Below, in pieces: positions 1 to 36,544 of a DNA stretch of 36,544 nucleotides. The first letter of the stretch is position 1; every line of letters starts with the position of its first letter. This DNA comes from Chloroflexota bacterium (lineage in GTDB: Bacteria; Chloroflexota; Dehalococcoidia; Lucifugimonadales; UBA3495): assembly GCA_009840135.1 (NCBI GenBank), contig VXOH01000010.1, positions 1,515 to 38,058 of the forward strand, given 5' to 3'. The notes under the pieces were generated by a model. That model was given only the letters and a program-made list of their open reading frames with translations. It searched no databases and had not been told where the DNA came from. A program made the position numbers and the translations under genes.

Positions 1-171
1 ACCCGTTCTACTGGCGGCCGCTGGTCTTTTTGTTTACTCGGGTGTCGGTGTCTGGGTTTTTCGCGGGTTGGTGTGCGGGGGCGCCCACCCCCCCCCCCCC
101 GCTCCCCTTGAATGCCGTCTCAGCAGCATGCCAACTGATATTGCAAACAAGTGTAGCCTAGCCCCTGAACC
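1..171. other. low-complexity window/contig edge, no gene
   Basis: No gene is visible here. The first ~100 bases are rich in G/T runs and end in an unbroken run of 13 C at 88-100. A short direct repeat, CCTAGCCCCTG, lies near 157-181 just beyond the first stop codon. The composition differs from the rest of the window. It may be poor-quality contig-end sequence, but that cannot be decided from the sequence alone. Confidence 0.5.
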
Positions 172-531
172 CTAGCCCCTGGCCCTCGCGCTGAGGCTAT
201 AACCCAACCCAATAACCGGTATTACCGAGAACAGCAGGGGCAGCCACCAGTCGCCCTTGGTTACTCCGCCGAGTATCAGCAAGGCCAGGGTCAGGTCGGC
301 GGCGATGTTGACGATGAGCAGGAACTGGACAACCCGGATGCCCCCGGTTTTCAGGCGCGGTACGAAGGCCATGACCAGCAGGCCGATGGCCGCCAGGGGG
401 TGGACGCCCATTAATACTGCCCGTTCCCAGATCTCGCCACCGTCAGCAAAGTCGCCTACCGCTCCGGTCAACCCGGCGAAGAGGAACTGGATTACCGCCA
501 GAATAATTATTAGTACTCTCACGTTCTTCAC
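172..531 (-). CDS. small four-helix membrane protein, unknown function
   Basis: The 119-aa protein has about four hydrophobic stretches: roughly residues 5-25, 40-58, 65-88 and 95-113. This makes it a polytopic inner-membrane protein with short loops and a basic C-terminal end (SARARG). A conserved-looking His-Pro (GVHPLAA) sits at the start of the second helix. It starts at GTG, preceded by an AAAGGGAC-like ribosome binding site. It loosely resembles small DUF6220-type four-helix proteins, but I do not recognise the family with certainty. The ORF overlapping it on the plus strand is Ser/Arg/Pro-rich and looks like a shadow. Confidence 0.6.
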   Translation of the reverse strand: MKNVRVLIIILAVIQFLFAGLTGAVGDFADGGEIWERAVLMGVHPLAAIGLLVMAFVPRLKTGGIRVVQFLLIVNIAADLTLALLILGGVTKGDWWLPLLFSVIPVIGLGYSLSARARG

Positions 532-629
532 CGTCCCTTTGAGGTTACTTCGGCAGGATTAATTGGAAGCGGGGACCGACAAATGGCGTCAGCCCCCGCT
601 TTACTTCAATACCCGATTTTCCTGTCCTC

Positions 630-1220
630 CTAACCCGCAGCCACCGCCAGCCCCAGGCTGCCCTTGATGGCGTCCACCTGCCGCCGGAACTCGGCGTCGT
701 CCAGCACCGGCTCCAGTTGGCCCAGGTCTATGCGGGGGATGATATCCACCCAGGAGGTGCAGCCGCCGTATTCCTTGATGTAGGGTGCGGTGACCGGCTT
801 TTCCATCCGGTACACCCGCAGCAGCAGGATGGAAAGAGGCAGCATGGGCTTCCAGCGCAACCTGGACTGGGCATATTCGTCGGTCCAGATGTGGTAGGGA
901 GCCAGGTCATCCACCTTATCCTGGGCTTCGACCTCGATGATTTCCTCGGCCCGAGCCCAGTGGGAGAAAGTGATTGAGTCCGACTTGGGGGTGTCGGACA
1001 GGAGCCGTATCAAGGCCGGCTGGTGGCCGGATTTCAGCAGGTCTTCCCGCTGGTGTTCGTAGGTGGGATACAGGAGGAACTCCGGGTGGACAACCCGGAA
1101 ATCCTTGCCTGATTCGTGAATTCCGCCCTTGCGAAGGAGCAGGATTTGCTCCCCTTCGGCCAGGGCCTGGACGGTTATGGCCCACTCTTTTAAAGCGATC
1201 TGGCAACGGTCCGGCAGCAT
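630..1220 (-). CDS. DUF1802 family protein
   Basis: This 196-aa protein opens with an ALKEWAITVQAL segment, followed by LLRKGGIHE and a FLLYPTYEHQ motif. These are the hallmarks of the DUF1802 family, whose biochemical function is not known. The length is normal for the family. The ATG start has a good ribosome binding site (AGAGGAG, 7 nt spacing). It appears to be a cytoplasmic single-gene unit; the region upstream carries a pair of dispersed inverted repeats rather than another gene. Confidence 0.8.
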   Translation of the reverse strand: MLPDRCQIALKEWAITVQALAEGEQILLLRKGGIHESGKDFRVVHPEFLLYPTYEHQREDLLKSGHQPALIRLLSDTPKSDSITFSHWARAEEIIEVEAQDKVDDLAPYHIWTDEYAQSRLRWKPMLPLSILLLRVYRMEKPVTAPYIKEYGGCTSWVDIIPRIDLGQLEPVLDDAEFRRQVDAIKGSLGLAVAAG

Positions 1221-1238
1221 GACTTTTCTCCTCTATTT

Positions 1239-1376
1239 TCATCCACGAATGAACACCAAGGTTTACTAATGCTTTATTGGTTGCTCTTCAAGGGGTTCGT
1301 TTCTGGGAGCGGTATTAGCTTCCAGCGGAACAATTATAAACAAGATTCGTGCTTATTCGTGCTTATTTGTGGATGA
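1239..1376. repeat. dispersed ATTCGTG-type repeats, inverted pair
   Basis: Two copies of a short repeat face each other here. The left copy (about 1239-1260) reads CATCCACGAATGAACACCAA. The right copy (about 1344-1376) is in the opposite orientation and contains ATTCGTGCTTATTCGTGC and then TTTGTGGATGAA. The same family surrounds aroK at 27.3 and 27.9 kb. The pair occupies the space between the VOC gene and the DUF1802 gene and could fold as a long imperfect hairpin. No gene lies in between. Confidence 0.7.
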
Positions 1377-1388
1377 AATTGAAATGGG

Positions 1389-1790
1389 TTATTCAATCCA
1401 GAAGAAGGGATTCCACGCAATCTCCCACAGATAGCCGTCAGGGTCCGAGAAGTAACCGGAATAGCCGCCCCAAAAGGTGTCCTGGGCCGGTTTGACCAGG
1501 GTGGCGCCGGCGTTCACCGCCACGTCCAGCAGTTCGTCCACTTCCTCTTTCGACCGCAGGTTGTGGGCCAGGGTTACACCGGAAAACCCGTGCCCTTCGG
1601 TGGAGATGCCAATGTCGGCAGCCAGCGCATCGCGGGGATACAGGGCCAGCCAGGTGCCCTTGTTTTGAAAGAAGGCTATGGACTCCGTGTTTTCATCGTA
1701 CAGGGTCAACCCCAGGCCGTCGCGGTAAAACTGTACGGAGCGGGGCAGGTCGGATACTCCCAGGGTTATTATGCTGATTCGTGGTTCCAT
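1389..1790 (-). CDS. VOC (glyoxalase/bleomycin-resistance fold) protein
   Basis: A single vicinal-oxygen-chelate domain protein. It begins ISIITLGVSDLPRSVQFY, has GLGLTLYDE in the first beta-alpha unit, and ends with YFSDPDGYLWEIAWNP, the usual last strand carrying the Glu metal ligand. The ORF track begins at a TTG, but the in-frame ATG at 1790 is preceded by GGTGAG at 7 nt and starts right at the domain, so I prefer it (133 aa). Members of this fold can be lyases, dioxygenases or resistance proteins. The substrate cannot be told from sequence. Confidence 0.85.
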   Translation of the reverse strand: MEPRISIITLGVSDLPRSVQFYRDGLGLTLYDENTESIAFFQNKGTWLALYPRDALAADIGISTEGHGFSGVTLAHNLRSKEEVDELLDVAVNAGATLVKPAQDTFWGGYSGYFSDPDGYLWEIAWNPFFWIE

Positions 1791-1931
1791 GGATACGCTC
1801 ACCAAGTCTGAGAAGAAATGACGCCGATGGGGTCAAGTGATGAAGCCTGGCGGACGCTGTCACCCGGGCAGACATAGCCTGGCTGCCTGGCAAGCGCACT
1901 CCCGGGTGGTAGGCAGTGTCTCACTGAATGC

Positions 1932-2909
1932 TCAAGTCAACGGGGCGGGACGCTCCGACTGGAGGTATTCCAGGAAGGCCTGCTTGCTGGGAGACAACTG
2001 GCGTTCTTTGGGGTAAACCAGGGTCAGCGGACGGCGGCAATTCCAGTCGGATACGGGCAGGATTACCAGCATCCCGGCTCGGGTTTCGGCGGTGACCCCC
2101 ATTCGGGAAATGACCGCGACCCCGCCGCCGGCCATGGCGGCCTGTTTCAGGGCCTGGTTGCTGCCCAGGCTCAGCGCCGCCTCGGGGGTTATGCCCAGTT
2201 CGTTGAAACACTCCTCCGCGGTGTTCCGGGTGGCGGAGCCCGGTTCCCGCAGAATGAGCCCGGCATCAACCACTTCCCGCGCTGAAACGGAATCGCGCTG
2301 GGCCAGCGGGTGGGAAGGAGAGGCCACCAGGACGATTTCGTCCTCCATGTACTCTATGGTCCCCAGCTCGGCCTGCCCCAGGGTTGGGTGGCTGCCTACC
2401 ATTCCCAGGTCCAGCTCCTGGTTCAAGATTCGCTGGGTGATGGTGCGGGTATTGGCTATGGATAGCTCGACGCTTATGCCCGGGTACAACTGCCGGAACC
2501 GTCCCACGGCCAGGGGCAGCAGGTACTCCCCGGGGGTGGTGCTGGCGCCCAGGGCCAGCCGGCCCGTCTGCAGGTTGTGAATTTCCTCCAGAGTTTCCAG
2601 GAGCTTGCCGGAAAGGGAGAAAATCTGCTGGGCATAGGCAAAGACCGTCTCTCCCACTTCGGTTATGCGCAAGCCGCGCGTACGCCGGTGGAACAAGGCT
2701 GCCCCCAGGAATTTCTCAAGCTCCTGCACCTGGATGGACACAGCCGGCTGGGTGATGCTGAGAGACTCGGCGGCTCGCGAGAAGCTGCGATGGGAAGCCA
2801 CGGCGAAGAATATATAAAGCTGATGGAAGTTGAGGGTTCCACTCCCGGTACCACCGCCACTGGAGAACTTGAGCTGAGGGAATGTTCCCATTACTGGCCC
2901 GTTAACCAT
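1932..2909 (-). CDS. LysR-family transcriptional regulator
   Basis: The N-terminal winged helix-turn-helix is clear: LNFHQLYIFFAVASHRSFSRAAESLSITQPAVSIQVQ is summarised by the typical SRAAESLSITQPAVS recognition segment. It is followed by the linker helix and a periplasmic-binding-like effector domain (LALGASTTPGEYLLP, then GLILREPGSATRNT). I place the start at the ATG at 2909, which has a GGGAGGA ribosome binding site 3 nt away. This leaves an unusual ~28-residue Gly/Ser-rich extension before the DNA-binding domain. The effector domain resembles the CysB/CbbR-like group, but the ligand and target genes are unknown. There is no divergently transcribed partner next to it. Confidence 0.9.
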   Translation of the reverse strand: MVNGPVMGTFPQLKFSSGGGTGSGTLNFHQLYIFFAVASHRSFSRAAESLSITQPAVSIQVQELEKFLGAALFHRRTRGLRITEVGETVFAYAQQIFSLSGKLLETLEEIHNLQTGRLALGASTTPGEYLLPLAVGRFRQLYPGISVELSIANTRTITQRILNQELDLGMVGSHPTLGQAELGTIEYMEDEIVLVASPSHPLAQRDSVSAREVVDAGLILREPGSATRNTAEECFNELGITPEAALSLGSNQALKQAAMAGGGVAVISRMGVTAETRAGMLVILPVSDWNCRRPLTLVYPKERQLSPSKQAFLEYLQSERPAPLT

Positions 2910-2963
2910 GATTCCTCCCGCTCCCAGCGCCGACTGTGCAATTGCCTCGCATGAACCGGGCAA

Positions 2964-3473
2964 CCGGATGAGATACGCTGCTCGGAGCCTCTTCCGCCTG
3001 AGAATGGCCGAACCGGGGTAGCGTGCGGGGCTCGCAGTTGACTGATTCCGTTTGCCAGGTCCCGGGTTCCTCTAGGCGAGGGGTAAGATTCCTGGGGCTC
3101 CGAAGCTGGGGCGCGAAAATCTTCGTAAGCCCGGCGAAGTTTCCGGAATGGGCTTCAGTCTGGTGGATGAACTGATAGGGGCCCGGTAATGCGAGGCCTG
3201 GATAACCCGCCGAGCCCAAACCGGGGTGGCCTGGCGCCCAGTATCGCGACTCTGCCAGGGCTTCCCTGGAGTGTCTGGGCCGGAAAGGCTCGCCGAGCAT
3301 CAATGTGACCGGCTCAACCTTACCCTTATCGGTGAAACGCATTGGGGCACATTGAAAGTCGAAACGACGGCCATTGAAGGGATACATTTCGTCCTTTATC
3401 CACCCTTGACGGACCCGGACGACGCGGTCCGCTGCCATGCTGTCGTTCCTGTCCGCCCCGCTGCATCCCTGCG
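2964..3473. other. 510-bp intergenic region, nothing recognised
   Basis: ORFs exist here on both strands (178 aa minus, 143 aa plus), but both have atypical composition and no recognisable motif. The plus one also runs antisense into tatD. I see no RNA gene or strong hairpin. The region probably contains the promoter of the LysR gene and the 3' end of the tatD transcript. Confidence 0.4.
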
Positions 3474-4355
3474 TCAGTCTTTAGAAACCCGTTCCCCGTC
3501 CGAGTTAAGGCCCAGCAGCCCCGCCAGATTTCGCGTGGTCGTTTCGGCGACCTCTTCCAGTGTTATCCCCTTCAGGTCGGCCAGGAACTGGGCGACCTCC
3601 CTAACATGGCGGGGCTCCGTCCAATTGTGGCGATATTTCTTGAACGGCTGGGGATAGGCGTCGGTTTCCAGCACCATGTTTTCCAGGGGTATGGAGCGAG
3701 CTACGTCCTGCAGATGAGGCAATCGAGTCAGGGGTCGTGCCATGGAGATGAAGAATCCACCCTCTATGGCTTCCCGGGCGGTGGGTTCATCGCCCTGGAA
3801 ATAGTGCATCACTCCGCCGACAGATCCGGCATCTTCCTCCCTCAGCGTCTTGAACACGTCTGAGTGGGATTCCCGGGAGTGAAAGATTACGGGCAGATTC
3901 AAACTCTTCGCCAGACGGATCTGAGCACGGAATACCTGGTCCTGCACCTGGTGGTCCGGAGAGGTTGGCATGTAGTCCAGGCCAATTTCGCTGATGCAGA
4001 CAACCTTATCGTTATTTCTGGCCAGCGACTCCAACTCGGCGTAGGTACTATCGTCCACCGTTTGATGGGCTTCCATGGGGTGTATGCCAACACCGGCATA
4101 GAAAGCGTCATGCTCCTCGGACATGCGAATGCAGGCCCGAGTGGATTCCAGGGTTGTTCCGGCGCACACTATGAAGCCAATTCCAGCCTCGGCGGCCCTG
4201 GCCAGTATGCCGGGTATTTCTTCCGGACCATATTGGTCGAGGTGAGTGTGGGCATCTCCGAGCAAGAGTTCCCGGTTATTTCCGCTTGTTCCGCTTCCTG
4301 CCGTTTCGGTTGACATAGGTATTGACGTCATCCCCTCATGACGGATTTGAACCAT
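3474..4355 (-). CDS. tatD: TatD-family metal-dependent hydrolase/DNase
   Basis: The amidohydrolase-type TIM barrel of the TatD family is complete. Motifs in order are DAHTHLDQYG (first metal site), SEIGLDYM (bridging Glu), FHSRESHSD, MHYFQGD and VLETDAYPQP (catalytic Asp). Family members are metal-dependent 3'-5' exonucleases or deoxyribonucleases, with roles suggested in DNA repair and RNA quality control. The ORF coordinates are maximal. A promoter-like TTGACG-16 bp-TAATAT overlaps the first ATG, so translation more likely begins at the in-frame ATG at 4331 or 4316. It stands alone as a transcription unit. Confidence 0.88.
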   Translation of the reverse strand: MVQIRHEGMTSIPMSTETAGSGTSGNNRELLLGDAHTHLDQYGPEEIPGILARAAEAGIGFIVCAGTTLESTRACIRMSEEHDAFYAGVGIHPMEAHQTVDDSTYAELESLARNNDKVVCISEIGLDYMPTSPDHQVQDQVFRAQIRLAKSLNLPVIFHSRESHSDVFKTLREEDAGSVGGVMHYFQGDEPTAREAIEGGFFISMARPLTRLPHLQDVARSIPLENMVLETDAYPQPFKKYRHNWTEPRHVREVAQFLADLKGITLEEVAETTTRNLAGLLGLNSDGERVSKD

Positions 4356-4383
4356 ATATTACAGCCTATAATCCAAACGTCAA
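4356..4383 (-). promoter_or_regulatory. candidate sigma-70 promoter of tatD
   Basis: On the minus strand, TTGACG (4383-4378) is followed after 16 bp by TAATAT (4361-4356). A start site near 4349 is expected. This places the first ATG of the tatD ORF inside the promoter and argues for a later start codon. Confidence 0.45.
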
Positions 4384-4535
4384 GCCAGTTCGAGGTTTTA
4401 TCCTACCCGGCATTGGAGTTTGTTGGATGATTTTGAACGGTACGTTGTTATTACACGCCTGTGCCAATAAGTGACTAAGAAACTATTCCAAATCGGTGCT
4501 GCCTGTCCCAAAGGGATCTCCGTCTCACCTGTTGG

Positions 4536-4690
4536 CCCTCACCCTAACCCTCTCCCACGGGGAGAGAGGACAGTTGATGCAGTTTCCATGAAGTTGCTAC
4601 TTCCTGGTAATTCAGGGATAGCGTAGCTTGGGGCTGCGAAGACGGCAGCCTCTGGGAAGAGGCAGACGAGGGAGGCCTTTCTCTCTCCCC
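4536..4690. repeat. dispersed palindromic repeat in 380-bp gene-free stretch
   Basis: CCTCACCCTAACCCTCTCC starts at 4537 and is followed by a small hairpin CTCTCCC-acg-GGGAGAG. GGGGAGAGAG (4559-4568) also pairs perfectly with CTCTCTCCCC (4681-4690), enclosing 112 nt. The same 5' sequence recurs at 35.8 kb. Sequences of this kind are widespread intergenic repeats in many genome bins. The rest of 4356-4736 holds no gene. Confidence 0.65.
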
Positions 4691-4736
4691 TCTGGTTCGG
4701 GTTATCGCGAAAGACCGTTAAGCGGGGCGGAGCGGT

Positions 4737-5018
4737 TCAGCCGGGGATTATCAAGGGCAGGATTACCTGTTGGATGAAGGTCAATGCCAGGATCGCCACC
4801 AGGGGGCTGAAGTCAATCATCCCAAAGTTGGGAAGGACGCGCCGTATGGGAGCCAGGATGGGCTCAGTTACCTGGACAAACACCTGGGTGATACTTACCA
4901 GGGTGGGGGGCGGGTCGCTGGCCATAAAGGACAGGACCAGGGTGAGGATTATCCGTCCCAATATGGTCAGGTAAATGAGGGTAAACAGGAGGTTGATGAG
5001 CTGCAACGGGTCCGGCAT
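4737..5018 (-). CDS. YggT family membrane protein
   Basis: This 93-aa protein has two hydrophobic segments (about 8-32 and 68-90) separated by the diagnostic TEPILAPIRRVLPNFGMIDFSP stretch; the core is EPILAPIRRVLP. These are standard YggT features and the length is normal. The family is linked to membrane organisation and osmotic or division-related functions in several bacteria, but has no settled biochemical role. It begins 14 bp after the proC stop codon. A proC-yggT arrangement is common in bacteria, so the two are probably co-transcribed. Confidence 0.9.
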   Translation of the reverse strand: MPDPLQLINLLFTLIYLTILGRIILTLVLSFMASDPPPTLVSITQVFVQVTEPILAPIRRVLPNFGMIDFSPLVAILALTFIQQVILPLIIPG

Positions 5019-5032
5019 GGGTTAGTGTCACC

Positions 5033-5836
5033 TCAGCTCTGGCCCAACCTGATGGACTTCAGGAAGGCGGCGTTCACGGCGTCAACTACTGCCCCGGGGA
5101 CGCCACCCCTTTCCAGGGCCTGGAGTCCCTCGGCGGTGGTGCCGCCAGGGGAAACCACCATGTCCTTCAGTTCTCCGGGATGCTTGCCCGTTTCCATGAC
5201 CAGGCGAACGCTGCCGTAAACCGTCTGCAGGGCCAAGGTTCGGGCCATATCTCTGGGCAGTCCCACATAGACTCCGGCGTCAATCAGGGCTTCCACGAAC
5301 ATGAAAACGTAGGCGGGCCCGCTGGCGCTGAGGGCGGTGGACATGTCCAGGTACTTCTCGTCGCTGACGTAGATTTCCTCCCCCACGGTTCCCAGCATGG
5401 AACGGGCCATATCGCGGTGACCTTCGCTCACCGGGTCCGAGCAGGTCCACAGGGTCATGCCGCAGCCAATCTGGGCCGGCGTGTTGGGCATCACCCGGAT
5501 TATGGATTCATGCTGCAAACCCTGGGAGAGGCTGGACATTCTGGCGCCGGCAATTATTGATAGGGCCGCCTGGGCCGGGTCCAGCTTTCCGCCCAGTTGG
5601 TCGAAAACGGTGTGGAGGTCCTGCGGTTTGATGGCCATTACCACCAGGTCGGCGCCTTCCGCCGTCTTCAGGTTATCCTGGTGGGTCTTCACCCCGTAGC
5701 GTTCGGAGAGGTAGTCGCGGCGCTGGGGGATGGGTTCACCAATGGCGACTTCGGCGGGACTGGCCAAATCGGCGGCTAATACCCCGCCCAGAATGGCTTC
5801 GGCCATGGTTCCGCCGCCAATGAAAGCTAATCTCAT
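5033..5836 (-). CDS. proC: pyrroline-5-carboxylate reductase
   Basis: ProC catalyses the last step of proline synthesis, reducing 1-pyrroline-5-carboxylate with NAD(P)H. The Rossmann nucleotide-binding motif is IGGGTMAEAILGG. MAIKPQDL follows near residue 75, then IRVMPNTPAQIGCGM near 125. The C-terminal signature is SPGGTTAEGLQALE. The ORF track extends upstream to 5869, but the ATG at 5836 begins directly at the nucleotide-binding fold and has GGGAG about 11 nt upstream, so I prefer it (267 aa, normal length). It is the first gene of the proC-yggT unit. Confidence 0.95.
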   Translation of the reverse strand: MRLAFIGGGTMAEAILGGVLAADLASPAEVAIGEPIPQRRDYLSERYGVKTHQDNLKTAEGADLVVMAIKPQDLHTVFDQLGGKLDPAQAALSIIAGARMSSLSQGLQHESIIRVMPNTPAQIGCGMTLWTCSDPVSEGHRDMARSMLGTVGEEIYVSDEKYLDMSTALSASGPAYVFMFVEALIDAGVYVGLPRDMARTLALQTVYGSVRLVMETGKHPGELKDMVVSPGGTTAEGLQALERGGVPGAVVDAVNAAFLKSIRLGQS

Positions 5837-5953
5837 GAAATAACCATCTCCCTGTCTGGCCTGCAACATAACCCTGAACTGAGCTTTCGGTCAAGACCTT
5901 TTTGGCAAAAAATCTGGCTTCGCAGGGCGCAGAGCCGAAAGGAACCCTTCGGG

Positions 5954-7033
5954 TCAGTTAAGGCTGCGCCATTGGCTGTTGGGCATGGCTATTATCTCCC
6001 CGCCCACCCTTTCAAAAAAAGACGCGCGATCATAGTTCTCAACATCCTGAGAAAACCGGGTTATGGCATTGCTCAATCCAAATTTGGATAGGTCTCCCTC
6101 TTCAAAAAGGTATTTGAGAATTCCTTTCACTTCGTCCTCAGCAAGGGATTTTCGCCTCCTCAGTCCTTCCACAACCCGTTCGGCCTCTTCTTTAGATGAC
6201 ATACCAATGTTGCGAGCTTCTCTCAGGCTGTCAACGAACTCGTTAAACGAGTCGGGATCCACTCCTCTTTCGACCGTTTCCTGGACCATCTCCCAGAACA
6301 ATTGCTCATCAGGATTTTGGGCGCCGTTTGACGGCAGCTTCCGTACATTTTCCTCGGGTCCCAAGCTGCGGTCCGGGCCCAGATGTCGTCGCTGCAGTCG
6401 GTTCTCGGAACTAAACCGGGCCAGGGCAGGACGCGCCCACACGACCATATTGCTGCACGGCGAGGTATGAATCGCCATCCGCACTTCCACCGCGCCCGCC
6501 CCCACTTCGGAATTGGAAATAATGAGAGCGGGTTCGAAGGTTACGGGGTCCATTTCAACCTTTACGCCCTGCAAGACAGCCTTGATATAGACCCGGGAAT
6601 CCGAGAGTCCGCAGGAAGCTATCCTGGCGTCCAACCGCTCAAGACCCGGTAAAACCACCCTCGCAAAGTTGTGGTTGTCCAGTCGACGATACCTGGGGGA
6701 CAGAATTGCTCGGACCTGATCCCCAATAGTGCGAATCATCCTGCTTCTTTTGTCACGTTGAAGCCAGTAATTGAGGTTGTCCGCAAATAGCTCTGGCGCC
6801 TCTCCGCTCATTCTTTCCAGGTAGTTGAAAGGGATCTTGGTATATCCGGCGAGCTGCGTATGAGCATGGGGAGTAATGCCAAAATCACCGTATCCCTCAA
6901 GCGACAACCTCGGACAACCGCGGTCATTTACTAGGGCATTTATTGCGCTGGCTCTAACCAGGTAATCGACCTTTTCTTCCTGGTCCCGCTCGATGGAGTC
7001 AATTAACTTTTCAACGCTTATGCCTTCTTTCAT
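5954..7033 (-). CDS. DUF932-like phage/plasmid-type protein
   Basis: The N-terminal 220 residues match the DUF932 pattern: Leu/Ser-rich lead-in, ITPHAHTQLAGYTKIPFNYLERM, DNLNYWL, then VRAILSPRYRRLDN. DUF932 proteins are usually encoded on plasmids, phages and integrative elements and have no firm function. The C-terminal ~110 residues are charged and helical and hold no catalytic motif that I recognise. The start codon has a strong ribosome binding site (GGGAGG, 4 nt). It lies 39 bp downstream of pdxA on the same strand, so it may be read from that transcript. Its codon use looks less GC-rich than its neighbours, suggesting acquisition by transfer. Confidence 0.65.
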   Translation of the reverse strand: MKEGISVEKLIDSIERDQEEKVDYLVRASAINALVNDRGCPRLSLEGYGDFGITPHAHTQLAGYTKIPFNYLERMSGEAPELFADNLNYWLQRDKRSRMIRTIGDQVRAILSPRYRRLDNHNFARVVLPGLERLDARIASCGLSDSRVYIKAVLQGVKVEMDPVTFEPALIISNSEVGAGAVEVRMAIHTSPCSNMVVWARPALARFSSENRLQRRHLGPDRSLGPEENVRKLPSNGAQNPDEQLFWEMVQETVERGVDPDSFNEFVDSLREARNIGMSSKEEAERVVEGLRRRKSLAEDEVKGILKYLFEEGDLSKFGLSNAITRFSQDVENYDRASFFERVGGEIIAMPNSQWRSLN

Positions 7034-7072
7034 GGGCCCTCCCTTCTGAAGGGGTCGAACAGCAGCCTCTTC

Positions 7073-8095
7073 CTAAAAATCCGACAGCCCATTGCCCCGG
7101 GCCAGTTCCACCGCCAGCCGGATGGATTCCAACATGCTGACGTGCTGGGCAATGCCCTGGCCGGCAATGTCGAAAGCGGTGCCGTGGTCAACTGAGGTGC
7201 GGACGAAGGGCAACCCCAGGTTGGCGGTGACGCTCTCTTCAAAGCCGTAAACCTTCACGGGAATGTGTCCCTGGTCGTGAAACATGGCCAAAACGGCGTC
7301 GTAGCGGCCATTGATGGCCTGGTGGAAGACGCTGTCAGCGGGTATTGGTCCCACCGCGTCTATGCCCCGCTCCCGGGCCGCCGCCACGGCTGGAGCTATC
7401 TCGTCGGCTTCCTCGTTGCCCAGCAAACCGCCGTCGCTGTTGTGGGGATTAAGGCCGGCGGCGGCGATGCGGGGATTGGGGAAACCCCACTTGACGAAGG
7501 AGTCGTGAGTCAACTGGAGGAAGTCCAGTATCCGGTCTTTCTTTACGTAGTCGCAGGCAACCCGCAGGGAGCGGTGGGTGGTCAGGTGGACGACGCGCAG
7601 GTTCTTGGCCATGAGCATGGTTGGTACTATTTTCGCGCCGACCAGTTCCTGAAGAAGCTCGGTATGCCCGATGGACTCGTAGCCTGCCATGGCTGCCGCT
7701 TCCTTGTTCAGGGGAGCGGTGGCGATACCGTCCACTATACCGGCCAGGGCCAGTTCGCCGGCCTTGGTAACCCATTCCATAGCTGCCTTGCCGCAGGGGA
7801 CGCTCAGCTGACCGACGTTAATATCCTCCGGGTTCAGGTTGTGGATATCTACCACGTCCACCGTAGCCGGGTCCTCGCCGGCGGTGGTGGGGTCGTTGGT
7901 TTCGCGGATGGCGAGGGGAAGGCCGGTGGCCTTAATCGCCTGGTTCATGGCGTAGGTGTTGCCGATTACCATGGGGCGGCACGAAGCGTAAACCCGTGGG
8001 TCGGCCAGGGCCTTGACCACCACCTCGGGGCCAATGCCGCAGGGGTCGCCCATGGTGATAGCAATAGCCGGCTTTTCCATTTCAACGTCAACCAT
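7073..8095 (-). CDS. pdxA: 4-hydroxythreonine-4-phosphate dehydrogenase
   Basis: PdxA oxidises 4-phosphohydroxy-L-threonine in the DXP-dependent pyridoxal phosphate pathway. Family motifs are all present: TMGDPCGIGPEV at the N-terminus, GHTELLQELVGA, the metal-binding His in VHLTTHRSLR, LNPHNSDGGLLGNEE, MFHDQGHIPVKVYGF and TSVDHGTAFDIAG. At 340 aa it is full length. A second start at 8080 (MEKPAIAIT) is possible, but the first ATG has GGAG about 11 nt upstream. PdxA2-type enzymes act on other phosphorylated hydroxy acids. No other pdx gene is in view, so the B6 role is from family knowledge. Confidence 0.93.
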   Translation of the reverse strand: MVDVEMEKPAIAITMGDPCGIGPEVVVKALADPRVYASCRPMVIGNTYAMNQAIKATGLPLAIRETNDPTTAGEDPATVDVVDIHNLNPEDINVGQLSVPCGKAAMEWVTKAGELALAGIVDGIATAPLNKEAAAMAGYESIGHTELLQELVGAKIVPTMLMAKNLRVVHLTTHRSLRVACDYVKKDRILDFLQLTHDSFVKWGFPNPRIAAAGLNPHNSDGGLLGNEEADEIAPAVAAARERGIDAVGPIPADSVFHQAINGRYDAVLAMFHDQGHIPVKVYGFEESVTANLGLPFVRTSVDHGTAFDIAGQGIAQHVSMLESIRLAVELARGNGLSDF

Positions 8096-8190
8096 AACTA
8101 GCTTCGCTCCTGGTACGGATGGGGCAAAGGTGCGCGGAAATTATAGCATGGGGGAGGTGAAAAATATGGAATGAAGACGGCTCACGTTGG

Positions 8191-8637
8191 CTAACTCGGA
8201 ACCAAATCGTCCACCACCAGCAATTGCAGACCAGGGAGGTTGGGGAGGGCCCTGTCGTTGGTGAGAAAGTGCTGTGCTCCTGCGACGACGGCAGTTGCCA
8301 TCTGAAGGGCATCCGGAGTTCTGATTCGGGGGTGCGTGGCCCGGATCAAGGCCGCTTCTTCGGCAATTTGCTGATTAACTGGCCAAACTGTCAGGCCTTC
8401 AGAATCCAGGATGATATTGCGGTAGGACTCCACCAAATCCCGGCGCCCAACGCGAAAAGGGACCACCAATACTTCCTCCAAGGTCAAGATTGAGGTTAAT
8501 GTTTGAAAGTGGCCCGACCCAATGCCATTGAAGAATGGCGCAACAATACCGACAAACGGTTCCTTTTCTTCCATGTAATAGATAAGGGGAGCAGTGTCAA
8601 AAGCAACTAACTTGTCACGCAGAGGGTTCAGCTGCAT
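8191..8637 (-). CDS. PIN-domain ribonuclease toxin (VapC-type)
   Basis: This 148-aa PIN protein keeps the acidic metal-binding set: Asp in VAFDTAPLIYYME, Glu in LTLEEVLV, Asp in RTPDALQMATAV and Asp in FLTNDRALP. VapC-type toxins cleave tRNA or rRNA when freed from their antitoxin. Its ATG lies inside the last codons of the upstream gene (10-bp overlap), a translational coupling typical of toxin-antitoxin pairs. It is intact and probably functional. Confidence 0.85.
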   Translation of the reverse strand: MQLNPLRDKLVAFDTAPLIYYMEEKEPFVGIVAPFFNGIGSGHFQTLTSILTLEEVLVVPFRVGRRDLVESYRNIILDSEGLTVWPVNQQIAEEAALIRATHPRIRTPDALQMATAVVAGAQHFLTNDRALPNLPGLQLLVVDDLVPS

Positions 8638-8852
8638 TTTGGTCCGCGCAGCTCGTCAACATATTCCTGGGCGTCTATCCCGTCCCAGATTTCCTTTCCC
8701 AAGCCCTTCAGTTCATTTACGCTGTGCTTCCTGCTCCGGTTGGCAACCATAACGCGCATAACTTCCAGCACGGCTGCCTGCTCTTCAGCCGTCAAGTCGT
8801 AAATCAGTAACTCCAACAGTTCCTTATCGGTGGATTTCCTTCTTTCCTGCAT
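8628..8852 (-). CDS. probable antitoxin of the PIN toxin at 8191
   Basis: A small, charged, helical protein overlapping the PIN toxin start by 10 bp, so its position makes it the likely antitoxin. It contains LLIYDLTAEEQAAVLEVMRVM, an amphipathic helix pair, and a C-terminal arm LGKEIWDGIDAQEYVDEL that could cover the toxin active site. I do not recognise the DNA-binding fold. The ORF track starts at a TTG at 8924 and an ATG exists at 8894. A TATACT hexamer (8890-8885) would place the transcript start after both, so I use the ATG at 8852; this choice is uncertain. Confidence 0.65.
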   Translation of the reverse strand: MQERRKSTDKELLELLIYDLTAEEQAAVLEVMRVMVANRSRKHSVNELKGLGKEIWDGIDAQEYVDELRGPKCS

Positions 8853-8884
8853 CTCCGAAGCTCTACGGAAAACAAGCTTATCAG

Positions 8885-8890
8885 AGTATA
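8885..8890 (-). promoter_or_regulatory. candidate -10 box for the PIN toxin-antitoxin pair
   Basis: TATACT on the minus strand, 33 bp upstream of the preferred antitoxin start. No convincing -35 element is visible, so support is weak. Confidence 0.3.
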
Positions 8891-9049
8891 GCATCTCAGG
8901 TGAGGAGAGATGTGCTTCAGCCAAGAGATTGATACCATTGGAAACTATTGTGGATCATGCCATATCCCGGGCTCTGGTGTTGACAATTCCTATCATGACC
9001 GCCAATAGTGTGCCAACCTTGTCAGCCACACATCTAGGAAACCTCGACC

Positions 9050-9685
9050 ATGAACTTCGACCCCCAAACTCATCTGGACGCCATGCACCGGTCAGTAGCC
9101 TTCGAGGTGCGGGACGGCCAGCCCGCAAGCGCAGTTGCCCTTTCCCGCACCTTCCCCGCTGCAATTGCGGACGTTTGGGATGCGGTAACCAACGGCGATC
9201 GCATTCCCCGCTGGTTCGCGCCGGTCAGCGGCAACCTGGAATTGCATGGCCGCTACCAGGTGGAAGGCAATGCCGGTGGTACCATCGCCGCCTGCGAAGC
9301 CCAGTCCCATCTTGGCCTGACCTGGGAATTTGCCGGGGATGTAAGCTGGGTAGAAGTGCAAGTTTCGGAGGATGGAAATGGCGGAACGCGATTAGCCCTG
9401 TGCCACACCGCCCTGCTGTCGGAGCATTGGGAAACCTTCGGCCCCGGGGCCGTCGGAGTCGGCTGGGAAATGGCCTTCCTGGGCTTGGCCCTGCACCTGG
9501 AGCGTCCTGATGACCCCAAGATTGACGAAGCGGAATTTGCCACCTCGCCCGAGGGCCGGGCCTTCATCCACGGCAGCAGTGAAGGCTGGGCGAAGGCTGC
9601 CATAGCAGCGGGCACTGAGGTGGAGGTTGCCAACGCCGCGGCGGGGAGGACGGCGGCGTTTTATACGGGGGAGGGGGAAGGCTGA
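9050..9685 (+). CDS. SRPBCC / AHSA1-like START-fold protein
   Basis: After a ~25-residue N-terminal lead, the protein shows the AHSA1/SRPBCC pattern: ALSRTFPAAIADVWDAVTNGDRIPRWFAP, then a beta-rich core and LALCHTALLSEHWETFGPGAVGVGWEMAFLGL. Such folds bind hydrophobic ligands in a helix-grip pocket; some act as cyclases or stress-linked proteins, others have no known role. At 211 aa it is slightly longer than a minimal domain, with an Ala-rich tail. No strong ribosome binding site precedes the ATG. It is a plus-strand gene between two toxin loci. Confidence 0.8.
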   Translation: MNFDPQTHLDAMHRSVAFEVRDGQPASAVALSRTFPAAIADVWDAVTNGDRIPRWFAPVSGNLELHGRYQVEGNAGGTIAACEAQSHLGLTWEFAGDVSWVEVQVSEDGNGGTRLALCHTALLSEHWETFGPGAVGVGWEMAFLGLALHLERPDDPKIDEAEFATSPEGRAFIHGSSEGWAKAAIAAGTEVEVANAAAGRTAAFYTGEGEG

Positions 9686-9735
9686 CGGGAAGGGTTGGAA
9701 GTAAGCGTGGCTTACGGTTTACGTTTCCAGACCAG

Positions 9736-9771
9736 CCGACTGCACTATATATCGAGTGTATAATCTGCCGC
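9736..9771 (+). promoter_or_regulatory. leaderless-type promoter and small palindrome before PIN gene
   Basis: A perfect TATAAT lies at 9759-9764, only 7 bp before the ATG at 9772, so the transcript would begin at or next to the start codon. The CCGACT at 9736-9741 is a weak -35 element at 17 bp spacing. CACT...AGTG half-sites (CACTATATATCGAGTG, 9743-9758) abut the -10 box and could be an operator. No ribosome binding site fits upstream of the ATG. Confidence 0.55.
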
Positions 9772-10268
9772 ATGACCCTGATCCTTGACGCGGACGCCCT
9801 GATCAAGTTAAACCGAATAGGAGCTTTAGACTTAGTGGCCTCAAACAGCGAGTGTATAATTCCTGGTGCGGTGTATCAGGAAGCGGTCGCAGATGCCCGT
9901 GTTGCAGGCTACCTTGATTCAGATGCTATTGACCTGGTGGTGCGGCGGCATATTCGGGTAGAGACTACTTCTGACCTGGAACAGGTGGGCGTGCCAAACC
10001 ACTTCGGCGCGGGGGAGAAACAAGTTCTGGCCCTTGCAATGCGGGATCCTCAGGAATCTGTGGTGGTCAGCGATGATCAAGTCTTCGTAAACTTAGTGCG
10101 CCAACTGGAAGTACGGTTCTAATCGCCGATAGAGTTATTCCCAATGCTGTTACGAGAAGGGTAATCCCGATTAGTCGCGCCAGGCAATTTATCAGGCAGT
10201 TTCGTACCCATACTTCCGATCGGAACTACATCGCCGCACTTTCAAGTCTAAGCGACATGGAGCAATAA
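9772..10268 (+). pseudogene. PIN-domain toxin gene with an apparent frameshift
   Basis: The first 116 codons encode a PIN-like protein: LILDADALIKLNRIGAL with the first catalytic Asp residues, IIPGAVYQEAV with the Glu, FGAGEKQVLALA, and VVVSDDQVFVNLV with the last Asp pair. The frame stops at 10120-10122. From 10113, another plus-strand frame runs open to a stop at 10266-10268, reading TVLIADRVIPNAVTRRVI and onward. That stop is 2 bp before the next ATG, as expected for a coupled pair. The simplest reading is a one-base indel, either a real mutation or an assembly error. The truncated product keeps all acidic residues, so it might still be active. Confidence 0.7.
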
Positions 10269-10270
10269 TC

Positions 10271-10588
10271 ATGCTACAACCTGAAGGTGAGCGAGTGTCC
10301 GTCGTCGCGCCGAATCCGCTGCTCCATATAGCGGAACTGGTAGCAACCGAACGTGACCAGAATTATGCCAGCATTTTCGTCGAATGGATGAGGGCGGGCG
10401 CAGAAAATACGGTTATCGAACTGCTTAACGAGGGAAGAATAAGCAAGGGCTTTGCAGTAGAGGCCTTGGGCACAACATATTTTGGACTTGATGAACTACT
10501 GAAAGCCAGGGACATACGCCTGGGTTTAACGGATGAGCAGTTGTGGGAGTCCCGGGAGACGGGTAGACTCCCGGGGATTCTGAAATAG
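10271..10588 (+). CDS. UPF0175-like putative antitoxin
   Basis: The central part, VIELLNEGRISKGFAVEALGTTYFGLDELLKARDI, resembles UPF0175 family antitoxins, which have a short helix-turn-helix where residues like GRIS-G-A-E-LG recur. UPF0175 genes are commonly paired with PIN toxins of the DUF3368 type. Here it follows the frameshifted PIN gene by 2 bp, although the antitoxin usually comes first. The N-terminal 35 residues are unassigned. Pairing and function are inference from position and weak similarity. Confidence 0.6.
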   Translation: MLQPEGERVSVVAPNPLLHIAELVATERDQNYASIFVEWMRAGAENTVIELLNEGRISKGFAVEALGTTYFGLDELLKARDIRLGLTDEQLWESRETGRLPGILK

Positions 10589-10660
10589 AGGTGCGCCGAT
10601 TAGAGCAGGTTTTCTACTTGTTCCTCGCAGGCTGAACGTATATTCAGCGTTTGAAGCAAC

Positions 10661-10686
10661 GACGCCCCCAAGAGATTGGGGGCGTC
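10661..10686. terminator. bidirectional hairpin between convergent genes
   Basis: GACGCCCCC (10661-10669) pairs perfectly with GGGGGCGTC (10678-10686) around an 8-nt loop. It sits between the convergent UPF0175-like gene and nrdJ, so it probably ends both transcripts. T-tracts on both sides are short. Confidence 0.7.
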
Positions 10687-10734
10687 TTGCCGGGTTGAAA
10701 AGTCGCGTATTTGAGAACCTGGGGCTGCCTTCCG

Positions 10735-13143
10735 TCACTCACACTTGTTCCACCCGCAGGAGATGCACATCAGGCAGCCCTCCTGGTAGATGACCGGGGT
10801 GTTGCAGTCAGGGCATTTGCGGGCGGTGGGGGCGACGACGCCGTTTCCATTGCCATTGCCATTGCCGTTGTAGTACATGGGCTCCGGGATGAACTGCATC
10901 TGCACTGCCTTGGATTCGGCCGGCTCCTTCTCTCCGGCGTTGCCGTCGATAAAGCGCTGCAGGGCCAGGGCCACTGCGTCCGGGGCCGAGCGGACCAGGG
11001 TGCCCTCGTCCCAGAAGGGGCAGCAGGTGATTCCCTTAAGTTGCTCCACCACGTCCTCGGCGGCAACGCCCGAGCGCAGGGCCAGGGACGCCAGCCGGGA
11101 AATGGCTTCCAGCTGGGCCGAGTCACAGCCGCCGGCCTTGCCCAGGGTGCTGAAAACCTCAAAGGGTTTGCCCTCTTCCTGGAAGTTGATGGTCACGTAC
11201 ATGTTGCCGTGTCCGGTGTGGACCCGCTCGGTTACGCCCTTGATCTGCCGGGGCCTTTCCCTGGGAACCCGCACCGTGGGCTGGGCCACATCCTCACTAC
11301 TTGACGATGCCTGGGAGCCCGTATCGCCGGTGCTCAGTACCTGGCCTTCCTTGCTGCCGTCACGGTAAACGGTAATGCCCTTGCAGCCTGTCTCGTAGGC
11401 CAGGCGGTAGGCTTCGGCCACGTCTTCAACGGAGGCGCTGTTGGGGAAGTTGATGGTCTTGGACACCGAGTTGTCGGTGTATGTCTGGAAGGCAGCCTGC
11501 ATGCGCACGTGCCATTCCGGGGTGATGTCATGGGAGGTACGGAATACGTCCTTTACCCATTCGGGTACGTCCAGGTCGTGCAGGGTACCGCTCCGGGCCA
11601 GCTGCTCCATCAGTTCCTGGGAGTAGAAGCCCTCGTGGTGGGCCACGGCCTCGAAATAGGGATTGCCCTCCACCAGGCGGGTGTTGTCCATGACATTGCG
11701 AACGTAAGAGAGGGCGAACAGGGGCTCAATGCCGCTGGAGGCGCCGGAAATGATGCTGATGGTGCCGGTAGGCGCAATGGTGACGGGCGCCGAATTGCGC
11801 ATCCGCCGGACGTTGCCGGGCTGGTTGTAAACGCTGCCCTCCCAGGAAGGGAAGGTGCCGCGCTTTTCGGACAGCGCCATCGAAGCCTTGTAGGTCTCAT
11901 CCTGGATTCGGCGCATGACCTGCGCGCCCAGGGCCAGGGCCTCTTCCGAATCGTAGCGAACGCCCAGCTGTACCAGCAGGTCGGAAAAGCCCATGATGCC
12001 CATGCCGATGCGCCGGGTCTTCTTGCTCATGTTCTCGATTTCTTCGAGGGGGTAGTCGTTCATGTCAATGACGTTGTCCAGCATGTGGGTGCCCACATGC
12101 ACTGCCTGGGCCAGCCGGTCCCAGTCCATTACAACGTCATCCTCGGTGTACTTAACCATGCGGGCCACATTGAGGGACCCCAGGTTGCAGGACTCGAAGG
12201 GAAGCAGAGGCTGTTCACCGCAGGGATTGGTGCTTTCGATCCGGCCCAACTGCGGGTTGGGATTGTCCCGGTTGATACGGTCCAGGAAAACAATGCCCGG
12301 GTCGCCGGTCTGCCAGGCCATGCGGGTCAACTGGTCGAACACCTCGCGGGCGTTGAGCTGGCCGGTGATTTCGCCGGTGCGGGGATTGACCAGGTCATAG
12401 GCCTGGTCCTGCTCCACCCGCTGCATGAACTCCTCGGTAACGGCGACGGAAATATTGAAATTGACCAGGTGCGCGCCGTCTTCCTTGGAGTGAATAAATC
12501 TAAGGATATCGGGGTGGTCCACGTTGAGGATGCCCATGTTGGCCCCGCGGCGGGTGCCGCCCTGCTTGACCACGTCGGTGGCCGCGTCAAAGGCGTTGAT
12601 AAAGCTGACCGGACCGGAGGCCACGCCTCCGGTGGAGCCCACCACGTCACCCTCGGGCCGCAGCCGGGAGAAGGAAAACCCGGTGCCGCCACCACTCTTG
12701 TGAATCAGGGCCGTTTCTCTGACCCTTTCAAAAATGGAATCCAGGGAATCGTCCACAGGCAGGACGAAGCAGGCGGAAAGCTGCTGCAATTCCCGGCCGG
12801 CGTTCATCAAGGTTGGCGAGTTGGGCATGAACTCCAACCGGCGCATGACGTTATAGAATTCCTGCTCGGTAACTTGGCGGTCATCTTCCGATGACGTGTA
12901 ATTGAGGTCTGCCATGGACAGGTTGCGCGCCACCCGGCGGAACATGCCGTCGGGGTCTTCCAGGACATTGCCCTCCCGGTCCTTGGACAGGTACCGCCGC
13001 CGGAGCACGACCTCGGAATTTTCGGTCAACTCCGTGGAGCGGCTGTTAATTTGCTGCGCGATGCCGGCGGCGACTACGGCTTCCCTTATGCGGCGCCTGG
13101 CTTCATCTATTGAGATCTCTATACTGCTTTGAACTGTTGCCAT
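10735..13143 (-). CDS. nrdJ: adenosylcobalamin-dependent ribonucleotide reductase (class II)
   Basis: This enzyme makes deoxyribonucleotides using B12 as the radical source, so it works with or without oxygen. Motifs include LSACFVLPVDDSLDSIFE, KSGGGTGFSFSRLRPEGD, KQGGTRRGANMGILNVDHPD, the active-site NPCGEQPLLPFESCNLGS, and APTGTISIISGASSGIEP. The C-terminal tail CPDCNTPVIYQEGCLMC...CGWNKCE holds two Cys pairs, a zinc-binding end typical of this subfamily. A simple NGNGNGNGN linker precedes it, coded by a short microsatellite. The ORF extends to a GTG at 13191, but the ATG at 13143 has a strong GGGAG site and starts MATVQSS (802 aa). No NrdR box was found by eye. Confidence 0.95.
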   Translation of the reverse strand: MATVQSSIEISIDEARRRIREAVVAAGIAQQINSRSTELTENSEVVLRRRYLSKDREGNVLEDPDGMFRRVARNLSMADLNYTSSEDDRQVTEQEFYNVMRRLEFMPNSPTLMNAGRELQQLSACFVLPVDDSLDSIFERVRETALIHKSGGGTGFSFSRLRPEGDVVGSTGGVASGPVSFINAFDAATDVVKQGGTRRGANMGILNVDHPDILRFIHSKEDGAHLVNFNISVAVTEEFMQRVEQDQAYDLVNPRTGEITGQLNAREVFDQLTRMAWQTGDPGIVFLDRINRDNPNPQLGRIESTNPCGEQPLLPFESCNLGSLNVARMVKYTEDDVVMDWDRLAQAVHVGTHMLDNVIDMNDYPLEEIENMSKKTRRIGMGIMGFSDLLVQLGVRYDSEEALALGAQVMRRIQDETYKASMALSEKRGTFPSWEGSVYNQPGNVRRMRNSAPVTIAPTGTISIISGASSGIEPLFALSYVRNVMDNTRLVEGNPYFEAVAHHEGFYSQELMEQLARSGTLHDLDVPEWVKDVFRTSHDITPEWHVRMQAAFQTYTDNSVSKTINFPNSASVEDVAEAYRLAYETGCKGITVYRDGSKEGQVLSTGDTGSQASSSSEDVAQPTVRVPRERPRQIKGVTERVHTGHGNMYVTINFQEEGKPFEVFSTLGKAGGCDSAQLEAISRLASLALRSGVAAEDVVEQLKGITCCPFWDEGTLVRSAPDAVALALQRFIDGNAGEKEPAESKAVQMQFIPEPMYYNGNGNGNGNGVVAPTARKCPDCNTPVIYQEGCLMCISCGWNKCE

Positions 13144-13219
13144 CTTTCTCCCTTCCCCCTCAAGCCACTGCTCATATGCTTGCTGTTTCACCTCGGTAGC
13201 TAATCCCAGTTTCGGGCAG

Positions 13220-13669
13220 CTATTTCATTCTCCCGGCCAGCGCCAAATCGAAGGTAGTGCCCCAGTGGAAGTACATCTCGGGGACCATGCGCACCGGGCG
13301 TGCTATTCGCGCCGCCAATCGCCCCACCAACCCGGCCAGCAGGGGCCTGGCGACAGACCTGCGTTCCAGCGCGGCAATTATCGGCCGGGACATTGCCGCC
13401 ACGGGTCCCGCCACCGCTCGCTGGATGATGCCTGATTTCAGCTGGGACCCCCTGCTGGAAAGGCACTGCTGAACCGAATCTGCCAGGTCTTTCAGGGCGC
13501 CGTAGGCCAGCCGGTGGCCGGAGACCACCTCGATGGTCAACCATTCCTGATCGGTCCAGCACCTTTCCACCGGGAAGTTACGGGCCAATTCCTCTGTAAG
13601 CTGGCTCTCCTGCCCCTGCGGCAAGGGCTGGCATTGAACGTGGACCAGGTATTTGGTTTGTTCGTTCAT
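13220..13669 (-). CDS. hypothetical protein upstream of nrdJ
   Basis: The 149-aa product is not recognised. The N-terminal half is an alpha/beta-like segment (TKYLVHVQCQPLPQG). The C-terminal half is rich in Arg, Ala and Leu with hydrophobic stretches (MSRPIIAALERR, LLAGLVGRLAARI). I prefer the ATG at 13669, with GGTGA 8 nt upstream, over the GTG at 13681. It ends 76 bp before the nrdJ start on the same strand and may share its transcript. Confidence 0.55.
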   Translation of the reverse strand: MNEQTKYLVHVQCQPLPQGQESQLTEELARNFPVERCWTDQEWLTIEVVSGHRLAYGALKDLADSVQQCLSSRGSQLKSGIIQRAVAGPVAAMSRPIIAALERRSVARPLLAGLVGRLAARIARPVRMVPEMYFHWGTTFDLALAGRMK

Positions 13670-13957
13670 TTGATACTTCACCGTTAATAGTTGAATATTT
13701 CAGGTAGAGACTATTGAATTCCGTCAATTTCCAGGTAAATCCGGGGCATTTATCGCCAGGTTATCGCTTCTCTATTTCCCCAGATAAGGTCAAATTTTCC
13801 GCTCTGCGTGAAGATGTCCGGCCTCCCAGGCTGCCAGGACAACGCCACGCCATCATCTTCACCAGTATCGAATTCACCGGTATCGAAGATGCGCCCCCGG
13901 GCGCTGTAGATTTCCCGTGGCTACTTCGGGCACTCAGGGCCCTTTGGCCCTGGATGG

Positions 13958-14029
13958 TTAATCGGGGTCATCACCGCCGCCGCCACCGCCACTACCACAG
14001 CAATATTGGAGACTGGCCTCACGGGTCAT
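13958..14029 (-). CDS. candidate 23-aa Cys-Cys/poly-Gly peptide
   Basis: Too short for the ORF track. The ATG at 14029 has an excellent ribosome binding site, AGAGGAG with 7 nt spacing. The peptide has a polar start (MTREASLQY) and then CCGSGGGGGGDDPD to the stop. A perfect 7-bp hairpin follows the stop codon by 5 bp. The adjacent Cys pair, six-Gly run and acidic tail suggest a modified peptide or metal-binding microprotein, but no maturation enzyme such as a radical SAM protein is encoded nearby. The Gly run comes from a simple GGC/GGT repeat, so chance is possible. Function unknown. Confidence 0.4.
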   Translation of the reverse strand: MTREASLQYCCGSGGGGGGDDPD

Positions 14030-14234
14030 CCCAAGGCTCCTCTCCAAGTTGTAACACATTTGTTCCAAAAAAACACTGGCCAACTGTCAGTGACCCGACC
14101 GACTCGTCAACGACTGCCGGAGAAGCTGCGACATGGTGCGCGCAGCGAAACTTAACCTTGCTGACTGATGGAATCTCTTTGACCAAGTTTCTCTTATTTC
14201 CTTTAGGGTCCTCAAAGTCGCATCGGGCGATTTA

Positions 14235-14274
14235 AGACCGGGCATCTGGAACGGTAGGCTCCGTCGCCCGGTCT
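14235..14274 (-). terminator. hairpin after the nrdR/92-aa gene unit
   Basis: AGACCGGGC pairs perfectly with GCCCGGTCT, enclosing 22 nt with inner CGG/CCG pairing. On the minus strand it lies 16 bp after the stop of the 92-aa gene and is followed by TAAATC. It is a likely, though T-poor, terminator. Confidence 0.55.
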
Positions 14275-14290
14275 CGCCGGGTGTTGCGTT

Positions 14291-14569
14291 CTAGGCGTAG
14301 TCCAGGTCGTCCAGGTCCATGGGCATGGCAAACCAGCAAGCTACCAGGCTGGCGCGGACCTCGCGGTCAATATCGTCCTGCAGGTCCGCTATCGGGTTGG
14401 CGAATTTCTCGTCCAAAAGATCCAGAGAGTCCGTATCCAAAGAATCCATATTCGACTCAGCAACTTCCTCAGGCAATGGCAACCTGAGCAACAAGTCCTC
14501 CAATTCATGGACCCGGGTGTTGTGGCTCAACAGCCGGGTGAGGGCAGAATATTGAGCGTGACTGGGCAT
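14291..14569 (-). CDS. small acidic hypothetical protein
   Basis: This 92-aa acidic protein has an unusually clear ribosome binding site (AAGGAG, 7 nt spacing), which is the main reason to accept it. It contains a helical N-terminal half (LTRLLSHNTRVHELEDLLLRL) and Asp/Leu-rich runs (MDSLDTDSLDLLDEKF), and ends DLDDLDYA. I recognise no domain. It follows nrdR on the same strand with ~200 bp between them and is followed by a terminator-like hairpin, so it may be the last gene of that unit. Confidence 0.65.
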   Translation of the reverse strand: MPSHAQYSALTRLLSHNTRVHELEDLLLRLPLPEEVAESNMDSLDTDSLDLLDEKFANPIADLQDDIDREVRASLVACWFAMPMDLDDLDYA

Positions 14570-14776
14570 GGAAAAACTCCTTAGTATTCCGGCCCCGCCC
14601 GTTCGAAGGGGCAGGTGGGTTGATTTACGGTCAACCTATCGTTTCGGGTCCCTGCCGGCTATTTGCCGATTCCGGTAGTCGCTGCCGGGCTATTCGTCCA
14701 GTTCCGCTGGCGAGCCGGAGGTTCCTGCAATTTCCGACCCTGTTGCATTTTCCTGGAGCGGCTCCTGGACCGAATC

Positions 14777-15442
14777 CTAGGCCGATTCCTGGACCGAATC
14801 CTGACCTGGCATTTGGACTAGATCCCTTTCTGGTTTCTGCCCTGGTTTCTGCCCTGGTTCTTGGTCCGGTTCGGGCTTCGGTTCGAGATCTGGGGCTGCC
14901 ACTTCCCGGGCAGTTTGCCTGTTTCCCGTGGCTCCCCTCGTCACCCTGCGACGCTGCCGGCTGGGTCCCGGTTCAATGTGCGGGAGAGTAAGCTGAGTAC
15001 CGCGTCCCTCTCGCAAGTCCTTAACCGCCTGTTCGAAGCTGTCAATGTCCTGGAAATCCCGGTAAACACTGGCCCAACGGATGTAGGCCACCCGATCCAG
15101 GTTCTTCAACTGCTCCATCACCGCTTCGCCAATGTGGCTGGCGGCCACCTCACCCTGCCCCTGTAATTCTCCTTCTATATCCTCCACAAGTTTATCTATA
15201 GCGTGGGCCGGTACAGGACGCTTGGCGCATGCCTTCCGGATTCCGCTGGCCAACTTTTCCCGGTCGAACTCTTCCCGGCGACTGTCCCGTTTAATTACCA
15301 TGGGGACGGAGGTATGGATTCGCTCGTAGGTTGTGAACCTGCGCTGGCAATCCAGGCATTCCCTGCGCCGCCGGATGCCGTTCTGCACGGTTCTTGAGTC
15401 GGTTACCTTTGAATCAGCGGAACCACAGTAGGGACACTGCAT
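14777..15442 (-). CDS. nrdR: NrdR transcriptional repressor with C-terminal repeat tail
   Basis: NrdR represses ribonucleotide reductase genes in response to dATP/ATP. The zinc ribbon is CPYCGSADSKVTDSR ... ECLDCQRRFTTYE. The ATP-cone runs from VIKRDSRREEFDREKLASGI to about residue 145. I place the start at the ATG giving MQCPYCG (15442); the ORF upstream of it is an A-rich leader. NrdR is usually 150-160 aa, while this one has 221, because of a Pro/Gln/Glu-rich tail with PGQKPGQKPE repeats. The underlying DNA repeat continues past the stop, and the same frame stays open for 28 more codons to 14690. Its likely targets, nrdJ, lie downstream on the same strand. Confidence 0.93.
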   Translation of the reverse strand: MQCPYCGSADSKVTDSRTVQNGIRRRRECLDCQRRFTTYERIHTSVPMVIKRDSRREEFDREKLASGIRKACAKRPVPAHAIDKLVEDIEGELQGQGEVAASHIGEAVMEQLKNLDRVAYIRWASVYRDFQDIDSFEQAVKDLREGRGTQLTLPHIEPGPSRQRRRVTRGATGNRQTAREVAAPDLEPKPEPDQEPGQKPGQKPERDLVQMPGQDSVQESA

Positions 15443-15574
15443 ATCCCTGTCCGTTTTCTTAAACTTTTTTGAGAACTTTTTTAGAAATACTTTATCTTGT
15501 ATTTCTCCGTCCGTCCGGTACCAATTATAGTAGCCCAAATCTCCGTCTTTTGGTAGGCCGGATTCTATTCTCCC

Positions 15575-15644
15575 CCGAAAACTTTAGTCAAGGAATTTTG
15601 ATGCCGGAAAATCGAGTTTTGCGCGATTTTCCTGAAGTTTTCGG
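15575..15644 (-). promoter_or_regulatory. nested perfect inverted repeats in nrdR leader
   Basis: CCGAAAACTT (15575-15584) pairs perfectly with AAGTTTTCGG (15635-15644). Nested inside, GGAAAATCG (15606-15614) pairs perfectly with CGATTTTCC (15624-15632). The structure begins 133 bp upstream of the nrdR ATG. GAAGTTTTCG also recurs at 15753. It could be an operator array or a regulatory leader RNA. Confidence 0.5.
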
Positions 15645-15684
15645 TTGGTGGCGCTTTCCGGTATTGGCTGGCTTGCGCCTTGTT

Positions 15685-15712
15685 TCCCTAGGGAGAGGAT
15701 AGCCATTGTCAA
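15685..15712 (-). promoter_or_regulatory. candidate promoter of nrdR
   Basis: A perfect TTGACA (15712-15707, minus strand) is followed after 16 bp by TAGGGA, a weak -10 match. It would give a ~235-nt leader that contains the nested inverted repeats. Confidence 0.35.
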
Positions 15713-15750
15713 CGGGCAAAGGAAAGAAAGAGGGCAATACACCTTGGGTA

Positions 15751-15892
15751 CCGAAGTTTTCGTCCAGGTGAAACGAAGGCTTCGGCGAGGGGCGCCGGGA
15801 GTTCGTGGGTGGGGCGAAGAAAGTGTAGAAACGAGGTGGAATGGGGATACCGGATACCGGGCCGGCGGGGTCCCCGTGGCGTGTCCGCCGGC
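15751..15892 (+). other. structured intergenic segment, possible RNA
   Basis: Within an 844-bp stretch without a convincing gene (15443-16286), two strong stems lie close together. CCGAAGTTTTCG (15751-15762) pairs with CGAAGGCTTCGG (15774-15785), needing two G-U pairs that form only in plus-strand RNA. GCCGGCGG (15861-15868) pairs perfectly with CCGCCGGC (15885-15892). I could not match this to RNase P, tmRNA, 6S or a riboswitch consensus. Confidence 0.35.
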
Positions 15893-15952
15893 GGTGACAG
15901 AGAGGGCAAATGGAATGGCTGAAGATACTCAGAATGAAGGGGAAAAGAAGGA

Positions 15953-15977
15953 GGCCGACCCGTGTAACGGGCCGGCC
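15953..15977 (-). terminator. likely terminator of the ftsA-ftsZ transcript
   Basis: On the minus strand GGCCGGCCCG and CGGGTCGGCC form a 10-bp stem with one G-U pair and a 5-nt loop. It is followed by TCCTTCTTTTCC. The wobble pairs only in the minus-strand RNA, which matches the direction of ftsZ. Confidence 0.65.
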
Positions 15978-16286
15978 TAAAGCAGGTTCTCGGCGCTCAA
16001 ATGCTCAGCGATACGAATAATATGTACTACTGCTACAAGCCTCCGAGAATATTCCTCCAATTTAGGAACCGGGTAAAGGTTATCAATTCCCTGTTTGAGT
16101 CGGCAAGGGGAAAGCTTGCCGGTTTTCCTCGTTTTTGAATCTTTTCTGTCCCGCGGTTAGCGGGGCTTTCCCCTTTGCCAGAATCTGGGCCACCGGGACC
16201 TGCGTTCCTCCTGACGGGCCAACTCATCCAGTTCCCGCGCGTGGCCTACCGAGTGGCCGGGGGCATGGTCATCCCCGGCCTCCGGG

Positions 16287-17441
16287 TTATCGAAAAAATC
16301 CCCGTCGGCTCCCGCCGGACTGGCGCCGAAGAAAGCTGGGGACATCCAGGTCGTCCAGGCTATCCTGCGGGATGTCCTGCAACAACTGCTGCAGCTCCGC
16401 TTCCCGCTGTCGCTGGCTGTCCTGGATTACCGGGAAGGCCGCGGCCACCATGGTCATCTTCACCTCGTCTTCCAGGCGCGGGTCGCGGCTGGTGCCGAAG
16501 ATGATGTTGGCCTCGGGATCGGCCATCTCTTCCAGCACCGCGGCGGCGTCCTGCACCTCCTGAAGGGACAGGTTGGTACCGCCGGTGATTACGAAGAGAA
16601 TCCGCTTGGCTCCATCCATGGCGATGTCCAGCAATGGGCTGCGAGTTGCCATCTTGGCGGCATCAACGGCCCGCTTCTCTCCCTTGCCCCGGCCGATGGC
16701 CAGCCACGCCGGGCCGGCGTTGGCGAGGATGGTCTTCACGTCGGCAAAGTCAACATTGATCTCGCCGGGAACGGTTACCACCTCGGCGATGGCCTGAACC
16801 CCCTGGTGAAGCACCGAGTCGGCCATTTCCAGGGCGTCTTCCCAGGTAAAGGTCTGGTCCTTCTCGTTATTCAACTCCAGGAGCCTGTCGTTGGGAATGA
16901 CAATCACCGTGTCGGCATGGTCCTTGAGCCGTTCGATGCCTTCATCGGCGTTCTTGCGCCTGGCCGCCGCCTCGAAGGAGAAGGGCCTGCTTACAACGGC
17001 CACAGTCAATGCGCCGGATTCCTTGGCTATCTGGCAGACCACCGGGGCTGCGCCGGTGCCGGTACCGCCGCCCATGCCCACGGCGACGAACACCATGTCG
17101 GCCCCTTCCACAGCCTTTTCAATTTCGGGGCGGGATTCCTCTGCCGCCTGCCTTCCCAGTTCGGGCTGGGCGCCGGAGCCGAGGCCGCGGGTCAGGTTCT
17201 GCCCGAGGGCAATGCGATGGGAAACGTCGCACCGGAAAAGATGCTGCGCATCGGTATTAAGAGCGTAATACTCAACAACAGGCAGCTTATCCTTGTACAT
17301 CCGGCTTACCGCGTTGCTGCCGCCTCCGCCTACTCCCAGGACCTTGATGAGGGGTACACCCCGGGCTATTTCCGGCATGGAATTGTAGGTTTCGCTGTTG
17401 TCTCTGCCGGGTTCCCAGGACGCTGAGTTTCCAAACACCAT
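16287..17441 (-). CDS. ftsZ: cell division GTPase FtsZ
   Basis: FtsZ polymerises with GTP to form the division ring. Seen motifs are KVLGVGGGGSNAVSRM, the NTDAQHL loop, the tubulin signature VGMGGGTGTGAAPV, and IPNDRLLELN. The C-terminal membrane-tether peptide DDLDVPSFLRR, the FtsA-binding site, is present and followed by a short basic end. The C-terminal linker is short. The ORF starts at 17459, but the ATG at 17441 has GGAGAG 5 nt upstream and gives MVFGNSASW (384 aa). It lies 149 bp after ftsA. Normal length and all catalytic residues suggest a functional protein. Confidence 0.97.
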   Translation of the reverse strand: MVFGNSASWEPGRDNSETYNSMPEIARGVPLIKVLGVGGGGSNAVSRMYKDKLPVVEYYALNTDAQHLFRCDVSHRIALGQNLTRGLGSGAQPELGRQAAEESRPEIEKAVEGADMVFVAVGMGGGTGTGAAPVVCQIAKESGALTVAVVSRPFSFEAAARRKNADEGIERLKDHADTVIVIPNDRLLELNNEKDQTFTWEDALEMADSVLHQGVQAIAEVVTVPGEINVDFADVKTILANAGPAWLAIGRGKGEKRAVDAAKMATRSPLLDIAMDGAKRILFVITGGTNLSLQEVQDAAAVLEEMADPEANIIFGTSRDPRLEDEVKMTMVAAAFPVIQDSQRQREAELQQLLQDIPQDSLDDLDVPSFLRRQSGGSRRGFFR

Positions 17442-17590
17442 AATATCTCTCCTCTGCAAACCAATTGGTCAGAATAGATTGAACTTGTCCTGTTTCCTTG
17501 CGGTCGCCTTCCTGGGCGCCTGAAACTTTCGTCGCCCCGCGGATAGTGGAGGCAGGCTCGGACCGCTCGGGCCCACCCTCCTAACTTTCC

Positions 17591-18835
17591 CTAAGGGGCA
17601 ACCTTGTCCCGGGAGCGCTTGAAAATGCTTAGCAGAGACTTGTAACCCCTGGTGGAACCCTGGGGAGCCCGGTAAGTCCTGCCCTCCCCCTGGTGCTTTA
17701 TGCCCCACAGCAAGGTCCCCACCGCGGCGGAAAACCCGGGTTTGCGCAGCTGGGTGGGCAGGCCGGACACGCCCGTCGGATAGGCTATCCTGACGGGACC
17801 TCCCAAGACCTTTTCGGTGAGTTCCTCCAGTCCGGCGATTTCGGCGCTGCCGCCGGTGAAGACTATCCCGCCGTCGGGCAGGCGGCTAAGACCAGCCTGT
17901 GACATTCTCTGAACTATCATTTGAAGAATTTCGTACATTCGGGCGCTCAGTGGTTCGCACAGATGGCTTCGCCTGACCAGCTTTTGCTGCTGACCCTGTC
18001 CGCCGGAAAGGATAACTTCCTCCTCATCGTCCACCAGTTCGGGAAGGACGTTGCCGCGCTTGATTTTCGCGTCCTCCGCCACGTAAAAGGGGATTCTTTC
18101 GGCTACGGCCAGATCCCGGGTCAACTGACTTCCCCCGACGGGCAACACGGTGGAGTACCAGGGACTGCCGTATCGAAACACCGTAACGTCGGTGGTCCCG
18201 CTGCCAATGTCAACGAGAACAACTCCCAGTTCCCGCTCGTCGGCGGTCAGCGTTGCCTCCGCCGATGCCAGGGACTGCAGCACCAGGCTGTTTACCGGCA
18301 TCTTGTTGGACTCCACGGCGTTGACCGTGTTCTTAAGGACGATGGCATCCCCGACAGTTACATGGGCTTCCAGTTCCACCTGGTTGGCGTGGAGACCAAC
18401 GGGATTGCGGACGCCGGCCAGGCCATCAACCGAATAGCCGATGGGAATGATGTGCAGCACCTCCTCGCCTTCTCCCGGAGTCGGGAAAGACGACTGCATG
18501 AAGCGGTGCATGTCGCCGGAGGTAATGCTTCCCAAATCGGTGGGATGCTCCATCACGTCCTTTATGTTAGTGCTGTAGATGTGGCTGCCGCTGACCACCG
18601 CGTAGGCCCCGGGCTTGTAGCCTTTGCCCACGTAACGCTGGGCCTCTTCGATGGATCCTCGAACTGCTTCCTTTACCTCTTCAATATTCTCGATGCAGCC
18701 CTTCTGCATCCCCTGGGAGGGTGCAATACCGGTTCCCAGCACCTTCAGTTCACCCTCGCTGCCAACTCGGGCCACGACGGTGACAACTTTGCTGGTGCCG
18801 ATATCCACTGCCGTGTAGAAAGCTTCTTTTGCCAA
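17591..18835 (-). CDS. ftsA: cell division protein FtsA
   Basis: FtsA is the actin-like ATPase that anchors FtsZ to the membrane. The phosphate-1 loop is AVDIGTSKVVTVVARV. The SHS2 (1C) insert spans about residues 85-165. The phosphate-2 region is VLVDIGSGTTDVTVF, and the adenosine motif is GGIVFTGGSAEIAGL. The end, GYKSLLSIFKRSRDKV, is an amphipathic membrane-targeting helix. Translation appears to start at TTG, with GAAGGA about 10 nt upstream; no in-frame ATG fits better. It is followed by ftsZ and preceded by rsmH on the same strand, with 189 bp free of genes in between. Confidence 0.96.
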   Translation of the reverse strand: MAKEAFYTAVDIGTSKVVTVVARVGSEGELKVLGTGIAPSQGMQKGCIENIEEVKEAVRGSIEEAQRYVGKGYKPGAYAVVSGSHIYSTNIKDVMEHPTDLGSITSGDMHRFMQSSFPTPGEGEEVLHIIPIGYSVDGLAGVRNPVGLHANQVELEAHVTVGDAIVLKNTVNAVESNKMPVNSLVLQSLASAEATLTADERELGVVLVDIGSGTTDVTVFRYGSPWYSTVLPVGGSQLTRDLAVAERIPFYVAEDAKIKRGNVLPELVDDEEEVILSGGQGQQQKLVRRSHLCEPLSARMYEILQMIVQRMSQAGLSRLPDGGIVFTGGSAEIAGLEELTEKVLGGPVRIAYPTGVSGLPTQLRKPGFSAAVGTLLWGIKHQGEGRTYRAPQGSTRGYKSLLSIFKRSRDKVAP

Positions 18836-19024
18836 GATGTTCCGTCCTTCTTTAACCGGAATGATTGTCCGGAATCACCAACACTACCTATTGAATTATC
18901 ATCTGGTGACTGACCCTGCGACCGAGGCCGCTAAACCGGAAAAACTAAAACTAATACTGCTTCCCTTGTCTGTCCGTGCTAATCGGCTCAACTTAGCCAG
19001 GCTGCCTTTGCCTGATTGTCAGTC

Positions 19025-19987
19025 TCAGTCCTGGAGGCGCTGGGCCACCCTGAGCCGGGAGCTGCGGCTGCGAGGATTGGCTGCCACTTCCTCTACGCTG
19101 GGCCGGATAATTCGCCGGTTTACCAGGTTAATTGTCGGTTTATGGTTGCAAACGCACACCGGCAATCCCGGCGGGCAGATGCATCGAGCTCCTTCGCGAG
19201 CCAAAAAATTCTTTACTAGGCGGTCCTCCAAACTGTGGTAGCTGATTATTCCTACCCGCCCTTCCGGGGCCAGCAATTCCACGGCCGCCTTCAGGCCTTC
19301 TTCCAGGGTGTTCAACTCGTCGTTTACGGCGATTCTCAGGGCCTGGAAAGTTCTGGTTGCAGGGTGCGTTCTCCGTGGTCCCCTTCGTCCTCCCCTGCCG
19401 CCGGCCAGTTCCGCTAGTTGCGCCGTAGTCCGTACCGGCCTTCCCCTGACCAGTGACCGGGCTATGGCCGCCGCCCTCGGTTCTTCGCCGAATTCTCTCA
19501 ACACGGATGCCAGACGCGCCTCCGGCCAGGTATTGACCAGCTCCGCCGCCGTGGGCACATCCGCGTCGGGGTTGAACCGCATATCCAGGGGTTCGTCGCG
19601 TTGAAAGCTGAACCCGAATCCGGGGCCATCCACCTGCCTGGAGGAAATCCCCAGGTCCAGGAGGATTCCTTCAACCCTCACCTCACCTCCCCAAGCCCCC
19701 TGGACCAGGGAAACCATGCTGGCATAGCTCCCCAGAACCGGAGTAAATCTACTTCCGAAGGGAGCCAGCCGTTGTTCGGCTCGGACAAGAGAACGAGGGT
19801 CCAGGTCGATTCCACACACACACCCAAGAGGGGAAGACGCCCGGAGAAGGGCCAACGCGTGGCCCCCATCTCCCACCGTCGCATCCACATACACACCGCC
19901 GGAGCGCACCCCCAACCGATCCACTACCTCTGTCTGCAACACCGGCAGATGAAAAGGGACTCTTGCCTCTTCCGCCTGATCTGCCAT
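19025..19987 (-). CDS. rsmH: 16S rRNA (cytosine-1402-N4)-methyltransferase
   Basis: RsmH (MraW) methylates N4 of C1402 in 16S rRNA. It begins VPFHLPVLQTEVVDRL and carries the SAM-binding motif VDATVGDGGHALALL. The family block ILLDLGISSRQVDGPGFGFSF is followed by LDMRFNPD and, near the end, ALRIAVNDELNTLEEGL and ISYHSLEDRLVKNFL. At 320 aa it is full length. In most bacteria this gene leads the mraZ-rsmH-ftsL-ftsI-mur division and wall cluster. Here ftsA follows directly and neither mraZ nor any wall gene is next to it. Confidence 0.96.
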   Translation of the reverse strand: MADQAEEARVPFHLPVLQTEVVDRLGVRSGGVYVDATVGDGGHALALLRASSPLGCVCGIDLDPRSLVRAEQRLAPFGSRFTPVLGSYASMVSLVQGAWGGEVRVEGILLDLGISSRQVDGPGFGFSFQRDEPLDMRFNPDADVPTAAELVNTWPEARLASVLREFGEEPRAAAIARSLVRGRPVRTTAQLAELAGGRGGRRGPRRTHPATRTFQALRIAVNDELNTLEEGLKAAVELLAPEGRVGIISYHSLEDRLVKNFLAREGARCICPPGLPVCVCNHKPTINLVNRRIIRPSVEEVAANPRSRSSRLRVAQRLQD

Positions 19988-20404
19988 CCTTGACCTACCG
20001 GGCTCCGGCCCCTGGCCGTTCGGAAAGTCCGCACTGCCGCAAGCCGGGATTTATTGCCGATGTTGCTGAGAGGAGTTCCTCAATCTTCCCGGGGAACGCC
20101 TCGTCCTCAGTCCAGGTTGCCGGGGCTAAACGGAAGGAAAGGGAAAACCGGAGCGCCGCTACGAATATCGCTACCGGGGGAAATGGGAAAAGAACGGCTG
20201 AAACCCGGCCCCGATTGTTACAAGAACACCCAACCCAACCATGCCCTGGCCGATGATTGATTGACATCTCTCCAACTCTTGGGAGCCCTGAGAGAGTCTT
20301 TTGAGACCGATGCGAGGCTCTGCAGCAGCCCCGAACGGCGGTAAAGTAGAGTGATACGGAGCGTGATCCACCCACAAACCCCTCACCACCATCACTGGGG
20401 TGAA

Positions 20405-20432
20405 GTTATCAATCAGCCGAAGATGCTGTCAA
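20405..20432 (-). promoter_or_regulatory. candidate promoter of the rsmH-ftsA-ftsZ unit
   Basis: A perfect TTGACA (20432-20427, minus strand) is followed after 16 bp by GATAAC (4/6 to consensus). It would give an untranslated leader of about 410 nt before rsmH, which is long. Moderate to weak support. Confidence 0.35.
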
Positions 20433-20680
20433 CGGAAATTGTCCACTTTTTTTGATTAATTTTAGAAAACCCCATTTTTGGTCGTATTTTCAGAAACAGG
20501 TCAGCAATTGCTGCGGTCTGGTGGAGGGCCGGGAGAGGCAGTAAGGGGGATACTCTGGATACCGATATCTCGGCTCCCGATGTAGTCAAAGGCGCTGCAA
20601 TCGGACTGAAAGACGCCTCTGCCGGGCGGACCGGGAAAAGCACTGGAGACCGGAACTGTACCAACCCCGCAGCCGGTTTC

Positions 20681-20710
20681 CTGACCCTTGGCAACTATTG
20701 GGTGTATACT
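20681..20710 (+). promoter_or_regulatory. candidate promoter of the MFS gene
   Basis: CTGACC (20681-20686), an 18-bp spacer and TATACT (20705-20710) predict a start near 20717, 23 nt before the preferred ATG. The TTG start of the ORF track at 20698 lies upstream of this and is therefore unlikely. Confidence 0.5.
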
Positions 20711-20739
20711 TGGGCCTAATCTGGAGTCGGAAGGCCAAA

Positions 20740-22068
20740 ATGAGCAGTGATCCGGGAAGCATGAAACGGAAGCCGGTCTTCTACGGATGGTACATTGTTG
20801 CCACCTGTATATTCGTGGCCTTTGTTACCAACGGCGCCCGCAACAGCTTCGGAATATTCGTCCTGCCCATGAGCGAGGAGTTCGAGTGGAGCAGGGGGAC
20901 AATTTCCTTCGCCGCCGCGCTGGGCTTCCTGGTGAACGGAGTTACCCAGCCCTTCATGGGTCAGTTGCTGGACCGCTTTGGCGGCCGCAAGGTAATAGTC
21001 TCGAGCATAGCCTTGTTCGGGTTGACTACCATGGCCCTCAGCCTCACCTTCCACTATCTGTTTCTGATTTTCGTTTTCGGCGTGGTATCCTCCATAGCCC
21101 TGAGCGGGATGTCCTTGAACAACACTGGTACCCTGCTGTCGCGCTGGTTCCGGCGCCGCCGGGCTACCGTGGTCGGTTTGAACGCCTCCGGCCTGTCCGC
21201 CGGCGGGTTGGTGCTGGTGCCCCTGGGGATGTACCTGCTTCAGTCCACCAACTGGCGCATCACCTGGATAGCATTTGGCGTTCTGGTCTTGGCGCTTTCG
21301 GTCCCGCTGGCCTTCTTCTTCCTCCGGGACGATCCGAGGGATATGAACCTCAATCCCGACGGCGACGATGCAATGCCCGGCGCATCCCCAGGATCCAGCG
21401 CCGGGCGGATTGCCGGCATACTGGATACGGACCGGTGGGCCCAATCCCTTCGTTCAATGCCCATGTGGCAGATGACGATCGCCTATTTTGCCTGCGGTTA
21501 TACGACGGCGGTCCTTTCCGTTCACTTCGTGCCCTTTGCCGACTCCCTGGGCATTGGGCCGCAGACGGCGGCCTTCATATTCGCCTTGATGATGGGGCTG
21601 AACGTGGCCGGCAGCATAGGAGCCGGCATTCTCTCAGACAAGTTCAGCCGAAAGAATATGCTTGCCCTGGTTTACTTCGTTCGGGGTATGGCCTACATGC
21701 TGATGCTGGCAGCGGTGGAGTTTCTGGGCCTGGGAACGCCGGCCCTGTTGCTCTTCGCCATAGTGGCGGGAGTGTCGTGGATTGCCACCGCCCCGCTTAC
21801 TACCGCATTAATAGCGGACGTATACGGGGTTCGGGCGCTGGGAACCATCTCCGGCATAGCTTTCCTGGTACATGCCGCCGGCAGTTTTATCAGCATCTGG
21901 CTGGCGGGAGAGCTCTACGACCTGACCGGTTCCTATACAGTACCCTTCACCATTGCCGGGCTGATGCTCTTCCCGGCTTCCCTTTTTGCTTTCTCCATCA
22001 AGGAAAAGAAATACTCTTCCCGCTACAACCGGATTGAGCCGGCAGCCGTTCCCGCGGGCGGCGACTGA
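20740..22068 (+). CDS. MFS transporter, monocarboxylate/oxalate-formate type
   Basis: A twelve-helix major facilitator. It starts KRKPVFYGWYIVATCIFVAF, with the FYGW opening shared by the oxalate/formate antiporter and monocarboxylate groups. The loop 2-3 motif is GQLLDRFGGRKVIV, and its half-repeat counterpart is GILSDKFSRKNML. A hydrophilic central loop (residues ~205-240) separates the halves. I chose the ATG at 20740, with GGAAGG at 5 nt and a matching promoter (442 aa). The substrate is probably an organic anion, but neighbours give no direct clue. The long overlapping frame at 20787 is a shadow. Confidence 0.85.
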   Translation: MSSDPGSMKRKPVFYGWYIVATCIFVAFVTNGARNSFGIFVLPMSEEFEWSRGTISFAAALGFLVNGVTQPFMGQLLDRFGGRKVIVSSIALFGLTTMALSLTFHYLFLIFVFGVVSSIALSGMSLNNTGTLLSRWFRRRRATVVGLNASGLSAGGLVLVPLGMYLLQSTNWRITWIAFGVLVLALSVPLAFFFLRDDPRDMNLNPDGDDAMPGASPGSSAGRIAGILDTDRWAQSLRSMPMWQMTIAYFACGYTTAVLSVHFVPFADSLGIGPQTAAFIFALMMGLNVAGSIGAGILSDKFSRKNMLALVYFVRGMAYMLMLAAVEFLGLGTPALLLFAIVAGVSWIATAPLTTALIADVYGVRALGTISGIAFLVHAAGSFISIWLAGELYDLTGSYTVPFTIAGLMLFPASLFAFSIKEKKYSSRYNRIEPAAVPAGGD

Positions 22069-22114
22069 GGTTTAAAGGGGACCGCCGAGCAGAGACCCCA
22101 AGCGAGGTGTCGGA

Positions 22115-22369
22115 ATGCTGCCCTTGGGATTGTGGTTGCCGTCCGGCCTGCCCGCCGGTGAAGTTGCCGGGTTGTTGCTGAGCCTGGCCGCCCACCACGA
22201 CGAGATAGTTGACCCGGATTTCCTGGCCTGGTTGAAGGCCCGCCTGGATCACCTGATTTCCCTCGACCCGTGGGTGCTGGTGGTAATCCTGACCGTGATA
22301 GTGCTTTCTATTCCTGCCACCATAGTAGGGTTCTATGTGTACCAGCAATGGCGGCTCCGCTATTCCTGA
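22115..22369 (+). CDS. small single-span membrane protein
   Basis: The 84-aa product has a C-terminal transmembrane helix (PWVLVVILTVIVLSIPATIVGFYVYQ) and a moderately hydrophobic N-terminal part. The ATG has GAGGTG 5 nt upstream. It follows the MFS gene by 46 bp and is followed by a strong terminator, so both may be one transcript. No family is recognised. Confidence 0.55.
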   Translation: MLPLGLWLPSGLPAGEVAGLLLSLAAHHDEIVDPDFLAWLKARLDHLISLDPWVLVVILTVIVLSIPATIVGFYVYQQWRLRYS

Positions 22370-22410
22370 CAGCCGGGCGGCTAAGAATTCCAGCCCAAGC
22401 TACCGAGAAA

Positions 22411-22442
22411 AAGGGGACGGAGCAATAACGCTCCGTCCCCTT
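22411..22442. terminator. strong bidirectional intrinsic terminator
   Basis: AAGGGGACGGAGC (22411-22423) pairs perfectly with GCTCCGTCCCCTT (22430-22442) around AATAAC. GAAAAA lies before and TTT after the stem. It ends the MFS transcript and, in the opposite direction, the 61-aa gene. Confidence 0.85.
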
Positions 22443-22471
22443 TCTGAGTCTCCTCGCAAGGCGGAAAAGGC

Positions 22472-22657
22472 CTAGCCGGGATTGTGCTTTTCCACCAAAG
22501 GACCGACCCTGGCATCCACGTTGCCGATAGGCTGGCCGGCATCCACGCGGGCCACGGCCAGATGGGCATCTCGCTGGATTTCCTCCCAGTCGGGTTCCAG
22601 TTCGTACTCGTCCCGCAACTCGTCGAACAAATCGGTTAACGACTTTTGATTAAACAT
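22472..22657 (-). CDS. small acidic protein, antitoxin-like, unpaired
   Basis: A 61-aa acidic protein: LTDLFDELRDEYELEPDWEEIQRDAH, then VDAGQPIGNVDARVGPLVEKH. The size and charge resemble orphan antitoxins, but I cannot name a family and no toxin gene is adjacent. The ribosome binding site is weak. Direct repeats CGTAC-ttaag-CGTAC at 22690-22704, upstream of the start, could be an operator. Confidence 0.45.
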   Translation of the reverse strand: MFNQKSLTDLFDELRDEYELEPDWEEIQRDAHLAVARVDAGQPIGNVDARVGPLVEKHNPG

Positions 22658-23248
22658 AATGCTTAACTTAGATCCCTCCTCCCTAGTATCGTACTTAAGC
22701 GTACCCTAGTCTATCCATTTTTGGAAATGCTGGCAAGGCTTGGCCGGAATGGGTCTGGGGAGACTTGCCGTCTATTGCCGCCCCATTCTAGCATCCGCCA
22801 AGCCGGGCGGGTAAGAATCGGTTCCTCTTTCCATACTTTCCGGCCCTTCGAGCCGGCATTTGAACGGTTGGTGACACCTGGCAAAAGTAGGCACTATCGG
22901 AAATTCCTGTCATCTGGGTGACCTGCCGTGTGGTCGACACTCGCCGGAGGGCGATCACGAATTGCAGTGCAGGCTTCAGTCGAGAGGCTTGTGTGGGCAC
23001 AAGGTATTGTGCGCCATTTGGAGGATGAAAACTCTCCCCATTAGATGTATCGTTAATGAGCGTCGGTTTCAATTACAGGGCCGCCGACTGTCCTTTGGGG
23101 GCCCTATGGCGCGAACACGGACAACCCTTGCCGCGTAGAATGCTCGCTACTGGCCAAATCCAGCCGTACCTTCCGGCCAGCACCGAATCAGGGCCCCTTT
23201 CGCCCTGCAGATCTGGCGGTCAAAGTAGATGGGAGAGAAAAACAGGAA
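22658..23248. other. 591-bp intergenic region, nothing firm
   Basis: The stretch separates the 61-aa gene from the binding-protein gene. ORFs on either strand lack motifs and start signals. The only pattern is CGTAC direct repeats spaced by one DNA turn at 22690-22704. Confidence 0.4.
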
Positions 23249-24352
23249 ATGAGCAGAAAACTGGGTTTGATGATTTTTGTGGGTATTTTATCGGCAGCGC
23301 TGCTGGTTGGCTGCACAGAGAATGAACAGGAGAGTTCATTGCAGCAGGCAGAGACGACGGCTTCTGCTGGGGAAGAGCCCGAGTCCACCCGCCTAGAAAG
23401 GGTGCGCGCCCGGGGGACAATGGTCTGCGCCAGCAACGACACGGTGGCCGGCTTTGGCTTCTCCGACGAAGCCGGTAACGTTAAGGGCTTCGATATAGAC
23501 CTGTGCCGGGCCGTCGCCGCAGCCGTGCTGGGCAATCCCGACGCATTGGAGTTCCACAAGACCACCGCCGCCGAGCGGGGCCCGGCCATGCAGTCCGGTG
23601 AAATTGACATGATGGCCCGGGTTACCACCTGGACTTCATCCCGTGACGTCCAGTGGGGCAACTTTGCCCAGACCATGTTCTACGATGGGCAGGGCTTCAT
23701 GGCGCCCAAGTCCCTGGGAGTCTCATCGGTTCTCGAACTCAAAGGCAGCACCGTTTGTGTTCAGCAGGGAACCACCACTGAACTGAACCTTCAGGACTTT
23801 GATAACCAGAACGCCATGGACTTCACGATAGTAACCCTGGCCGACAATATTTCCTCCAGCGCCGCCTACGCCGGTGGGCAATGCGAAGCCCTCACCACCG
23901 ACCGTTCCGGCCTGGTAGGTGTCCGCCTGGGCCTGGCCGTCCCGGATGACCATGTCATCCTGCCTGGCACCATTTCCGAAGAACCTTTGGGTCCGCTGGT
24001 ACCTTCCGGTGACGACCAGTGGTACGACATAGTCAAGATAGTAATGGCCATACTGATTTATGGTGAGGCCCTCGGTATTTCCTCCGACAACGTGCCAACT
24101 TCCGTGACCGGCAACACGCCGGTGGACCGCATGCTGGGCCTGGAAGGATCCTATGGTCAGGAGGAGCTGGGGCTGGACAAGACCGTGGCCCAGGACGTGA
24201 TCCGGGCCGTTGGCAATTACGGCGAAATATACGACCGGCACCTCGCTCCGCTGGGCATAGAACGGGAAGGCAGCCGCAACGCCCTCTGGAGCGCCGCCCC
24301 ATGCACCGACTGCCCCAAGGGCGGCCAGATTTACGCAGCGCCCCTGCGGTAG
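23249..24352 (+). CDS. amino-acid ABC transporter substrate-binding lipoprotein
   Basis: A periplasmic-type binding protein of the general L-amino-acid group (AapJ/BztA-like, SBP_bac_3 fold). A lipoprotein signal ends in the lipobox LLVGC. After an acidic Glu/Ser/Thr linker, the mature domain starts RLERVRARGTMVCASN and includes GFDIDLCRAVAAAVLG, GEIDMMARVTTWTSSRD and VCVQQGTTTELNL. The closing segment, with CTDCPKGG, is typical of AapJ proteins. At 367 aa it is full length. The ATG has an AGGA site. No permease or ATPase gene is in the window, so it must work with partners elsewhere. Confidence 0.88.
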   Translation: MSRKLGLMIFVGILSAALLVGCTENEQESSLQQAETTASAGEEPESTRLERVRARGTMVCASNDTVAGFGFSDEAGNVKGFDIDLCRAVAAAVLGNPDALEFHKTTAAERGPAMQSGEIDMMARVTTWTSSRDVQWGNFAQTMFYDGQGFMAPKSLGVSSVLELKGSTVCVQQGTTTELNLQDFDNQNAMDFTIVTLADNISSSAAYAGGQCEALTTDRSGLVGVRLGLAVPDDHVILPGTISEEPLGPLVPSGDDQWYDIVKIVMAILIYGEALGISSDNVPTSVTGNTPVDRMLGLEGSYGQEELGLDKTVAQDVIRAVGNYGEIYDRHLAPLGIEREGSRNALWSAAPCTDCPKGGQIYAAPLR

Positions 24353-24392
24353 TCCGCTGCGACCAGCGAATCACGAAAATGCAAACAGCGGG

Positions 24393-24398
24393 TATAAT
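24393..24398 (+). promoter_or_regulatory. candidate -10 box for nfo
   Basis: A perfect TATAAT 67 bp before the endonuclease IV start codon. No good -35 hexamer is seen at 16-18 bp. Confidence 0.4.
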
Positions 24399-24465
24399 GG
24401 GCCGAGAGTATTGAGTCCGGGTTATCCCGTTCGCACATAAGGTTAAAGGAAGACAGGAGACCGCC

Positions 24466-25317
24466 ATGCAGATTGGAGCGCACGTCTCGTCCGCCGGTGG
24501 AATCAGCAAGTCCATTGACCGGGGCCTGGATATTGGCTGCGAGGCCATCCAGATATTCGGCTCCTCGGCCCGAAGCTGGGCCTTCAAGCACCCGGCTGAG
24601 AAGGAAGTCGCCGCCTTCAAGGAACGCCGGGCCGAATCGGGCATGGGCGCCGTCTACTTTCACGCCATCTACCTCATTAACCTGGGCAGCCCCAACCCGG
24701 AACTTGTGGAAAAGGGCGTCCAGTCCCTTATTAACTATATGACCCTGGCTGCCGACATAGATGCCCAGGGAGTTATTTTTCATCCCGGCAGTCACAAGGG
24801 GCAAGGCTACGACCAGGTTTTTGACCAGGCCGTCGAGGCCGTCCGCCGGGTGCTGGACAACACGCCGGAAGGGCCATATTTGTGCCTGGAGAATATGGCT
24901 GGGATGGGCCAGCATATAGGGGCCAGGTTCGAGGAACTGGGCAGCATCCTGAAAGCGGTGGACAGTCCCCGCCTGCGCATTTGCCTGGATACGCAGCACA
25001 GCTTCGCCGCGGGTTACGACCTGACCACTACCGACGGCGTAGAAGCGATGATCGCCCAGTTCGACGAGGTCATCGGGGCCGACAACCTGGCCGCGGTCCA
25101 TGCCAACGATTCCAAGCAGATTTGCGGCTCCGGAGTGGACCGTCACGACAATATCGGTGAGGGCTACATAGGCGAACAGGGTTTTGCCTGTATCATGGGC
25201 AATCCGGCCTTCCGGGACGTACCCTTCTTCCTGGAAGTGCCGGGCTTTGAGGGCAACGGCCCGGACCAGCAGAACATAGACATTCTCAAGAGGATCAGGC
25301 AGGAAGCCGGCTTATAG
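24466..25317 (+). CDS. nfo: endonuclease IV (AP endonuclease)
   Basis: Nfo cleaves DNA 5' to abasic sites in base-excision repair using three zinc ions. The TIM-barrel motifs are all present: MQIGAHVSSAGGISKSI, EAIQIFGSSARSW, VIFHPGSHKG, LCLENMAGMG, ICLDTQHSFAAGYDL, VHANDSKQICGSGVDRHDNIGEGYIG (core HANDSK and DRHDNIGEG) and FFLEVPGFEGNGPD. Length, 283 aa, is normal. The start has GGAG at 6 nt. The zincin gene begins 13 bp downstream and may be co-transcribed. Confidence 0.95.
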   Translation: MQIGAHVSSAGGISKSIDRGLDIGCEAIQIFGSSARSWAFKHPAEKEVAAFKERRAESGMGAVYFHAIYLINLGSPNPELVEKGVQSLINYMTLAADIDAQGVIFHPGSHKGQGYDQVFDQAVEAVRRVLDNTPEGPYLCLENMAGMGQHIGARFEELGSILKAVDSPRLRICLDTQHSFAAGYDLTTTDGVEAMIAQFDEVIGADNLAAVHANDSKQICGSGVDRHDNIGEGYIGEQGFACIMGNPAFRDVPFFLEVPGFEGNGPDQQNIDILKRIRQEAGL

Positions 25318-25330
25318 TCCACTGCTCTCC

Positions 25331-25738
25331 ATGGCAGCCTGTTTCCATGGCATCCAGGTTGACGGCATCTTGGTTGACATCAGCTACAACGAATTCGTGC
25401 GCCTGGTGCGGCGGGCCTACCTCCGGTTGCCGAGCCAGGTGCTCGACGCCCTGGAAAACGTGGACGTGACTGTCGAAGAGTGGCCCGGTCCCAACGAAGA
25501 GGAACTGCTGGAGGAGGGCGGCACCCTGTTTGGCCTCTACTACGGCGTACCCCTCACGGACCGGGAAGGCGGCTCCCCGGTTCTCCCTGACCGGATAACC
25601 CTTTACCGACAGCCCATCCTCGACAACTGTGAAAGTCGTTCCGATGTGCTGCGGGAAATCCGGATAACTCTCTGGCACGAGGTCGGACACTTCCTGGGTA
25701 TGGACGAAGACGACCTGCACCGGCTGGGTTACGGCTGA
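25331..25738 (+). CDS. zincin-like minimetalloprotease (PF06262 type)
   Basis: A 135-aa single-domain metallopeptidase. The zinc motif HEVGHFLGMDEDDL (HExxHxxGxxD form) lies near the C-terminus, and the ITLYRQPI segment before it is typical of the family. These small zincins are widespread in actinobacteria and Chloroflexota; their natural substrates are not known. The domain proper begins at VDISYNEFVRLV. The first ~14 residues may be untranslated, because a TTG is available there, although neither start has a clear ribosome binding site. Confidence 0.85.
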   Translation: MAACFHGIQVDGILVDISYNEFVRLVRRAYLRLPSQVLDALENVDVTVEEWPGPNEEELLEEGGTLFGLYYGVPLTDREGGSPVLPDRITLYRQPILDNCESRSDVLREIRITLWHEVGHFLGMDEDDLHRLGYG

Positions 25739-25878
25739 CTCAATGGCGTTGGGTGTCGGGCATTCCAGGTTCAACGCTTGTTGGGGAGACTTACGGGCCT
25801 GCCCCGGTCTTACACGAGAACCCGTCTCCGTGGAAAAGCGACCGGTAGAAGAAGAGAACTTGCGAAATCCCTCGATTA

Positions 25879-26349
25879 ATGATTAAAGCCCTGGGCAAAG
25901 CCATTGGCCTGGGCTTTGGTACCGGCCTGTTTCCCATAGCTCCCGGCACGGTCGGCAGCCTGGCCGCGGTGGTGATTTACTACCTCATTGTCCTGGCGGT
26001 TGGCGCGGCGGAGCAGTTCATCCTGGCGGGCCTGATTATTTTCAGCCTGCCTGTTGGCGTTTGGGCCACGGGTCTGCTGGCAACTGAAGAGGACCCTGAT
26101 CCCGGGAAGGCCGTGTGGGACGAGTTTCTGGGGATGTGGATAACCTGCATTTTGCTGCCGCCCACCATTCCATGGCTGGCAGCGGCTTTCATCTGTTTCA
26201 GAGTCTTCGATGTTCTGAAACCCTGGCCGGCCCGACGGTTGGAAAATCTGCATGGAGGCTGGGGAATCATGGCTGACGATATCGCCGCCGGAATATATGG
26301 GTTCGCCCTGCTTAACGCCGCCAGGTTTGCGTGGCAGGCGTGGGGGTAA
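25879..26349 (+). CDS. pgpA: phosphatidylglycerophosphatase A
   Basis: PgpA dephosphorylates phosphatidylglycerophosphate to phosphatidylglycerol in the inner membrane. The signature GFGTGLFPIAPGTVGSLAAV begins at about residue 12, followed by transmembrane segments, WDEFLGMWIT with the family Asp-Glu pair, and MADDIAAGIYGF near the end. Its 156 aa fit the family. It is a plus-strand gene 140 bp after the zincin gene. Confidence 0.93.
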   Translation: MIKALGKAIGLGFGTGLFPIAPGTVGSLAAVVIYYLIVLAVGAAEQFILAGLIIFSLPVGVWATGLLATEEDPDPGKAVWDEFLGMWITCILLPPTIPWLAAAFICFRVFDVLKPWPARRLENLHGGWGIMADDIAAGIYGFALLNAARFAWQAWG

Positions 26350-26417
26350 CCGCCAGTTTCTTGCGGGGTTCTCATTTGCGGACTCAGTAAGCGGCGATGC
26401 TTACCAATCAACAGTTG

Positions 26418-26426
26418 TGGCATAAT
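26418..26426 (+). promoter_or_regulatory. extended -10 promoter of tandem VOC gene
   Basis: TGGCATAAT is an extended -10 element (TGn plus CATAAT). A start near 26433 would give a 34-nt leader with AAGGA before the ATG. Confidence 0.5.
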
Positions 26427-26466
26427 GACCCGAATTCAAACCAGGCCTGTCTATAAGGACTGAACC

Positions 26467-27291
26467 ATGTTTGAGAAGATTCAGCACATCGGTTACTACT
26501 GCGCGGACCTGGAGGCTGCCGTTGCCTGGTACAACCAGGGCTTCGGGGCGTTGAGGGCCGGTGGCGGCGATTTGGCCGTAAGCGTTCAGGTACCGGAGGG
26601 CGGCGCCAACGCCTTCCTTCGCTTCGGCCAGGTGGAGGTTGAGCTGATCCAGCCGGCCGATACGTCCGGCCTGCCCAAAGACGGCCTGGTGATGCATCAT
26701 GTGGCCTACGTGGTGCCCGACATCCGCCAAGCCATCGAGGAGTGCAGGGCCCGGGGCTTCCGGTTCACCGCCGACGCGCCCCGCACCAATCAACTGGGCC
26801 AGCAGCTACTGTATTTCCATCCCGAGACCACCAACAACGTCCTGATGCACCTGACCCAGCTTCCCGCGCCGGAGGACGCGGTGATGACGGGCGTGGGCGG
26901 CGGCGTACAGGTGGCGAAGATAGTCCACGCCGGCTACCGGGTGCCAAACCTGGAGGATGCCATCGCCTGGTACGTGGAGAAGTTTGATGGGGAGCACATC
27001 GGCGGCGGGCCGTCGCGCACGGGCAGCCGCAACGCCTTCGTCAACTTTGGCCAGGTGCAGGTGGAGCTGATCGAGCCCCACGAGCCGGAAAGCCTGGGCG
27101 GCCACCACGAGATGGACCACGTGGGCTACGTGATGGACGACATCCACGCGGGAATTGACGCCTGCTGCGGCCGGGGCTTCAAGTTCGTGGCCGATACGCC
27201 CAACACCAACTCGGTGGGCCAGCAGGTGCTCTACTTCGACACGGCCACCAGCATGAACAGCAGGATGCACCTGACGCAGCTGCCCGATTAG
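26467..27291 (+). CDS. tandem VOC protein, methylmalonyl-CoA epimerase-like
   Basis: Two VOC modules in one chain, about residues 1-137 and 145-274. Each begins with an His-containing strand (IQHIGYYCADLEAAVAWY; IVHAGYRVPNLEDAIAWY), continues with FGQVEVELI or FGQVQVELI, then HHVAYVVPDI or DHVGYVMDDI, and ends LMHLTQLP or RMHLTQLP. In methylmalonyl-CoA epimerase the last position is a Glu ligand; here it is His in both halves. The halves are clearly related, pointing to an internal duplication. A lyase, epimerase or dioxygenase role is possible; the substrate is unknown. The gene ends just before an inverted repeat. Confidence 0.85.
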   Translation: MFEKIQHIGYYCADLEAAVAWYNQGFGALRAGGGDLAVSVQVPEGGANAFLRFGQVEVELIQPADTSGLPKDGLVMHHVAYVVPDIRQAIEECRARGFRFTADAPRTNQLGQQLLYFHPETTNNVLMHLTQLPAPEDAVMTGVGGGVQVAKIVHAGYRVPNLEDAIAWYVEKFDGEHIGGGPSRTGSRNAFVNFGQVQVELIEPHEPESLGGHHEMDHVGYVMDDIHAGIDACCGRGFKFVADTPNTNSVGQQVLYFDTATSMNSRMHLTQLPD

Positions 27292-27297
27292 TTTTCA

Positions 27298-27376
27298 ATC
27301 CACGAATGTGCACTAATACTCACTAATGGGGATAAAATGAACCTATACTCGTGCTCATTAGTGTCTATTCGTGGAT
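27298..27376. repeat. inverted ATTCGTG-type repeat pair before aroK
   Basis: ATCCACGAAT (27298-27307) pairs perfectly with ATTCGTGGAT (27367-27376). After three unpaired positions, CACTAAT (27311-27317) pairs with ATTAGTG (27357-27363). It belongs to the same family as the repeats at 1.2-1.4 kb. The GTG start of the aroK ORF lies inside it. Confidence 0.8.
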
Positions 27377-27385
27377 AAAAGAGAA

Positions 27386-27922
27386 ATGGACAACATCATC
27401 CTGGTGGGCTTCATGGCTTCGGGGAAGAGCCTCGTTGGGCGCATTCTGTCGGAGCGCACCGGGATGCCGTTGGTGGATGCCGATTCGGTGATTGTGGAAC
27501 GGGCGGGGAAGTCCATCGAGCAGATTTTTGCCGACGATGGCGAGGCCGCCTTTCGCGCCCTGGAGCGGCAGGTTATAGCCGAGCTTTGCCGCGATAAGGG
27601 GCGGATAATCTCCGCCGGCGGTGGGGCCTTCGTGGACCCTGACAATCGGCGGGCCATGCTGGAGGGCGGTACTGTATTCTGTCTCCAGGCCCGGCCGGAG
27701 ACCATTTACCACAGGCTGAAGGCCGACAACGACTCCGGGCAGGCGGTGCGGCCCCTGCTGGCAGGGCCGGACCCGTTGGGGCGAATAGGGGAGTTGCTGG
27801 CCCAACGGGCAGAAGCTTATGGACGGGCCCACTATAGTATAGATACTGATGCGTTTACGCCGGAAGAGGTGGCTGTAAAAGTTGTAGACCTGCTTCAGGC
27901 CGGAGCATCTACCAATTCTTGA
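27386..27922 (+). CDS. aroK: shikimate kinase
   Basis: AroK phosphorylates shikimate at the 3-hydroxyl in the chorismate pathway. The Walker A loop is GFMASGKS, slightly altered from the usual GxxGxGKS/T. PLVDADSVIVERAGKSIEQIF carries the shikimate-binding Asp, FRALERQV the binding Arg, ISAGGGAFV the Gly triplet, and RPLLAG the lid Arg. The ORF track begins at a GTG inside a repeat; the ATG at 27386 (MDNIILVGF) is better, giving 178 aa. It is followed at 60 bp by aroB, so the two likely form an operon. Confidence 0.94.
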   Translation: MDNIILVGFMASGKSLVGRILSERTGMPLVDADSVIVERAGKSIEQIFADDGEAAFRALERQVIAELCRDKGRIISAGGGAFVDPDNRRAMLEGGTVFCLQARPETIYHRLKADNDSGQAVRPLLAGPDPLGRIGELLAQRAEAYGRAHYSIDTDAFTPEEVAVKVVDLLQAGASTNS

Positions 27923-27927
27923 AGACT

Positions 27928-27960
27928 CATTGGTGAACATTCGTGTCCCTTCGTGGATAA
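27928..27960 (+). repeat. single ATTCGTG-type repeat between aroK and aroB
   Basis: CATTGGTGAACATTCGTGTC and then CTTCGTGGATAA match the right arm of the repeat pair before aroK and the copy near 1350. No partner arm is seen next to it. Confidence 0.7.
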
Positions 27961-27982
27961 ACAGTAAGACTGGAGCGATCTC

Positions 27983-29107
27983 ATGACCAACACCTCAACC
28001 AATACCAGCAACAACCCCGACCTGGCCGCCACCGTTTACCATTCCGGGGGCAGCTACCCCGTCGTAGCCGGCTGGGGCGTCATAGACCGGCTGGGAGACT
28101 GGCTGGAAGAGCTGAACATCGGCAGTCCCGTTTATATCATCACCGACGAGAACCTGATGAACCGCTACGGGCGGCGGGCCCAGCGAGCGTTGCAGCAGAA
28201 GGGCATCGCCGCCCATTGCTTTATCATTCCTCCCGGAGAGCCCAGCAAGACCAACAGTCTGGCCCAGGCCATTTACGAGTGGCTGGTGGGCCTGAGAGCC
28301 GAGCGGGGCCACGCCATCCTGGCCGTGGGCGGCGGTGTGGTGGGCGACCTGGCCGGCTACGTTGCGGCTACCTTCCTCCGGGGCGTCCCCTTTGTCCAGG
28401 TGCCCACCAGCATGGCCGCCATGGTGGACGCGTCCATCGGCGGCAAGGTGGCGGTGAACCTGCCCCAGGGCAAGAACCTGGTGGGGGCCTTCTACCAGCC
28501 GAAGGCCGTGCTGGCCGACGTGGAGGCGTTGTCCACCCTGGGCAAGCGGGAATTGTCCGAGGGCTGGGCTGAGGCCATCAAGCACGGCTTCATCATGGAC
28601 GCCAACCTGGTGGACGTATTCGAGGAGCACGCCGAGGCGCTGATGGAAGTGGAGCCGGAGATCTCCACCGAGGTGATCCGCCGCAGCATGGCCATCAAGG
28701 CCGAGGTGGTGAGTCAGGACGAGCGAGAGACCCTGGATATCCGCATTTTGCTGAATTACGGCCACACCATCGGCCACGCCCTGGAGGCGTCCACCGAGTA
28801 CGGCCGTTTCATGCACGGCGAGGGGGTGTCCATCGGCATGATGGGCGCCGCCAAAATGGCCTGCGAGCTGGGCTTCCACGGCCAGGATGTGGTGGACCGC
28901 CAGTACGAACTGCTGCAGCGGTTCAACCTGCCCACCACGGCCCACGGCGTCGATGTTGAAGGCATACGCCGCGCCATGTCCCTGGACAAGAAGGTGGCAG
29001 GCGGCGCCAACCGCTGGATAATGCTGGACGGTGTGGGCCAGGCCTCGGTGCGCCGCAACGTGCCGGTGGAGTTGGTGGACAGGACGGTGCGGGAGATTGT
29101 GGGGTAG
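27983..29107 (+). CDS. aroB: 3-dehydroquinate synthase
   Basis: AroB converts DAHP to 3-dehydroquinate using NAD and a divalent metal. Motifs: PPGEPSKT, AVGGGVVGDLAGYVAATFLRGV, QVPTSMAAMVDASIGGKVAVN, SEGWAEAIKHGFI with a metal-ligand Glu and substrate Lys, GHTIGHALE and HGEGVSIGM with metal-ligand His residues. At 374 aa it is full length. The start has GGAG 8-9 nt upstream. The final 28 codons plus stop are duplicated 727 bp downstream, beyond a BrnT/BrnA cassette; the gene itself remains intact. Confidence 0.95.
   Translation: MTNTSTNTSNNPDLAATVYHSGGSYPVVAGWGVIDRLGDWLEELNIGSPVYIITDENLMNRYGRRAQRALQQKGIAAHCFIIPPGEPSKTNSLAQAIYEWLVGLRAERGHAILAVGGGVVGDLAGYVAATFLRGVPFVQVPTSMAAMVDASIGGKVAVNLPQGKNLVGAFYQPKAVLADVEALSTLGKRELSEGWAEAIKHGFIMDANLVDVFEEHAEALMEVEPEISTEVIRRSMAIKAEVVSQDERETLDIRILLNYGHTIGHALEASTEYGRFMHGEGVSIGMMGAAKMACELGFHGQDVVDRQYELLQRFNLPTTAHGVDVEGIRRAMSLDKKVAGGANRWIMLDGVGQASVRRNVPVELVDRTVREIVG
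29019..29107 (+). repeat. copy 1 of duplicated aroB 3' end
   Basis: This is the in-gene copy, running from TAATGCTGG to the TAG stop. Its partner is 29746-29834. Homology starts at TAATG and ends exactly at the stop codon in both copies. Confidence 0.95.
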
Positions 29108-29128
29108 GGGTGGCGGATGCTGGTACCT

Positions 29129-29157
29129 TTGCCCACTCACATTGGTATAGGTGCAAT
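29129..29157 (+). promoter_or_regulatory. candidate promoter of the brnT-brnA pair
   Basis: TTGCCC (29129-29134), a 17-bp spacer and TGCAAT (29152-29157), each 4/6 to consensus. It lies between the aroB stop and the BrnT start. Confidence 0.3.
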
Positions 29158-29174
29158 GAAGGAATAGTTGGAGA

Positions 29175-29450
29175 ATGCCTTACGAGTGGGACGAGGAAAA
29201 GCGGGAAGAGACCTTGAGGGCGCGAGGAGTCGACTTCGACTCAATAGAACACTTTGATTGGAGAACCGCCTTAACCCGGCAGAGTGACCGAGGCGGAGAA
29301 ACACGATGGGTCAGCTCGGGTTTTATTGGCAGTCGCCTCTATGTGGTGGTATCGACCATGCGGGAAGAGGCCACCCGCATTATCAGCTTCAGAAAAGCCA
29401 ATAGCAGGGAGGTTGACATCTATGACAACGAATCGACGCAAGATAATTAG
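29175..29450 (+). CDS. brnT: BrnT-family ribonuclease toxin
   Basis: The 91-aa sequence fits BrnT throughout: YEWDEEKREETLRARGVDFDSIEHFDW at the start, GFIGSRLYVVVSTMREEATRIISFRKANSREV at the end. BrnT is a RelE-like RNase neutralised by BrnA. The key positions (Arg in TRIISFRKA, the Asp/Glu-Trp start) are retained, so it is probably active. It begins 67 bp after the aroB stop and overlaps the antitoxin gene by 29 bp. It lies between the two copies of the aroB tail. Confidence 0.9.
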   Translation: MPYEWDEEKREETLRARGVDFDSIEHFDWRTALTRQSDRGGETRWVSSGFIGSRLYVVVSTMREEATRIISFRKANSREVDIYDNESTQDN

Positions 29451-29748
29451 ACCTACCCCTGAAGAAGACGCGGAAATTAACCGTCAAATTGCGGAAGACC
29501 CGGACACCTTTGAATTGGACGAGGAGTGGTTCAAAGAAGCCAAAACCTCGGAGGAAATCATCCCCCACATCCTGGAAAGGTACCTTCAAGAAAATGAGGA
29601 CTTGGAATCGGGAAGAAAGGAACGGTTGCGAATTCTTGTGGACAAGGAAGTGCTGGACTACTTCCGCAACCAGGGCGGCGATTGGCATTCCCGGATTAAC
29701 GAGGCGTTGAAACAGGTTATGCTGGAGAACGGGGACACCACTAGGTAA
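29422..29748 (+). CDS. brnA: BrnA-family antitoxin
   Basis: The ORF track gives a longer frame from 29284, but the ATG at 29422 (MTTNRRKIIRPTPEEDAEI) has a GGGAGG site 8-9 nt upstream and overlaps the toxin end, as is usual for this pair. The acidic N-terminal arm wraps the toxin. The ribbon-helix-helix end is RLRILVDKEVLDYFRNQGGDWHSRINEALKQVM, the BrnA signature; the family represses its own operon. The stop TAA lies in TAATG, which is the first base group of the second aroB-tail copy. Confidence 0.9.
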   Translation: MTTNRRKIIRPTPEEDAEINRQIAEDPDTFELDEEWFKEAKTSEEIIPHILERYLQENEDLESGRKERLRILVDKEVLDYFRNQGGDWHSRINEALKQVMLENGDTTR

Positions 29749-29834
29749 TGCTGGAAGGTGTAGGCCAGGCCTCCGTTCGCCGCAACGTGCCGGTGGAGTT
29801 GGTGGACCGGACGGTGCGGGAGATTGTGGGGTAG
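29746..29834 (+). repeat. copy 2 of the aroB 3' end (displaced or donor tail)
   Basis: From ATG (29748) to TAG (29834) it matches the aroB end (29021-29107) at 82 of 87 positions with no gap. The open frame is kept, differing by one residue (Asp to Glu). The other four changes are silent. Sequence similarity stops immediately after TAG. The TAATG overlap with the brnA stop could even permit translation of the 28-aa remnant. Confidence 0.95.
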
Positions 29835-29912
29835 CAATTTAGCTGGAAATCTCGCTGTTTCCTTTTGAGGTAACTGCGGGACAGATTATTGGGTACCACC
29901 AGAGGTGCATTC

Positions 29913-30119
29913 ATGCGTCAAGTGTTGATCTATCCTGGCGAAGATGGTTATTGGGTGGTGGAATGTCCCAGCCTGCCCGGGTGCATTAGCCAGGGATTAA
30001 CCAAAAAGGAAGCCATCAATAACATCAAGAAAGCGATTGAAGAATACATTGCTTCCCTGGAGGACGACGGAATGCCAGTGCCTGAGGATAGGTTAGAGGC
30101 AGAGGTCCTTGTTGTATGA
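29913..30119 (+). CDS. hicB: HicB-family antitoxin
   Basis: A 68-aa HicB-type protein: QVLIYPGEDGYWVVECPSLPGCISQGLTKKEAINNIKKAIEEYI is represented by the hallmark VVECPSLPGCISQG and the following helix. It is the partially degraded RNase-H-like fold that binds HicA. The ATG at 29913 (AGAGGTG, 5 nt) is better than the TTG of the ORF track. There is no separate C-terminal DNA-binding domain, so this is the short form. It overlaps hicA by 4 bp (ATGA). Confidence 0.9.
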   Translation: MRQVLIYPGEDGYWVVECPSLPGCISQGLTKKEAINNIKKAIEEYIASLEDDGMPVPEDRLEAEVLVV

Positions 30120-30337
30120 TGAGACTTCCCCGGGTTTCGGGGAGGGAATGTGTGAGGGCCCTGGAGCAGGGTGGATTTATCGTCATACGGCAACGGAGCA
30201 GCCACATGATCCTGAGGCGTGATAACCCGTACTCCCGGGTGACAGTTCCGGATCACCGAGAGTTGGACACCGGTACCCTGAGAGCAATAATTCGGCAGGC
30301 TGGTTTGACGGTGCAGGAATTCAATAGTCTGTTGTAA
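30116..30337 (+). CDS. hicA: HicA-family mRNA interferase toxin
   Basis: The 73-aa protein has the double-stranded-RNA-binding-like HicA fold: RVSGRECVRALEQGGFIVIRQRSSHMILRR with the catalytic His in SSHMIL, then VTVPDHRELDTGTLRAIIRQAGLTVQEF. The usual Gly before Ser-His is Ser here, a mild change. HicA cleaves mRNA without needing the ribosome. Start ATG overlaps the hicB stop. The order antitoxin-toxin is common for the HicBA variant. Confidence 0.9.
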   Translation: MMRLPRVSGRECVRALEQGGFIVIRQRSSHMILRRDNPYSRVTVPDHRELDTGTLRAIIRQAGLTVQEFNSLL

Positions 30338-30450
30338 TTGAGCCTGCTGCGAACTAACTTCTTAACATCTAAATCGATTACAGAGAAAACCTGATATTGA
30401 AACCGAGAACTTTCTACGCAAAGCCCCAAGAAGAATAGGAGGCACCAACC

Positions 30451-31005
30451 ATGCGTACACCCGTTACTACCCGGGATATGGTACCTGAGAGCCTGCGGGA
30501 GGCTTTTGACTCTGAAACGGCCGCTACCGGCGGCACCGTTACCAGCGGGCCTGGCTCTGCGATGATTAACAGTCCCGAAATGCGGCGCCGGGCCAACAGC
30601 CTGGTCAATTACCTGCGGGACGAATCAACCCTGCCCAAGCGCATCCAGGAACTGGCCATGATCGTCACGGCCAAGGCTAACCAGTGCCAGTATATCTGGA
30701 ACGCCCACGCCGCCGGGGCGCGCCGCGAAGGCATTCCGGACGCTTTTGTGGATGCCCTGCGGGACGGTCAGCCCCTTCCCCAACTGGCCGCCGACGAACA
30801 GGCGGTGGTCAACCTGGGCCAGGAGTTCTTCAGCACCCGCAAGGTCAGCGACGCCACCTTCCAGGCAGCCATTGACCAGTTCGGCGCCCAGGGCCTGACC
30901 GAGCTCTGCACTCTGTTCGGCTACTATGCGCTGCTGGCCTTCAATGCCAATACTTTCATGATTGATTTGCCTGACCAGCGGACGGAGCCGGTGCTGCCGA
31001 TTTAG
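30451..31005 (+). CDS. carboxymuconolactone decarboxylase/AhpD-like protein
   Basis: A 184-aa all-helical protein of the CMD family. It has the core LPKRIQELAMIVTAKANQCQYIWNAHAAGARREGI, where the usual CxxxH of AhpD-like proteins is represented by C-QYIWNAH with one Cys only. It therefore lacks the CxxC redox pair and is unlikely to be a peroxidase partner. The second half has ELCTLFGYYALLAFNANTF. Related SAR202-type proteins are common, but their substrates are unknown. The start has GGAGG 8 nt away. It precedes the DUF1800 operon by ~260 bp. Confidence 0.82.
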   Translation: MRTPVTTRDMVPESLREAFDSETAATGGTVTSGPGSAMINSPEMRRRANSLVNYLRDESTLPKRIQELAMIVTAKANQCQYIWNAHAAGARREGIPDAFVDALRDGQPLPQLAADEQAVVNLGQEFFSTRKVSDATFQAAIDQFGAQGLTELCTLFGYYALLAFNANTFMIDLPDQRTEPVLPI

Positions 31006-31096
31006 CGCCCTTCGCCATGCTCGGGATAAACGGGTTAAGAGGGCCGTTCATTTGGGTTTCTTGTTCGCGGATGCGCTTAAACCGGCGCCGGAAATA

Positions 31097-31141
31097 TTGA
31101 CAGGCACAACCCGTTAGGTTATCTTTTTTCTACCTTATAAT
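31097..31141 (+). promoter_or_regulatory. promoter region of the DUF1800-DUF1501-NHL operon
   Basis: A perfect TTGACA (31097-31102) is followed after 17 bp by TATCTT (31120-31125). A perfect TATAAT also lies at 31136-31141 without a clear -35 partner. Either would give a leader of about 120-135 nt before the DUF1800 ATG. Confidence 0.55.
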
Positions 31142-31267
31142 CGGTACTAAACAACGGCCTTTTCCGGGGTGGTTCAGATAGGCGGTTGACCGGTATCGGT
31201 TAGGCTTGGTGATTGGCCGGGCCACCGGATACACCGAACTTACAGACAAAAATTAAAGGAGGATTGT

Positions 31268-32686
31268 ATGGCTGACCAACAAGATGTTGCCTTGATGGCC
31301 CACCTGTTGCGGCGAGCCGGCTTTGGAGCCAGCCGTGACGAGATAGAGGCCAAGGCTGCCCAGGGTTACGACAGCGTTGTAGATGAGCTGCTCAACCCCG
31401 ACACGGTATCTGGGATTGAGGAAGATATGCTCATGCGGTACATGCCCGCTTACCATGAAGCGGCCGCCATCGAGACCAACATTCAGGCGTGGGTCTATCG
31501 TATGATCAACACCCCTCGCCAGTTGCAGGAAAAGATGGCCCTCTTCTGGCACATGATTTTCTGCGCCGGTCATTCCAAGATTGACAGCGGCCAGGAAATG
31601 GGCCGGATGATCCAGATGTTCCGGGATCACGGCATGGGCAACTTCCGCCACCTGCTGTGGCTGCTGTCCACCAGCCCCGCCATGGTTTATTACCTGGACA
31701 ACAGCGAGAGCCACAAGACCAACCTGAACGAGAACTACGGTCGGGAGCTGCTGGAGCTGTTCTCCCTGGGTGTTGGCAAGGACGAGGAGTTCAACTACTC
31801 CGAGGACGACGTAAAGGCCTGCGCCCGCGCCTTCACCGGCTGGAACATCGCTCCCTCCTACCCGCCCTTCCCCTATGGCCGCAGCCCCTGGGAATTTCGC
31901 TACGACCCGGCAGACCATGACGACAGCGAAAAGACATTCCTGGGTGAAAGCGGAAACCTGAACGGCGACGACGTGCTGGACATTATCTGCAAACAGCCCG
32001 CCACCGCCCGCTTCCTGGCCCGCCATCTGTACAACTTCTTCGTGGCCGACGATGTACAGATTCCGGCCTGGCGCCTGACTCCCCCGCGGGACATGAACGC
32101 CATTGAGGCCATGGAGAAGGCCTACTTCGACTCCGGCTACGAGATCAAGCCCATGCTGGAAGTCCTGTTCAAGTCCGATTTCTTCAAAGCCGAGGATGTT
32201 CGCTACGCCAAGGTCAAGAATCCCGCCGAGATGGTGGTCAGCACCATGCGACTGGTGGGCGAGCACCGGGACATTCAGCCCGGCCTGTTCGAGTTCTCCC
32301 AGGAGCCCAAGTACATGGGCATGGACCTGATGAATCCCCCCACCGTTGAGGGTTGGCATACCGGCCGCGAGTGGATTGACAGCGGGACGCTGGTGGAGCG
32401 CATTAACTTCGCCGCCGACCTGATGGGCAATACCGAGCTTCCCGGCGTTCAGTCCCTGGTGGGCCGCCTGATGGCCCAGGGCGACACCCTTACCCCCGAC
32501 CAGTTCGTGGAAGGTTGCCTGGACTTGACCGGCCCGCTGACCGTCACCGAAGAGACCAGGGGCCAACTGATGGCCCACGCCTCCAAGGACGGCGACGTCA
32601 ACACTGCCAACCAGGCCGAGTTCGCCCGCCGCACCGGCGAAATGTTCCAGATGATTGCCGCTACGGCAGAGTTCCAGTTCGAGTAA
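31268..32686 (+). CDS. DUF1800 family protein
   Basis: The 472-aa sequence is typical of DUF1800: AHLLRRAGFGASRDEIEAKA at the start, then EKMALFWHMIFCAGHSKI, NLNENYGRELLELFSLGV and DVKACARAFTGWNI, later KNPAEMVVSTMRLVG, and NPPTVEGWHTGREWI near the end. The biochemical role is unknown. DUF1800 genes are almost always followed by DUF1501, as here (22 bp apart). Many homologues carry a signal peptide; this one begins directly at the domain. The ribosome binding site AGGAGG lies 5 nt before ATG. Confidence 0.92.
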   Translation: MADQQDVALMAHLLRRAGFGASRDEIEAKAAQGYDSVVDELLNPDTVSGIEEDMLMRYMPAYHEAAAIETNIQAWVYRMINTPRQLQEKMALFWHMIFCAGHSKIDSGQEMGRMIQMFRDHGMGNFRHLLWLLSTSPAMVYYLDNSESHKTNLNENYGRELLELFSLGVGKDEEFNYSEDDVKACARAFTGWNIAPSYPPFPYGRSPWEFRYDPADHDDSEKTFLGESGNLNGDDVLDIICKQPATARFLARHLYNFFVADDVQIPAWRLTPPRDMNAIEAMEKAYFDSGYEIKPMLEVLFKSDFFKAEDVRYAKVKNPAEMVVSTMRLVGEHRDIQPGLFEFSQEPKYMGMDLMNPPTVEGWHTGREWIDSGTLVERINFAADLMGNTELPGVQSLVGRLMAQGDTLTPDQFVEGCLDLTGPLTVTEETRGQLMAHASKDGDVNTANQAEFARRTGEMFQMIAATAEFQFE

Positions 32687-32708
32687 TACAGTAGAAGGAG
32701 AAGAGACT

Positions 32709-33845
32709 ATGGTTTCTACGCAGAAAGACCCGGTACTGGCCGTTCTGTCCCTTTCCGGCGGCAACGATGGCCTGAATACCGTAATTCCTTATAGCAATGG
32801 TCTTTATCGGGACTATCGCCCCACCCTGGGCATTCCCGAAGGGCAGATTATTCCCATTAACGACGACCTGGGGTTCCACCCCACCATGGGTCCGTTGAAG
32901 AAGTTCTGGGACGAGGGGAAGCTGGCCATTTTCCTGGGCGTCGGCTACGACAACCCCAGCTACTCCCACTTCCGCTCCATGGACATCTGGCACACCTGCG
33001 AGCCCGACAAGATCGGCACCGAGGGCTGGCTGGGTCGCGTCCTCAAGGAAATTGACCCCAACGCCGAGAACGTGCTTTGCGGCGTCAACTTCGGCCGCGG
33101 CCTTCCCCGCGCCCTGGTAATGGAAGGCGTGCCCGTCGCCTCCGTCGGCAACCTGGAGACCTACGGTCTGCTGACCGGCATTGACGGCGAGAGCCAGCGC
33201 GACCAGGCCCTGGACGTGTTCGGCCGCATGTATTCCCCGGCCATGGGCAGCGGCGCCGTGATGGACTACATCCACAGCACCGGCACCAACGCTCTCAAGG
33301 GCGCCGACATCCTGGCCACCGCTCCCGACAAGTACACCTCCAACGTTGAATATTCCAACACCGTCGTTGGCCAGTACATGAAGAACATCGCCCAGACCCA
33401 TCTGGCCGAGTTCGGCAGCCGGGTGCTCTATACCACGTCCCCGTACAACAGCTTTGACACCCACGCCAACCAGGCTTCGCTGCATTCCGGCCTGTGGAGT
33501 GATGTCTCCAATAACGTCGAGACCTTCATGCAGGACCTGCGGGACCACAACGCCAGCGACAACGTCATGTTGCTGATGTTCACCGAGTTCGGCCGCCGCA
33601 TCGGCGACAACGGCTCGGGCACCGACCACGGCGCCGGCGGCATCGCCTTTGTTGTGGGCGAGCACGTCAAGGGCGGCATCTACGGCGAGTACCCGTCCCT
33701 GGAGCCCAGCCAGCAGGAAGAGGGCGGAAACCTGAAGTACAACATGGACTTCCGCTCCATTTACACGACCATCGTGGAAGACTTCTACAAGATGGACCCG
33801 CAGCCCATCGTTGGCGGTTCCTTCGAGAAGGTCAACTTCCTGTAG
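32709..33845 (+). CDS. DUF1501 family protein
   Basis: DUF1501 proteins have a sulfatase/alkaline-phosphatase-like fold. Seen motifs are VLAVLSLSGGNDGLNTVIPY, AIFLGVGYDNPSYSHFRSMDIW, the Asp-His pair in SFDTHANQASLHSGLW, LMFTEFGRRIGDNGSGTDHGAGGIAFVVG and a final IYTTIVEDFY. The ATG at 32709 has AAGGAG 9 nt upstream; the longer ORF start at 32655 would overlap the previous gene. There is no Tat or Sec signal, unlike many homologues. Its partner, DUF1800, lies just upstream; the pair probably acts together. Confidence 0.93.
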   Translation: MVSTQKDPVLAVLSLSGGNDGLNTVIPYSNGLYRDYRPTLGIPEGQIIPINDDLGFHPTMGPLKKFWDEGKLAIFLGVGYDNPSYSHFRSMDIWHTCEPDKIGTEGWLGRVLKEIDPNAENVLCGVNFGRGLPRALVMEGVPVASVGNLETYGLLTGIDGESQRDQALDVFGRMYSPAMGSGAVMDYIHSTGTNALKGADILATAPDKYTSNVEYSNTVVGQYMKNIAQTHLAEFGSRVLYTTSPYNSFDTHANQASLHSGLWSDVSNNVETFMQDLRDHNASDNVMLLMFTEFGRRIGDNGSGTDHGAGGIAFVVGEHVKGGIYGEYPSLEPSQQEEGGNLKYNMDFRSIYTTIVEDFYKMDPQPIVGGSFEKVNFL

Positions 33846-33870
33846 GCCGTCATTAACGCAGCGATTGTTT

Positions 33871-33918
33871 CGCGCCCGTAGGGGCGGGTTTCAAATCCGC
33901 CCTTACCCTGAGGGCGCG
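33871..33918. repeat. dispersed nested palindrome between DUF1501 and NHL genes
   Basis: CGCGCCC (33871-33877) pairs with GGGCGCG (33912-33918), and inside, GGGCGGGTTTCAAATCCGCC is nearly self-complementary. It resembles the widespread GTAGGGGCGGGTTTCAA-type intergenic repeats. It could reduce readthrough into the NHL gene or stabilise the upstream mRNA. Confidence 0.65.
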
Positions 33919-33972
33919 AGACATAACGCTGCTAAACCGAAACAATACAAAGCACATTGACGAGGTAAGAGC

Positions 33973-34977
33973 ATGAGCACCCATTTCTTTGGTCTTACCA
34001 GCCGGACTTATGAGTACAGCCACTCGGTAGGCCGTAACGAGTTCGCTGGTACGGGTTTCCGAAACCCCTCAGACATGGCAGTGGATGCCGAGGGCACGGT
34101 GTACGTGGTAAACCGCTCCTATGAGAACCGCCCCGACGGCGTGCGGGTCACCGCCTGCACCCTGGACGAGGAGTACATCAGCGAATTCGGCACCTATGGC
34201 GAGGAAGATGGCAACTTCATCTGGCCCGCCGGCATCGCCATTGACAGCCAAGAACGCCTTTTCATCACCGACGAATGGCTGAACCGGGTCACCATCATGT
34301 CCAAGGACGGCGAGTTCCTGGGCAAGTGGGGCACCGGCGGCTCCGGCGACGGTGAACTGGACCGCCCTGCAGGCATCGCCATCAGCGAAGACGGCAACGT
34401 TTTCATTGTGGACAGCCGCAATTCCCGAGTTCAGAAGTTCACCCTTGACGGCCAGTACCTGGGTCAGTTCGGCAGCTTCGGCAGCGGTCCGGGCGAACTG
34501 AACATGCCCTGGGGCATTGACCTGGACAAGGAAGGCAACGTCTATGTCGCCGACTGGCGCAACGACCGCATCCAGGTCTTCAGTTCCGACGGCGTGTGGC
34601 AGGCCAGCTATGGCCGCTCCGGCGACGGGGTGGGCGAGTTCAACCGGCCCAACGGAGTGGCCGTGGACGAAGACGGCGACATCTACATCGCCGACTGGCT
34701 CAACGACCGGGTACAGGTCCTGGCTCCCGACGGACGCTTCGTAACCCAAATGGTCGGTGACCATGTAATGTCCCAGTGGGGCAAGGACAAGCTGCTCTCC
34801 AACCCGGACATGATTCGGCAGCGGGCGCTGGCTTTTGCCAACGACCCCACTTACGAACGCAACTTTGCCCATCCCTGCGCCGTCCGCGTGGACAGCCAGG
34901 GCAGGGTCTGCGTCCTCGACCACACCCGCGGCCGCATTCAGGTTTACAGCAAGGTAAAGGACCCGGTGCTGGTGTAA
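33973..34977 (+). CDS. NHL-repeat beta-propeller protein
   Basis: The 334-aa protein contains about six NHL blades. Clear repeats are FIWPAGIAIDSQERLFITDEWLNRV, LDRPAGIAISEDGNVFIVDSRNSRV, LNMPWGIDLDKEGNVYVADWRNDRI and FNRPNGVAVDEDGDIYIADWLNDRV, each of the form G-A-D-G-x-hydrophobic-D-x-N-R. Repeated GELxxP joins blades. NHL propellers bind proteins, RNA or small ligands and some have lyase activity. There is no signal peptide. GAGG lies 7 nt before the ATG. It closes the DUF1800 cluster and is followed by a terminator. Confidence 0.9.
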   Translation: MSTHFFGLTSRTYEYSHSVGRNEFAGTGFRNPSDMAVDAEGTVYVVNRSYENRPDGVRVTACTLDEEYISEFGTYGEEDGNFIWPAGIAIDSQERLFITDEWLNRVTIMSKDGEFLGKWGTGGSGDGELDRPAGIAISEDGNVFIVDSRNSRVQKFTLDGQYLGQFGSFGSGPGELNMPWGIDLDKEGNVYVADWRNDRIQVFSSDGVWQASYGRSGDGVGEFNRPNGVAVDEDGDIYIADWLNDRVQVLAPDGRFVTQMVGDHVMSQWGKDKLLSNPDMIRQRALAFANDPTYERNFAHPCAVRVDSQGRVCVLDHTRGRIQVYSKVKDPVLV

Positions 34978-35010
34978 CCGCCGGTTCTGGAAACTCATTC
35001 CTGGAAAACA

Positions 35011-35036
35011 AGGGGCTCACCAGACGGTGAGCCCCT
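35011..35036. terminator. intrinsic terminator after the NHL gene
   Basis: AGGGGCTCACC pairs perfectly with GGTGAGCCCCT around AGAC. GGAAAACA precedes the stem and CATTAT follows. It lies 33 bp after the NHL stop and also faces the end of the convergent small gene. Confidence 0.8.
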
Positions 35037-35073
35037 CATTATCGGCACTTAATTTGTAGCAGTTTGTATGTAT

Positions 35074-35268
35074 TCAGGCCCTTCTCCTTCCCCTTGACAA
35101 AGAGGAACCCGGTTCAAAATCATCATCAAGCCAACGAACAAATTGGCTAGCGTGCAACATATAGGTAGCCTTAGATTGCAACGTCATTGGAGTCGCAGTA
35201 ACTTCCTCCTCGTAACGCTCTAACGCTTTGCGTACTTGGGTTAGTGCATCTTGGCTAACCTTTGGCAT
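35074..35268 (-). CDS. small protein resembling an integrase core-binding (SAM-like) domain
   Basis: A 64-aa basic-ended protein whose centre, ALERYEEEVTATPMTLQSKATYMLHASQFVRWLDDDFEPG, looks like the N-terminal SAM-like domain of tyrosine recombinases without the catalytic part. I prefer the ATG at 35268 (GAGGTAAG, 7 nt) over the ORF start at 35292. It may be a remnant or a stand-alone DNA-binding protein. Similarity is by eye only. Confidence 0.5.
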   Translation of the reverse strand: MPKVSQDALTQVRKALERYEEEVTATPMTLQSKATYMLHASQFVRWLDDDFEPGSSLSRGRRRA

Positions 35269-35329
35269 CGTATATCTTACCTCTGCTCTCAATGTTCACA
35301 TCATGGAATTAGGGAGCGCCATCCGGGAG

Positions 35330-35686
35330 TTATCCTTCATTGTCACCGGGCCCCTCTGGCATACCGTCGTCAATCCAGCGGGCTATTTCCTCGCATTCGG
35401 CGCGAGCCAGAAAGGGACCGCGCAGGGGCATTTTACCGAAGGTGCCTACGTTCCGATACAAGGAACGGACCAGGTGGGTTTCCCAGCCCGGAACCCCTGG
35501 CTCGATGGCGCGGAAGCCGTTCAAAACTGCCTCGGCCAACTCCTGGGGAGTCTCCCAGTAGTACTCATGGATGCCGGGGTAGGGCTCCCGCCCCCACCGC
35601 TCCTTCCAGCGTTCCATGATGTCTTCTAGCAATTGCTTAACTCGCGGCCAATAGACGGGTTCCGGGGTTTCGTTGGCTTGGGTCAT
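35330..35686 (-). CDS. hypothetical protein
   Basis: The 118-aa protein has a strong ribosome binding site (AGGAGAG, 6 nt). It is rich in Trp, Glu and Arg. Sequence features: YWPRVKQLLEDIMERWKERWGREP, then ETPQELAEAVLNGF, THLVRSLYRNVGTFGKMPLRGPFL and CEEIARWIDDGMPEG. The RWIDDGMPEG ending resembles the end of c-type-cytochrome-like domains of membrane or planctomycete proteins, but no CxxCH is present, so this is only a resemblance. No signal peptide. Function unknown. Confidence 0.6.
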   Translation of the reverse strand: MTQANETPEPVYWPRVKQLLEDIMERWKERWGREPYPGIHEYYWETPQELAEAVLNGFRAIEPGVPGWETHLVRSLYRNVGTFGKMPLRGPFLARAECEEIARWIDDGMPEGPGDNEG

Positions 35687-35745
35687 GGGTAGCTCTCCTG
35701 GATAAACTTGCCAGATAGACAGGACTCTAAACAGGTTCTAACAAG

Positions 35746-35842
35746 TCCCTTCCCCCTTGACGGGCGAAGGTTAGGATGGGGGTGATAGCTTGCCAACGAC
35801 CAATCCCCTCACCCTAACCCTCTCCCCCCAGGGGAGAGGGGA
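35746..35842. repeat. two dispersed repeat units in tandem
   Basis: The first unit (35746-35793) includes CCCCTTGACGGGCGAAGG and then TTAGGATGGGGGTG. The second (35806-35842) begins CCTCACCCTAACCCTCTCC and continues into GGGGAGAGGGG, forming a hairpin. The second matches the 4.5-kb repeat over its first 21 bases. No gene is present between 35687 and 35890. Confidence 0.7.
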
Positions 35843-35890
35843 TTTGTTCAGTGATTCCTTAACTCTAAACTATTAATTCGTAACTCCCAC

Positions 35891-36385
35891 CTAGACCGGG
35901 TGGTCCTGCATAGACTCCCGGCGCAGCAGTTCCAGGGCGTGGGGCAGCACCGGCATGACCACCTCCAGGGTTTCGGCCACGCCCTTGACGCTGCCGGGCA
36001 GGGTTATAATCAGGGTCTTGCCGCGGGTACCCGCTACGGAACGGCTGATCATGGCCATGGGGGTAAACTTGAGGGTCTCCGCCCTCATGGTTTCCGCCAG
36101 CCCCGGCACTTCCCGATCAATGATGGAAAGACAGGCCTCGGGGGTAATATCACTCGGCCCCAGGCCCGTGCCGCCGGTGCTGACAATCAGGTTGACGTCC
36201 GCCGCGTCGGCCCACTCGGCCATGCGCTGGGCAATCATTTCCTTGTCGTCGGAAACGATCTCGTAGCGGACAAGCTCATAGTCCGGCGGAGGGAGCATCT
36301 CCTTTATTTTGTCGCCGCTGGCGTCGTCCTGCCGTTGTCCGTGGTATCCAGAAGTGCTGACCGTCAAAACAGCTAGTCCAAACAT
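35891..36385 (-). CDS. molybdenum cofactor biosynthesis protein, MogA/MoaB type
   Basis: A single MoCF domain that adenylylates molybdopterin before metal insertion, or a MoaB-like relative. Motifs: AVLTVSTSGYHGQRQDDASGDKIKEML, then VNLIVSTGGTGLGPSDITPEA with the nucleotide-binding GGTGLGPSD, and TLIITLPGSVKGVAETLEVVMPVLPHAL. The ORF extends to 36490, but the ATG at 36385 has GGAGG 4 nt upstream and starts MFGLAVLTVS (164 aa, normal). No other moa/moe gene lies in the window. Confidence 0.9.
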   Translation of the reverse strand: MFGLAVLTVSTSGYHGQRQDDASGDKIKEMLPPPDYELVRYEIVSDDKEMIAQRMAEWADAADVNLIVSTGGTGLGPSDITPEACLSIIDREVPGLAETMRAETLKFTPMAMISRSVAGTRGKTLIITLPGSVKGVAETLEVVMPVLPHALELLRRESMQDHPV

Positions 36386-36489
36386 ATCGCCTCCAAGGAG
36401 GAATAATACCATAGCGGGGGGATGGCAATGAAGGCAGGTGGGAAGAGTGTCAGGGTCTTTCGATTTCCGACAGCATCCTGTCCAGTCCA

Positions 36490-36544
36490 TTCGTGGTGAG
36501 CTTGTCGAACCATGAACGGACGGCCCTTCGACAGGCTCAGGGCG
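36490..36544. repeat. dispersed palindromic repeat, cut by window end
   Basis: TGAGCTTGTCGAA (36497-36509) pairs with TTCGACAGGCTCA (36527-36539), with one G-T pair. It is the common TTCGACAGGCTCAGG-type intergenic element found in many bacterial genomes. The sequence ends at GGGCG, inside the element. Confidence 0.75.

Follow-up and report, generated by a model that had tools for sequence, protein, structure and literature searches.

A second aroB tail behind a BrnT/BrnA gene pair in a SAR202-type genome is probably the scar of one homologous crossover and one illegitimate joint

The window (i.e., the whole stretch of DNA that was analyzed; 36,544 nucleotides) comes from a Chloroflexota genome of the SAR202/Dehalococcoidia type (G000). 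It carries an intact aroB gene followed by brnT, brnA, a second copy of the aroB 3' end, a hicB-like gene, hicA, and a gene of the carboxymuconolactone-decarboxylase (CMD) family (Table 1). The identities assigned to BrnT, BrnA, HicB-like, and HicA in a preliminary description of this DNA agree with Pfam. BrnT matches the complete profile PF04365 (positions 1 to 77 of 77; E = 6e-21), and BrnA matches the complete profile PF14384 (positions 1 to 68 of 68; E = 2e-12). As adjacent and complete BrnT and BrnA genes, they are predicted to form a type II toxin-antitoxin (TA) module. Only these two genes lie between the two aroB tails, and an integrase is not visible there, as had been described.

Table 1. 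Features of the aroB region in the window
Feature	Position	Strand	Basis
aroB (3-dehydroquinate synthase), intact, anchor gene	27983..29107	+	Pfam DHQ_synthase and DHQS_C; 95-97% amino acid identity in congeners
Tail copy 1 (t1), functional aroB 3' end	29010..29107	+	Repeat comparison
Spacer/promoter region upstream of brnT	29108..29174	+	Aligns to donor-type G002 (z = 15); G001, without brnTA, not clearly (z = 2.2)
brnT toxin gene (predicted)	29175..29450	+	Pfam; 98-99% identical to G002, though aroB is ~90%
brnA antitoxin gene (predicted)	29422..29748	+	Pfam; last 3 codons and stop (29737-29748) are the start of t2, out of frame
Tail copy 2 (t2), left-over aroB 3' end, outside any aroB open reading frame	29737..29834	+	Repeat comparison
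hicB-like antitoxin gene, downstream of t2	29889..30119	+	Pfam
hicA toxin gene	30116..30337	+	Pfam
Carboxymuconolactone-decarboxylase family (CMD) gene	30451..31005	+	Pfam; conserved right neighbour in G001, G002, and G003

The two copies of the aroB 3' end are 98 nt long, 92% identical, and offset by 727 nt; they are the only two matches to this tail in the genome (second match, E = 1e-34). Over the last 87 nt (29021 to 29107 versus 29748 to 29834), 82 positions are identical without a gap, which reproduces the values first reported. The homology had been placed from a TAATG motif onward. Its real start lies approximately 11 nt upstream (ACCACTAGG versus ACCGCTGGA in the window), so that the last three BrnA codons and the stop fall within an out-of-frame piece of aroB tail. 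In G004, one of four congeners compared (G001 to G004), the start of the repeat is exact (CCGCTGGGTAATG), and the repeat (123 nt; 93.5% identical) extends 26 nt beyond the aroB stop. The notion of a repeat ending exactly at the aroB stop thus describes the window correctly and fails as a general rule. A GGACATGGATGGACAGGAT-like sequence immediately follows the aroB stop in G004, and G007 has a similar stretch (L035:3109-3127 and L036, after the aroB stop); it is possibly an old intergenic repeat.

The two tails in the window differ in five codons (GAC/GAA [Asp/Glu], GTG/GTA, TCG/TCC, GTG/GTT, and AGG/CGG), four of which are synonymous, in agreement with the count given earlier. All three codon differences between the tails of G004 are synonymous, including a serine encoded by AGT or TCG, and the same holds for 4 of 4 codon differences at rph and 3 of 3 at a CoA-transferase gene, two similar loci described below. 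Since the differences are mainly synonymous, the two tails are best regarded as once-functional alleles and not as a gene end and its decayed local copy. The earlier readings of the repeat as other than a decayed local duplicate, and of one tail as derived from another aroB allele, hold accordingly. Within G000 or G004, the tails differ at 5 of 87 positions, while between the two genomes they differ at 10 to 13 of 87. Both genomes have the same brnA/t2 joint to within a few nucleotides and carry different downstream genes. Because tails are closer within than between these genomes, a single old event would require later allelic exchange or conversion, or else the site would have to be a preferred one. 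Either an old event followed by allelic exchange or a transfer of the bracketed unit may account for the two genomes.

Within the genus (five genomes, including G000), the locus occurs with one tail and the module, with two tails and the module, and without the module. G002 and G003 have the order aroB-brnT-brnA-CMD with a single aroB tail. G004 has aroB, brnTA, and a second tail, followed by other genes. G001 has a single aroB tail and no brnTA, which bears out the earlier view that the module was added; its site is occupied by another open reading frame (372 codons; L033:7091-8209) and a decayed hicB, located between aroB and CMD. These additional genes mark the aroB-CMD interval as a variable spot in the genus, and since a decayed relative of the hicB-like gene precedes the CMD gene in G001, the hicB-like gene of the window is probably recipient-side context. 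Thus, both presumed parental states for the aroB event are represented among the five genomes. None of these relatives showed the state that had been named as contrary evidence, a second tail in the absence of brnTA; the complementary state, brnTA with a single tail, occurs in two genomes (G002 and G003). Among the loci examined, brnTA behind aroB was not found outside the genus, nor was an exact donor found for the brnTA insertion in the window.

The aroB end of G002 differs from that of its sister G003 at 14 of 87 positions in the tail versus 13 of 363 in the preceding body (P = 9e-5). To judge by these distributions, the G002 aroB end is itself imported, which is independent evidence that foreign tails enter aroB in this genus. 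The brnTA pair of G002 is a mosaic (L083:1496-2070), in which brnT and the beginning of brnA match the window at 98 to 99% identity, and the 3' half of brnA matches G003 at 97%.

We surveyed BrnT loci across the order (109 loci) for closely bracketing repeats, using a strict test. Close brackets were present at 6 of the 109 loci versus 5 of 1,268 random positions (4 of 662 in G034, 0 of 200 in Escherichia coli K-12, and 1 of 406 in relatives); the resulting P value (7e-5) serves as a guide only, since two of the six are the aroB loci of this genus and the random positions did not undergo the same repeat screening. The six exclude L188 (a dispersed repeat) and L176 (a tandem BrnTA array), as well as four weak or distant candidates (L208 [31 nt], L172, L142, and L226). 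The search for other duplicated gene 3' ends around BrnTA or other modules, as proposed in the preliminary description, was productive (e.g., rph, gpsA, and clpB). Within the order, additional brackets that are strong or clear lie at rph, gpsA, a CoA-transferase gene, a HicB-like gene, a phosphatase gene, clpB, and a terminator. The terminator lies behind a collagen-like gene of G064 (54 nt; 96%); four relatives with an empty site have a single copy, and native downstream sequence follows copy 2. The same genome has a bracket at the 3' end of the CoA-transferase gene (47 nt; L248), whose BrnA (L248:2287-2673, G064:C27) covers only profile positions 1 to 32 of 68 and ends in 12 C-terminal CoA-transferase residues. 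Brackets were also detected at a HicB-like gene of G246 (145 nt; L184), a gene of G130 (50 nt; L204), and an enolase-family gene of G126 (67 nt; L180). Across brackets, the duplicated lengths range from about 47 to 200 nt.

The rph bracket is in G066, a single-contig genome (203 nt; 98%). Its copies are identical over 188 nt, after which the end of t1 differs and resembles G020. In G020, G065, and G059, BrnTA is located convergently behind rph with no duplication. As for aroB, both parental states are represented for rph. The second rph copy in G066 contains an internal 234-nt gap, which is not explained by the simple form of the model proposed below. Two BrnT-type units with a related small gene before each are arranged in tandem in G007 (L176/L195; G007:C2, about 2334800-2336000), an apparent tandem TA array. 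At another locus (L169; G160:C155), a BrnT-type pair lies between CTAACCCATCGCTGCAGCGGAC repeats that resemble integron attC sites. This was the only attC-like repeat, and an integron cassette was rejected for the window, where the repeat is aroB coding sequence.

A scan of 800 kb of the single-contig genome G034 revealed the same anatomy around cargo other than BrnTA. The 3' end of clpB is repeated (145 nt; 89%) around an HTH (HigA-like) gene; a HigBA pair was considered here and rejected, since Pfam gives only the HTH gene and there is little room for HigB. The 3' end of a phosphatase gene (59 nt; 93%) brackets a PIN toxin gene and a small upstream gene, and the PIN toxin matches its profile only as far as position 100 of 115 and ends in the phosphatase tail. 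The 3' end of gpsA (139 nt; 97%) brackets a 409-codon gene, a non-TA cargo. The 5' end of ftsY, together with upstream sequence, is duplicated (70 nt) around an aspartyl-protease-like gene (G034:C1:201179-201834), which places this type of scar at the beginning of a gene. Two further candidates were not counted, one (323172) because it is a pair of tandemly duplicated genes and the other (395249) because it lies in a repeat-rich region. Gene-end brackets were not found in five 50-kb stretches of E. coli K-12. Thus, the bracket anatomy is special to neither aroB nor BrnTA, and since it surrounds non-TA cargo (i.e., the 409-amino-acid gene behind gpsA), the suggestion that TA modules use it to settle safely behind housekeeping genes is not supported.

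The gpsA locus is the one at which the joint is resolved to bases. G030 has gpsA with the same cargo as G034 (88.5% collinear) and lacks a second tail, while G020 and G062 have a cargo-free gpsA with one tail. G034 has gpsA, the cargo, and a second tail; the sequence after its t1 is of the G030 type, and that after its t2 is of the empty-site type. At the cargo/t2 joint, the donor sequence GGCCGCCCCGGAGATCGCCGCGC resembles gpsA GCCGCGCTGGAAATCGCCGAGC, within a similarity patch of approximately 22 nt between donor sequence beyond the cargo and the gpsA tail. These alignments give a full set of both parents and the recombinant for gpsA, with microhomology at the joint.

We propose that the second aroB tail is probably the scar of a homologous crossover within the anchor gene combined with an illegitimate joint. 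DNA from a relative with brnTA directly behind aroB (i.e., similar to G002 or G003) would have entered a cell whose aroB was free of brnTA. Homologous recombination within aroB at one end would have left the gene intact, with t1 and the following spacer of donor type. The match of this spacer to G002, and not clearly to G001 (Table 1), points to a homologous end with donor-type sequence beyond it, and an intact housekeeping gene is the ordinary result of an allelic crossover in that gene. The other end, located just inside the 3' end of brnA, would have had no matching sequence and would have been joined illegitimately to the aroB tail. The t2 copy and the recipient's former downstream genes (hicBA and CMD) would have remained as the second copy. 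Two routes lead to this anatomy, neither of which needs an integrase, namely, homology-facilitated illegitimate recombination (HFIR) between sister copies, or end-joining of the fragment into a circle that then enters through one RecA crossover. Besides HFIR, the known fate of linear DNA is circularization with a single crossover, and in experiments HFIR usually deletes recipient DNA (PMC3240628); the duplication therefore points to a circular intermediate or to recombination between sister chromosomes. Within this scheme, we infer how the DNA entered, which enzymes acted, and that the aroB event used the route resolved at gpsA.

A second process may have acted in addition to this one. The brnTA pair, once bracketed by aroB tails, could move between relatives by means of its two aroB arms, an addition to the proposed crossover and illegitimate joint, not a replacement for it. 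Such movement is consistent with the joint shared by G000 and G004 ahead of different downstream genes, with the clustering of tails by genome, and with the near identity of brnT in G000 and G002, which exceeds that of aroB (Table 1). However, the bracketed form occurs in two genomes only, and both are explained equally well by vertical descent combined with conversion between the tails; we therefore regard this spread as possible and somewhat doubtful.

The preliminary description had likened the module to integrative elements at gene 3' ends. In site-specific integration of this kind, the tails would be attL and attR, the element would restore the gene end, and the integrase would act in trans or have since been lost. 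Many of the duplicated segments do end at or near a stop codon or terminator, which are typical targets of tyrosine recombinases, and the joint is nearly the same in G000 and G004. However, an integrase is absent from the cargo, the anchors are unrelated genes, with a 5' end (ftsY) among them, and the duplicated lengths vary widely and have no common ends. The joint also cuts cargo genes (BrnA in L248 and the PIN toxin in G034), the module and gene occur together without duplication at aroB (G002 and G003), rph, and gpsA, and the microhomology at the gpsA joint is with sequence past the cargo. Site-specific integration is thus improbable. Very unlikely, too, is a local tandem duplication of the aroB tail and brnTA with subsequent loss of the second brnTA, for which one may cite the 26 nt by which the G004 repeat passes the stop and the tandem BrnTA units elsewhere (G007; L176). 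Against it, the tail copies differ synonymously, as two functional alleles would, and native sequence follows copy 2 at gpsA and at the G064 terminator. Although the window and G004 are metagenome bins, an assembly or binning artefact has a negligible probability, given the same joint in these two independent assemblies and the same anatomy at other genes in the single-contig genomes G034 and G066.

The movement of TA pairs that lack mobility genes between genomes is an open question. The same scar around other genes in related bacteria shows a way for such genes to spread without a mobility enzyme. Its footprint, a second and allelically different tail of the preceding gene, is visible from sequence alone and can be counted in any genome set. 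Therefore, the share of gene gain that results from anchored illegitimate joining is measurable, and any over-representation of addictive genes among such gains is likewise directly measurable. As a speculation that we consider rather unlikely in this general form, TA pairs and other small genes in SAR202-type bacteria might owe most of their spread to allelic recombination of the preceding housekeeping gene, on which they would hitch-hike, and the tail-bracketed units might then be reusable homology cassettes that enter any related allele or excise cleanly between their tails. If so, core genes would be landing pads for enzyme-free mobile modules.

Some phages and genomic islands insert into the 3' end of a gene and rebuild it (e.g., e14 and phage 21 at icd). 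As in those elements, the insert here lies between two gene 3' ends and the gene is intact. However, the present cases lack an integrase and a common core, their ends vary, their cargo can be cut, and duplication-free forms exist. In Vibrio cholerae, type VI secretion system effector-immunity modules are displaced and leave orphan immunity genes (PMC5361080). There, too, a conserved upstream gene anchors the incoming module, and the old 3' part ends up downstream as an orphan. That orphan is a useful immunity gene, whereas its counterpart here is a short, nonfunctional gene tail.

HFIR has been reported in Streptococcus pneumoniae, Acinetobacter baylyi, and Pseudomonas stutzeri, i.e., in competent bacteria, with 3 to 10 bp of microhomology at the illegitimate joint (PMC3240628). 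The anatomy described here likewise pairs a homologous end, located in a shared gene, with an illegitimate end, and the insertion measures approximately 1 kb; microhomology at the illegitimate end is clear at gpsA and may also be present at aroB. Laboratory products generally carry deletions, whereas aroB, gpsA, and the G064 terminator carry duplications, and the evidence here is comparative. We therefore describe the process as working like HFIR and do not class it as classical HFIR. A joint treatment of TA modules and HFIR was not found in the literature searched.

The aroB scar is a variant of the insertion with long, variable target duplication that is known for restriction-modification genes of Helicobacter pylori (Nobusato et al. 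2000 Gene 259:99, as described in PMC1643837 and PMC3031569). As far as these descriptions go, both systems involve a small addictive gene pair without mobility genes. A long, variable direct repeat of resident sequence flanks the pair, and an empty relative has one copy of it. The corresponding features here are the 98-nt duplication (92%) at aroB, the single copy in G001, and the clean empty sites at the G064 terminator and gpsA. The present cases differ from the H. pylori system, as it is described there, in that the cargo consists mostly of TA genes and the group is SAR202/Dehalococcoidia. They go beyond that account in that donor, recipient, and recombinant alleles are identified (gpsA) and the tails are recognized as different alleles.
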